Source: Hypomyces perniciosus
Lineage: Eukaryota; Ascomycota; Sordariomycetes; Hypocreales; Hypocreaceae
Length of the DNA: 64,000 nucleotides
Direction: 5' to 3'
Assembly: GCA_008477525.1 (NCBI GenBank)
Contig: SPDT01000002.1
Span: forward strand, 1,984,001 to 2,048,000
The position numbers and the translations under genes were made by a program. Below the pieces are notes generated by a model. The model saw nothing but the letters and a program-made list of their open reading frames with translations. It made no database searches and was not told the origin of the DNA. Below, in pieces: positions 1-64,000 of this stretch. Position 1 is the stretch's first letter. Every line of letters starts with the position of its first letter.

Positions 1-1360
1 TTAAGTAAGTAGTTTATAATCTTAATAAAACTAAATAGCTAAAAGCCATTTATAGCTAATTTAACTACTTAACTAAATAATATACTTTTACTTTTATTAA
101 GTGTAATAGTATTTTTAAAGGCAGGAATCCTAGTACTAGTTAATTAGTTTTAAAAACTGAAAAAAACTAAAGTAATAAAATAATTAAATTTAAAGTTAAG
201 CTAGTTGTTAAGGGTTTTTAATAACTAAAAGGAATAGATTTCAATTAAACATTTACCTTAACAGCTATTCCTTTTACCTGGCGGCTTTTATTAGCCTTAG
301 CTATTATCTATAACTGGGAAATTAAATAAATCGACTTTATTAATATATTCTTTAACAGGATATTTAAAGAAATTATTTTCCTTAATTTCCTTAAAGGGTT
401 TTAAGACTATACTAGTTAAGCTTCCTTTAAAATTAAGTCTATTTTTAGAATGCTAAATTATAACCTTAATATCGATTAGGTTATTTAATTATAAAAAGCT
501 CTTTATAGTTTAAAATAATCCCTTAAAGAGTAACAATAGGCTTTATAAGCCTTAGGAAATAAACTAAAATATAATCTTTTAATTTCTAACTTTACTATTC
601 TCTATAATCCTAATAATAGTATTTTTATTATTACTTATATAAATAACTGCCTTTTTATTAGACTAGATAAAGAAGCTATAGCCTAGCTAAAGTCAACTTT
701 TAATAAAGTCTATACTATAAAAGATAAACGCCCTGGCTTTTTTTTTAAAGGTTTAAATCGTTAAAAATAGAAAAGGAGGACCTTTTTAGCTTTCTTAGAA
801 ATAATATATTATTAAAATTATAGAGCTTTTTAACCTTTAAAACTCTAAGCCGATCCAATTACCTTTATAGCCCTCTCTTTTAATTAATAAAACTATAAGT
901 AAACTAAATAAAGCTAATACTAAACTTTTTTAAGCTATTATTAATACTATTATGTATTTAATAATTTATATTTAAGTAAATACTAGCTTTCTAGTTTAAT
1001 AGCTAGCTAGATTATTCTAAGGCCTTTATAAAGAGCACTTAAATATAGCCTATAACCTATTATAGTATTTAAATAGTATTTAAGATTTAACTATTTAATA
1101 TACTAGAAAATCTAATTTTATACCTATTAGTTATTGTAATAGTAATTTTACTGGGGATAAAGAATTAAGTAAATTAATTTATAGCTATTAGCTATCCTAG
1201 TAATCCCTATTATTTTTAACTATATTAGCTATCTTTATTATTTTATTATCTTTAACTATACTTAACTATCCTTTTTATTTTTATATTTTAGTTACATTCC
1301 TATATCTAGATCCTATATTTACTTTAAAGTTATATTAGATAGTATTTATTTTAAAGGGAG
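1..1360 (+). pseudogene. S1 Copia element, pol 3' part (RT to RNase H), RIP-degraded
   Basis: Internal part of a Ty1/Copia retrotransposon entering from the left edge. It is non-coding now, with stops throughout. Around 1030-1170 the plus strand reads as the RT-RNase H connection: residues like YKEHLNIAYNLL followed by a YCNSNF.GDKELSK stretch, matching the Copia RNase H start (G-Y-x-D-A-D-x-A-G-D) with D-to-N changes expected from G-to-A mutation. The same sequence occurs inverted at 43,521-44,600 and 8699-9410 (S2). Compared with S2, S1 has lost most of RNase H near 1180. It ends in a purine tract (TTTAAAGGGAG) just before the LTR, the expected polypurine tract. Confidence 0.75.
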
Positions 1361-4300
1361 TATTAAAAAGGAGGGCTAAAAAGTAAAGATTTCTATATAA
1401 TTAAATAACCTTTTTATTCCAGCTAAACCTAATATTAAGCCTACTACTAAAAGCTAGTTTTAGAGGAATTTTAATATAAGTTAAGAAATTTCTATTATCT
1501 TTAATAATAATAATAAAGCTAGGACCAGCTACCCCGCCTACTTTATATGTAATATAATAGCAATAATAGCTATTATAAAAACTTTAATTAGAATAGTTTC
1601 CTGTTTATATAGCTGTAAATAGATTTAGCTGATTTCCTATATTAATAAATTTTGCAGAAAATAGGAATATAGCTATATATAACGGGTATAGCCTAACTGG
1701 AAAGTATACAGTTAAGGCACTTCTATATTATCTATCTATAGCTAAAGGAAGGAAGCTCTATACTAGCTATATATGCGTTATATAGTTATATGTATAGGGT
1801 TATAGCTGAGGTGGTTTCCTAATTAGGTAAGCAGTCTAGTATTGGTTATATTTCCGGATTTAGCGTAGTTGTAATTCCGGGAGATATAGCCTAGCCTGTA
1901 ACATTACCCCCCTTTCTTATAGTAGCTCTCTGCTTAAGCGCCATTACTTCGCTGGCGCATAGCTATTAAGTGGCCTGTTATTAGATTCGATTAGGCTATA
2001 TTTAAATATATAGTCGTTAAGGGCTACTGTATCTTTAAGTATATATATCGGTTCCCAGGTTAACTCTATATATCCTTTCTACTATATTAATATTTCGCGG
2101 AAAAAGCTATAACTTTACTGCTTAATCCTTGCGCAGAGGACCTCTTTAACTTCCCATTTATCCTCGCCATCTATTTATATCAGTAATAGTTAAAAGTTAT
2201 TTAAAATCTAGCCTAGAAAAGGGTTATTAGCTACTTCTTTTAGCAGGTTAAGATAAAATTGCAGGTATATACCAGTTAATATACCTAGTTCCACTATATA
2301 AAGGCTAATAACCTTTATCACTATATACTTATAATATAAGGCATTAAACTTTTTAAAAGGCTAGGAAGTATTATAGTTACCGAAGTATAGCCAGACTTTA
2401 TCTTTTACCTTATATCTTTTAAAAAGGCCTTACTACTAATTTGCAGAGTCTTTATAGTATTATTATATAGCAGTAAATACTATTTAGGTAAAAGCAGTTA
2501 CTCCTTTTAGTCTTTTAACTATTTCTTTTATAGCCTTCTCCTTTAAGTCCTTTAATCTAATAGCTTCATTTTCTTTTATATATAGCTAAAGGGGTTTTAT
2601 ATAATAGCTATACTTAAAGAAAAAGGGGCTTATTTAAATAGCTATATATTTATAATTATTTAAAGTTAGTTATACTGCTAAAAGGAGGTCCCTTTAATTG
2701 CTTTAGGAATAGTTTATATATACTTTAAAGTATATTTAAATCTTTTAATTACTCCTCTTTAATTTACTATTAGTCTATAGGTAATATACTATATTTAGGC
2801 GTTACTAGGTTCCTGCTAGTTTATAGAAAGCTCTTTAAAATTAGCTAGTCTAATTAAATCCTTTGTCGCTAATTATAGACTAGGGCATTTTATAAAACTA
2901 ATAATAGTATTAAAGGAACCTCTTTATATATACTTCTGCCTCTATACTTTCTATTACTTTAAAGGTAATATTTTTAATAAGCCAGTTAATAATAACCTAA
3001 AGGTATTATACCTATATTAATCTTATAAGTAATAAGTCGACTATAAAGTCTATAGCTAGGTCGCTGCAGATATATTAAAGAATAGGTAATAGTTTAAAGA
3101 GTCCTTGCTTATAGCTTCTCTATACTTTTCCTTTTTTATATATACTGCAGTTATAGAGGAATTATTAGACTATACTATTAATTTTTAGCTAAAAAAACTT
3201 ATAGGAACTAATAGCTAGGGTTCTATTATAACCTAAATAGCCTAAAACTGCAGTATTATATTCTATTTATATAATGTAAATGTATAGTATTTCGCCTTCT
3301 TTTTCAGTTATAGCCAGTACTTAAATACAGTCTTAGAACATTAATCTCTATTCCTTGTCAATTATATATTCTAATATCTATACTTTAAATTAAAGGTTTA
3401 CAGGGAAAGAGCGCTTTTCTTTCTTAACTGCAGTATATATTTATCGATATACTAAATCCTTTTAAATTATTAAGTTCTATAGGTCCTATAGTTCCTTATT
3501 TCTATCGAATATATATATTAAAGGGAGATTAATATCGCTATCTTTAAATCTCTATATTACTAATATAGCTGGGATAAATTATATATAGCAGCTTAGTTTG
3601 CGTTTATTGCCTTTATTAAGTAAAAGGTTTTATTCCCTGCAGTTTAATGTATTAAAAGCAGCTGCTTTACTGCCTAGCCTATATTAAATTATAAAATTAA
3701 ACTGGAAAAGGAACTCTGCCTAGTATATTTATTATTTAAAGAGTTTCCTATATATTATAAAAAACTGTAAATTCTTATAGTCTAAAATAACTATAAAGGG
3801 ATTATAGCTATATAGCTTTACTTTTTACTCTTTTAAATAATAAATTACTACCAGTATTTCTTTATTATAAATAAAATAATTATATTTAGCAGGGCTTAGC
3901 TTTTATAAATCGTAAACTATAGTATAATATTCTCCCTTTTTATTCTTTTATAAAAAAACTCCTTTTAAAGTATATTTTAAATAGTCTATTTTAATAAAAG
4001 TGCATTTTATAAGATCTTAAACTTATAATATAGGGGCTTTAATAAATAGGCATTTAAGCTCCTAAAAGGCTGCTTCTTTTATACCTTTCTATTAAAAAGG
4101 GGTCCCTTTTTAGTTAGCTTTATAAACAAATAGGCTATTTAAGAGAACCTAAATATAAATATTTAATAGTAATTAATAAAGCTAAAAAAGCTTTAAACTC
4201 CTATTACTATTATAAATGCCTGCTATTTATTAATAGTTTACTGCTTTTTAAAGTTATAGGTAATTCCTTTACTAGTATATATAATAAACTTGAAGTATTT

Positions 4301-7300
4301 AATCTTTTTTTATATAAATATATACTTTTTAAGATCTAGGTATAGCCTAGTATTAATAAAAGTATATAAAACTCGCTAAACCTTCTTTATATAATCCTTT
4401 TATAACCCATCAGTATAAATTAGGATATTATTAAGGTATATAGACGCAAAGTCGTTTAAAAAGGGGTATAATACCTGGTTAATATACTGTTAAAACTGCT
4501 AATATACTGGTAAATTTAAATAAAACTACCCGCTACTTATATAGGCTATAGCGTATATAAAATATAGTTTTATATTTTTCTTTTTTCGTAACTTTAATTT
4601 TATAAAATACAGCTACTATATCTAGCTTTATAAACTACTTTGCTTTTATTAAACTATTAAAGGTTTTAAAAAAAAGGGGGAGGGGGTAGCGATTTTACTG
4701 TATTATTGCATTTAAAGTGCAGTAGTTTACGCAAAAGCGAATTCCTCCTTTAGGTTTTTAAATAAAAAAGATAAAGGCTATGGCAGCTAAGCTGCTAACT
4801 TAAATAAATCCTTTATTAAATAAATTAAAGAGGGTCTTTTATAATAGTAATAGTTCCTTGCATAATATACTGTAAAAGGGGCCTTAAAAGAGTTCTAGTT
4901 CTTTATTATATTTATTAGCTTTTAAAGGAATCTATAAATTAACTTTAAGGCAGTATAGTAAAAGCTTAATAGCTTTCTTTATAGAGAATAGTAAATAGAA
5001 CTCTTTATATAGTTTAAGGGGGATATATTCCTAGGGATTTATAGGTTTTTTAGGCTAAAGTACTTTTTTAATATTAAATAAGCTAATAGCTTAAAGGAAA
5101 TATATTTCCTTTTCGCTATTCCTTTTAATATAGCAGTATTTTACTTGTAATATTAAGGCTAATATAAGCTAGGCTTTTTATATAGCTTTAATATTCCTAG
5201 GCTCCTCTTTATCTGTAAATTATAGCTATAGGCTAGCTTTTTTATAGTTAACTTCTTTTTTAACTATATTATATATTACCTAATTAACCTTAGCCTAAGG
5301 CTTACTAAAGACTAAATTATAATCTAGTTTATTTACTATATAGGTATATTAACATTTAATATAGCTATATAGATCTAGGTAAATAACAGTAATATAGCTA
5401 GTTTCTACATTTTTATAAATCTTAATAAATATCTTAATTTTCCTTTTAATAATCTTAATTTACAGGAGGTATAACTTTTAAGTAAAAAAGGAGTTTATAA
5501 TAGTATAAAAGTTACAGCCAATATTAAATAATACTATAATAGGTATATTCTCTATTTTGGCTTATAATATTACTAATTCGCTAGTTATTTACTCCTTAAA
5601 CTCTTTCTATCCCTTTAATTCTTCCTTTATAGGCTTTAACGCTTAACTTTATATTAAAGCTAATCTTTTAACTTATCGCTAAAGTTACTATTTTCCTTAC
5701 TATTAATATACTAGTTATTATTATTAGACTTGCAGTTAGCGATCTAGACCTAATACACTTAGGCTTTATAGCTTTTTTTATAAAACCAGGCAATATATCC
5801 CTCCTTCCTGTAATAGTAATATATAGCCTTTTAGGCAATATCTGCCTTACTCGCTAAAAAGCTATATTAGCACTAGTTCTTTATATAGTTTATACTCTTT
5901 ATCTAGGTATCGCCCTCTTTATTAACTACTTATATATAGTCTTTTAAAGTGCAATATAGTTAAAGCTTATTATATTTGTTTTACTAGGAATAGCCTATTA
6001 AAGCAGCTCCTATATTCTATTAATCTAAATTTAATCGTTTAATGCAGCTAGCCATATTTTAAACCTTAGTAAGCTATTTGCTCTAGGTAAACAGTAGGTC
6101 CACCATTACTAAATAGAATTATAATTCTAGAGATAATACTCCCTTAAAGAAAATAATTTTAGCTTAGTTAGCCTAGTTATCGCCGCCTGCTTTAAAGAGC
6201 TTTTATTTAAAGCAGGGAAAGAAAAATAAAAGCAAAGTTTTATCTCTTTACTTAAAAGTATATAACTCTTGCGCAGCTTAATTCCAGAGTCTTTAATCCT
6301 TATAAATATAGTCTAGGTATTATATAAATTCCATTAAATTATAGTTCTTATTAATTCCTTTTAATATATAAAAGGTAGCAACTATTTACTTAAATATAGT
6401 ATTTAAGTAAGAGTTAATAATATATTACTGTTTTCTATTACTATTATAGAACTTTTTATTAAGTTTAAGCTTTTTATATATATCTTGCGCCTATATAGTA
6501 TACTCCCTTTACTTTCCTAAGAATTTAAATAAATTAAAGAGTAACTTCCTTTTAACCTTAAAAGTTTATATAAACTTTATTATAAAGGTTAATATAGGCT
6601 TTATAGTTATAGCCTGCGCAGGTTTTTACTTAAATTATAGAAAGAATAATATCTTATTTTCCTAGCTATCTAGCCTTTAAGTCGCTAATGCTATAAAGTC
6701 TAGCTTTCTTATTAATACAGCGATTTATTCCTGTAAAGGTAAAATAGTTTACTTAATCCGCGATTATATATTATTGTCCTTAAAGGCTTAGTCTCTGAAA
6801 TTCACTATTTTCCTTTTATAGTAAAAGTTTTGTTATTTACTAGCTAGGTAATAGCTAAACTATAGATATATAACAGGTATAGCCTAACTGGAAAGTATAT
6901 AGTTAAAGCACTTCTATATTGTTTATCTATAGCTAAAGGAAGGAAGCTTTATATTAGCTATATATGCGTTATATAGTTGTGCGTATAGGGTTGTGACCGA
7001 GGTAGTTTCCTAATTAGGTAAGCGGTTTAGTATTGGTTGTATTTCCGGATTCGGCGTAGTCGTGATTCCGGGAAACATAGCCTAGCCTATAATACTATAA
7101 ACCTAATTTTACTGCTATATACCTATTATTTAATTAAAGGACTATTATAAAAGATAAAGCTATTATTTATATAATTTACTTTTATACTAGCTGTATATAT
7201 ATTAAATGTTTTATAGCTACTAGCTATTAAATTATTTATAGTTAAATTGTTTATTTATTATTAACTTAACTAGACTCTTAGTTATTTCCTTATTACTATA

Positions 7301-7363
7301 TTATATATAGCTTCCTTACAGCTATATATAAATAAGGTTTAGTATAACTTTATTATTTTAATA
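1361..7363 (+). mobile_element. S1 3' LTR, split by G1
   Basis: LTR of the S Copia family in two parts, 1361-1677 and 7100-7363, together about 581 bp. It begins TATTAAAA and ends TTTTAATA, RIP forms of TGTTAAAA and TTTTAACA. It follows a polypurine tract, so it is the 3' LTR of the element to its left. Element G1 separates the parts and is bounded by CTATA on each side (1673-1677 and 7095-7099). The joined sequence aligns with the intact LTRs at 7873, 14,082 and 48,748. It is much more RIP-mutated than those copies. Confidence 0.85.
1678..7094 (-). mobile_element. G1, full-length Ty3/Gypsy retrotransposon (RIP-inactivated)
   Basis: The 226-bp LTRs at 1678-1903 and 6869-7094 share nearly all bases; a 5-bp TSD (CTATA) flanks the element. 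On the minus strand the 5' LTR is on the right. The polypurine tract is the pyrimidine run at 1904-1916. Minus-strand translation shows the RT catalytic box near 4391-4470 (YLNNILIYTDG, originally YLDDILIYTDG) and the Gypsy RNase H signature at about 3840-3900 (KLSPAKYNY.IYNKEIL, originally ...AEYNYxIYDKELL). Gag is inferred on the right and integrase on the left by family order. Total 5417 bp, almost the same as G2. No ORF of useful length survives, so it cannot be autonomous. Confidence 0.9.
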
Positions 7364-7532
7364 ATAGTATATAGACTTTTAACTATATATACTTTAAGTA
7401 TTCTTTAAATACTTTTTAAAGTAGCTCCTTTACTTTATTACTATTAATAAAAGGTCTATATATAAAAATCTTTATATAAATCCTTTTAATTATTTTAATT
7501 TTATAAATTAATTAAATGTAGGGGTTTATTTT
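7364..7532. other. AT-rich spacer between convergent S1 and S2 elements
   Basis: 169 bp separating the outer ends of two tail-to-tail S-family 3' LTRs. It holds no ORF and no motif I recognise. It is either the original genomic sequence between two insertions or a remnant of an older element. Confidence 0.5.
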
Positions 7533-8698
7533 TATTAAAATAATAAGGTTATACTAAACCTTATATATATATAGGTTTTAGGAAACTATATATAATATAG
7601 TAATAAAGAAACAATTAAAGGTCTAGTTAAATTAACAATAAATAAATAATTTAATTATAAATAATCTAATAGCTAAAAGCAATAAAATATTTAATATATA
7701 TATAGCTAGTATAGAAGTAACTAGATAAATAATAGCTTTATCTTTTATAATAGTCCTTTAATTTAATAATAAATATATAGCGGCAGAATTAGGTTTATAG
7801 TTATATTCCTATTTTCTATAAAATTTATTTATATAGGAAATCAGTTAAATTAACTTATAGCTATATAAATAGTGTTAAAAAGGAGGGCTAAAAAGCAAGG
7901 ATTTCAGTGTATTTGGGTAACCTTCCTATTCTGGCTAGACCCGGAATTAGGCCCGACGCTAGGACCGAGTCCCTAGAGAAACTTTGGTGTAAGTCAGGAA
8001 ATTTCTATTATCTTCAACGATAACAATTGAGCTAGGACCAGCTATCCCGCCTACCCTAGACTCAATACAATGGCTATAATGGCTATTGTGAAAAATCTGA
8101 CTAAAATGGTTTCCTGTTTGTATGGCCGTGAGTCGATTTGGACGATTTCCTATATAAATGAATTTTGCGGAAAATAGGAATAGGGCCATGAACCTAATTC
8201 TGCCGCTGCATTCCTATTATCTAGTCGGAGGAGTATTATAGAAGACAAAGCTATTGTTTATATAATCACTTTTATACTAGCCGCATATTACTAGATATTC
8301 TATAGCTTTCTAGCTATTAGTTTAGTTACAATTTAATTGTTTATCTATTGTTAACTTAACTAAACTCTTAGTCGTTTCTTTATTGCTGCGTTATATATAG
8401 CTTCCTAGAAGCTATATATAAATGAGGTTTAGTATAATCTCGTTATTTTAATAAATAGGAAACTATTTAAGTTAAATTTTTTATAATAGCTATTATAGCT
8501 ATTATATTAAATCTAGGGTAAGCAGTATAACTAGTCCTAGCTTAATTATTATTATTAAAGATAATAGAAATTTCCGAACTTATATTAAAGTTCCTATAAA
8601 AACTTTATTGTAGTATTAAGCTTAATTCCAGGTTTGGCTAAAATAGGAAAATTACTTAATTACATTAAAATCCTTACTTTTTAGCTTTCTTTTTAATA
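7533..8698 (-). mobile_element. S2 3' LTR (minus), split by solo LTR S3
   Basis: Minus-oriented S-family LTR in two parts, 7533-7872 and 8459-8698. Ends are TATTAAAA and TTTTTAATA, RIP forms of the family termini. The polypurine tract (CTCCCTTTAAA on the plus strand, 8699-8709) lies on its right, so the element body extends rightward. S3 sits inside it with a clean AATAG duplication. This LTR and the S1 LTR are the most heavily mutated of the family here. Confidence 0.8.
7873..8453 (+). mobile_element. S3, solo LTR of the S Copia family
   Basis: A 581-bp LTR starting TGTTAAAA and ending TTTTAATA, flanked by a perfect 5-bp TSD AATAG (7868-7872 and 8454-8458). No internal region follows, so it is a solo LTR left by LTR-LTR recombination. 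It keeps many CA and CG dinucleotides, so it is less RIP-mutated than the S2 LTR that hosts it. A 76-codon minus-strand ORF inside it (7959-8189) is accidental. Confidence 0.88.
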
Positions 8699-9410
8699 CT
8701 CCCTTTAAAATAAATACTATCCTATATAACTTTAAAGTAAATATAGAATCTAAATATAGGAAAGTAATTAAAATATAAAAATAATAAAGATAGCTAATAT
8801 AGCTAAACAATAATAAGGATAATAAGGATAGTTAATAACTAGAAAATAGTTAATAGCTATAAGAAAGAAAAGTGAAAAAAACCTTAAGTATAGACCTTAA
8901 GTAAAAGCTTAAAATTAAAGAGACTTATAAAGTTCCTTAATTTCAGACCTAAAAGAGGCTTAGTAAACTTATCAGTAACTATTTTATTGGTTTCTAGATA
9001 GTTAACTGTAATAATACTATTTTTAATCTATTCCTTAATATAATTAAACTATAATAAAGTGTATTTTATTTAATTATAAAGGGTAAGGTTATTTAAAGGA
9101 GAAATAGCACCTTTATTATTATTAAATAAAGAGATTAGCTATTTAATAGGTTAATTTACCTCTTTATATAGACTAATAAGCTACTAAATCTCTTTAATAG
9201 CTTTTATAAGAACTATAAACTCTACCTTTAATATACAAATATAAATAATTAAACCCCTTTTTAATTTCCAGTTAATTAGCCTATTAGTAACTATAATAAT
9301 ATAACTATAAATTAATTTACTTAATTCTTTATCCCTAGTAAAATTACTATTATAATAACCAATAAATATAGGATTAAATTTTCTAATATATTAAATAACT
9401 AGATCTTAAA
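8699..9410 (-). pseudogene. S2 Copia element, RNase H and 3' end (minus)
   Basis: Reading the minus strand from 9410 to about 9130 gives a Copia RNase H: a GYYNSNF.RDKELSK stretch, then INWKLKRG and ILKVEFIVLIKAIKE, matching GYxDADxAGD, ISWKSKRQ and TAEAEYxALxEAxKE of the family, with G-to-A substitutions and stops. The rest to 8699 is untranslated sequence ending in the polypurine tract. The body is cut at 9410 by element X and resumes at 43,521, where the minus-strand reading leads directly into this segment. Confidence 0.85.
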
Positions 9411-9582
9411 TGTTATGGCACCGACTATAATACAATATTAACGCCCTATTACCTAAGCTCCGGTTATATAACCAGGCCCTAATGCATTTCTAGCTATAGC
9501 TTTCTGTAAAGCCTTAAGGCATTCTTGCTCTCTATAGTATAATAATAATATTTACCTTAACCTACTTTTCTATACTATAATT
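9411..9582 (+). repeat. 5' LTR of X
   Basis: 172 bp, homologous in direct orientation to 43,344-43,515. It begins TGTTATGG; its right end reads CTATAATT where the other copy reads CTATAATA, so the exact 3' boundary is uncertain by a base or two. X internal sequence follows for 188 bp before C1 interrupts it. I could not identify a primer-binding site. Confidence 0.8.
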
Positions 9583-12500
9583 GTTTATATTATCCTTTAA
9601 CTTAACTATATTATTGCAATATATATATTTAATTAATTATAAATTCCCTTAAATCCCCCTTTATTCCTAAACCTATAATAATACCTCTATAGCTCAACCT
9701 TTACCCTTTAAACCTTATATTTATAAAAAATTAATTATAAGTAAGCTAAATATAAATGCCTTAAACCTTATATTAAATGAAGTAGGCTGGGGCCCTACTG
9801 CCTAACAGCACTAAGGCCGGCGCTAAGGAGCTTGTATTTACTTTATATAAGCTAATATATATATCGCGTAAGCGATTTATTAGACTATATAGGCGCTGTA
9901 AGCACCTATATATAGCTTCTTCTTTATATTGGCTATATATATATATAGCGAGCCTATTATAGTATATTCTTTTTTATAGAATTAAGCTTTATTTCCTATC
10001 TTTTTATACTCTATATAGCTATACTGCGCTTTATTATAGTTATAAGCCTAGGTAATAACTATTAAAGTTACTAGAAACTTTTACTTAGATATTATTTCTC
10101 TTTATTCCCTTTACTTTTTGCCTTTAAGCTGCTAAAGCTATTTTTTATAATAGATAGTGCAGGGGATATTGCTTTTATAAAGCTAGAATTAATAGTCTAG
10201 TAAATTAAGTAGATTACTGTTTTAACTAATTATATAACTACTGCTAGCATTTAAAATAAAATTAATCTAAATCTCTTTAATTATTTAAATAACTATTTCC
10301 CTGCTATTAGGCTATTTACTTTAATAAAAGTAAAGGAGATTGCAGTTTAAAAGTTTAATTTTAATACCTTTTTAAACAGATATCTCTATTTACTATAATA
10401 GTATACTTTAAAAGTACTAGTTTAATATTACTTTTAATAAAGAGAAAAGGAAAGTTAAGGATATAATTTTAAAGTAGATTTAAAAAATAGTTAACTTTAA
10501 TATTTATATTTTAATTTTAATAAACCTTTAAGCTATAGCTATAGCCTTTACTGCTATTAAAGTAGCCTATAATAATGATAAAGACTTTAATATTAAGTTT
10601 GTTATTTACTAAATAATTCAAAACTTTAAAGACTAATTAGCTTTTTATAAAGATATAATATATAAGGAAGTATATTTATTTTATTTATATATACTATATA
10701 AAGTAAAGTATAGGAATATTAAGCTAAAAGTATAATAGACTTATTAGGTATATATATATATAAGTGCAGTAAAGTATAAGCTTTTTAAGGTTATAGGAAT
10801 AGCTGCCTAAATAGCTTTCTTTAAAGCTATTAAAGTATACTTTACCTTAAACTTTACTACCTACTATTTATTTTATGAAATAGCTTAATTAAAAGCAGTA
10901 AAATAAATAAAATCTTTTCCTTTTATTAGCTTAAATAGTTTATTTTAAATACTTTAAAGAATACAGGGAACTATATTTATAGCTTTTATATAATACTTAA
11001 TAACTGCTTTAATAATATATTAAGCAGTAGTAATATATACTTAAAGCCTCCTATTAATAAAAGTGCCTTTATAGACTTAAAAGGTATATTTAGCCTTTAA
11101 ATAATTGCAGTAAAGTATATACTGCATTTACTGGAAGGCCTAATAAAAAAAAGGAAATACTTTTTTATACCTAAGCAGGCTATAAAGATTTAGGTATATT
11201 TATAAAAAGACAAATAGCAGGTTACCTATAAGAAGCTTAATAAAAAGGGTATTAACTTTACTGCCTTAATATAAAGAGGAATAGCGTTAACTATTTTAAC
11301 TGCTTTAATCTCCATAGATTTAATATATAAAGAAGATATAAGCCTTACATTATATTTAATAAATTTATTAATATATATTAATATAAACGATAAACTTTAG
11401 TGCCTCTTTAAAGTACTTTTTTTAATATATATAATATTATTTATTTTATAAATAGAAAAATTATATTATTCCTAGCTTTTTTATTTTAAATATAAAAGAG
11501 GACTATATTAAAGTAGGAAATGCTAGCTATTAAATAATTAAAAGAGGATATTGTTTCTTAGAAGATACTCTCTATAATCTATATTAAAAAATAGCGCACT
11601 TTATTAAGTTTATAAATATAGCTATAGTTAAAGGACTTTATATTAATATTATATTTTTATTAAAGTTTTAAAAAGTAAAGATTTAGCTACTAGGATATAA
11701 TAAAATACTTTATATTAATATAGTTAATTTAAATACTATTATAGGGAAAGTAAAGTATAGGTATAATCTTTTATTTTGTTAATATAAGCTATTATTGCTT
11801 TATATTGTCCCTATCCTTAAATATACTATATTAAGCAGCTTAACAGCTTTTTATCTTTTTTTTAATATAAACTATAATATTTATATTATATTAAAAAGCA
11901 GGAGAAAATTAATATATAATCCTTTAATATTATAATATAACTTAGAATAGCTTTAATATCTATAATTAGGATATTTAGGCCTAGAAGTATTTAGAGAGCT
12001 TATAAAAAAATGCAAGGAATATATATATTAAAGGAACTATATAAATAAAGTATAAGGTTTATACTTTTATATATATCAAATAGGTTATCTTTTATAAACT
12101 ATTTAATAAATTAATATTAAAACTGGTTTTTAAAGTATACTGGGATCTTTAAGAATATTTTTAAGGCTATAATAAAAATAATTAACTTTTAGTACTTAAA
12201 GAAAAATATACTATATAGTTATATATATGCCTTTTATTAAATCAGGAATAAAAGACTGTTTTTAATACTTTTTTTATTTTATAAATATAGTAAAAATATA
12301 ATATAATATGTTTATATACTTTTTAAAATAAAATAATAAAAAAGCTATAATTGCAGTTAAAAGTTTATTATATTTATAAATCTAAGCCAATATAGAAAGT
12401 ATTATTTTAAAGCTTGCCCCTTTTTATATATATAAACTAAATAACGCTGTGGAATAAGGAGGATAAAAAGTTATAATTATATTAATTAAAATACTAAAAG

Positions 12501-12822
12501 CTGCAGGCCTCTTAACCGATTTATAGCCTAAAAGCATAAAAGCTATAGCGTATATTATTAATATAAATCCTATATATAGCTTTAATATAATATTATTTAT
12601 TAATAAATTAAAATAAAAGTTCTGTAATTTTATGCCCCTTTTAATAAAAGAGCTTTTTCGGATTTATAGCTAAATTAAAGTTGTCTTTATATATATAGCT
12701 GCTATACTTATATACTTAATAGAAACTATAAGGCTAGCTAGAAAAAGAGAGAATTTAAAACTAAACTTAAGGGGCTAATTATATATTTTATTAGCTATAC
12801 TATAAATAATATATATTGCATT

Positions 12823-13403
12823 TATTAAAATAATAAGGTTATACTGAACCTTATTTAAGTGCAGCTTCTAGGAAGGTGCACCTAATGCAGTAATAAGGAA
12901 ACGACTGAGAGTCTAATTGGGTTAATAGTAGATAAACAATTAAATTGTAACTAAACTAATAGCTAGAAAGCTATAGAATATCTAGTAATATACAGCTAGT
13001 ATAAAAGTAAATTGTATAAACAATAGCTTTGTCTTCTATAATAGTCCTCCGACGAAATAATAGGTATGCAGCGGCAGAATTAAGTTTATAGCCCTATTCC
13101 TATTTTCCGCAAAATTCATTTATATAGGAAATCGTCTAAATCGATTTACGGCTATACAAAAAGGAAACCATTTTGGTTAGAGTTTTTACAATAACTATTA
13201 TGCCTATTATATTGAGTCTAGGGTAGGCGGGGTAGCTGGTCCTAGCTTAATTGTTATTGTTAAAGATAATAGAAATTTCCTGACTTACACTAAAGTTCCT
13301 CGGGAACTTGGTCCTAGCATCAGGCCTAATTCCGGGTCTAGCCAGAATAGGAAGGTTACCCAATTAAACTAAAATCCTTGCTTTTTAGCCCTCCTTTTTA
13401 ATA
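12823..13403 (-). mobile_element. S4, solo S-family LTR inside C1
   Basis: 581-bp LTR in minus orientation with a perfect TSD GCATT (12,818-12,822 and 13,404-13,408). C2 has the uninterrupted site at about 24,970. Ends are TATTAAAA and TTTTTAATA, RIP forms of TGTTAAAA and TTTTTAACA. Internal CA and CG dinucleotides are partly retained. Confidence 0.9.
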
Positions 13404-14081
13404 GCATTTAATTACCCTGCCTAGTGAAGGTAATTGTTATAAGGAATATATAGTTTAATAAAATTAACCTTTTTAATAGCAATAAAGAGATTACAGATAA
13501 GCTGTCTATAGTTAAGTTAAATAAAATGTTTAATAAAGTTAAGGAAAATAAACTAGAATTTAAACTTTTCTTAATATATATTCCTGCAGTAAAAAATACC
13601 TTTATCAGTAATATAAAAAAAGAAAATATACTTTTAAAGGTAATAGAGATAGAAAGTATTAAAGATAGCTTAATAGCTACTTTAAATAAACTATTAGTAT
13701 ACTTAAAAGGACCTTTTAGTCTTTAAATATTAAAGGCTACCTTAAAACAGTTAATCTTTATAGATAATACTAACGCTTTAACAGGAACCCTAGGCAATAC
13801 TTTTATAAGTAACTTACCCTTTTTTATAAAGAAAGATATAGTAAAAAAACAGCTTTATATATTAAGGGTATATAACCTAATAAAAGAGGATAGTTTATTA
13901 AAGCTAGAAATAGACTAGTATATAAAAGACTTGCTTACTTTTATAAAAGAAAAGTAAACCTTTAAAGAAATATTAATTAATAATCCTTTCAACAGTAAAG
14001 TAGTAGCCAATACTTACAGGAGCTTAAGACTTTAAGGGAAGCAGCCTATAAAAAAGGCTAATAAATATTTTTTAATATATA

Positions 14082-14664
14082 TGTTAAAAAGGAGGGCTAA
14101 AAAGTAAGGATTTCTATATAATTAGGTAACCTTCCTATTCCGGCTAGACCTGGAATTAGGCCCGATGCTAGGACCGAGTTCCTGGAGGAACTTTGGTGTA
14201 AGTCAGGAAATTTCTATTATCTTCAACGATAACAATTAAGCTAGGACCAGCTACCCCGCCTACCCTAGACTCAATACAATAGTTATAATGGCCATTGTGA
14301 AAAATCTGACTAAAATGGTTTCCTGTTTATATAGCTGTAAGTTGATTTGGACGATTTCCTATATAAATGAATTTTGCGGAAAATAAAAATAGGGCCACAA
14401 ACCTAATTCTGCCACCGCATTCCTATTATCTAGTCAGAGGACTATTATAGAAGACAAAGCTATTATTTATACAATTTACTTTTATACTAGCCATATATCA
14501 CTAGATATTTTATAGCTTTTTAGCTATTAGTTTAGTTATAATTTAATTGTTTATTTATTGTTAACTTAATTAGACTCTCAGTTATTTTCTTTATTACTAT
14601 ATTATATATAGTTTCCTAGAAGCTATATATAAATAAGGTTTAGTATAACCTTATTATTTTAACA
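14082..14664 (+). mobile_element. S5, solo S-family LTR inside C1
   Basis: 583-bp LTR with intact TGTTAAAA and TTTTAACA ends and a TSD ATATA (14,077-14,081 and 14,665-14,669). The same pol region of C2 near 25,650 is uninterrupted, which confirms the borders. Confidence 0.9.
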
Positions 14665-16859
14665 ATATAGAATTAAAATATATACTTTAAATACTGCTTT
14701 TAATAATAATAAACTTAATATATATTTAATAATTACTAAGCTTCTTAATTTAATATTATATTAACTGCTACTTATTAATAAAAGTTAAGAAATAATAAAT
14801 TCAAAAGTATAGAAACAGTATTTACTGTTTTTAATATAGTAATAAACTATAAATCTTTTTCTAGAAAAGTATAGCTTTTAATAAGCTAACTGTTTATTAA
14901 AAGGATTTAATAAAATTACTAAAAGACTAAAAGGAGTTTATAAAATACCTACTTAAAGATAAGTTTAAATAAACTATATATAATAAAATTAACTCTCTAT
15001 ATATAAAAGGGACTTAGTAAAAGATATTATATTTAAAGGCAATAATAAAGCTATTACTAATACATTAAGTTTTTATTTATAAGTTTAATTAAAATAAAAA
15101 TCTAAAATACTATAAACTTTATTTTATAGTTTAAAGGGACTTATAAAAGTACTTTACTATAAAGACTATATATATAGCTATATTAATAGTATATTCTTTC
15201 TATATACTTATTGCTTTTATAGTAAAATTTAACTTTAAGTTAAAGTAGTATAATATTAAAAATGTTTTTTTAATACTTTAAGGGATAAAAACCTAATATT
15301 AGTTGTATATAAGCTCTTTAAAGGTTTTAAGCAGCAAAATGTCTATCTTTTAAAGCTTACTAACGCCTTATATAGCTTAAAGGATTTATTAAAGCTATAG
15401 TTTAATAGACTATCTTTAACTTTAAAGTAATAAAGGTTAATCTTAAGCTTTAAAAAGCTTTATTTTTTTTAAAATAAAGCTTAAAAGATTTTTATTGTAT
15501 TTTATATAAATAATATTTTAATTATATATTATTGCAATAATAAAGCTCTTTATATTAAGCTATTAAACGCTTTGAAAGTAAAGTATAAACTATATAATAA
15601 AGGAGATATATAGTGGTTTTTAGGGATTAAAATTACCTGTAACTGTATAAAGTATAAAATATACCTTTCCTATAAGACCTATTTTAAAAAAATCGCGAAA
15701 TAATTTAGGTTTAGTAAAGGAATATAGCTTCTTATAATCCTAATATTTATTATAGAGCTTTAAAAGAGTATATTATAAGCGTTAAAAACAACTATTAACA
15801 TATATTAAAAGAAAGTAGCATTAATGCTCTATATAGCTATTATAATAAAGCCTAATATAGTATATAGCGCCTTAGCTTTATTATAGTTTTTAATTAACCC
15901 TAGTAAAGAGTATTTTAAAGCAGTTAACTAGCTAATCTGCTATTTATATATATAGTATTTTTTAACTTTTTAATATAAAGGGCAAAGAGAAATATAGGTT
16001 TTAACTACTTTAAGCGATGCTTCTTTTGCTAATAATATAGATACTTGGAGATTGTTTTAAGGGTATTTTATTATGCTTTTCTTAGGCTTTATCCTGTAGA
16101 ATATAATGCGCTAAAGTATTGTTAGTATATCTATAACTAAAGCTAAACTGCTTGCCTTTACTTAAATAGTAAAGGAGGCTATAGGTTTATATTGCCTTTT
16201 TTAAGAGATAAAATTTAAGCTTAGCGTTAACTGGAATATTAATTATAATAATTAACTAACTATATACCTTAAAATTAAAGAGAGTACGCAAATTAATACT
16301 TACCTGTATTATATTAATATATAAAATATATAGTTTTGGCAGGAATACTAAAGAGGATTATTTATAGTTTCTTACCTTTCTATTAATTTTATACCTATTA
16401 ATAGGTTTATTAAAGCCTTATTATAGCAGTACTTTAAGCACTTTAAAGTACTATTAAACTTAACAGATATATAATTACTGGAATAGAATATATAAGAATA
16501 CAGGAAACTAGTTAATTCTGGCCTATAGGCTATATACTATAGGGGGCGTATTCTATTACTGCAATAACTATACTGCCGAGAGTAGGCGACGGAAATATAC
16601 GGGGAGAGATTTCCTTTACTGGCAATTACTGACTTTAAATAACTTTTATAAAGAGGGGATAACGGCACGGCAGTAAAGGCAGCAGCAGTCATAGGTGTAA
16701 CTGTAAGGATAGCTACTAAAGCAGCAGCAGTAATAATAGGGGCAGGGGCTAAAGCAGGAGTAATAGCAGCGCAAGTAAAGGGAGTATTCCCTTTAGGAAT
16801 GCGTAAAGGAGGTAACTCTAGGGGCAAAGACAGAATCTAAATAATAGAAAGACTCCTAG

Positions 16860-17330
16860 ACTTACCCTAGGAAGAGGCCAGATTAGCTGGCGCAGGCGCA
16901 GGAGTAGGAACTGGACTAAGAGCCAGCGCAGAAGCAGTAGCAGGCATAGCCGCATAAGGACAACTAACGCCGCGACAAGCCACCTTTAAAGGGCGACTAT
17001 AACTATACTTCACTAATAAGTTATTTTTTTTTTGCGATTTCGCTGTTAGTTAATAAATATATAGCGTAAAGGGAATTAGTTGGAAGTGTAATACTTATAG
17101 CAGGGACTATACTGCTATTAATATTAATATTGTTGTTAATACTGATAATAATAATGTTAATAACTAAAGAAAAAGAGCGAGGAATAAAGCTAGGCGCAGC
17201 TAATATATTTATTTTTAGCTGTTTAGGATTAATTTACCTGCTTAAAGAGCTTTATTGTTTAATTTCCTATTATTATAGAATAATAATAGCTATAGCGCTT
17301 ATATTCCTTTTACCTCTATAATACAATATT
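16860..17330 (+). other. C1 post-pol region: GC-rich repeat remnant and hydrophobic ORF
   Basis: Between RNase H and the 3' LTR, C1 carries a relatively GC-rich stretch (about 16,860-16,960) of GCAGGM-type repeats, then a 63-codon open frame at 17,130-17,321. Its product starts MLLILIIIMLI, continues with a basic KEKERGIKLGA segment and ends in more hydrophobic residues. C2 and C3 have homologous DNA here. The hydrophobic frame could be a degraded extra ORF of the element, but AT-rich DNA easily encodes Leu/Ile runs, so I do not call it a gene. Confidence 0.35.
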
Positions 17331-17739
17331 AATATATATTTATAATAAAGAGTTTCTAACTAAGTAAAGGAGGCTTTAAGAGTGCGGCTAGTTAATTATT
17401 ATATTATAAATAGATTAGAGTAGCAGTTAATAAGGTATTGGGAATAGCTTTATTAACTGGGGGGTATATTGGGTTAAGTAGGCTAGGGCCCTATTGCCTA
17501 ACGGTACTAGGGCCAGCGCTAGGGAGCTTGTATTTGCTTTATATAAGCTAATATATATATTGCATAAGCGATTTATTAGATTATATAGGCGCTGTAAGCG
17601 CCTATATACAGCTTCTTCTTTATATTGGCTATATATATATATAGTAAAGCCATTATTGTATATTCTCTTTTATAGAATTAAACTTTATTTCCTATCTCTC
17701 TATACTCTATATAGCTGTGCCGCGCTCTATTATACTTTA

Positions 17740-20700
17740 CCTTATAGCTTAACCTAGCTTAATAAACTATAATTTTAATTATAAAGTTAATGCCTTTCTT
17801 TTTTCTTTTTAAAACTTTATAAAAGTTTATTGGTAATAGTAATTATATATATTTAATAAATGTAATTATTAAGGATAATAACTATTATTATTTATTCTGC
17901 CTTTTTAATTAAATAATAAAGAAAAGCTTAATTAAATAATAAAAATAAAAATAAACCTTTTAAATAAAAAATGTTAAAGTAGGCGGCTAAAAACTAAAAC
18001 TTGAAAGTATAAATTAATATTAAAGTTAAAGCTTTAAATATAGCTCTATTGTTAAACTTTAAAAATAATTATTTATTTAATTGCTGCTAAATTAAAGATA
18101 TTAAATAATTTAATAGTAAATAAAAAAATATTATTAAATATTAATAAAAATAAATAACTTAATATTTTTAAATTAATATTACCTTTATAAGTAATTCGTT
18201 AATTTTTTTAATTAAATTTAAAAAGGTTTTATATATTATAGGCCTTTTAAAGGGAAATATATATTAACTGCAATAAAAAAACTTTAATATTATTATTAAA
18301 AGTCCTTATAACTTTATTTAATAGTATTAAAAAATTAATATAATACTTTTTTTTAATTTTAATAAATAGTATTAAATAATTAATTTATCTTAAAAGCATT
18401 ATAGTTTGTCGAGGGGGAATTGGCACTCCAAAAAATATATACAACATGTATACATAATACATATACACACCCATATACAACAACTGGTATTAAGCGCGGG
18501 AACCGCGCTCCTGACAGAACCACGAAACGACAATAAAGTAATATAGGGACTAAAAGATACTGCAGATTATTTGATTATTAATGCCAGCAGCCAAAAGCAA
18601 CCAACAGTTACCTTTATACGCTTTAGCGGCTATATTCTCACAGGTAGGGTTATATATTGAAGGGGGAAGAAGGTTGGTTGTATTAAACTAGGTCTATTAG
18701 TATATCTTTATAGTCTTGTGCTTTCCTAATCCAGTAGCTGCTTAAATAAACAGCTAACCTTTCTCGGGTAAGCTAATAAGAAAAATGCAGGTGCATTAAG
18801 TATATCAGCTACCCCCAACAAAATAGTCTTTTAATAACCTATATATATTAAATAAGCTTTTTTAAAATTTTAAAGTAAAGTTATTTATATTAAGTAATAA
18901 ATATTATAAAACTATTAAATAAATAATAAAGGCTTGCAAGATAAAAGTCTATTAAAAGTTTATTAATACTATAAAAACTTAAATAATTAAATTAAATAAA
19001 TTTAAGTTTATTAAATAGTATTAACTTTATTAAACTATTTATTATAAATTTTAAAAAGGCATTTACTATAATAGCTTCTATATTGCTTAAATTAGCTAAT
19101 ATTAAGAAAGTTATTAATAGCAGTAGTATTAATATTAATAGTAAAATTATTAATACTAATAAAATAATTAAACTATTACTTCAATATTAATTAATAATTT
19201 AATATAGCTAAATATTATATATACTATATGACTTTATCTTTAAGTTTTTTATAAAGAATATATTATTAAAAGATATTATTTTTACTGTAAACAAGTAAAT
19301 TATAGGTTAGTAAATATAATAAAAAAAGCAGTTTATTATATATTAAAGAGATCTATACTAAATATAAAACTAAAATTATTAAATTTAATTATATTAACTA
19401 TACTTTACTTTAATAGCACTTTAAAGTAAATAATAAAATAGTTTAGTAAAGTATAATAATTAAACCTTAATAGCACGCTAATATTACCTATAATATTTAA
19501 TTAACTTATAAATTTAAGCTTTAAATAATATCGTTTTTTTAAATATTCAGAAAAATAATAATAGTAGCACTGCTTTATTAAATTTTAGCCTATTTTAATT
19601 TAATTAGCTTTACCTATTAAAACCTAGACTTAATTTATAGATTAAAGAAAAAATTAATTTCTATTAAAAGTTATAAATAAAGGTTAACTATAACTAAAAC
19701 TATTATTTTAAAATAGATTTACTGTTGTCGTTTTTATTAAAAACCCTTTAAGTGTAAATTAATAAATAATAAATCCCTTTTAATATAAACTATATTATTC
19801 TTTATATACAATACCTATATTAATACAAAAGGTTTAATAGATAATAGTTATATACTTTAAACTTTTATTAGCTATACTTTTATTAAATAATTTAATATTA
19901 TTATTTAAAAATTACTATTTATTAAAAACCTTTTATTTATTAATAAAAGTATAGTTAATAGAATTTTAAAAAAATTTATAATTTAAATTATAATTAACTT
20001 TTATAAAAAACTTTACTTTTTCTTTATTATAAATATTTTTAATAATATATCTATAATTTTTAGCCTTTTATAGTTAAAATAATATAACTTTAATAATAAT
20101 TAGGAAAAGTTAACTATTACCTTTAAATCCTATTATTATTATAATTATTATCTTTTAAAAAATAAAACTAGCTTTATATAGGTTTTAATAGCAGTAAAAA
20201 TAATAAATAACTTTACTAAAGCTAATATAAAGAATAAATATTACTAGTAATTAATAATTAAAGACACTTTAAATAAACTAAAGCTTAACTTAATTAAATA
20301 AAAAACTATATTATATTAATAACTATTAATTAAAAATACTTTAAAGAAAATAGACTTTAATTTAATAAAAAAAGGAGCCTTTAAACTATATATTTTATAA
20401 AATTTAATATAAAACTAAAACTATTTTATAATTTATAAATATAATAGAATTAATAATAAAAAAATATAAGTATAGATAATTTTAAAGTAAGTATATATAA
20501 AGCTATTACCTGCCTTTATAATTTATAATGAATAATAAAAAGGAAAACCTTTATTAAAACTATTATTATTACTTTTTAATATATTACTTTTATAAATTTA
20601 ACCTAAACTTTAAAATTAAAAAGTGTACCTAAATATAGCGGATATATAAATAATAATAGCTATAAACTTTATTACCTTTTATTATTCATTCTATATTTAT

Positions 20701-21916
20701 ATAATAAAAGTAATTTAAAAAGAGATTAACTAACTTATTAAAACTAGAAAATTAATATTTATTACTTTATTAAAGCTTTTAAATAAGTTTTTTTCAATAA
20801 ATATATATAGGATAAAAAGATTATATTAAAGTAAAAATAATATTATTAAAAGAAATATATAACTTTATTAATAAATACTATTATCTAGTATAATTAAAAA
20901 AGATTATAGCTATTAATATAAAGAAATTTATAATAGGAAAATTTAAATTTAATAAGCTAGATATTTTAAAAAAAACTGCTATTTTAGCTATTTAACTTAT
21001 ATAATACTTTCCTATTAAAGATAGGAAATAAGCTTCCTTTAAAATAGGCTTAGGATTATAAAATTAAGATACTGCTAAGAAAAGACTTTTTATATTAAAA
21101 GAATACACTATTTTTATTTGATAACCTGCAGGTAATAAGAAATTAGTTAAATAATAATTGAGTAAAAGGATTTATCTATAAATTGTATATATAATATACT
21201 GCTCCTTTTTTTAGCTGTAAAAGTAAAAGGCAGTATTTATATTTATTAAAACTATTAAAGGTTAAATAATATTACTATTAAAGATTAATCCTTATTACTA
21301 TTAATATAGGAAACCTTTAATGCTTTAAACTATATAAAGTTATATATAAAGTTTAGTATTATTACTGCGTTAAATAACCTTTATATTATTAAAAGAGATA
21401 TATAATAAATAGTATTTATTATAAAGTTTAGCCTTTTCCAGATATTAATTATACCTTTTAGTCTTTATAATACATTTATTATATTTTAATATTATATTAA
21501 CTGTACTTTTTAAAACCTTCTTAATAATATTAATATAATATACTTTAATAATATCTTTATATATTTATTAAATGAAAAAGAATATTAAAAAATATATATA
21601 AAGTAGTAGTTTACTTTTTAAAACGCTAGCTTTTAAATTAATATTATTAAATATAAATTTAAAATAATAAAAATAAAATACTTTAGCTTAAGTATTCCTT
21701 TAAAGGGATTAGAAATAGATTTTAAGAAAGTTAAGGCTATAGTAAACTAGTAATTATTTTAAGGAGTAAAAGCTTTATAAAAGTTCTTTAATTTTATAAA
21801 TTTCTATTATTATTTTATTTAAAAATCCTATAAAAGAGCTATATTATTAAATAAGCTTTTAAAGAAAAACTAGCTATATATTTAAAAAGAGATATAGTAA
21901 AAAACCTTTAACTTAA
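17740..21916 (+). pseudogene. X gag-pol, left part including reverse transcriptase
   Basis: X internal sequence between C1 and C2. Gag and protease should lie in the left part but are too mutated to recognise. At about 21,415-21,590 the plus strand reads as Gypsy RT: IKFSLFQILIIPFSLYNTF, then a gap and a YFNNIFIY box. These match the family pattern FGLFExLVMPFGLxNAPATF and YLDDIxIY after RIP. The CTTAA at 21,912-21,916 is the left TSD copy of C2. An un-mutated insert lies at about 18,404-18,823. Confidence 0.8.
18404..18823. mobile_element. Un-RIPed 420-bp insert, possible miniature inverted-repeat element
   Basis: Here composition changes abruptly from RIP-type DNA to sequence rich in CA and CG. 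The ends are loosely inverted: left GTTTGTCGAGGGGG, right (reverse complement) TTTTGTTGGGGGTA, with TA outside each end, as expected of a Tc1/mariner-type miniature element. The match is imperfect and borders may be off by several bases. Inside is a perfect 7-bp hairpin AGCGCGG-GAA-CCGCGCT (18,493-18,509). No ORF is present. Confidence 0.4.
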
Positions 21917-24900
21917 TGTTAAGTTAAGTAGGCTGGGGCCCTACCGCTTGCCAGTGCTAGGGAGCTTTTATCTGCTTTGTCAGCAGATACAAGCTAATAT
22001 ATATATCGCGTAAGCGATATATCAGACTATACAGGCGCTTACAGCGCCTGCATACAGCTTCTTCTTTGTGTTAGCTATATATATATATAGCGAGGCCACT
22101 ACAGTATATTCTCTTTTATAGAATCAAGCTTTATTTCCTATCTCTCTATACTCCATATAGCTGTACTGCGCTCCGCTATAATTATAAGCCTAAGTAGTAA
22201 CTATTAAAGTTACTAGAAACTTTTATTTCAATATTATATCTCTCTTTATACCCTTTACCCTCGCCTTTAAGCTATTAAAGCTATCTTTTATAATAAATAA
22301 TATAAGGGATATTGCTTTTACGAAACTGGAATTAATAGTCTAGTAAATTAAATAGATTACTATTTTTACTAATTATATAACTACTGTTAAGGTATAGAAT
22401 AAGATCGATCTAGATCTCCTTAATCAGTTAAATAATAGTTTCCCTACTTTTAAACTATTTACTTTAATAAAAGTAAAGGAAACTGTAATAAAAGTATTTA
22501 ATTTAAACCCCTCTTTAATTAATATCTTTATTTACTATAATAGTATACTTTAAAAGCATTAATTCTTTATTAATAGCAACACTAAGAAAAAGAAGGCTAA
22601 AATTATTATTTTAAAGTAGATCTAAAAGATAGTTAACTTTAGTATTTAAACTTTAATCCTAATAGACCTTTAAGCTGCAGCCTTAGCCTTTACTACTATT
22701 AAAGCAGCCTATTATAACAATAAAGATTCTAATATAAAGTTTACTATTTACTAAATTATTTAAAAGCTTAGGGATTAACTAGCTCCTTACAAGGATATAA
22801 TATACAAGGAAGTATATTTATTCTATTAATATATACTATATAAAGCAGAGTATAGGAATATTAAGCTAAAAGTATAGTATACCTATTAAGCGTATATTTA
22901 TGCAAGTGCAGTAAAGTATAAGCTTTTAAAGGTTATAGGAATAGCTTTTTAAATAGCCTTCTTTAAAGCTATTAAAGTATACTTTACCTTAAACTTTACT
23001 GCCTATTACTTATACTATATAAATAATTTAATTAAAGGAAGTAAAATAAATAAAATCTTTTCTTTTAATTAGCTTAAATAGCTTTTCTTAAATACTTTAA
23101 AGAATATAGAAAACTATATTTATAGCTTTTATGCAATATTTAATAACTGCTTTAATAATATATTAAATAATAGCAATATATATTTAAAGCCTTTTATTAA
23201 TAAAAAGTGCTTTTATAGATTTAAAAAGTATACTTAGCCCTTAAATAACTGCAGTAAAGTATATACTGCATTTACTAGAAAGCTTAATAAAAAAAGAAAA
23301 TATATTTTTATATTTAAATAAACTATAAATATTTGTATATACCTATAAAAAGATAAATAGTAAATTATCTGTAAAAAGTTTAATAAAAGGGGTATTAACT
23401 TTATTGCCTTAATATAAAGAGGAATAGCCTTAACTATTATAGCTGCTTTAATCTCCCTAGACTTAATTAATAAAAAAGATACAAGCTTTATAGTATACTT
23501 AATAAGCATATTAATATATATTAATATATATTAATATATAGGATATACTTTACTGCCTCTTTTAAAATACTCTTTGTAATATATATAGTACTATTTATCT
23601 TATAAATAACAGGAATTACCTTATTCCTAGCTCCTTTATTTTAAATATAGAAAGGACTATATTAAAGTAAAAGGAGCTAGCTATTTAATAATTAAAAAAG
23701 GTTATTATCTGCTAAAGGATACTCTTTATAATCTATATTAAAAGATAATGCGCTTTATTAAGCTTTTAGATATAGCTATAGTTAAAGGATTTTATATTAA
23801 TATTATATTTTTATTAAAGCTTTAGAAAGTAGGGATTTAGCTAATAAGGTATAATTATATACTTTATACTAGTATAGCCAGTTTTAATACTATTAAAGGG
23901 AAGGTAAAGTATAAGTATAATCTTTTATTTCTTTAATATAAGCCTTTATTGCTCTATATTGCCTTTATCTTTAAATATACTATACTAAACAGCTTAATAG
24001 CTCTTTTTATTCTTTTTAATATAGACTATAGCATTTATATAGCGTTAAAAAGTAAGAGAAGACTAATATATAATCCCCTAATACTATAATCTAACTTTAA
24101 ATAGCTTTAGCATTTATAATCAAGATATTTAGGCTTAGAAGCACTTAAAGTATTTATAAAGAATACAAGGAAGATATATATTAAGGGAACTATATATATA
24201 GAATATAAAGCTTATACTTTTATATATATAAAACAGGTTATCTTTTATAGACTATTTAATAAATAAATACTAAAACTATTCTTTAAAGTATATTAGGATC
24301 TTTAAAATTATCCTAAAGGCTATAATAGAGATAATTAGCTTTTAGTGCTTAAAGAAGAATATACTATATAGCTATATATATACCTTTTATTAAATAAAAA
24401 ATAGGAAACTATTATTAATACTCTTTTTAACTTTATAAATATAGTAAAGATATAATATAATATCTTTACATACTTTTTTAGGCAGGATAATAAAAAAGCT
24501 GTAATTGCAGTTAAAAGCTTATAATACTTCTAGATCTAAGCTAATATAAAAGGTATTATTTTAAAGCTTGCCCCTTTCTATATATATAAGCTAAATAGCG
24601 CTTTAAAATAGGCAGGATAAGAAATTATAAATAAGTTAATTAAAATACTTAAAGCTGTAGGTCTCTTAACCGACTTATAGCCAAAAAGTATGAAAGCTGT
24701 AGTATATATTATTAATATAAGTCCTATATGCAGCTTTAATATAATATTACTTATCGATAAATTAAAGCAATAGTTCTGTAACTTTATACCCTTTTAAATA
24801 AAAGAGCTTTCTGTAAACTTACAGCCAGATTAAAGCGGTCTCTATATATACAGCTACTGCGCCTATATACTTAACAGAAACTATAAGGCTAGCCGGAAAA

Positions 24901-27900
24901 AAAAAGAATTTAAAACTAAGCTTAAGGGGCTAATTGTATATTTTATTAGCTATACTGCAAATAATATGTATTGCATTTAATTACTTTACTTAGTAAAAGT
25001 AATTATTATAAAAAATATATAGTTTAATAAAATTAGCTTTTTAATAGTAATAAAGAGATTGCGGATAAGCTGTCTATAATTAAGTTAAATAAGCTATTTA
25101 ATAAAGTTAAAGAAAATAAGCTAGAATTTACACTCTTCCCTATATATATTCCTATAGTAAAAAATACCTTTATAAATAATATAGAAAAAGAAAATATACC
25201 TTTAAAGGTAATAGAGATAGAAAGTATTAAAGATAGCTTAATAAATACTTTAAATAAACTATTAATATACTTAAAAAGACCTTTTAGTCTTTAAATATTA
25301 AAGGCTACTTTAAAATAGTTAATCTTTATAGATAATACTAGCGCGTTAATAGGAACCTTAGGCAATACTTTAATAAGCGATTTACCCCTCTTTATAAAAA
25401 AAGATATAACAGAAAAATAACCTTATATATTAAAGGTATATAACGTAATAAAAAAGGATAATCTATGAAGGCTAAAAGTAGACTAATATATAAAAGATTT
25501 ATTTACTTTTATAAAAAAAAAGTAGACCTTTAAAGAAATACTAGCTAATAATCCTTTAAATAGTAAAGTAGTAGTTAATATTTGTAAAAGCTTAAAACTT
25601 TAAAGGAAGTAACTTATAAAAAAGGCTAATAAATATCTCCTAGTATATAAAATTAAAATATATACTGTAAGTATTACTTTTAAGGATAATAAGCCTAGTA
25701 TATATTTAATAATTACTAGGCTTTTTAATTTAATGCTATATTAATTACTGCTTAATAAATAAAAGCTAATTAGTAATAAATTAAAAAGTATAGAAATAGT
25801 ATATACTGTTTTTAATGTAGTAATAGACTATAAATCTTCCTTTTAGAAAAGTATAGCTTTTAATAAGCTAACTGTTTACTTAAAGGACTTAGCGAAACCA
25901 TTAAAAAATTAAAAAAAGCTTATAAAATACCTATTTAAAGATAGGTTTAAGTAAGCTGTATATAATAAAATTAATTCTTTATATATAAAAGGAACCTAGC
26001 AAAAAATATTATACTTAAAAGTAATAATAAAGCTATTATTAATGCGTTAGGTTTTTACTTATAAGTTTAACTAAAATAGAAATCTAAAATACTATAAAGC
26101 TTATTTTATAGTCTATAGGGACTTATAAAAGCGCTTTACTATAAAGAGTATATATATAGCTATATTAATAATGTATTCTTTTATATATTTATTACTTCTA
26201 TAGTAAAATTTAACTTTAAGTTAAAGTAGTATAATATTATAAATACTTTTTTTAATGCTTTAAAGGATAAAAACTTGAAACTAGTTATATATACGCTCCT
26301 TAAAGGTTTTAAGTAGCCAAATATCTATTTAAAGCTTACAAAAGCCTTGTATAGCTTGAAAGATTTACTAAAACTATAGTTTAATAAATCATCTTTAACT
26401 TTAAAGTAATAAAGGTTAATGTTAAACTTTAAAGAGCCTTATCTCTTTTATAATAAAGCTTAGAAAATCTTTATTATATTCTATATAAATAATATTTTAA
26501 TTATATATTATTATAATAATAAAGCTTTTTATATTAAATTACTAAATGCTTTAAAAGTAAAATATAAACTTTATAGTAAAAGAGATATATAGTGGTTTTT
26601 AAAGATTAAGATTACCTGTAACTATATAAAGTATAGGATATACCTTTCTTATAAGACTTATTTTAAGAAAATTGTGAAATAATTTAGGCTTAATAAAGGA
26701 ATATAACTTCCTATAATTCTAATATTTATTATAAAGTTTTAGAAAAGTATATTGTAAGCTTCAAAAGCAACTATTAAAATATATTAAAAGAAAGTAGGAT
26801 TAGTATTTTATATAGCTATTATAATAAGGCCTAATATAGCTTATAGTGCCTTAGCTTTATTATAGTTTTTAATTAACCCTAGTAAAGAGTACTTTAAAGT
26901 AGTTAATTAACTAATCTGCTATTTATATATATAGCGTTTTTTAGCTTTTTAGTATAAAGGGAAAAGAGAAATATAGGTTTTAATTACTTTAAGCAATATT
27001 TCCTTTACTAATAATATAAATATTTAGAAATTGTTTTAAAAGGATTTTATTATACTTTTCTTAGGCTTTATCCTATAAAATATAATATATTAAAGTACTA
27101 TTAGTATATTAATAATAAAAGCTAAACTACTTGCTTTTATTTAAATAATAAAAAAGGCTATATATTTATATTGCCTTTTCTAGGAAATAAAATTTAAGCT
27201 TAGTATTAATTAGAATAATAATTATAATAATTAATTAACTATATATTTTATAATTAAAGAGAGTATATAAATTAATACTCGCCTATATTATATTAATATA
27301 TAAAATATATAGCTTTAATAGGAATACTAGAAAATATTATTTATAATTTTCTATCTTTCTATTAACTTTATACTTATTAATAGGTTTATTAAAGCTTTAC
27401 TATAATAGCGCTTTAAGTACTTTAAAGTATTATTAAACTTAGTAGATATATAGTTATTAAAATAAAATATATAAAAATACAGGAAACCAGTTAATTCTAG
27501 CCTATAGGCTGCCAGCTATAAAGGTATATCCTATTACTATAATAACTATTCTCTAAAAGCTTTTTAGCCTTTATATGCCTATATATAAAAAGTATTATTA
27601 TTATTATTACTACTGCCTAAAACAGCAGCCTCTTTAAAGTAAATTAAATTCTCTTTTTTTAATAAGTTAAATTAAAGGCGTAATGCTTTTTTATATTAAG
27701 TTACTATTTAATTATATAAACTTATAAGTATATAAAGAAAAGAGAGTATATTCATTTAATTATCCTTTTTATTTATAGCTTAAAAGAGCTGGCATATAAT
27801 TAATATAAGCATTAAATAATTATAAAGTATATAATTAAATAAAGTAATACAGGCAAGTTAAAGAGGAGCTTATTAAAAGGTATATTAATAATTACTATTA

Positions 27901-29069
27901 AAGTTAATAATATACTGCTAAAAGCAGGCAATAGAAATATATTAAGAGAAGTCTCCCTTGCTAGTAATTGCTAACTTTAAATAACCTTTATAAAGAGGGG
28001 ATAATAGTATAGTAGCAGGGGCAGCAGCAGGAGTAGCCTTTAAAGCAGTAGCAGTAGTAATAAAGGCAGGGGCCAGGATAGTAGCAGTAGGAGGAGGAGC
28101 CGATAAAGATAAGGATAAAGCTGCCTTAGCAGCGAGGCATGCTTTATGAACAGCAGCCAAGCGGACGTCTAAAGCGGCAACAGCCGCAGTATACCTGGAC
28201 TGGCTGGGACTAACTGGAGCAGGAGCAGGAGCCGGAGCAAAAGCTAGCGCAAAAGCGGGAGCAGTAATAGGCGTAGCCGCTTAGCTAGCCGAGCGACCAA
28301 CGCTGCGACAAGCCACCTTTAGGGGGCGACTATAACTACACTTTACCGACAAGGTATTCTTTTTCTGCAATTTCATTATTAGCTAATAAACATATAGCGT
28401 AAAGGGAATTAATTGGAAGTGTAATACTTATAGCAGGGGCTATACTGCTATTACTGTTAATATTAATATTATTGTTAATATTAATAATAATAATATTAAT
28501 AATTAAAGAAAAAGAGCGAGGAATAAGGCTAAAGGGGCAGCTAATATACTTATTCTAGCTGTTTAGAACCGATTTACCTACTTAAAAGCTTTATTATTTA
28601 ACTTCCTATTATTATAAAATAATAATAGCTATAGCGCTTATATTCCTTTTACCTTTATAATAGAATATCGATATATATTTATAATAAAGAGCTGTTTACT
28701 AAGTAAAAAAGGCTTTAAGAGCGCAGCCAGTTAATTATAACACTATAGATAGGCTAAAGTAGCAGTTAATAAGGCATTAAAAATAGCCTTATTAACTGGG
28801 GGGTATATTGGGTTAAGTAGGCCGGGGCCTTACCGTTTACTGGCGCTAAGGAGCTTATATCTGCTTTGTTAGTAGATACGAGCTGATATATATATCGCGT
28901 AAACAATATATTAGACTATACAGGCGCTATAAGCGCCTGCATATAGCTTTTTCTTTATATTAGCTATATGTATATATAGCGAGGCTACTCTAGTATATTC
29001 TCGTTTATAGAATTAAGCTTTGTTTCCTATCTCTCTATACTTTATATAGCTGTGCCGCGCTCTACTATA
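21917..29069 (+). mobile_element. C2, Copia retrotransposon inserted in X
   Basis: LTRs of 264 bp (21,917-22,180 and 28,806-29,069) and a perfect TSD CTTAA (21,912-21,916 and 29,070-29,074). The primer-binding site after the 5' LTR reads ATTATAAGCC, one G-to-A from the C1 version; the polypurine tract is ACTGGGGGG. Integrase C-terminal motif is at about 24,540-24,740. RT (KGFK.PNIYLKLTKALYSLKDLLKL) is at about 26,270-26,400 with the catalytic box near 26,480-26,515, present once. At 7153 bp it is the only C copy here without an insertion, and so the best template for the family structure. Stops throughout; not functional. Confidence 0.92.
27940..28320. other. C2 GC-rich block between pol and 3' LTR
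   Basis: GC-rich island with imperfect GCAGGA/GCAGSM repeats within RIP-degraded DNA. Reading minus, positions 27,942-28,160 are open for 72 codons (ending LSPLYKGYLKLAITSKGDFS); reading plus, the tract gives Ala/Gly-rich peptides. The equivalent regions of C1 and C3 are also open on the minus strand with the same C-terminal residues. See findings. Confidence 0.4.
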
Positions 29070-30833
29070 CTTAATTAAATATACTTTTAAATTTACTTAA
29101 TCCTAGACCTTTTTAATTATAATAAATAAATTATCTTTAAAACTAATACCTTCAATTAAATATTAAATAGTATTTTATTATAATATCATAAAAAAGGTAT
29201 TTTTTACTTTAATTTTTTTTTTATATAGTATAATATTTAAAAATATAATTATAAAGTTTATAATAAAAAGCTTTTAATTATAATTAAAGTAATAAAAGAA
29301 TAAAGCTTAAAATTATAAAATTTATAAAAGTTTAATATTATTATAAATTATAAAAACTTTAAATACTTTACTTAAATTAAAGCTTTAAACTTATAGTAAA
29401 TTTAATAATTTAAATTCTGTTTTAACTTTACCTTTTATATAATTTACCGATTTAACTTTAAAGCTATAAAGCTTAACGCTTTAAATTAAAAAGTAGAAAA
29501 TAAGTTTATAAAATTAAACCCTTTTAATAACTAAATTCAAAATAGGTAATATATTATTTTCCTATAGAGTTCTTTTAGCTTTAAAGTTTAGGTAATATTT
29601 TAAAAAAAGGTTTTATTAAATATAAAACTATTTATAAAGGCTGCCTTTATAGTTATAATAATACTTATAGAGGATAAATTAATTAATAATTTAATTATAG
29701 TAGTATATAAATAAAATATTATAGTAAAAGAAATAGTAACTATACTTTAAAACTTTAATATCTACTAATACTTAAAATAACTTTATAAAGAATTCTAGAT
29801 TATAATAAACAACTATTAAGTAAGAAATAACAGAATTTATTACTAAACGTAATTTTTTATTCCCTTTAATAATAAACTTTAAATATAAATCCTATTTAGA
29901 AATTATTTAAGTAATTTAACTAGATATTTAGGCAGGTTTAAAACCTTAAACTTTATTAGCTAGATATACTGGTAGCTATAAATCTTGAAAGATATTAAAG
30001 TATTTATATAAGCCTATAAACTATATATTAAAATAAAGGCCTTATAATCTTTACTATAAAGCTTCCTTTAATTATTATTAATTGTATTTTATATATAGTT
30101 AAATATTTTTATTAACTATATTATACTATTACCTAGATTTTAATACTATAATATTACCTATAAGTATTTATTAATAGTATTTTACTGCCTTATCAAAATA
30201 TATTATTTTATACCTATTATTTTACTATTAATTAAAGAGTTAGCGAATATATTTATTAATAAAATTTACTGCCTTTATAGTATACTTAATAATATTATAT
30301 TAAACTGCAGTATATAGTTTATATTAAAAGTATAGAAATAACTTTTAAAGCAATTAAAAGTAATATTAAAATAGTTATTAGCTTTTTACTTTAAAACAAA
30401 TAGCTACACTAAAAGAATTAATATAAATATAAAATAATAGTTAAAAGCTTTTATTAACTTTTATAAAAATAATTAAGTTTACTAGCTTTTATCAATTAAA
30501 TTTACTATAAATAATATAGAATTTAAAACTATTAGTGTATTATTATTTTTTGTTAATTATAATTTTATCCTTTATTTAAAGATAAAGCCTTTATAGCTTC
30601 ACCTACTAAACCTTTTTATAGTAAAAGAAAAAAGGTTTTTTTATATTAATAGTATTATTAAGCGACTTAAAAATATTATTATATAGTTAAAGGCCTTTAT
30701 TAAAGCTTTAAAAATAAAATATAAAGAAAATGTAAATATATAAAAGGAGGCATTATTATTTTATATTATTAGGCAGGAAATCTTTATTAATCTATAAAAT
30801 ATAAAGACTAATTAGCTAATAAAACAGCTATAT
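29070..30833 (+). pseudogene. X pol, RNase H and integrase part
   Basis: X resumes after C2. At about 29,930-30,060 the plus strand reads GRFKTLNFIS..YW, then a downstream AYKLYIKIKA; this is the Gypsy integrase zinc-binding module (H-H-C-C, typically HxGxxKTLxLIxRxYWWPG...C.xCQRxKA) with Cys-to-Tyr and Trp-to-stop changes from RIP. The first five bases are the right TSD copy of C2; the last 14 (30,820-30,833) are the left TSD copy of the LINE. Confidence 0.8.
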
Positions 30834-33800
30834 GTTTATTTATTTATTTATTTATTTTATTATTTACGTCCATTAAGTAAACTAGTTATATAAATCCCTT
30901 ATAGGCAATAGGATATTAGGAGCTGGCAGTTTACACTGCTGTTTACTGAGTTTTAATTTATAAAGGAAAGAGGGTTAATCTAGGTAGTATTAATCTGTTT
31001 CCGTTAAAGGAGGACTATAAAGGTCTGCTTCCTCTATTAGTTTCTAAAAGGCTTTACTTCCTATAAGTCTAAATAGGTAAAAGAGGGGGGTTTCTCCTAG
31101 GGGGATATTTAGAAGGAAGGGCTTAACTATCCTATATTCTGCGAAATAGCCTTGCCTCTTTAGTTTACTGCATTTATAGATAGACTTTCTGTTATATTTA
31201 AAGCGTTTATAGTATTCCTGGAAGTCCCTATATCTTAATCTCTCTGCTAGGAGCCTGTAAAGGATAGGGTATAGGAGTTTAAGCTTTAAGGGGGAGGCTA
31301 GGGCCTTAAGTCTTTACTGTTTATAGCCCTTTAAGGTTTTGCTAAGCTAATCCTGCTCCTTTACCTTTATAACTTCTTTTTTAATCTATTTTCTAATATA
31401 TATAATTATAGCCTAGTTTTATAGCGCAGTAGGGAAGGCTGCGCTTTATTTAGCTAAACAGTTAACCTATTTATTGCCTATAATATCCTTATATCCTAAG
31501 ACCTATAAAATAAAGGTCCTATAGGGCGAGATACTTTATACTAGTTTCTAAAAGTATATATACACTCTTTATATAAATAGGGGGGGCTTGCTAAGCAGCC
31601 TATTAATAATTAATAAGTTATTTAGGAAAAGGAAGGCTGTTTAAATTATATAGTCTTCCTTTATGCGTTTAGCCACTAGCTCTATAGCCTTTAAGGCAGC
31701 CTATACCTTTATATTATAAACCTCTATATTATTAAGGTATCTAGTATTTATAGTTACTTTTACTTTATAATAAATAACTGCTCTTTAGCCTATATTCCCT
31801 TTAATTTAGGATTTATTAAAGTAAGCTAAGATTAAGTAAAAGGGGAGGGAGTTAATTAATTCTATATATTTCCTTACTGCAGTTAATTTGCCTATACCTT
31901 TTAAGTTAAGATTAAAGAGAATATATAGGGACTTTTTAGTAAAGAGGGTAGGTTTAATAGTTTTGCCAACTAGGGCAGCAGTGCGTTAAAGTTTAGTTTA
32001 TAATAGTTAAAGAGAGAGTTTCTTATTAATATATTAGCTAATTAGGTAGTTTTAATTTAGTCCCGCGAATTTTACTGTACATTTAAGTTAAGCCTAGGCT
32101 AAGGCAATACTGGCTATAGGGACCTTTAACTCTTTATATAGAATAGGAATACTTATAGTCTTTTAAATTAAAAGGACTGCCTTTACTATAGTCTTAAAGG
32201 CTTTATTTATTTTATTTATTAAACTAGATACTTTTATATTTACTTGCTTAATTAGGTTAATTTACAATCATTATTTATGCCTTAACTACTATACTTTTAT
32301 TTTATATAAGGCAATAAAGAGGATATAGGCCTTTATAGTTTATACTATAGCTTTAAAAAGTAAGCCTTTTTAAGTTTTATTAAATAATTTAAAGAAGTTA
32401 AAATTTTTATATACTTTGCCGATAAGTATTTCTATATATTTCTTAAAGGAAAGCTTTAAATTAAAGTAGACCCCTAGTTATTAAATATTCTTTTTAAATT
32501 AAACTAGTTTTCCCTTTATTATAATACCTTTTTTATAAATTTAGCCTTTTATATAATAAAAGTATAGCAGTTTAGCTTTAATATAGTTAAAAGATACTAT
32601 ATTCTTTACTTTTTACTTTAGTGTTTTATTAAACGCCTATTATATAAAGGTAACTATTTTTTAAGTAAACCCTCCTATAATAAATATAATAATATTATCG
32701 GTATATTTAAAGTAAGATTATTAGTCTTTAAGCTAAAGGATTAGGCTAAAGTATAGTATTAATATAATAAAAGAGATAAAAGACCTTTATTAAGTATTAT
32801 ATTTAAAGGCAAAGTTTAGTAAATTAGTCCTATTTCTTTTATAAATAAAAGCAGTTCTATTATTTATAAAAGACTTTATTTATTTTATAAACTAAAGAAG
32901 TTAACTTTATTACTTAAACTATAAAACTAGTTTATTTTTTATAATAATATTAAAGGCCTTAAAAATATTAAAGGTAAATAAAGTTATAACCTCTCTTTTA
33001 CTTAAAGTAACTTTAATATTATAAATTAAATAGGCAACTAGGTTTATAGCTACTCTTTTAAAGAGGGCTTTAAAATACTGCTTTAAAAGGATTTTATATT
33101 TAAGTATTAAAAGGGATACCCTTTTAATTAATAGCCTTTTAAAGCCTTTTCCTATATAAAATAGCAGTAAAATAAACTTAAAGGCTTTATAAGTTATATA
33201 GTTAAGCTTATTAGGTTTAGGTATAATAATAGTTTTAGTGTTTTTAAAAAGGAAAGGGTAATATTTTAGTTTAAGGCAGCCTTTAAAGAGGTTTATAATA
33301 AACTCTTTAATAATAGGCTATATATAATATAAAAGGGCAATTAATATACTATCTATACTAGGCGCAGTATTCCCTACTTTAATTATAGCTTTTTTTACCT
33401 CCTCTTTAATAACTATTTTATCCTATAGTATTTAAAGGTTCTTTAATACTTAGGGTTTTTATAGGTTTTTAATATTTTTTTCTGCTCCCTTTTACTATAG
33501 CAGCTATTTTTTAAAAAAGGCCGCTTACTCTTTAAAGTCAAAGATACTCCTATTACTATCTATTAAAGGGGGGGGTTAGAAATAGTTTATAGCTTTACAC
33601 TATTTAACTACCTACTAAATGCCTTTACTTAGGCTAGCTTTAGCTATAATTTTATTCCAGTAATCGCGTTTCTTATATTTAACTATCTTATATAGTATTT
33701 TCCTTACTTTAGTCTATTTATTAATTTTAAGGGGCGCTATAGTATAAGCTAAATAGGCTGTCTAGTAGTCTTTATTTTATTAAAGGGCGCTGTATCTGTT

Positions 33801-34618
33801 TTAGTATCTCTTTTTACTTATTAACTATATATAGTCCGCGAAAAGCCTTTAAAGTGCCTATATAGCTATATCTAGGTCTCTTTTAATTAGGTTAATTATA
33901 TTTACCTTTAAGAGAAGCTAGGTATATATATATATTAGCTAGCTAAACTCTTATAAGCTTTTAAAAGGGATATATTTCTTTCCTGCACTAGCTATTAGCT
34001 TAATAAAGCTTAAAAGTAAGGTAGTAATTATATAGTAGTTTAAGCCTATATTTAAGTTTTTTATAATAGTTATTAATATAAGGCAATTAGTGAAAATAAG
34101 GTTAATATATTTTCTAGAATCCTTTATAAAGGTATTTATAAAGGCAGGGATTAGGTTATATCTTTCTGCCTATTTAATTAATTTATTGCCTATAATATCT
34201 AGAATTTAACTTAGTTACTATATCTAGTATAATATGTTAAAGTCTTTTATAATAATTAAATTTAAAGGGGGTTAACCCTACCTTTTAAAGGTTTCTATTA
34301 CAATATTAAAGGAAGCTTTATAGTAAATATTAATAATAATATAGCTATGGACTTTTATTTAGTAAATATAGTTACTTTTTAGTTTTAAAGGCAAAAGTTA
34401 TTAGTATAGTAAATTTAGTAATTTTTTAATATATATAAAGATTAAGGGTTTAGTCTCCCTTTAATTATTAAGTAGGTTAAATACTTAAAAGCTAAAGTAA
34501 GATTTTATTTATTTTTTAAATAATATAGTATTTTAATAAATCTATAGCTTCTAAATAAATATAATATTTAAGCTATCTTTTTAGGCTAGTAAAAGGGCTA
34601 TATTATAATATTATCTTT

Positions 34619-35129
34619 TATTGAAATATAGCTAATAAGTTGCAAAATATGCCTTGCTTTTAGCGAAGGCGTCTTGACTTTTATAGTTTGGTTTAATAGG
34701 TTATGAGTCCCTGCTGCTTCCACTGCGCTTAGGTTCAAATCCCAGAAAATCCCAGATTTTTTCAAGCTAGGAAATCGGCAATAAGCCTAAAGAGCAATAA
34801 GCTTAAAGTTAAACCGACTTAACCCTAGGAAGGGCTTGGGAACCCTTTGGATAAATCGGCATTATTAATAAGACCGAGGTCAAAAGTCTATTTATAGTTT
34901 AACTGAACTTTAACCTATAATTCTATAGGGATTATGTAACTTAAATAAGTTATATAGTAGTATAGTTTTAATTACTACTTAATTAGGTATAAGTTCTAAT
35001 CCAGCTTACATTTTCAATTCTTAATAATTAAAGTTTATTTAAAGGGGAATATTGAAATACAGTTAATAAATTGTAAAATATACTTTACTTTTAGTGAAAG
35101 TGTTTTTACTTTTACAGTTTAGTTTAATA
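34619..35129 (+). mobile_element. TRIM2, 511-bp miniature LTR element inside the LINE
   Basis: 80-bp direct terminal repeats at 34,619-34,698 and 35,050-35,129 (ends TATTGAAATA and TTTAATA, RIP forms of TGTTGAAATA and TTTAACA) and a perfect TSD TCTTT (34,614-34,618 and 35,130-35,134). A primer-binding site follows the left repeat and a purine tract AAAGGGGAA (35,041-35,049) precedes the right one. The 351-bp interior has no coding capacity. This is the architecture of terminal-repeat retrotransposons in miniature, which depend on enzymes of a larger element; the shared primer type points to the C Copia family. Confidence 0.85.
34699..34728 (+). promoter_or_regulatory. Extended primer-binding site, antisense of initiator tRNA-Met 5' half
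   Basis: Starting at the first base after the left repeat, the sequence begins GGTTATGAGTCC and ends CTTCCACTGCGC. Its complement contains a CAT anticodon in a CTCATAACC loop and GCGCAGTGGAAG, the D-arm of eukaryotic initiator tRNA-Met. The match runs about 30 bases with no gap, from my knowledge of this conserved tRNA. Drosophila copia is primed by such a 5' half-tRNA. Four bases downstream is a B-box-like GGTTCAAATCC (34,732-34,742). Confidence 0.7.
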
Positions 35130-35305
35130 TCTTTATTTTCCTATATTAGCCTAAAAGATTTTTAAGCTAGAGTTCTTTTAGTGGTTTTAATAGGGTCTAT
35201 TATTTATAAATTAGACTTATAGGGTTTATCTCCTTTAAGGGATTCCTTTAAAGCATTATTTATAAAGTTATTAAAATCAGTAACCTTTACTATAAAGTAG
35301 GCTAG

Positions 35306-38300
35306 TGTAATAGGTATAGCTTAACTGGAAAGTATACAGTTAAGGCACCTCTGTATTGTTTATTTATAGCTAAAGGAAGGAAGCTCTATACTAGCTATAT
35401 ATGCGTTATATAGTTGTGCGTATAGGGTTATAGCCAAGGTGGTTTCCTAATTAGGTAAGCAGTCTAGTATTGGTTGTATTTCCGGATTTAGTATAGTTAT
35501 AATTCTGGGAGATATAGCCTAGCCTATAATATTACCCCCCCTTTTTATAGTAGCTCTCTCCTTAGGCGCTGTTGCTTTGCTGGCGTATAGCTGTTAAGTG
35601 GCCTATCGTTAGATTTAATTAGGCTATATTTAGATATATAGTTATTAAAGGCTACTGTATTTTTAAGTATATATATCGGTTCTTAGGTTAGCTTTATATA
35701 TCCTTTTTACTATATTAATGCTTCGCGGAAAAAGCTGTAACTTTACTGCTTAATCTTTATGCAAAGGACCTCTTTAACTTCCTATTTATCCTCGCTATCT
35801 ATTTATATTAATAGTAGTTAAAGGTTATTTAAAATCTAGCCGAAAAGGGGGTTATTGGCTACTCTTTTTAATAGGTTAATATAAAATCGCAGGTATATAC
35901 CAGTTAATACGCCCAGTTCTATTATATAAAGGCTAATAACCTTTATTACTATATATTTATAATATAAGGCATTAAGCTTTTTAAAAGGCTAGGGAGTATT
36001 ATAGTTACTAAAGTATAGCCAGACTTTATCTCTTACTTTATATCTCTTAAAGGGGCCTCGCTATTAGTTTATAGAGTCTTTATAGTATTATTGTATAGCA
36101 GTAAATACTGCTTAGGTAAAGGCGGTTACTCCTTCTAGTCTTTTAACTATTTCTTTTACAGCCTTTTCCTCTAGGTCCTTTAATCTAATAGCTTTATTTT
36201 CTTTTATATATAGCTAAAGGGGTTTTATATAGTAGCTGTACTTAAAGAAAAAGGGGCTTATTTGGATAGCTGTATATTTGCAGTTATTTAAAGCTAGTTA
36301 TACTGCTAGGAGGAGGTCTCTTTAATCGCTTTAAAAGTAGTCTATATATACTTTAAAGTATATTTAGATCTCTTGGTTACTCCTTTTTAGTCCGCCGTCG
36401 GTTTATAGGTAATATACTATATTTAGGCGTTATTAGGTTCCTACTAGTTTACAGAAAGCTCTCTAAAAGCAGCTAATTTAATTAAATCTTTAATCATTAA
36501 CTATAGACTACAGTATCCTATAAAACTAATAGTGGTATTAAAGGAACCTTTTTATATATACTTTTACCTCTATACTCTCTATTACTTTAAAGGTAATATT
36601 TTTAATAAGCTAGTTAATAATAACTTAAAGGTATTATACTTATATTAGTTTTATAGGTAGTAGGTCGACTATAAAGTCTATAGCTAGGTTACTGTAAATA
36701 TATTAAGGAATAGGTAATAGTTTAAAGAATCCTTACTTATAGCTTCTCTATACTTTTCCTTTTTTATATATACTGCAGTTATAAAGGAATTATTAAACTA
36801 TACTGCTAATTCCTAGCCAAAAGAACCTGCAGGAAATAATAGTTAAGGTTTTGTTATAACCTGGGTGGCCTAAGACTGCAGCATTATATTCTGCTTATAT
36901 AATGCAAATGCGCAGCGTTTTGCCTTCTTTTTCAGTTATAGCCAGTACCTAGATATAGTCTTAAAACATTAATTTCTATTCCTTATTAATTATATATTCT
37001 AATATCTATACTTTAAATTAAAGGTCTGCGGGGAAAGAGCGCTTTTCTTTCTTAACTATAGCGTATACTTATTAATATACTAGGTCCTTTTAAATCATTA
37101 AGTTCTATAAGTCCTATAGTTCTTTATTTCCATTAAATATATGCATTAAAGGGAGATTAGTATTACTATCCTCGAATCTCTATATTGCTGGTGCAGCTAA
37201 GATAAGTTATATATAGCGGCTTAGTTTACGCTTATTGCCTTTATTAAGTAGAAAGTTTTATTCCCTGCAGCTTAATGTATTAAAAGCAGCTGCCTTACTG
37301 CCTGGCCTATATTAGATTATAAAATCGAACTAGGAAAGCAACTCTGCCTAGTATATCTATCGTTTAGAGAGTTTCCTGCGCATTATAAAAAACTGCAAAT
37401 TCTTATAGTCTAAAATAACTGTAAAAGGGTTGCAGCTATATAGCTTTACTCTCTACTCTTCTAGACAGCGAATTACTGCCAGTATTTCCTTATTATAGAT
37501 AAGATAATTATATTTAGCAGGGCTTAGCTTCTATAAATAGTAAACTACAGTATAATATTCTCCCTTTTTATTCTTTTATAAAAGGACTCCTTTTAAAGTA
37601 TATTTTAAATAGTCTACTTTAATAAAGGTATATTTTATAAAATCCCAAGCTTATAGTATAGGGGCTTTAATAAAAAAGCATTTAAACTCTTAAAAGGCTA
37701 CTTCTTCTATACTTTTTATTAAAAAAAGGTCCCTTTTTTAATTAGCTTTATAAGCAGGTAAGCTATTTAAAAGAACCTGGGGATAAATATCTAATAGTAA
37801 TTAGTAAAGCTAAAGAAGCTTTAAACTTTTATTATTATTATAGGCGCCTGCTACTTGCTAATAGCTTACTACTTTTTAAAGGTATAGGCAATTCCTTTAC
37901 TAGTATATATAATAAACCTAAAGTATTTAATCTCTTTTTATATAAACGCGCACTTCTTAGGATCTAGGTATAGCTTAATATTAGCGAGGGCATATAAAAC
38001 TTGCTAGACCTTCTTTATATAGTCCTTTTATAACCTATTAGTATAGATTAAAATATTATTAAGGTATATAGACGCAAAGTTATTTAAAAAAGGGTATAAT
38101 ATTTAGTTAATATACTATTAGAATACTACTAGTGCGCTAGTAAATTTAAATAGAACTACCTGCTATTTATATAGGCTATAATATATATAGAATACAGTTT
38201 TATATTTTTCTCTTTTCGCGACTTTAATTTTATAGAATATAGCTATTATATTTAACTTTATAAACTACTTTGCTTTTATTAAACTGTTAAAGGTTTTAGA

Positions 38301-40724
38301 AAAAAGGGGGAGGGGGTAATAATTTTACTGCATTATTGCGTTTAAAGCGCAGTAGTTTATATAGAAGCGAATTCCTCTTTTAGGTTTCCAAATAAAAAAG
38401 ACAAGGGCTGCAGCAGCTAAGCTACTAGCTTAAATAAATCCTTTATTAAGTAAATTAAAGAGGGTCTTCTATAACAGTAATAATTCCTTGTATAATATAC
38501 TGTAAAGGGGGCCTTAAAAAAGTTCTAGTTTTTTACTATATTTATTAGCTTTTAAGGGAATCTGTAAATTGACTTTAAAGTAATATAATAAAAGCTTAAT
38601 AGCTTCTTTTATAAAGAATAGCAAATAAAACTCTTTATATAGTTTAAGGGGGATATATTCCTGGGGATTTATAGGTTTTTTAGGCTAGAGTGCTTTTTTA
38701 ATATTAGATAAGCTAATAGCTTAAAGGAAATATATATTTTTTTCGCTATTCCTTTTAATATAGCAGTATCTTATTTATAATATTAAAGCTAGTATAAGTT
38801 AGGCTTTTTATATAGCCTTAATATTCCCAGGCTCCTCTTTATCTGCAAATTATAGCTATAGGCTAGCTTTTCTATAGCTAACTTCCTTTTTAACTATATT
38901 ATATACTACCTAGTTAACTTTAGCTTAAAGCTTACTAAAGATTAGGTTATAATCTAGTTAATTTACTATATAGGCGTATTAATATTTAATATAGCTATAT
39001 AAATCTAGGTAAATAATAGCAATATAGCTAGTTTCTACTTTCTTATAAATTTTAGTAAATATCTTAATTTTCCTTTTAATAATTTCAATTTATAGAAGGT
39101 ATAACTTTTAGGTAAAGGAGGAGTTTATAATAGTATAAAGGTTATAGCTAGTATTAAATAATGCTGTAATAAGTATATTCTCTATTCTAGCTTATAATAT
39201 TATTAATTTACTGGTTATTCGCTCTTTAAACTCCTTTTATCCCTTTAATTCTTCTTTTATAAGCTTTAACGCCCAACTTTACATTAAAGCTAATCTTTTA
39301 ATTTATTGCTAAAGTTACTGTCTTCCTCGCTATTAATATACTGGTTATTATTATTAGACTTACAGTCAGCGATCTAGACCTAATATGCTTAGGCTCTGTA
39401 GCCTTTTTTACAAAACTAGGCAATATATCCCTTTTTCCCGCAATAGTAATATATAGCCTTCTAGGCAATATTTGCCTTACTTGCTAAAAAGCTATATTAA
39501 TACTAGTTCTTTATATAGTTTACGCCCTTTATTTAGGTATTACCCTTTTTATTAATTGCTTATATTTAATCCTTTAAAGTGTAATATAGTTAAAGCTTAT
39601 TATATTTTTTCTGCTAAAAGTAGCCTATTAAAGCAGCTCTTGTATTTTATTAATCTAGATCTAATTATTTAATACAGTTAACAATATCCTAGACTTTAAT
39701 AAGCTATTTACTATAGGTAAGCAGCAGGTTTATTATTGCTAAGCGGAATTATAGTTTTAAAGATAATGCTCCCTTAAGGAAGATAATTTTAATTTAATTA
39801 GCCTAGTTATCGCTGCCTGCCTTAAAGAGCTTTTATTTAAAATAAGGAAGGAAAAATAAAAGTAAAGTTTGATCTCTTTATTTAAAAATGCATAGCTTTT
39901 ATACAGCTTAATTCTAAAGTCTTTAATCTTTATAGGTATAGTCTAAGTATTATATAAATTCCACTAAATTATAATTCCTATTAGTTCCTTTTAATATATA
40001 AAAGGTAGCGATTATTTATTTAAGTATAGCGTTTAAGTAAGAGTTAATAAAGTATTACTGTTCTCTATTACTATTATAGAACTTTTTATTAAGTTTAAGC
40101 TTTTTGCGTATATTTTACGCCTATATAGTATACTCCTTTTACTTTCCTAAGAATTTAAATAAGTTAAAGAGTAGCTTCCTTTTAACTTTAGGAGCTTATA
40201 TAAACTCTATTATAGAGGTCAATATAGGCTTTATAGTTGCAGCCTGCGCAGGTTCTTGCTTAGGTTATAGAAGGAATAACATTTTATCTTCCTGGCTATC
40301 TAGCCCTTAAGTCGCTAGTGCTATAAAGTCCAGCTTTCTTATTAGTGCAGCTATTTATTCCTGTAAAGGTAGAATAGCTTGCTTGATCCGCAACTGTATA
40401 TTGTTGCCTTTAGAGGCTTAGTCTCTGAAATTCACTATTTTCCTTTTACAGTAAAAGTTCTGTTACTTACTGGCTAGGTAGTAGCTGAGCTATAGATATA
40501 TAATAGGTATAGCTTAACTAGAAAGCATGCAGTTAAGGCACCTCTATATTGTCTATCTATAGTTAAAGGAAGGAAGCTCTATACTAGCTATATATATATT
40601 ATATAGTTGTGTATATAGGGTTATGGCCAAGGTGGTTTCCCAATTAGGTAAGCGGTCTAGTATTGGTTGTATTTCCGGATTCAGTATAGTTGTGATTCTA
40701 GGAGATATAGCCTAGCCTGTAACA
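35306..40724 (-). mobile_element. G2, full-length Ty3/Gypsy retrotransposon inside the LINE
   Basis: LTRs of 226 bp at 35,306-35,531 and 40,499-40,724 and a perfect TSD GCTAG (35,301-35,305 and 40,725-40,729). It is 5419 bp, collinear with G1 and clearly less mutated. The minus strand shows the RNase H signature at about 37,465-37,535 (KLSPAKYNYLIYNKEILAVIR, then CLEE and a TGG-to-TAG stop) and the RT region near 38,030-38,105. The polypurine tract is the C run at 35,535-35,542. The 68-codon plus-strand ORF at 40,104-40,310 is antisense to the gag side and not a gene. Confidence 0.92.
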
Positions 40725-42693
40725 GCTAGTAAACTTTCCTTTAATAAACTATTAGGGATATTTATTAGGTCGATTTTATTTTAAGGGGGCTTTATTATAG
40801 GGGCAGGGGGTATTATTCTGCCTAAAGGGAGGGGTCTTTAAATCTAGGCCTTGGGGGCAGTAAGAGATCTGGCCAGGGCGGCCTAAAGAGCTCCTCCTTT
40901 AAGTGCGCTAAGTTTAGGCTTAAGGGTAAAGGGGGCAGGGTTTTTTTTCCAGAATTTTTAAATTTTAAGTTCTTTAATACTTTTAAATTATTTTTTAATA
41001 ATATATATTTTTACATTATTTTTAATAGTTAGGTATATATAGCAGTTTAAAGTATTAGACTAGTAAAGTTTAAGGCAGTTAATATATTAAGTAAAGTTAT
41101 TATAGTTCCTATTTTTATTATTATATTAAAAGGCAGGCTTACTGTACTTTTTATATTATATAGTTTTAGTATATCTTTAAAGGTTATAAAAGCTAAAGTA
41201 CCTGTTATATTAAGTTACCTATACCTTTTAGGTTTAAAGCTTTATTAAAGCTAAGCCGTTAAAGAGTTTAAAGCCTATTTTAACTTCCTTTTTAAAGGAG
41301 ATAAAGTAATAATAGGTATTAGTAGTTTTATTAAAGGGGGCCTTTTAATAAAAGACTAGGAGTTCTTTAAATTTAATACTCCTTTAAGCTTTAATTAAAA
41401 TTATTATATTAGTATGGAAGGTGCTTAAGGTATTAGTATAGTATTTAAGGATACTTTATATAAGAAAACTCCTTTATTTATATACCTCCTTAATCTTTAG
41501 GCCGCTGGCCTTTACAGTTAAGTTTAAAGTAAAGATTGCTTTTTTAATTTTATTATTTTTAGCTTACACTATAAAGCCAGATTTCACTTTTTAGAAGTAA
41601 ATAATATCCTTTTTATTAAGCTTTTTAATTTTAATAACTTCTTATTTAGCTTTAATAGCAAAGATTTTCTTTTAACTATAATTTAGCGGGATTTAAAGGA
41701 AGATTTTATTATTAGGTTTTTTAATTATTGCATTTTATTTTTAGGTTTTAAGTTTCACAATAAGGGCTAGCCCTTTATTATTTTGTAAAGTAAAATTGCT
41801 TTCTTTTTTTATTAAAGGGTTTTTATTTATACCTTTAGCTGCAGTTATAGCCTATATAACTTGCTTTAAGTTATTAATTACTAGTAAAGCGCCTAGGTTA
41901 GTCTAAGTTAAAGGGTAGGGTTTAGTTTATTATTGCTTATTATTTTAATAGGTCTTTTTACTAACTAGCTATATAGTTATTAGTTAGGCTAGAGGGGGAT
42001 TCCTGCCTAACTTCTTAAGGTCTGCAAAGGCCTTTAAAGAGAAGAGGCCCTTAAAAGTATTAGTAAGCGCCTTATTTACTTGCAGGGCAGCCAGGAGATA
42101 GTGTTTTCTTTAGTATTTAGCTAGGCAGTTATTAATAGCTTAGGCTACTAAGAATAAAACTTCCGATCTAACTCTTTAAATTGTATTAATTTCTTTAATC
42201 TGCGTGAAGATTTTATAAGCTGCAGTAAACTGTTTACTGTTATTAAAGGCAGGTACTTTTATTGGCCTGCTTTAAAGGGAGGAAGAAAGGCTTTCCTGGG
42301 TCCCTTTTAAAAAGAGAGAGACGCTAGGTCTTATATTAGAACCGAAATTAAGTCTAGGGATATTAATCTTAATATGTTTATTGTTGATGCAGCGTTTCTT
42401 GGGTGTAAGTGGGAGGGCTATAGTCTCCCCTTGCCCTAAGAGCAAAGGAGTGCCCTCCTTCTTAAGTCACTAGAGTGTTACCCGCCCAGCAGCAGCGAGG
42501 TTTAGTTATCCCTGGTTCGCTTAAAGTCTAATAGTATTCGCTATCTCTCTTTAAGTGCCTAAAAGGGGCAAGGGAGTATTATTAAGTTTATTTTTCTTAA
42601 TAGCTAGTTAAAAGGTTATAAATTTTAGTGAGTAGGCACCTAAAAGGTAGGGTACCTGTAGGTATAGGAGGGAAGCTTGTAAAACAGCTATAT

Positions 42694-43343
42694 AATAAAT
42701 AAGCAAGATTTTATATAATAATAAAAGTATATTTATAAGCCTATATTATTAGCCTGCCAGAAAATATAAAAATTTTCTTAATTTTATTTAACTTTATTTT
42801 ATAATTTAAGATAATTACTTTACTATACTTTAAGTAAAAATAATTAATAAAGCTAAATTATGGAATATTTAAAGTTAAGTATTAAAAAAAAAAGATAATA
42901 TAAATATAGTGTAAGAAAAATGAAAGTTTAAAGCAGTTTTAGATTATTATAACAATAATAAATTCTATTACTTTATTAAATAAAAACATTATACTGCTAT
43001 GTAGCAGTTAATTAAAGACTTATAAAGCTAAAAGAGGGTAATATAAAACCTTTATAAAAGAAACTTAAAAAAGCTAAGCTTACTGTAATAAATATTAAAA
43101 GGAATTATAAAAAAGGAAAAAAAAAGAAATAGCTAAAAAGAAACTAATGCCTATAAAGTATTAACTAAAAACTATACTGCACTAAAGCCTATAATTAAAC
43201 TATATATTTCTAATACTAAAAACTATATAATTCGCCCTATTTACCTTTATATTAAAAGTATTAAAATAAATTAAGTAGAATTTTAATTTATATAAGTAAT
43301 ATAACTATTTGCAGCTAAATAGTATAGTAAAGAGGGGGGTTAC
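42694..43343 (+). other. X 3' non-coding end
   Basis: About 650 bp of X between the LINE and the 3' LTR, AT-rich, ending in the polypurine tract AAAGAGGGGGG at about 43,329-43,339. It should hold the integrase end and 3' UTR, but I can identify no protein motif here. Confidence 0.6.
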
Positions 43344-43515
43344 TGTTATAGTATTAACTATAATGCAATATTAACGCTATATTATATAAGCTCTAGTTAC
43401 ATAACTAGGCCCTAATAGGTTCTTAGCTATAGCTTTCTATAGAGCCTTAAGGCTTTCTTGCTTTCTATAGTATAATAATAATATTTACCTTAACCTGCCT
43501 TTTTATACTATAATA
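43344..43515 (+). repeat. 3' LTR of X
   Basis: 172 bp, TGTTATAG to CTATAATA, direct repeat of 9411-9582. The TA end is the RIP form of CA. It marks the end of the 34-kb interval occupied by X and its inserts; the following bases are S2 sequence. Confidence 0.85.
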
Positions 43516-43520
43516 CTAGG

Positions 43521-46225
43521 TACTATTTAAATATTATAATAGGTTGCAGGCTATGTTTAAATGCTTATTATAAAGGCCTAAGAATTATTTTACTAGCTAT
43601 TAGACTAGAAAGTTAGTATTTACTTAAATATAAATTATTAAATAAATAATAATATTAATAATAGCTTAAAAAAGCTTAGTATTAGCTTTATTTAGTTTAA
43701 TTATAGTTTTATTAGTTAAAAGAGAGGGCTATAAAAGTAATTAAATAGGCTTAAAGTTTTAAGGGTTAAAAAACTCTATAGCTTTAATAATATACTATTT
43801 CTAAGAAAGCTAAAAAAAAGCCTCTTTATTTATCTTTAACTATTTAAACCTTTAAAGAGAAAAAGGCAAAGCCTTTATTTTTTATAGTATAAACTTTATT
43901 AAAAGCTAGCTTTAATTAAGCTATAGCCTTTTTATTTAGTTTAATAAAAAGATAGTTATTTATATAAGTAATAATAAAAATACTATAATTTAAATTATAG
44001 AGAATAGTAAAGTTAAAAATTAAAGGATTATATTTTAGTTTATTTTTAAGGCTTATAAAGCCTATTACGGTTCTTTATAGACTATTTTAAACTATAAAGT
44101 GCTTTCTATACTTAAATAACTTAATTTATATTAACATTATAACCCGGCTTTCTAAAAATAGACTTAATTTTAAAGGAAACTGATTTAATATAGTCTTTAA
44201 ACCCTTTAAGGAAGTTAAGGAAAATAGTTTCTTTAAGTATTTTATTAAGGAATATATTAATAAAGTTAATTTATTCGATTTCTTAGTTATAAATAATAGT
44301 TAAAGTTAAAAGAAGCTATTAAATAAAAGGAATGGCTGTTAAGGTAAATATTTAGTTGAAATCTATTCCTTTTAGTTATTAGAAACCCCTAGTAGTTAGC
44401 TTAACTTTAAATTTAATTATTCTATTATTTTAGTCTTTTTTAATTTTTAAGACTAATTAATTAATAATAGGATTCCTGCCTTTAAAAATACTATTATATT
44501 TAATAAAAGGAACAGTATATTAATTAACTAATAAGTTAAATTTACTATAAATTACTTTTAGCTATTTAATTTTATTAAACCTATAAAGTATTTATTTAAC
44601 TGTTTATAGGTTTTATATTATAATAGGTAGAAATGTTAGCTTTTTAATACTATTATAAAGAAAATAAAATATATTTATATTTATAGGATCCTTTATAACT
44701 ATAGAGTTTTATATAACTAGTATAAGAATAGGGGGAATAATAATAGGTACTCCCTTTAAAATAAAGTTAAAGAGTAAAGGATTAATATCCTAAAAGCTAG
44801 GAATTATTTAATTTATAAAATCTAGGTCTATTTCTTCCTTTAATTCCTTATTATTTTAACTTATAGTAAATTCTAGGATTTAAAGCTTAAGAATTTTATT
44901 TTTATTTAGCTTTATAGTTAATAATTTAAAAACTATATATCTAGTTAAAATATAGATAAAATAAATATTATTACCTAAAACTATTAATAGTTTCCTAGTT
45001 TTGGTTTTAAAAGCTAATATATAGCCTTTAGCCCTTTATTTTTATAAAATAAATACCTTATAATAAAAGCTAATAATTTTATTTTTTTATAAATTAAGCT
45101 TATAATCTTTATTAAAGTCTAGGTGTTTATATAATTTTTAATAAAGGGTAAAGTCTTTATGAGTAATAGCTATATAGTTAATTAATTTAAAAACTGCAGT
45201 AATAATAGAATTTTAGAAATATAGTAGTAAATTAACTGCTATAATAATAGCCTATAGCCTATTTAATAAAACTTTAATAAAGTATTTTATTAAATTATTT
45301 TATTTATAAATATAAAGCCTACTATAAAAATATATAATTCTTAAGGAAAAGAATTAGGTTTAAAGTTCTTAATTAATTTCCTTGTTATTATTATAATAAA
45401 ATTCCTTAAAATACTAGTTATATTAGGTTTTAAGGCTATTTATAAAGCTTTATATAGTAGTTAAAAGGGTAAATCTATTATAATGTTTTAAAAGGAATAG
45501 CTACCTATATTTTAATTTTCTATTAATAATAAAAAGACTAATAAAGGCTTTATTATAAAGTATTAAGTTTATAAAGAAAGTATTAGCTTTTAAATAATTT
45601 AAAAAGGCTAATAGATTAAGAACTATCTTTAATAATAAAGGATTCTTTAAGTATATAGGGCCTTTCCTTTATAAAGGTATCCTTTATAGGCTTATTCCCT
45701 TTTATTTCTTTAGGTATTAAAGGTATATAAAGCCCCTGTTCCTCCACTTAACCTAAGGTTTTAAGGAGTTTAAAGAGATCCTTTCCTTTAAAATTATTTT
45801 TCTTTATAAGCCTAAGACTAGATTTAGTTAATAATTTTATAAAGCTATTACTTCTAGAATAGCTATATATTCCTTAGCTTTTTCTTTACTAATAGCAGGG
45901 ATTTAAACCTATATAAAGCTATAAGCTTTATAGCTATTTATCTAGCTATATAGTATAATATATCCTTTAATTTAATAATACTTTAAGCTACTTATAAGGT
46001 TTATATCTAGCTTTAGGTAATGAAAAGTATATAATAATTTTATTTTTTATAGTTATTATTTTTATTAAAGATATTAAAAGTAGCTGTATTTATTCCTTTA
46101 AAGGTAATAAAGCCTTTACTAGTATAATTAATATTTAAATCCCTATTATTAAATCTATAGTCTATAAACTATTTTTTAAAATTAATTATATAAACTATAG
46201 ATTTAGTATTATAGAATAGACTATT
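43521..46225 (-). pseudogene. S2 Copia element, protease to RT part
   Basis: Minus-strand continuation of S2. From 44,600 down to 43,521 it is the inverted homologue of window positions 1-1080 and reads into the RNase H segment at 9410 once X is removed. Near 46,060-46,210 the minus strand reads VYIINFKK.FIDY...FKGINTATFNIFNKNNNYKK, fitting the Copia protease (DSGAxxHM...xxGxGTVxIxxx) in degraded form; the 45,000 region may be the GAG-pre-integrase part. It stops at 46,225 where C3 begins. No S2 gag or 5' LTR appears anywhere to the right. Confidence 0.7.
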
Positions 46226-48747
46226 TATTAGGTTAAGTAGGCTAGGGCCTTACCGCTTATTAATGCTAAGGAGCTTTTATTTACTATATAAGCAGATATA
46301 AGCTAATATATATATTGCATAAGCGATATATCAGACTATACAGGCGCTTATAAAGCGCCTATATACAGCTTCTTTTTTATATTAACTATATATATATATA
46401 GCGAGGCTACTATAGTATATTCTCTTTTATAAAATCAAGCTTTGTTTCCTATCTTTCTATACTTTATATAACTATACTGCGCTCTGCTATAGTTATAAGC
46501 TTAAGTAATAACTATTAAAGTTACTAAAAACTTTTACTTTAATATTATATTTTTCTTTATACCCTTTACCTTTACCTTTTAGCTGCTAAAGCTATTTTCT
46601 ATAATAAATAGCGTAAAGGATATTGCTTTTATAAAGCTAGAATTAATAGTCTAGTAAATTAAATAAATTACTGTTTTAACCAACTATATAACTACTATTA
46701 GGGTTTAAAATAGGATTAATCCTAATCTCTTTAATTAGCTAAATAACTATTTCCCTACTATTAAGCTACCTACTTTAATAGAAATAAAAGAGTATATAGT
46801 ATAATAGTTTAATTTTAATGCCTCTACAGCAGATATCTCTATTTACTATAATAGTATACTTTAAAAGCACTAGTTTAATATTACTTTAAATAAAGAGAAA
46901 AGGAAGGCTAGTAATATAATCTTAAATTAAATCTAAAAGACAGTTAACTTTAATATTTATACTTTAGTTTTAGTAGACTTTAAAGCTATAGCCTTAGCCT
47001 CTACTATTACTAAAGTAGCCTATAATAATAATAGGGACTTTAATGTTAAGTTTACTATTTACTAAATTATTAAAAAGCTTAAAGATTAACTAGCTCCTTG
47101 CAAGGATATGATATATAAAAAAGTACATTTATCCTATTAATATATATTATATAAAGTAAAGCGCAGGAATATTAAACTAAAAGTATAGTATACCTACTAG
47201 GTATATATTTATATAAGTGCAGTAAAGTATAAGCTTTTAAAGGTTATAGGAATAGTTTCCTAAATAGCTTTCTTTAAAGCTATTAAAGTATACTTTACCC
47301 TAAACTTTACTGCCTACTATTTATACTATATAGATAACTTAATTAAAAGCAGTAAAATAAATAAAATCTTTTCCTTTAATTAGCTTAAATAGCTTTTCTT
47401 AAATACTTTAAAAAATATAGAAAACTATATTTATAGCTTTTATATAAAACTTAATAACTGCTTTAATACTATATTAAGCAGTAGTAATATATATTTAAAG
47501 CCTTTTATTAATAAAGAGTGCCTTTATAGACTTAAAAAGTATACTTAGCCTTTAAATAACTATAGTAAAGTATATACTGCGCTTGCTAAAAGGCTTAATA
47601 AAAAAGGGAAATATACTTTTACGCTTAAGTAAACTATAGAGATTCGCGCGCGCCTGCAAAAAGATAAATAGTAGGTTACCTGCAAAAAGCTTAATAAAAA
47701 GGGTATTAACTTTACTGCCTTAATATAAAGAGGAATAGCCTTAACTGTTATAGCTACTTTAATCTCTTTAAACCTAATTAATAAAGAAAATATAAGCCTT
47801 ATAATATACTTAATAAATATATTAATATATATTAATATATAGGATATACTTTACTGCCTCTTTTAAAGTACCCTTTTTAATATATATAATACTATTTATC
47901 TTATAAATAGTAAGAACTACCTTATTCCTAGCTCCTTTATTTTAAATATAAAAGAAAACTATATTAAAGTAAAAAGAGTTAACTATTTAATAATTAAAAC
48001 AGGTTATTGTCTATTAAAGGATATTCTTTATAATCTATATTAAAAGATAATATGTTTTATTAAGCTTTTAAATATAGCTATAGTTAAAGGATTTTATATT
48101 AATATTATATTTTTATTAAAGCTTTAAAAAATAGGGATTTAGTTAATAGGGTATAATAATATACTTTACACTAGTATAGCTAGTTTAAATACTATTATAG
48201 GGAAAGTAAAGTATAGGTATAATGTTTTATTTCTTTAATATAAGCCCCTATTACTTTATATTGCCCTTATCTTTAAGTATACTATACTAAGCAGTTTAAT
48301 AGCTTTTTTTATTTTTTTTAATATAGACTATAGTATTTATATAGTATTAAAAAGTAGGAAAAGACTAATATATAATCCCTTAATACTATAATATAACTTT
48401 AAATAGCTTTGGCATTTATAATAAAGATATTTAAGCTTAAAAGCGCTTAAAGCGCTTATAAAAAATATAAAGAATATATATATTAAGGGAATTATATATA
48501 TAGAATATAAGGCTTATACTTTTATATACATAAAATAAGTTATCTTTTATAGACTATTTAATAAATAAGTATTAAAACTATTCTATAAAGTATACTAGGA
48601 TCTTTAAAACTATCTTAAAGGCTATAATAAAAATAACTAGCTTCTAGTACTTAAAGAAAAATATACTATATAGTTATATATATACCCTTTATTAAATAAA
48701 GAATAGGAAACTATTTTTAATACTCTTTTTAATTTTATAAGTATAGT

Positions 48748-49328
48748 TGTTAAAAAGGAGGGCTAAAATGCAAGGATTTTTATGTAATTAAGTAACCCTC
48801 TTATTCTAGCTAAACCCAGAATTAGGCCTGACGCTAGGACTAAGTTCTGGAGGAACTTTAGTGCAAGTCAGGAAATTTCTGTTATCTTTAACAATAACAA
48901 TTAAGCTAGGACCAGCTACCCCGCCTACCCTAGACTCAATACAATGGCCACAATGGCTATTATGAAAAATCTGACTAAAATGGTTTCCTGTTTGTATAGC
49001 CGCAAGTCGATTTAACCGATTTTATATATAAATAAATTTTGCGGAAAATAGGAATGCAGCCACAAACCTAATTCTGCCACCACACACCTATTATTAGGTC
49101 GGAGGACTATTATAGAAGACAAAGCTATTGTTTATACAATTCACTTCTACACCAGCCGCATATACACTAGATATTCTATAGCTTCTAGGTATTAGATTGT
49201 TTACAATTTAATTGTTTATCTATTGTTAACCCAACTAGACTCTCAGTCGTTTCCTTATTGCTGCATTGGGTGCACCTTCCTAGAAGCTGCACTTAAATAA
49301 GGTTCAGTATAACTTTATTATTTTAACA
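48748..49328 (+). mobile_element. S6, solo S-family LTR inside C3
   Basis: 581-bp LTR, TGTTAAAA to TTTTAACA, flanked by ATAGT (48,743-48,747) and ATAAT (49,329-49,333), one G-to-A apart. Homologous C1 sequence near 12,290 and C2 sequence near 24,440 are uninterrupted at this point. It is one of the least mutated S LTRs in the window. Confidence 0.9.
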
Positions 49329-50412
49329 ATAATAAAAACACAATATAATATCTCTATATACTTCTTTAAATAGGATAATAAAAAACCTGTAATTGCAGTT
49401 AAAAGTTTATTATACTTTTAGATTTAGGCTAATATAAAGGGTATTATCTTAGAGCTTGCCCCTTTTTATATATATAAGCTAAATAGCGCTTTAAAATAAG
49501 CAGGTTAGGAAGTTACAAATAAATTAATTAAAATACTAAAAGCTATAGGTCTTTTAACTGACTTATAGCTTAAAAGCATAAAAGCTGCAGTGTATATTAT
49601 TAATATAAATCCTATATGTAGCCTTAATATAATATTACCTATTAATAAATTAAAGCAATAGTTCTACGACTTTGCGCCCTTTCTAATAAAGGAGCTTTCT
49701 ATAGACCTATAGCTAGATTAAAGCGGTCTCTATATATACAGCTACTGCGCCTATATACTTAATAGAGACTGTAAAGCTGGCCAGAAAAAGAAAGAATTTA
49801 AAACTAAGCCTAGGGGGCTAATTAGATATTTTATTTACTATACTATAAACAATATATATTATATTTAATTACCCTGCCTAGTAAAGGTAATTATTATAAA
49901 GAATATATAGTTTAATAAAAGTAGCTTCTTTAATAGTAATAAAGAGATTATAAATAAACTGTCCATAATTAAATTAAATAAGCTATTTAATAAAGTTAAA
50001 AAAGATAAGCCAGAATTTAAACTCTTCCCTATATATATTCCTATAGTAAAAAATACCTTTATAGGTAATATAAAAGAAAAGAGTAGACCTTTAAAGAAAT
50101 GCCAGCTAGTAATCCTTTAAGCAGTAAAGTAATAGTTAATATTTATAAAAGTTTAAGACTTTAAAGGAAGTAACCTATAAGAAAGGCTAATAAATACCTC
50201 CTAGTATATAGGATTAAAATATATACCTTAAGTATTAATTTTAAGAATAATAAACTTAATATATACTTAATAATTACTAGGCTTTTTAATTTAATACTAT
50301 ATTAACTACTATTTAATTAATAAAAGCTAATAAGCAATAAATTAAAAAGTATAAAAATAATATTTACTATTCTTAATACAGTAATAGACTATAAATCTTT
50401 TTTTTTAAAAAG

Positions 50413-50860
50413 TGTTATATAGTATATAAGGTCACTTATCGATATAGATTAAGTGGAGCTTCACTTTTACTGGATTTATAGTCTAACAGTTATAAGCCCG
50501 GTATTGTTTCGCGCGAAATTATCTGATATAGCTTTAGGTTGTAAGTTCGATTCTGTCCTAGAGGAATTAAAATACGCTAAGGTTCCTACTGTTTATTTAA
50601 GGGAATTAAAATAAAGCCGAAGAAAGTCTTAGTTTAACCAAATCTAGGCAAAAGTCCTAGTTTAACTAGATCTAGGCACTGCAGCCACAGTTAAGGTTAA
50701 TAGAAAAGTCCTCTACGCCCTGCCCTTTATATAAGATTACAGGGAATACAGGCGCTCTATCTAGACTATTATACCTAGGGGGTGTATCATATAATATATA
50801 AGGTCACTTATTTACATAAATTATATAGAGCTTTACTTTTACTGGATTTCTAGTTTAACA
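50413..50860 (+). mobile_element. TRIM1, 448-bp miniature LTR element inside C3
   Basis: Direct terminal repeats at 50,413-50,488 (76 bp) and 50,783-50,860 (78 bp), both TG...CA and sharing the core ATATAAGGTCACTTAT. TSD AAAAG is perfect (50,408-50,412 and 50,861-50,865), and C2 has the empty site near 25,855. The primer-binding site GTTATAAGCCCGG begins at 50,489; a purine tract CCTAGGGGG precedes the right repeat. The 294-bp interior has no ORF. Most of the interior keeps CA and CG dinucleotides, so it is little affected by RIP. Confidence 0.88.
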
Positions 50861-51503
50861 AAAAGTATAGCTTTTAATAAACTAACTATTTACTAAAAGG
50901 ACTTAGCGAAATTACTAAAAGATTAAAAGGAGTTTATAAAATATTTATTTAAAGATAAGTTTAAGTAAACTATATATAATAAAATTAACTCTTTATATAT
51001 AAAAGGAACCTAGTAAAAGATATTATATTTAAAGGCAATAATAAAGCTATTACTAGTATATTAGGTTTTTACTTATAAGTTTAATTAAAATAAAAATCTA
51101 GAATACTATAAAGCTTACTTTATAGTCTATAAAGACTTATAAAAGCGCTTTATTATAGAGAGTATATATGCGGCTATATTAGCAGTGTGTTCTTTCTATA
51201 TATTTATTACTTTTACAGTAAGATTTAACCTTAAATTAAAGCAGTATAATATTAAAAATGCTTTTTTTAATACCTTTAAAGATAAAAACTTGAAACTAGT
51301 TATATATAAGCTCTTTAAGGGTTTTAAGCAGTTAAATATCTATTTAAAGCTCGTAAAAGCCTTATATAACTTAAAGGACTCGCTAAAGCTATAGTTTAAT
51401 AAACTATCTTTAACCTTAAAGTAATAAAGGTTAATCTTAAACTTTAAAAAGCCTTATCTCTTTTATAATAAAGCTTAAAAGATCTTTATTATATTTTATA
51501 TAA

Positions 51504-51692
51504 ATAATATCCTAATTATATATTATTATAATAATATCCTAATTATATATTATTATAATAATATCCTAATTATATATTATTATAATAATATCCTAATTAT
51601 ATATTATTATAATAATATCCTAATTATATATTATTATAATAATATCCTAATTATATATTATTATAATAATATCCTAATTATATATTATTATA
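51504..51692 (+). repeat. 27-bp tandem repeat, seven perfect copies, at the C3 RT active site
   Basis: Seven copies with no base difference that I can see. The period of 27 is nine codons; in the RT frame each unit encodes NNILIIYYY, a RIP-altered form of the DDILI catalytic motif. C1 (about 15,505) and C2 (about 26,490) have one copy. The uniformity in a RIP-scarred element implies amplification after mutation, by slippage or unequal exchange. Confidence 0.95.
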
Positions 51693-53099
51693 ATAATAAA
51701 GTTTTTATATTAAATTATTAAACGCTTTAAAAGTTAAATATAAACTTTATAGTAAAAGAGATATATAGTAATTTTTAAAAATTAAAATTACTTAAAATTA
51801 TATAAAGTATAGGATATACTATTCCTATAAGATTTATTTTAAAAAAATTGCGAAATAATTTAAGCTTAATAAAGGAATATAGCTTTTTATAATTTTAATA
51901 TTTATTATAAAACTTTAAAAAAGTATATTATAAGCTTTAAAAGTAACTATTAAGATATATTAAGAGAAAATAGAATTAATATATTATATAACTATTATAA
52001 TAAAACCTAATATAGCTTACAGCGCTTTAACTTTATTATAGTTTTTAATTAACTTTAGTAAGGAGTACTTTAAAGCAGTTAACTAGCTAATTTACTATTT
52101 ATATATATAGTGTTTTTTAACTTTTTAATATAAAGGGAGAGGAGAAATATAGGTTTTAACTGCTTTAAGTGATACTTTTTTTACTAATAATATAAATATT
52201 TAAAAATTGTTTTAAAGGTATTTATTATACTTTTTTTAGGCCTTATTCTATAAAATATAATATATTAAAGCATTATTAATATATTTATAATAAAAGCTAA
52301 GCTATTTACTTTTATTTAAATAATAAAAGAGGCTATAGGTTTATATTGCCTTTTTTAAAAAATAAAATTTAAGCCTAGTATTAATTAAAATATTAATTAT
52401 AATAATTAATTAACTATATATTTTATAATTAAAAATAGTATATAAATTAGTATTTACCTGTATTATATTAATATATAAAATATATAGCTTTAATAGAAAT
52501 ACTAGAAAGGATTATTTTTAGTTTTTTATTTTTTTATTAACTTTATACCTATTAATAGGCTTACTAAAGCTTTACTATAGTAGCGCTTTAAGTACTTTAA
52601 AGTACTATTAAACTTAATAGATATATAGTTACTGGAATAGAATATATAAGAATATAGGAAACTAGTTAATTCTAGCCTATAGGCCGCCAGCTATAAAGGT
52701 ATATCCTATTACTGCAATAATTATTCTCTAAAAGCTTTCTAGCCTTTATACGCTTATGCGCAAAAAGCGTTATTATTATTATTGCTACTGCCTAAAGCAA
52801 TAGCCTTTTTAAAGTAAACTAAATTCTCCTCCTCTAATAGGTTAAATTAAAGGCGTAATACCTTTTTATACTAGGTTACTATTTAATTATATAAGCTTGT
52901 AAGTATATAAAGAAAAGAGAGTATATTTACCTAGTTATCCTCTTTACTTATAGCTTAAAAAAGCCAGTATATAATTAATGCAAATACTAAATAATTATAA
53001 AATATATAATTAAAAGAGTAATACAGGCAAATTAAAGAGGAGCCTATTAAGGGGTATATTGGTAATTACTATTAAAGTAAACAGTATACCGCTAAAAGC

Positions 53100-53500
53100 A
53101 GGCAATAAAAATATACTAGGAAAAGTCTCTTTTGCCGGCAATTGCCGACTTTAAATAACCTTTATAAGGAAGGGATAATAGTATAGTAGTAGGGGTAGTG
53201 GCGGGAGTAGTAAGAGGAGCAGCAGTAGCAGTAATAGGGGCAGGGGCCAGGATAGCAGTAGTAGGAGGAGGAGCTAACGAAAACAAGGATAAAGCTGCCT
53301 TAGCAGCGAGGCATGCTTCACGAACAGCAGCTAAGCGCACGTCAAGAGCGGCAATAGCCGCAGCACGCCTAGACTGGCCGGGACCAGCCGGCGCAGGAGC
53401 AGGAGCCGGCGCAGGAGCAGGCGCAGGAGCAGCAACAGGCATAGCCGCTTAGCCAGCCGAGCGACCAACGTCGCGACAAGCCACTTTCAGGGGGCAACTA
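53100..53500. other. C3 GC-rich block between pol and 3' LTR
   Basis: The longest GC-rich island of the AT block. It contains a (GCAGGAGCAGGCGCAGGA)-like repeat near 53,390-53,440. It is open on both strands: minus 53,116-53,442 (108 codons, an (AP)n start, then ALDVRLAAVREACLAAKAAL, ending YKGYLKSAIAGKRDFS) and plus 53,198-53,452 (84 codons, Ala/Gly-rich, AGAG run near the end). The plus frame is on the element's coding strand, but the minus frame is the one open in all three C copies. Which, if either, was translated is unknown. Confidence 0.4.
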
Positions 53501-54226
53501 CAACTACGCTTTACTAATAAAGTATTCTTTTTCTGCAATTTCGCTATCAGCTAATAAATATACAGTATAAAGGGAATTAGTTAAAAGTGTAATATTTATA
53601 GCAGGGGCTATATTACTGTTAATGTTATTATTAATATTGATAATAATAATGTTAATGACTAAAAAAGAAGAGCGAGGAATAAAGGCTAGGGGGGCAGCTA
53701 ATATACCTATTTTAACTGTTTAGGACCGGTTTACCTGTTTAAAAGCTTTATTATTTAACTTCCTATTATTATAAAATAATAATAGTTACAGCGCTTATAT
53801 TCTTTTCACCTCTATAACAGAATATTAATACATGTTCACAATAAAGAGCTTCTAATTAAGTAAAAGAGGCTTTAAAAGTGCGGCTAGTTAGTTATAATAC
53901 TATAAATAGGCTAGAGTAGCAGTTAATAAAGTATTAGGAATAGCTTTATTAACTGGGGGGTATATTAGGTTAAGTAGGCTAAGGCCCTACTGCTTATTAG
54001 CGCTAGGGAGCTTTTATCTGCTATATAAGCAGATATAAGCTAATATATATATTGTATAAGCGATGTATTAAACTATGCAGGCGCTGTAAGCGCCTGTATA
54101 CAGCTTCTTTTTTATGTTAGCTATATGTATATATAGCGAGGCCACTATGGTATATTCTCTTTTATAGAATCAAGCTTCGTTTCCTATCTCTCTATACTCT
54201 ATATAGCTATGCCGCGCTCCGCCACA

Positions 54227-57200
54227 AATCTTATTTTTAAATAGATTATTTCTGTAATTAAATTAAAGGTAACTTTTTTAATTCCTGTTTTTAGTATACT
54301 TAAAGGTTTTATATAGGATTTCTGCCCTGCAGTTAAAGCCTTTTTAATAGTTTTAATCGCTAAAAGAGCTTTACTATTACACTAATAAAGTTAGCTTTTC
54401 TTTCAGTTAATATTAAGGTTATTGCATTTTAATTAAAGATAATAGAGAATAATATTATACTTATCGATATTTACTATATTGCATGGAACTACTCTTTTAT
54501 ATTTAGCGATCTTAAGCTTAAAATAATTAATCTTTTGCTTAACCTATCCTTTATTATCGATAAAGGCTCCTCTTTTTGCCTAATAAAGTTAATATAGTCT
54601 AGTTTTATTTTTTTAAAGTAACTATAGGCAATTTACAGTTACAAGTATAATAAAAATGCCTATTGTTCTACTATCTATTAATATATATAGCCAATATCCT
54701 TTAATTACTGTCTTTAATTTAAAATATAGTAAATCTTTATTATTATTATTATTATTTAATATTTTAAAAGATATAATTTATTAATTATTACCCTATAGCC
54801 CTTTTATAGGTAATATTAATTATTTCTTAATTCTTCCCTTTTTATATAAATTTTATAGTTAATTAAGGTTCTTTAAAGGAAATGCCACTTTCTTTTATTA
54901 TAGGCAGTTCCTTTATAAGTAATAAAGTTAAACTAGTTTTAGTGCAGCTCTTTTATAATCTAATTAATCTCTTTATCTTTTAAGGTAAGTTTATACCCTA
55001 TATAATTTTATATTTACTATTCTTAGAGTTTTTCATATAGGTAAATAATATATTTATCCTTTTAATAGTAGGCGTAGTCTAGTAATAAATATAAGGTATT
55101 ATTAGCTTATTATAAATACTAATCCTGCAATTTATTTTAGTTATATATAATATACTTTAAGCTATTATACTTTAAGTAGTATTATCGATTACACTTAAAC
55201 TTTTTATTATAATAAAAGTATTATTTTATTAATTTCTTTTAGCAGTAAATATAGTATCCTTTAAACTTATATCCTTTAAGTCTTTATTATTAACAATATT
55301 CCTTTAAGGTTTTAGTATTTAGTTTAATAATAATAATTTGAAAGTCCTAATACTGTATAGTTATAATTTATTCTTTAAAAGCATTATAATCCTATACTTA
55401 TTCTATAAAGTAGAATAAGATTTTAATTAGAAATATATTATACTTTACTTTCTTTTAAAAGTATACTATATACTTATATATAATATAAATGATTTAAAAT
55501 ATAGTATAGTATTCTTTATAAATAGGGTTATTTATAGTATAGTCTCTTTATATATAAAAATATATAAGCTCTGCTTATATAGTTAAAGTAGTTAAAATAG
55601 CTTTAATAACTATTTTATTATTAGCTCTATTTTAAATATAAAGCTGTCTATATAGGTATAGGTTTAACCTATTTTACTGTATACTTATAGCAATTCTGTT
55701 AATTAAATTTAAATAGTATTTATTTAATTTACCCTTAAAGTTACTGTTTATAAGTAATATATTTTCTGGTTTTAAAGGTATAGTACTATATAGTAATAAT
55801 CTATACTATAAAGGGTTATTTTTATCTTTATTATTAAAGTTACTGCTGCTAGTTAATCTTTTATTACCTATAGTAATTTAATTAAAATATTAATAGTTAA
55901 TTATAGCAACTATTTATTTATCTAAAATACTATTATCCCTTTTTAACTTTATATAATTAGAGTTTAGGTTTTATTCTATTAAACCGTCTAGGTATAGTAA
56001 ATACCTATTCGCTCTATCTTCTTTAAGAATGCCTTTAAAAGTTAAAGATCTAAGTCTTAATTAATATCCCCTTTAATTTATTATAGATATTTTTTTAAGT
56101 CGTTTTAAGTATTATTTACTTTTATCTTTACTGGATTTATAAATAAAACAGTTATTGTTATAGTATACAGTCTAGCTAAATAATATATAATTAATAGTTT
56201 TTGAAACTATATTAACTTTTTATCTAGGTTTTAATGCAGGCTTTTAAGGTTTATTAATTCTTAGCTTTTATAAAGCTTTACAGTCCTTTAAAAAGCATTT
56301 TAGCTTATTATAGTTATAATAGATAGCCTTTGCTTTTCCTTTTTAAATAGCGTCTAGATTTATTTAACTAGGTCTTTTATTATTAAAGCTAGCAATATAT
56401 TCTTATTGCTTTTTACCTTAGTTTATATATCCTTAATACTTATAAACGTATTTAAATTACTGTTATCTTTTTTTATATTTAAATAGAGTTTATAAACTAA
56501 ATTATCTATATTTATATATTTTTTAATAAATTTAGTAATACTTTTATTTTAAAGGAACTTATAGGCTTTCCTTTTAATTTCCGGCTTAAATTTATTATAA
56601 AAGCGTTTAATAAAAGTAGAATTTCCCTACTTAACTTTAAAAGTATAGTTCTTAAAGTATATTATATAGTTAAAGTATTTTCCTTTTTAAACTAAATTTA
56701 TAAGTTTATTTTCTATAGTATATTTTTTATTAATATTATTAAAGATATTCTTTAATTTTTCTTTCAAATAATTATAACTAGTAAATATAGTTTACATTTA
56801 CTTATTAGCATTAGCCCTATTATTAAAGAAATCCCTTTAAGTAGGTTTAAAATACTTTAAGGTATTCTTTTTAAGTTATCTGGCAGCTACAAAAACCTTA
56901 CTAGTTTTTATATTAAAGCTGGTTAAAAAGTAGGTGAAATAGTTATATAATTAAATAAGAAATAGTTAAAGTATTATAGTGCTTTTATTAAAGTATTTAA
57001 AGGGTTGCATTTTAAGCGACTCTCTTAAATCTTTTAGAGGTTAATTCCCTTTAAGGTTTAGTATAAGATTTAGAGCAGGTATAGGTAATGTTTAGTTCTA
57101 TAAGTTTATAATAGCTGCTTACTATTAATAAATTACCTATTAAAGTCTAGTGTTTTTAGCGATTAAGTATTAATAGTATTATTCCTATTTTATATAATTA

Positions 57201-57425
57201 GCTTTTATATATTAAAAGGCTTCTTTTATATATATATAAAGTTATTTTATTCTATTAACTTTATCTTTATCTTTACTTCTATTTATATTATTGTTTCTAT
57301 TATAGTTTTATCTTTAATAAATAGGTAAAGTAAAGGGCAAAATATTAGGATTATTGGAAAAGGATACTGCAGCGGATATATTTATAATATTGCTTAGGAT
57401 TTTTAATGGCCTTTTAAATAAGAGT
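54227..57425 (-). pseudogene. Z, Ty3/Gypsy element 5' half: gag and protease
   Basis: Minus-strand internal region of a third Gypsy type, reading leftward from the LTR at 57,426. Near 56,280-56,330 the minus strand reads YYNYNKLKCFLKDC, a degraded zinc knuckle (C-x2-C-x4-H-x4-C) where two Cys are now Tyr; its His position reads Cys. Near 54,395-54,480 it reads NIVNIDKYNIILYYL..KCNNLNIN.KK, matching the end of a Gypsy protease (YDIILGxPWLxxHNPxIxWKK). RT, integrase and the 3' LTR are missing because C3 begins at the left. Microsatellite (TTA)n lies near 54,735-54,760. Confidence 0.65.
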
Positions 57426-57789
57426 TGTTAATGTATAACGATCCGGGTTAATTCTTAAAGGATAAGCTAAGGTTTATAGGTTTATATTAACAGAGAGGTT
57501 AAAGATAAATACTGAGCAGGGTAATATAGTTATAATTCTGTAGAACAGGTAATTCTGGTAAATGCAATTGTTAACGACTGTCTAAGTAACTATACTAAAC
57601 GAGTGATAAGCCAGTCGTATATATATAAAGGAGATATATTGAGGACTGATGTCCTTGGGTCGTGGACTGATCCTTTAGAGGCGCGGTCTGTTGTATAAAA
57701 GTCGGGGACCGCGATCTGATCGTCGGTCCTGGTCACGTGTGTATACACGTGATATCTGCATGCATAGGTCGCATGTTCGGGTCGTGACA
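57426..57789 (-). mobile_element. Z 5' LTR at the edge of the AT-rich block
   Basis: 364 bp; on the minus strand it begins TGTCACGACCCG and ends CATTAACA, the TG...CA form common for fungal Gypsy LTRs, with a TATA-like TTTATATATATA inside. The right two thirds keep CG and CA dinucleotides, while the left part resembles the RIPed interior. No matching 5-bp duplication is found (AGAGT left, TATGA right), as expected if the other end of the element is lost. The 66-codon minus ORF within is not a gene. Confidence 0.75.
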
Positions 57790-58779
57790 TATGAGTAGTA
57801 CATTTTTATGTGTTCACTTTTTATAATATAATGGATTTAATGGGGCAAACGATATAAGACTTTATGCAAGTGGTTTTAGGAATTGAGTTTTTGCGGTTGA
57901 TGTACTTCGTACTTCATAGTGGTGGCGCTAATGGACGAATGTACGCACGGGCCACTATATATCTTACGCAATTGAAATAAATAATGCTATTCACATAGAT
58001 AGATAAAAATTGCTGTCCGCATATATCAATCACAAATCAACAGTATGAGGGCTCATTTGTAGGTGCATAGAATGATGGAATTCGACACTCTTGCTGATAC
58101 CAAGTTATATGGGAAAAACTGCTGCTAAAATACATGAAAACTTGCTAACTAATTGATCATAACCATCCGGATCTAGGAAATCTAGGATCGAGTTGTCATG
58201 ATATCGTCATTGACTTACGGATCCGGCTGTTGTTGCAAGCCAGTTAGGAATCAAGGAATGTTCGTTGGAATGAAGGAATGTGCTTACTGAGGTTGACAGC
58301 ATATAATGGTCTATACGCTACCGAAAACCTCTAATAGCAGCAGCAGCGGAGATAGAGTTGATATTACGCAACACATAAAACAGTTATATAGCCAATACAA
58401 CAGTTAGAGGGAGAGAGTAAGAGCTTAGGGGTTGAAGACGAGTTTGATGAAAGTGTGCCGACCAGTACTAGTAGTTGGTGGCTTGGTTCCATTCAAACTC
58501 CTTATGGTCGTTTATAGTGTCAGTTATCTACTCCTCCACATGTTGGGTGTGTGTCCTACTTCGTAGACCTCGAAATATTCATCAGAGCCTATTCCTCTTG
58601 GTGGTCAGTGTCCTAAATCCTGTTCAAGTAGCTGAGAAAGACGGCATGCAACTTGCTGCTGAAGAAACAACGGCAGCCGACGACTTTAAGTACAAGTGCT
58701 CGCCGAATGGTAGCGGAGTGGTGGTTAACCGCGTAATGGGTCTGGATATGTGCCGATATCTGGCGAAGCAAAGGCCGTG
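57790..58779. other. Intergenic sequence of normal composition
   Basis: First non-repeat-like DNA of the window. It contains a 101-codon plus-strand ORF (58,475-58,780) with no motif I recognise, no obvious partner exon and no coding bias I can see; I leave it uncalled. Short AGC repeats occur near 58,335. Confidence 0.5.
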
Positions 58780-58782
58780 ACG

Positions 58783-59250
58783 TCATTCCAAGGCATACTC
58801 ATTCGATAAAACAAACAGCCGCAGTGCTAGCTTGTTTGGATTGATGTTGTTAAGCCACCAAAGCATCTTATACAGCGCCCTCTCTACGAAGTAGTCACCC
58901 CTGCATCGTGACAACTTAAGCTGCTGCTGCTGTTGCCGCTGCCACTGCCGCTGGTTCTTCTCTAAGACCCTCAAGCTGCTCTTGCATTGCCTTAATTATC
59001 GGTCCCACACTAGTATTATGGAGCTTCTTAAAGTGCCTCGCCTAGCGGGTTTTCTTGACTTAGGTATATCGAGTCTGTATTGATCCTCCTAGGCGCTTTA
59101 ATGTGACGCTGCTTATCCTTTTACTTTTCTGGCTTCTACCTATTTAGCGAAGTGGTTGTACGGTCGCACATTAGCTGCAGCGGGGCTCCTCCCCCTAAGC
59201 TCTTTGCAGTTCATAAGCCTCCTGAACGCGTAATTGCTATCACACACCGC
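58783..59250 (-). pseudogene. Degraded protein-coding remnant (unidentified)
   Basis: The minus strand holds protein-like segments in more than one frame: IPAVCDSNYAFRRLMNCKEL near 59,240-59,190, then KDKQRHIKAPRRINTDSIYLS near 59,120-59,050, then LHNTSVGPIIKAMQEQLEGL near 59,030-58,970. A Gln-rich/CAG tract follows at 58,915-58,960. The basic and then coiled ending resembles the tail of some fungal DDE transposases, but I see no catalytic domain, so this is only a possible relic. The 63-codon open frame at 58,783-58,974 is part of it. Confidence 0.25.
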
Positions 59251-59671
59251 AGGTATATAATTAGCGGTTATATTATAAAACAGGGATCTTCCGGCATCTC
59301 AATTCCGTCATATATATGACTCTAATTATTGAAAGACGCTTTTTATGTTCGTATCACAAATGGTTTCCTAGCTAAAGGATTTGGAGGCTTACACGTGAGA
59401 CACAGCTCATTACCTCGTATTCCTATCTGTTAACTACTAGTGGTAATAGTGTTTCTATAATAAGGTCCGAGTTATCCGAAAAGGCTACTCTCTACGTGCT
59501 ATCCTCTGGTCTATTTACTACCAGCCCTCTCCCAGACTCTTTCACTCTCTTTTATGTAGCCTCCGTCTTTAGCAATATCCTAAACGATCAAAAGAATATT
59601 TTGTACTTATCTTTATAATTTTGTTTACTTGAGGCTTACGGCTTAGGACAGCCAGATTTTCTGCTCTTATA
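59251..59671 (+). promoter_or_regulatory. Upstream region of the methyltransferase gene
   Basis: Non-coding DNA before the start codon, with pyrimidine-rich stretches near 59,510-59,560 (CTCTCCCAGACTCTTTCACT) like many fungal promoters and a TTATAATG context just before the ATG. No defined transcription-factor site can be claimed. Confidence 0.35.
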
Positions 59672-60094
59672 ATGAGTGCAAAACAGACTGTTTATACCTT
59701 GAACAACGGTTCCAAAGGCGTTGAGGAAGGTCGCCTGGCTACTCAACACAACGTTTTCCTACAAACAACCAAGACACTTATCCCAGACACCATTGCGGCG
59801 CATCTGTCTTCACTCGGCCGCCAACCTGCCATTGCCGACGTTGGAACTGGCACTGGCATCTGGCTACAGAGTTTGTCCCAGTTGTTGAGTCCTGCGGCTC
59901 GTCTAGACGGCTACGATTTCGACATATCCAAGTTCCCAGAGGCAACACAACTGTCGTCCAATATTCAACTTAGTTTTGGCGATGTATTCAAGCCTTTTCC
60001 TGCCGAGGTACTAGGTATCTACGACGTAGTGCATGTGCGACTGCTCATGTTCGCTATCAAGGACGAGCAATGGGAGAGCGTTGCTGCGAATCTG

Positions 60095-60102
60095 CGCACA
60101 CT
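60095..60102 (+). repeat. 8-bp target-site duplication of the hAT element, left
   Basis: CGCACACT directly before the left terminus, identical to 63,523-63,530. Eight-base duplications are diagnostic of hAT transposition. Confidence 0.97.
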
Positions 60103-60260
60103 CAGGCTGGCGATCCATTCCATTTCCATCCACGCAGCCTTAGTTGAGTGGATGGACGTCCATTTCAGTCAACGTGCAGTGGAATGGGTGGAATGGACGC
60201 CCAGAGCAGTCGCATGGAATGGATGGAAATGGAAATGGATGCGTGGATGGGGTTACCTAA
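60103..60260 (+). repeat. Left inverted terminus and subterminal repeat cluster of the hAT
   Basis: Terminal repeat of about 19 bp followed by many copies of GGAATGG, GGATGG and TCCATTTC in both orientations. Because it is open in the methyltransferase frame, it fuses 62 Trp-rich residues to the truncated enzyme. Confidence 0.85.
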
Positions 60261-60444
60261 ATAGGAAAGGTTTCGCGCTAATAGATTAGTTACTATATAT
60301 AGTACTCACCACAGTCACTGTAACCATCTCAATGATCACCAAGCAACAAAATTCATTATACAGGATATCTCTCTTATTATACATAATTAAAACAAGCACT
60401 TTCTTAATGAGCCCAGGCTCTAGCCAGTGCGCTATAAATAAAGT

Positions 60445-62784
60445 CTAGAGAGGGATAGTACATACAATTCGCCCACCTGTTACTTCACGAGCTTCTATAA
60501 AGCTCAGTTCGGCAAGCGGATCGGTATCCGATAACTCAACCTCTTCAAGAAGCTTCTCCACACTTCGAATATATCCCCCACGAAGCCACGATCTCACCGT
60601 CTGCGTCATTCCAATTGTACTAGCATCCAGATTTGCCCGGTCATCTCGAACCATTCTGCCGGCCGTAGAGAAAAGTCTCTCAACGTCAGCAGACATTGGA
60701 AGAGTAGAAAGAACATCAAGGGCCATCCGTGATAGGCGAGGATATTCCTCCCGTCTTTCGCACCAATAGCTGATGGGATCCAGGATCCTCTGATCCGATT
60801 TATGTACGTCTCGAAACCAATCGTTATATTCATCTCCCACAGCTGACGAAGCAGGAGTGAATGGCGACTGTAATAATGCCGGCGCCTGACGAGACTCCTC
60901 GCAGTACTCGTTGAAGGGATTTCGATAAGTTCGCTGCTTCTTCATAACCGGTTCTCGGTCTCGAGAAACGACCTGCGGATCGTATTGAGACCTATACAGC
61001 CCCTCCACAAGGGACTTTGCAGTCTGGATCCATTCTGGGCGATCTGCCCATATGTCCTCAAAGTATCCCCAACGATATGCTGGATGAAGCGCGACAGCTG
61101 CATAATAGACCGATGTCTCATCAAGCCGCGAGTAGTACTCATCAAGTTTCTTCCAGCAGAGATTAATATTGACCTTGAAGTGCTCAGGGTCGGGATATCG
61201 ATGAGCAGCGGCCTTATATACCTCCATTTTATTAAGCAGGTACTCGTAGCCAAACATAAGATCCCAAGAGCATCCATATGCTTTAGTATAGCCATACTTT
61301 CGCATCCGCTGTCGACCGTCACCTTCAAGGGTAATTAAAACATGCTCAAAATGTTGGAGGACCTCGTTAAAAAGAGCGATAATATTCCAATCCTTCTCAT
61401 CGAGTTTGTTGTCATCCCTGAGACAAAGTGGCATTTCACTCCTCGACTTCTTTCCCCTTAAAATTGACCCTTCCCACTCGTTTTTCTGCCTATACCAGAG
61501 TTCTTCAAGGAAGTCCTTCAGGAGAAGAGCGCGTCGGATCATGTAAAGAGTAGAAAGCCAACGAGTTACCACATCAGTAATGACATCTAGAGGCTTTTTT
61601 GCTTGTATTGTCGGATCCTCAGACTTCTCGAACGCGACCAACTGAAGAGACCGAAGGAGATTAGTTAGTAAGTCTGAACGATGAATCCAAACGACAAGGT
61701 TATGGAGTTTCCCAATAGGGCCTTTCCGTCTCCACATCTCATGGGCCTTCGCATTAAGCGCCTCATTTCCAAGGATATCATCCTCAAATGCCTCAGAGTC
61801 ATGGCCAAAAAGCAGCGCTTTAACAGCAAGATTAAGGATATGGCCAAAGCAGCGTAATCGCCGGGTTTCTCCCTTAAAGCCCAGCGCTTTTCCGATTTCC
61901 TTCATCGCTGTATCGTTGTTGCTGGCGTTATCAAGTGTAAAGTATCCGACCTTCTGGGTTATATCATAGCTCCGAAGGATATCGACAACATGAGCAGCAA
62001 TATTCTCCCCAGAATGACGATCGACAAGCTCTGGAAGTCCAAGGACAAGTTTTTGTGGCTGGCCAACGGTATCAAGAAAATAGCAAACGATTCCATATAG
62101 AGCATGGCGATTATTCGACCTCCAGCCATCGAACGCTATGTGAATCAGCCCTGGGGCTGCCGCCAACACTCGCTTTATTTCCTCTATGTTTTCTTCGTAC
62201 ACCTTAAGGATGCGTCTGCGAACGGTATCGTGGGTGATATGTGCCTCGGTCGTCTTCACGAGGGGATTGAGGTACTCGAAAACTGCGCGGAGGTACGGAT
62301 CTTCGCTTTGTCGGAAGGAGGAATTACTGTTGATGATCCAACAGACTACCAAGCGCTGGAAGGCTAATCGATCAAAACGGCCGATGATCTGGTTGGCAAT
62401 CTGCTGTTCTCGCGAGTTATATGTGTTCAGCTTCATCATCTCGGCGATATTCCTTGATGACGTATTCTCTTTTGCTTTACTTGGCGGCTTCCGCCTGCCT
62501 GAAGGATCCCAGATGCTGTGGTCGGTCCAGAGGTGGATCTCTGCGTTCTGTGTGCCATTCGAGGCAGTCGAGTGAGGTTTTTGCTTACTACTCTTTACGC
62601 AGACCTTGCAAACCCATCGCCGCTTTGTATCATCGTCGCTCTTCTCGATATCGTAACCGAATTGCCATATCCATGACGATATGGATGCGCAACGCTGGGA
62701 TTGAGTATACCCAGGGAAGTATTTCCAAGGGAAAAGGTCCCACAGGTTCTCCTGGTCCTCCTGGGCCTGTATCTGAGGATGCAT
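60445..62784 (-). CDS. hAT-family transposase, 779 aa, intact
   Basis: Nuclear DNA transposase acting on the terminal and subterminal repeats of its own element. An N-terminal BED-type zinc finger lies at about residues 57-90 (WVCKVC, then H84 and H89). The RNase H-like core has Asp219 in HIAFDGWRSNN and Asp285 in YFTLDNASNND, the first two catalytic acids of the family; RCFGHILNLAVKALL (311-325) is the conserved C-x2-H-type segment beyond them. The C-terminal hAT dimerisation domain is at about 669-735 (DPISYWCERREEYPRLSRMA, then LPMSADVERLFSTAG). The third catalytic acid should lie before that domain; I cannot assign it by eye. Length is typical of complete fungal hAT transposases, with no stops or frameshifts. 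The start ATG at 62,784 is upstream of the zinc finger, so the protein appears complete. Confidence 0.95.
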   Translation of the reverse strand: MHPQIQAQEDQENLWDLFPWKYFPGYTQSQRCASISSWIWQFGYDIEKSDDDTKRRWVCKVCVKSSKQKPHSTASNGTQNAEIHLWTDHSIWDPSGRRKPPSKAKENTSSRNIAEMMKLNTYNSREQQIANQIIGRFDRLAFQRLVVCWIINSNSSFRQSEDPYLRAVFEYLNPLVKTTEAHITHDTVRRRILKVYEENIEEIKRVLAAAPGLIHIAFDGWRSNNRHALYGIVCYFLDTVGQPQKLVLGLPELVDRHSGENIAAHVVDILRSYDITQKVGYFTLDNASNNDTAMKEIGKALGFKGETRRLRCFGHILNLAVKALLFGHDSEAFEDDILGNEALNAKAHEMWRRKGPIGKLHNLVVWIHRSDLLTNLLRSLQLVAFEKSEDPTIQAKKPLDVITDVVTRWLSTLYMIRRALLLKDFLEELWYRQKNEWEGSILRGKKSRSEMPLCLRDDNKLDEKDWNIIALFNEVLQHFEHVLITLEGDGRQRMRKYGYTKAYGCSWDLMFGYEYLLNKMEVYKAAAHRYPDPEHFKVNINLCWKKLDEYYSRLDETSVYYAAVALHPAYRWGYFEDIWADRPEWIQTAKSLVEGLYRSQYDPQVVSRDREPVMKKQRTYRNPFNEYCEESRQAPALLQSPFTPASSAVGDEYNDWFRDVHKSDQRILDPISYWCERREEYPRLSRMALDVLSTLPMSADVERLFSTAGRMVRDDRANLDASTIGMTQTVRSWLRGGYIRSVEKLLEEVELSDTDPLAELSFIEAREVTGGRIVCTIPL

Positions 62785-63377
62785 AGGGTTAATAAATTAT
62801 GCTTATGGCGATTCCATTAATAAAAAATTCATATACGAAGTACATAAAACCCTTTCTCCTAATAGAAGTTCAACGCGCCTGAATGCGGTAACTAAGAACG
62901 CGAAATCTCCACGCTCCTGGCTACCAAAAAAAAAAAATCTTCTATAATCACTACTAACATATGTAAGAGCAAAATGTATAGTGATTTGTTAGTGGTGACT
63001 TAAGTTTAGCGTCCCTCTAGTTTTATACTAGGCTAAGTGATGCAGGTATTTTTATAGCTTAACTTGATGCGAAAACCTGACAGTTATTACGGAGTACATA
63101 AATACAGTTTTTAAAAAAGATATTTATTATAATTGGAATAGAGTTGGCCTTTCTAGCAATATACTAAAATATATATAATAAGATTCATTTCTCTCTATAT
63201 AGCTATATATTAAATGCATATAGATTTAGTTTCGTTTACCTACTCTTCCAATGATATATAGGGTATGTTGGCGGAGGGTCAGGTAGAACAAGCACGGAGT
63301 CTCTGGTAATGATGTCACTGACTTGGGCAATGGTAAGTATACTATTTTAGGGTGATGATTAAGCGCCCCCCCCTGCT

Positions 63378-63522
63378 TCCATTTCCATCCACGGGACCCT
63401 TCCGTGGATGGATGGATTATGTAATGGCAGGCGCGATGGAATGGATGGAAATGGATGCACGGGCCATCCATTTCCATAAATGGACGCCCGTGGAAATGGA
63501 CGTGGAATGGATCGCCACCCTG
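63378..63522 (-). repeat. Right inverted terminus and subterminal repeat cluster of the hAT
   Basis: Mirror of the left end, with the same CCATTTCCATCCA and GGAATGGATGG words. It too is open in frame with the downstream half of the methyltransferase (open from 63,352), giving a potential internal ATG-started C-terminal fragment. Confidence 0.85.
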
Positions 63523-63530
63523 CGCACACT
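63523..63530 (+). repeat. 8-bp target-site duplication of the hAT element, right
   Basis: CGCACACT directly after the right terminus, identical to 60,095-60,102. Removing the element with one copy restores the methyltransferase frame. Confidence 0.97.
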
Positions 63531-63665
63531 ACTGCGGCCGGGAGGGCTCCTTATGTGGGACGAATTGGGTTACACGACATGGCAGTGCCTGCCGATGACG
63601 GAAAGCTTTATGAAATGGATCAGCACAGACGTGCGATACGCCGCCTCAGTCGGCCGTGATATAAC

Positions 63666-63723
63666 GTGGGCTTTCTTATCCTGATAAGCAATGTAAAGCC
63701 TGGTCACTGACACTATGATACAG
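63666..63723 (+). other. Predicted 58-bp intron in the methyltransferase gene
   Basis: Donor GTGGGC, branch-like CACTGAC (about 63,705-63,711) and acceptor ACAG. Without splicing the frame stops at TGA after DITWAFLS. With it the frame joins DIT to SPLYLRSHMQRAGF, keeping phase. The donor is weak; the nearer GTAAAG at about 63,693 would give too short an intron and lies behind the stop. Confidence 0.6.
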
Positions 63724-64000
63724 GAGCCCTCTCTATCTCCGGAGCCACATGCAGCGAGCAGGCTTCACCAAATGCACGCAGCAGACTTTCAGCACTTTCG
63801 GCGAGCCATTAGAGTTGCAGAAACAGGCCGGCAATGCCCTTGCCTCGGCTGCATCCCAGTCCTTGCATGGCATATTGGCTGGCGGCGGCTTTGAATGGGT
63901 GCAGTCTAGTGAAGAGATTGATGAGCTTATTGTTGCCCTTAGAGCAGACATTGATAATGGGAAAACCCAGGTCGGCTTCTCTATATACTGGATTATCGGT

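Follow-up and report, generated by a model that had tools for sequence, protein, structure and literature searches.

A TRIM of Hypomyces perniciosus with a primer binding site antisense to half of initiator tRNA-Met, and chimeras that point to LTR exchange with a copia family at that site

Drosophila copia and yeast Ty5 prime reverse transcription from an internally cut tRNA, whereas Ty1 and Ty3 prime from the tRNA 3′ end, Ty3 making an extra contact with the D arm of initiator tRNA and carrying its second segment about 4800 nt away (accessible text of PMC5371799). Going by the accessible text of Kojima (2024, PMC10886601), half-tRNA-iMet TRIMs are already on record from fungi, where they have been ascribed to Copia helpers; these Helenus elements are non-coding, and their primer binding site (PBS) is complementary to the initiator tRNA-Met anticodon loop. 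In Triticeae, complexes have been described whose elements became joined in the course of reverse transcription and then integrated as a unit with a target-site duplication (TSD); VejuL and BARE2 appear to have arisen there when synthesis jumped from one co-packaged template to another (Sabot and Schulman 2007, PMC1950507). We describe here an element of the ascomycete Hypomyces perniciosus that bears on both of these themes. A search with one gene found its best match, 62% over 69% of the query, in Fusarium, in keeping with a filamentous ascomycete.

The window, the whole stretch of 64 kb that was analysed, holds at 34619–35129 an element of 511 bp which its sequence identifies as an LTR retrotransposon without coding capacity (a TRIM), in a decayed copy. 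Its two type A LTRs of 80 bp (34619–34698 and 35050–35129, both +) are 83% alike, the 5′ LTR reading TA..TA at its ends where less mutated copies have TG..CA; 13 of the 14 differences between the LTRs are transitions, as expected from RIP, and the surrounding region is AT-rich. A polypurine tract, AAAGGGGAA (35041–35049, +), adjoins the 3′ LTR, and the element is flanked by the unstranded TSD TCTTT (34614–34618, paired with 35130–35134). The first-pass annotation had placed a miniature LTR element at exactly these coordinates, and LTRs, TSD and polypurine tract are all there. Short direct LTRs, a non-coding interior, a PBS, a polypurine tract, a TSD, multiple copies and solo LTRs are the features of a TRIM, and all were found. 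The 5′ LTR also contains a weakly A-box-like stretch, TAGCGAAGGCG (34661–34671, +), and directly after the antisense D-arm block of the PBS comes, in sense orientation, the B-box/T-arm-like GGTTCAAATCC (34732–34742, +), which is GGTTCGAATCC in many other copies (one base is changed in the window), followed by a T6 run (34757–34762, +). All three were read from the sequence, TAGCGAAGGCG and GGTTCGAATCC being likened to what we take to be the A-box and B-box consensus; together these two motifs are possibly a Pol III promoter or a captured piece of tRNA. A tRNA gene within the element was rejected, as ARAGORN called none and neither the tRNA model nor any other Rfam family reached its cut-off there.

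The element thus resembles Helenus as a non-coding fungal TRIM with a 5-bp TSD and a PBS antisense to the anticodon loop, but the LTRs of Helenus hold a tRNA-like unit of A and B boxes, whereas the 80-bp LTR here has at most the A-box-like motif, the B-box-like one being found outside it, in the interior; moreover, in the accessible text Helenus is listed among fungi only from Basidiomycota (PMC10886601). The A- and B-box pair within the LTR that marks Helenus/TRIMp3 is therefore absent. Elsewhere in the window lie a decayed copia reverse transcriptase (RVT_2; 117–755, that is, C5:1984117-1984755) and, in its GC-richer end, a 779-aa open frame with a hAT dimerisation domain above cut-off (60445–62784, −) beside a frame whose methyltransferase matches were below cut-off (59672–60289).

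A search of the 44-Mb genome with the TRIM gave 48 candidates, 40 of which were scored: 16 LTR-interior-LTR copies, seven TRIM interiors behind a different LTR, and 17 matches consisting of the LTR alone or little more. Exact 5-bp TSDs flank 12 of the 16 complete copies, the other four failing this test. Among 14 further LTR matches (L070–L083), 12 are solo A LTRs, eight of them with exact TSDs; this count leaves out L081, which has a junction with copia (see below), and L083, where the last 29 bases of the interior and the end of the copia LTR stand before an A LTR.

Each of the 23 interior copies examined has the PBS segment immediately next to the LTR, and in every one of them it carries the tRNA complement, as the first-pass annotation would lead one to expect. 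In the window (34699–34728) it matches the reverse complement of the 5′ half of the genome's own initiator tRNA-Met, over anticodon loop, anticodon stem and D arm, at 24 of 30 positions without gaps; the runner-up place in the window, on either strand, reaches 20 of 30, and shuffling the window 100 times produced no match to the 30-mer. The proposal of an antisense initiator tRNA-Met segment is borne out by this alignment, although the complement is not the continuous one of 30 bases that had been described. A proximal block (34699–34710, +; 11/12) is antisense to the anticodon loop and adjoining stem; a mismatched middle of four bases, CTGC (34711–34714, +), stands opposite canonical tRNA positions 25–28, around G26; and a distal block (34715–34728, +; 13/14) is antisense to the D arm, canonical positions 10–24. 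Besides the middle, the mismatches fall at 34708, a T that could form a U·G wobble, and at 34715. Over the 23 copies the match to the antisense of tRNA positions 10–40 ranges from 17 to 25 of 30, the best copies having nine exact bases, the T at position 10 (a possible U·G pair), two exact, four mismatched and 14 exact. The complementarity keeps one register from C40 to G10, ending at tRNA position 9. The PBS of Drosophila copia starts in initiator tRNA where the one here starts, and those of copia and Ty5 are about 15 nt long, without a D-arm block; both of these elements are autonomous, whereas the TRIM is non-coding. Because the match is to the 5′ half of the tRNA, this is not a 3′-end primer site of the Ty1/Ty3 type. 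A better primer among other tRNAs was sought and rejected: of 24 genomic places matching the start of the TRIM PBS with up to two mismatches, 22 were element copies and the only two others had two mismatches each (backwards controls, 1 and 1).

A pattern search with the initiator tRNA 5′ half, allowing three mismatches, found 20 places, three of them tRNA genes and 17 element copies, against one match for the backwards control. The three genes (C3:2821612-, C4:5188473+ and C23:3649227-) are identical over the first exon and extend over L032:1490-1615 (+), L036:1539-1413 (−) and, approximately, L031 1539-1414 (−). Two of them score above the cut-off of the Rfam tRNA model, the third reaching 27.8 against 29 bits. 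Each has an insert of 54–55 bases between canonical positions 46 and 47, which begins with GTAAGC, holds CTAAC and ends in AG, and which we liken to a spliceosomal intron on what we take to be the fungal motifs. With the insert removed, ARAGORN reads a 72-base tRNA-Met in all three; with it kept, the default mode calls no tRNA in these genes, and the intron mode misses two of them and wrongly calls L036 as Arg. No intron-free initiator tRNA gene was seen among the 20 places. The inserts in L031 and L036 also hold a T-arm-like TTCGAAAC, which makes a duplicated 3′ half another possible origin. The accessible text of Kojima (2024, PMC10886601) mentions an intron of an initiator tRNA gene after the anticodon, a different place from that seen here, and among the papers listed by a literature search, which lay outside most subscription journals, none was seen to describe a nuclear initiator tRNA with a spliceosomal-type intron.

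The likely helper of the TRIM, judging by the sequences compared below, is a large family with a 571-bp LTR, hereafter LTR B (641 candidates in the genome, 40 scored). It belongs to Ty1/copia, as indicated by RVT_2 (PF07727) matches inside L061–L065; a gag_pre-integrs match in L062 stayed below cut-off (25.9 against 28.4 bits), and a second piece that was searched gave no family. Of 102 candidate copia 5′ leaders, 40 were scored, and 20 were fetched among those without a preceding LTR A. In all 20 sampled junctions LTR B, which in L091 lacks its last two bases, runs into GGTTATGAGCCCGG (exact in three) or into a C>T/G>A variant of it; this is a 14-nt complement of tRNA positions 27–40. The PBS is thus of the kind found in half-tRNA-primed Ty1/copia elements, with 14 nt in the copia family and 9 + 2 nt, then the D-arm block, in the TRIM. 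At the LTR end and over the beginning of the PBS the two elements agree, with near-identity across about 16 nt; over the first 14 PBS nucleotides the predicted duplex is weaker in the TRIM (−19.7 against −27.2 kcal/mol). Elsewhere in the autonomous element, 200-nt segments scored for a D-arm complement averaged −15.7 kcal/mol, the best reaching −25.3. A second, Ty3-like part of a bipartite PBS in the autonomous element had been considered for L061 and L062 and was rejected when L064, L065 and the LTR B search showed these to be copia/TRIM chimeras.

Junctions between each LTR and each interior were searched with RIP-tolerant patterns, the backwards controls of all four giving no match. We found 16 A/TRIM junctions, one of which (L008) has a B-like LTR tail; 16 A/pol matches, of which 10 are clear and six, with two or three mismatches, are B-like or unclear; eight B/TRIM matches, seven of them clear and the eighth being L008; and 95 B/pol matches, three of which are shared with the six unclear A/pol ones. 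The 5′ LTR A of L008 (L008:1930-2009) ends in TTATTTCAACA, which is the B ending, whereas its 3′ LTR does not; from this sequence L008 may be a small mosaic adjoining the PBS. There are thus 17 mixed junctions (10 A/pol and seven B/TRIM) in 14 loci, and all are joined exactly at the boundary of LTR and PBS. The type of PBS follows the interior and not the LTR, being of copia type in the 10 A/pol junctions (with one transversion in L067) and of TRIM type in the seven B/TRIM ones. Exact TSDs flank two A-pol-B chimeras, L064 (ATTTA) and L065 (GAACT), and two A-pol-B-TRIM-A chimeras, L061 (TTTAT) and L062 (GATAT), which indicates that these four were inserted as chimeras. The TSD test covered nine chimeras, outside which were L019, L066, L067, L069 and L081; the remaining five of the nine, L009, L014, L021, L063 and L068, gave no exact TSD. 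L063 contains an insertion, and in L014 a B-TRIM-A unit runs straight into the copia PBS and leader, the mirror order of L061 and L062. L068 (L068:477-7840) is a B-pol-B-TRIM-A composite with a possible TSD, AATAC, three bases past the end of LTR A; the intervening AGT could be leftover PBS bases. Both subtypes of LTR A occur among the 10 A/pol chimeras (six and four), which points to at least two origins.

We consider it very probable that the TRIM is primed by a 39-nt half of initiator tRNA, is mobilised by the 571-bp-LTR copia family and has exchanged LTRs with it at the PBS, a reading built from comparison of the copies. Initiator tRNA-Met would be cut to a 39-nt 5′ half (canonical 1–40), which would anneal at the LTR boundary of TRIM RNA and prime synthesis, and copia-family proteins would copy and insert the TRIM. 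With both elements co-packaged, plus-strand strong-stop DNA of one could anneal, through its copy of the PBS, to minus-strand DNA of the other. One normal round of reverse transcription yields two identical LTRs, so that the two different LTRs of A-pol-B require two nucleic acids, and the junctions point to intermolecular plus-strand transfer through the shared half-tRNA PBS as the simplest route. The chimeras might also stem from recombination between cDNAs before insertion, at the roughly 16 nt of identity in LTR end and PBS, and the A-pol-B-TRIM-A composites may have arisen by the same kind of transfer or by recombination through B. Counting against the overall reading are the weaker proximal PBS of the TRIM and the want of an exact TSD in four of the 16 complete TRIM copies and in five of the nine chimeras tested. 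The near-identity of LTR end and PBS, and the same five chimeras, would suit ectopic DNA recombination between TRIM and copia copies already inserted; yet a crossover between two insertions would unite different flanks, and the identical 5-bp TSDs of four chimeras are those of a single insertion, so that we regard this origin as very improbable. The Triticeae complexes differ from the intermolecular exchange proposed here in that their switch is placed at R and their outer LTRs are alike (PMC1950507), whereas here unrelated LTRs meet exactly at the LTR/PBS boundary and an A-pol-B element is bounded by a different LTR on each side.

How deep the half-tRNA is read bears on the origin of the D-arm block. 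The resemblance of the 30-nt segment to the tRNA can hardly be due to chance at all, given the absence of any match in the shuffles, the gap of four positions to the next best place in the window and the position directly at the LTR boundary in 23 copies. The first-pass annotation suggested reverse transcription deep into the fragment, and the 30-nt PBS could in that case be renewed in each cycle, in keeping with a complement that holds one register from C40 to G10 and stops at position 9. In yeast tRNA, G26 is dimethylated, and the mismatched middle of the PBS surrounds tRNA G26; position 9 of this initiator tRNA is presumably methylated too, as in yeast. Position 9 is a site of N1-methylation in tRNAs of Archaea and Eukarya (accessible text of PMC7293042). 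A tRNA template would give C at PBS position 10 and GGCG at positions 13–16, but T10 is kept in 23/23 copies and CTGC in 22/23 (TTGC in L017), so that routine copying past nine bases finds no support. Among the 22 aligned interiors (L022, whose interior is interrupted, being left out), transversions or gaps affect the distal 14 bases at a rate of 0.019 and the rest at 0.024, and 231 of 337 internal windows of 14 nt are conserved at least as well; the copia match, moreover, ends after 14 nt in the 20 sampled. Deep copying as a recurrent step does not survive these counts, and we judge renewal in each cycle very unlikely. That selection for annealing of the primer maintains the extended complement, as with the additional segments by which Ty1 and Ty3 contact the tRNA, is less remote but still rather unlikely. 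The predicted duplex with the 39-nt half is stronger for the TRIM (−52.7 kcal/mol in the window, −54.9 in L006) than for two copia sites (−42.0 and −40.4), about −30 coming from the distal part alone, although these energies ignore tRNA folding; and conservation of the 30 nt taken together is somewhat above average (rate 0.011, equalled by 58 of 321 windows), an edge that stems from the proximal nine bases and the mismatched middle, which has no transversion or gap. Against it, the distal block shows no excess of conservation and its transition rate is above that of the rest (0.114 against 0.069), the damage being mostly RIP-like decay, which leaves the comparison with low power. Our preferred reading of the D-arm block is that the TRIM lineage acquired it from the tRNA sequence at its founding, possibly by a single read-through of the half-tRNA, and has carried it since without renewal in each cycle, perhaps with a gain in annealing strength. 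As a tentative proposal, which we hold slightly less probable than its contrary, the half-tRNA PBS would be a crossover hub for LTR swaps between TRIM and helper, and the founding read-through would have passed G26 with errors there and stopped at a methylated position 9.

Exchange of LTRs between a TRIM and a copia family at a half-tRNA PBS is new as far as the literature found goes, LTR-swapped chimeras of this kind being unreported in the literature searched, outside most subscription journals. The accessible text on Helenus names neither a D-arm extension nor LTR-swapped chimeras, the PBS being compared by text with Figure 3 aside (PMC10886601), and with that figure reserved the D-arm-extended PBS, in an ascomycete, appears new as well. 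Through the fixed PBS mismatches it can be tested simply to what depth reverse transcriptase reads into a half-tRNA primer. Intermolecular exchange at the second strand transfer is known mainly from retroviral constructs, and the chimeras provide natural sequence evidence for it. Parasite and probable helper occur together in the genome of H. perniciosus, each apparently with the same cut tRNA as its primer, and, if the hub proposal is true, exchange there would build integrating elements of the forms A-pol-B, B-TRIM-A and A-pol-B-TRIM-A.
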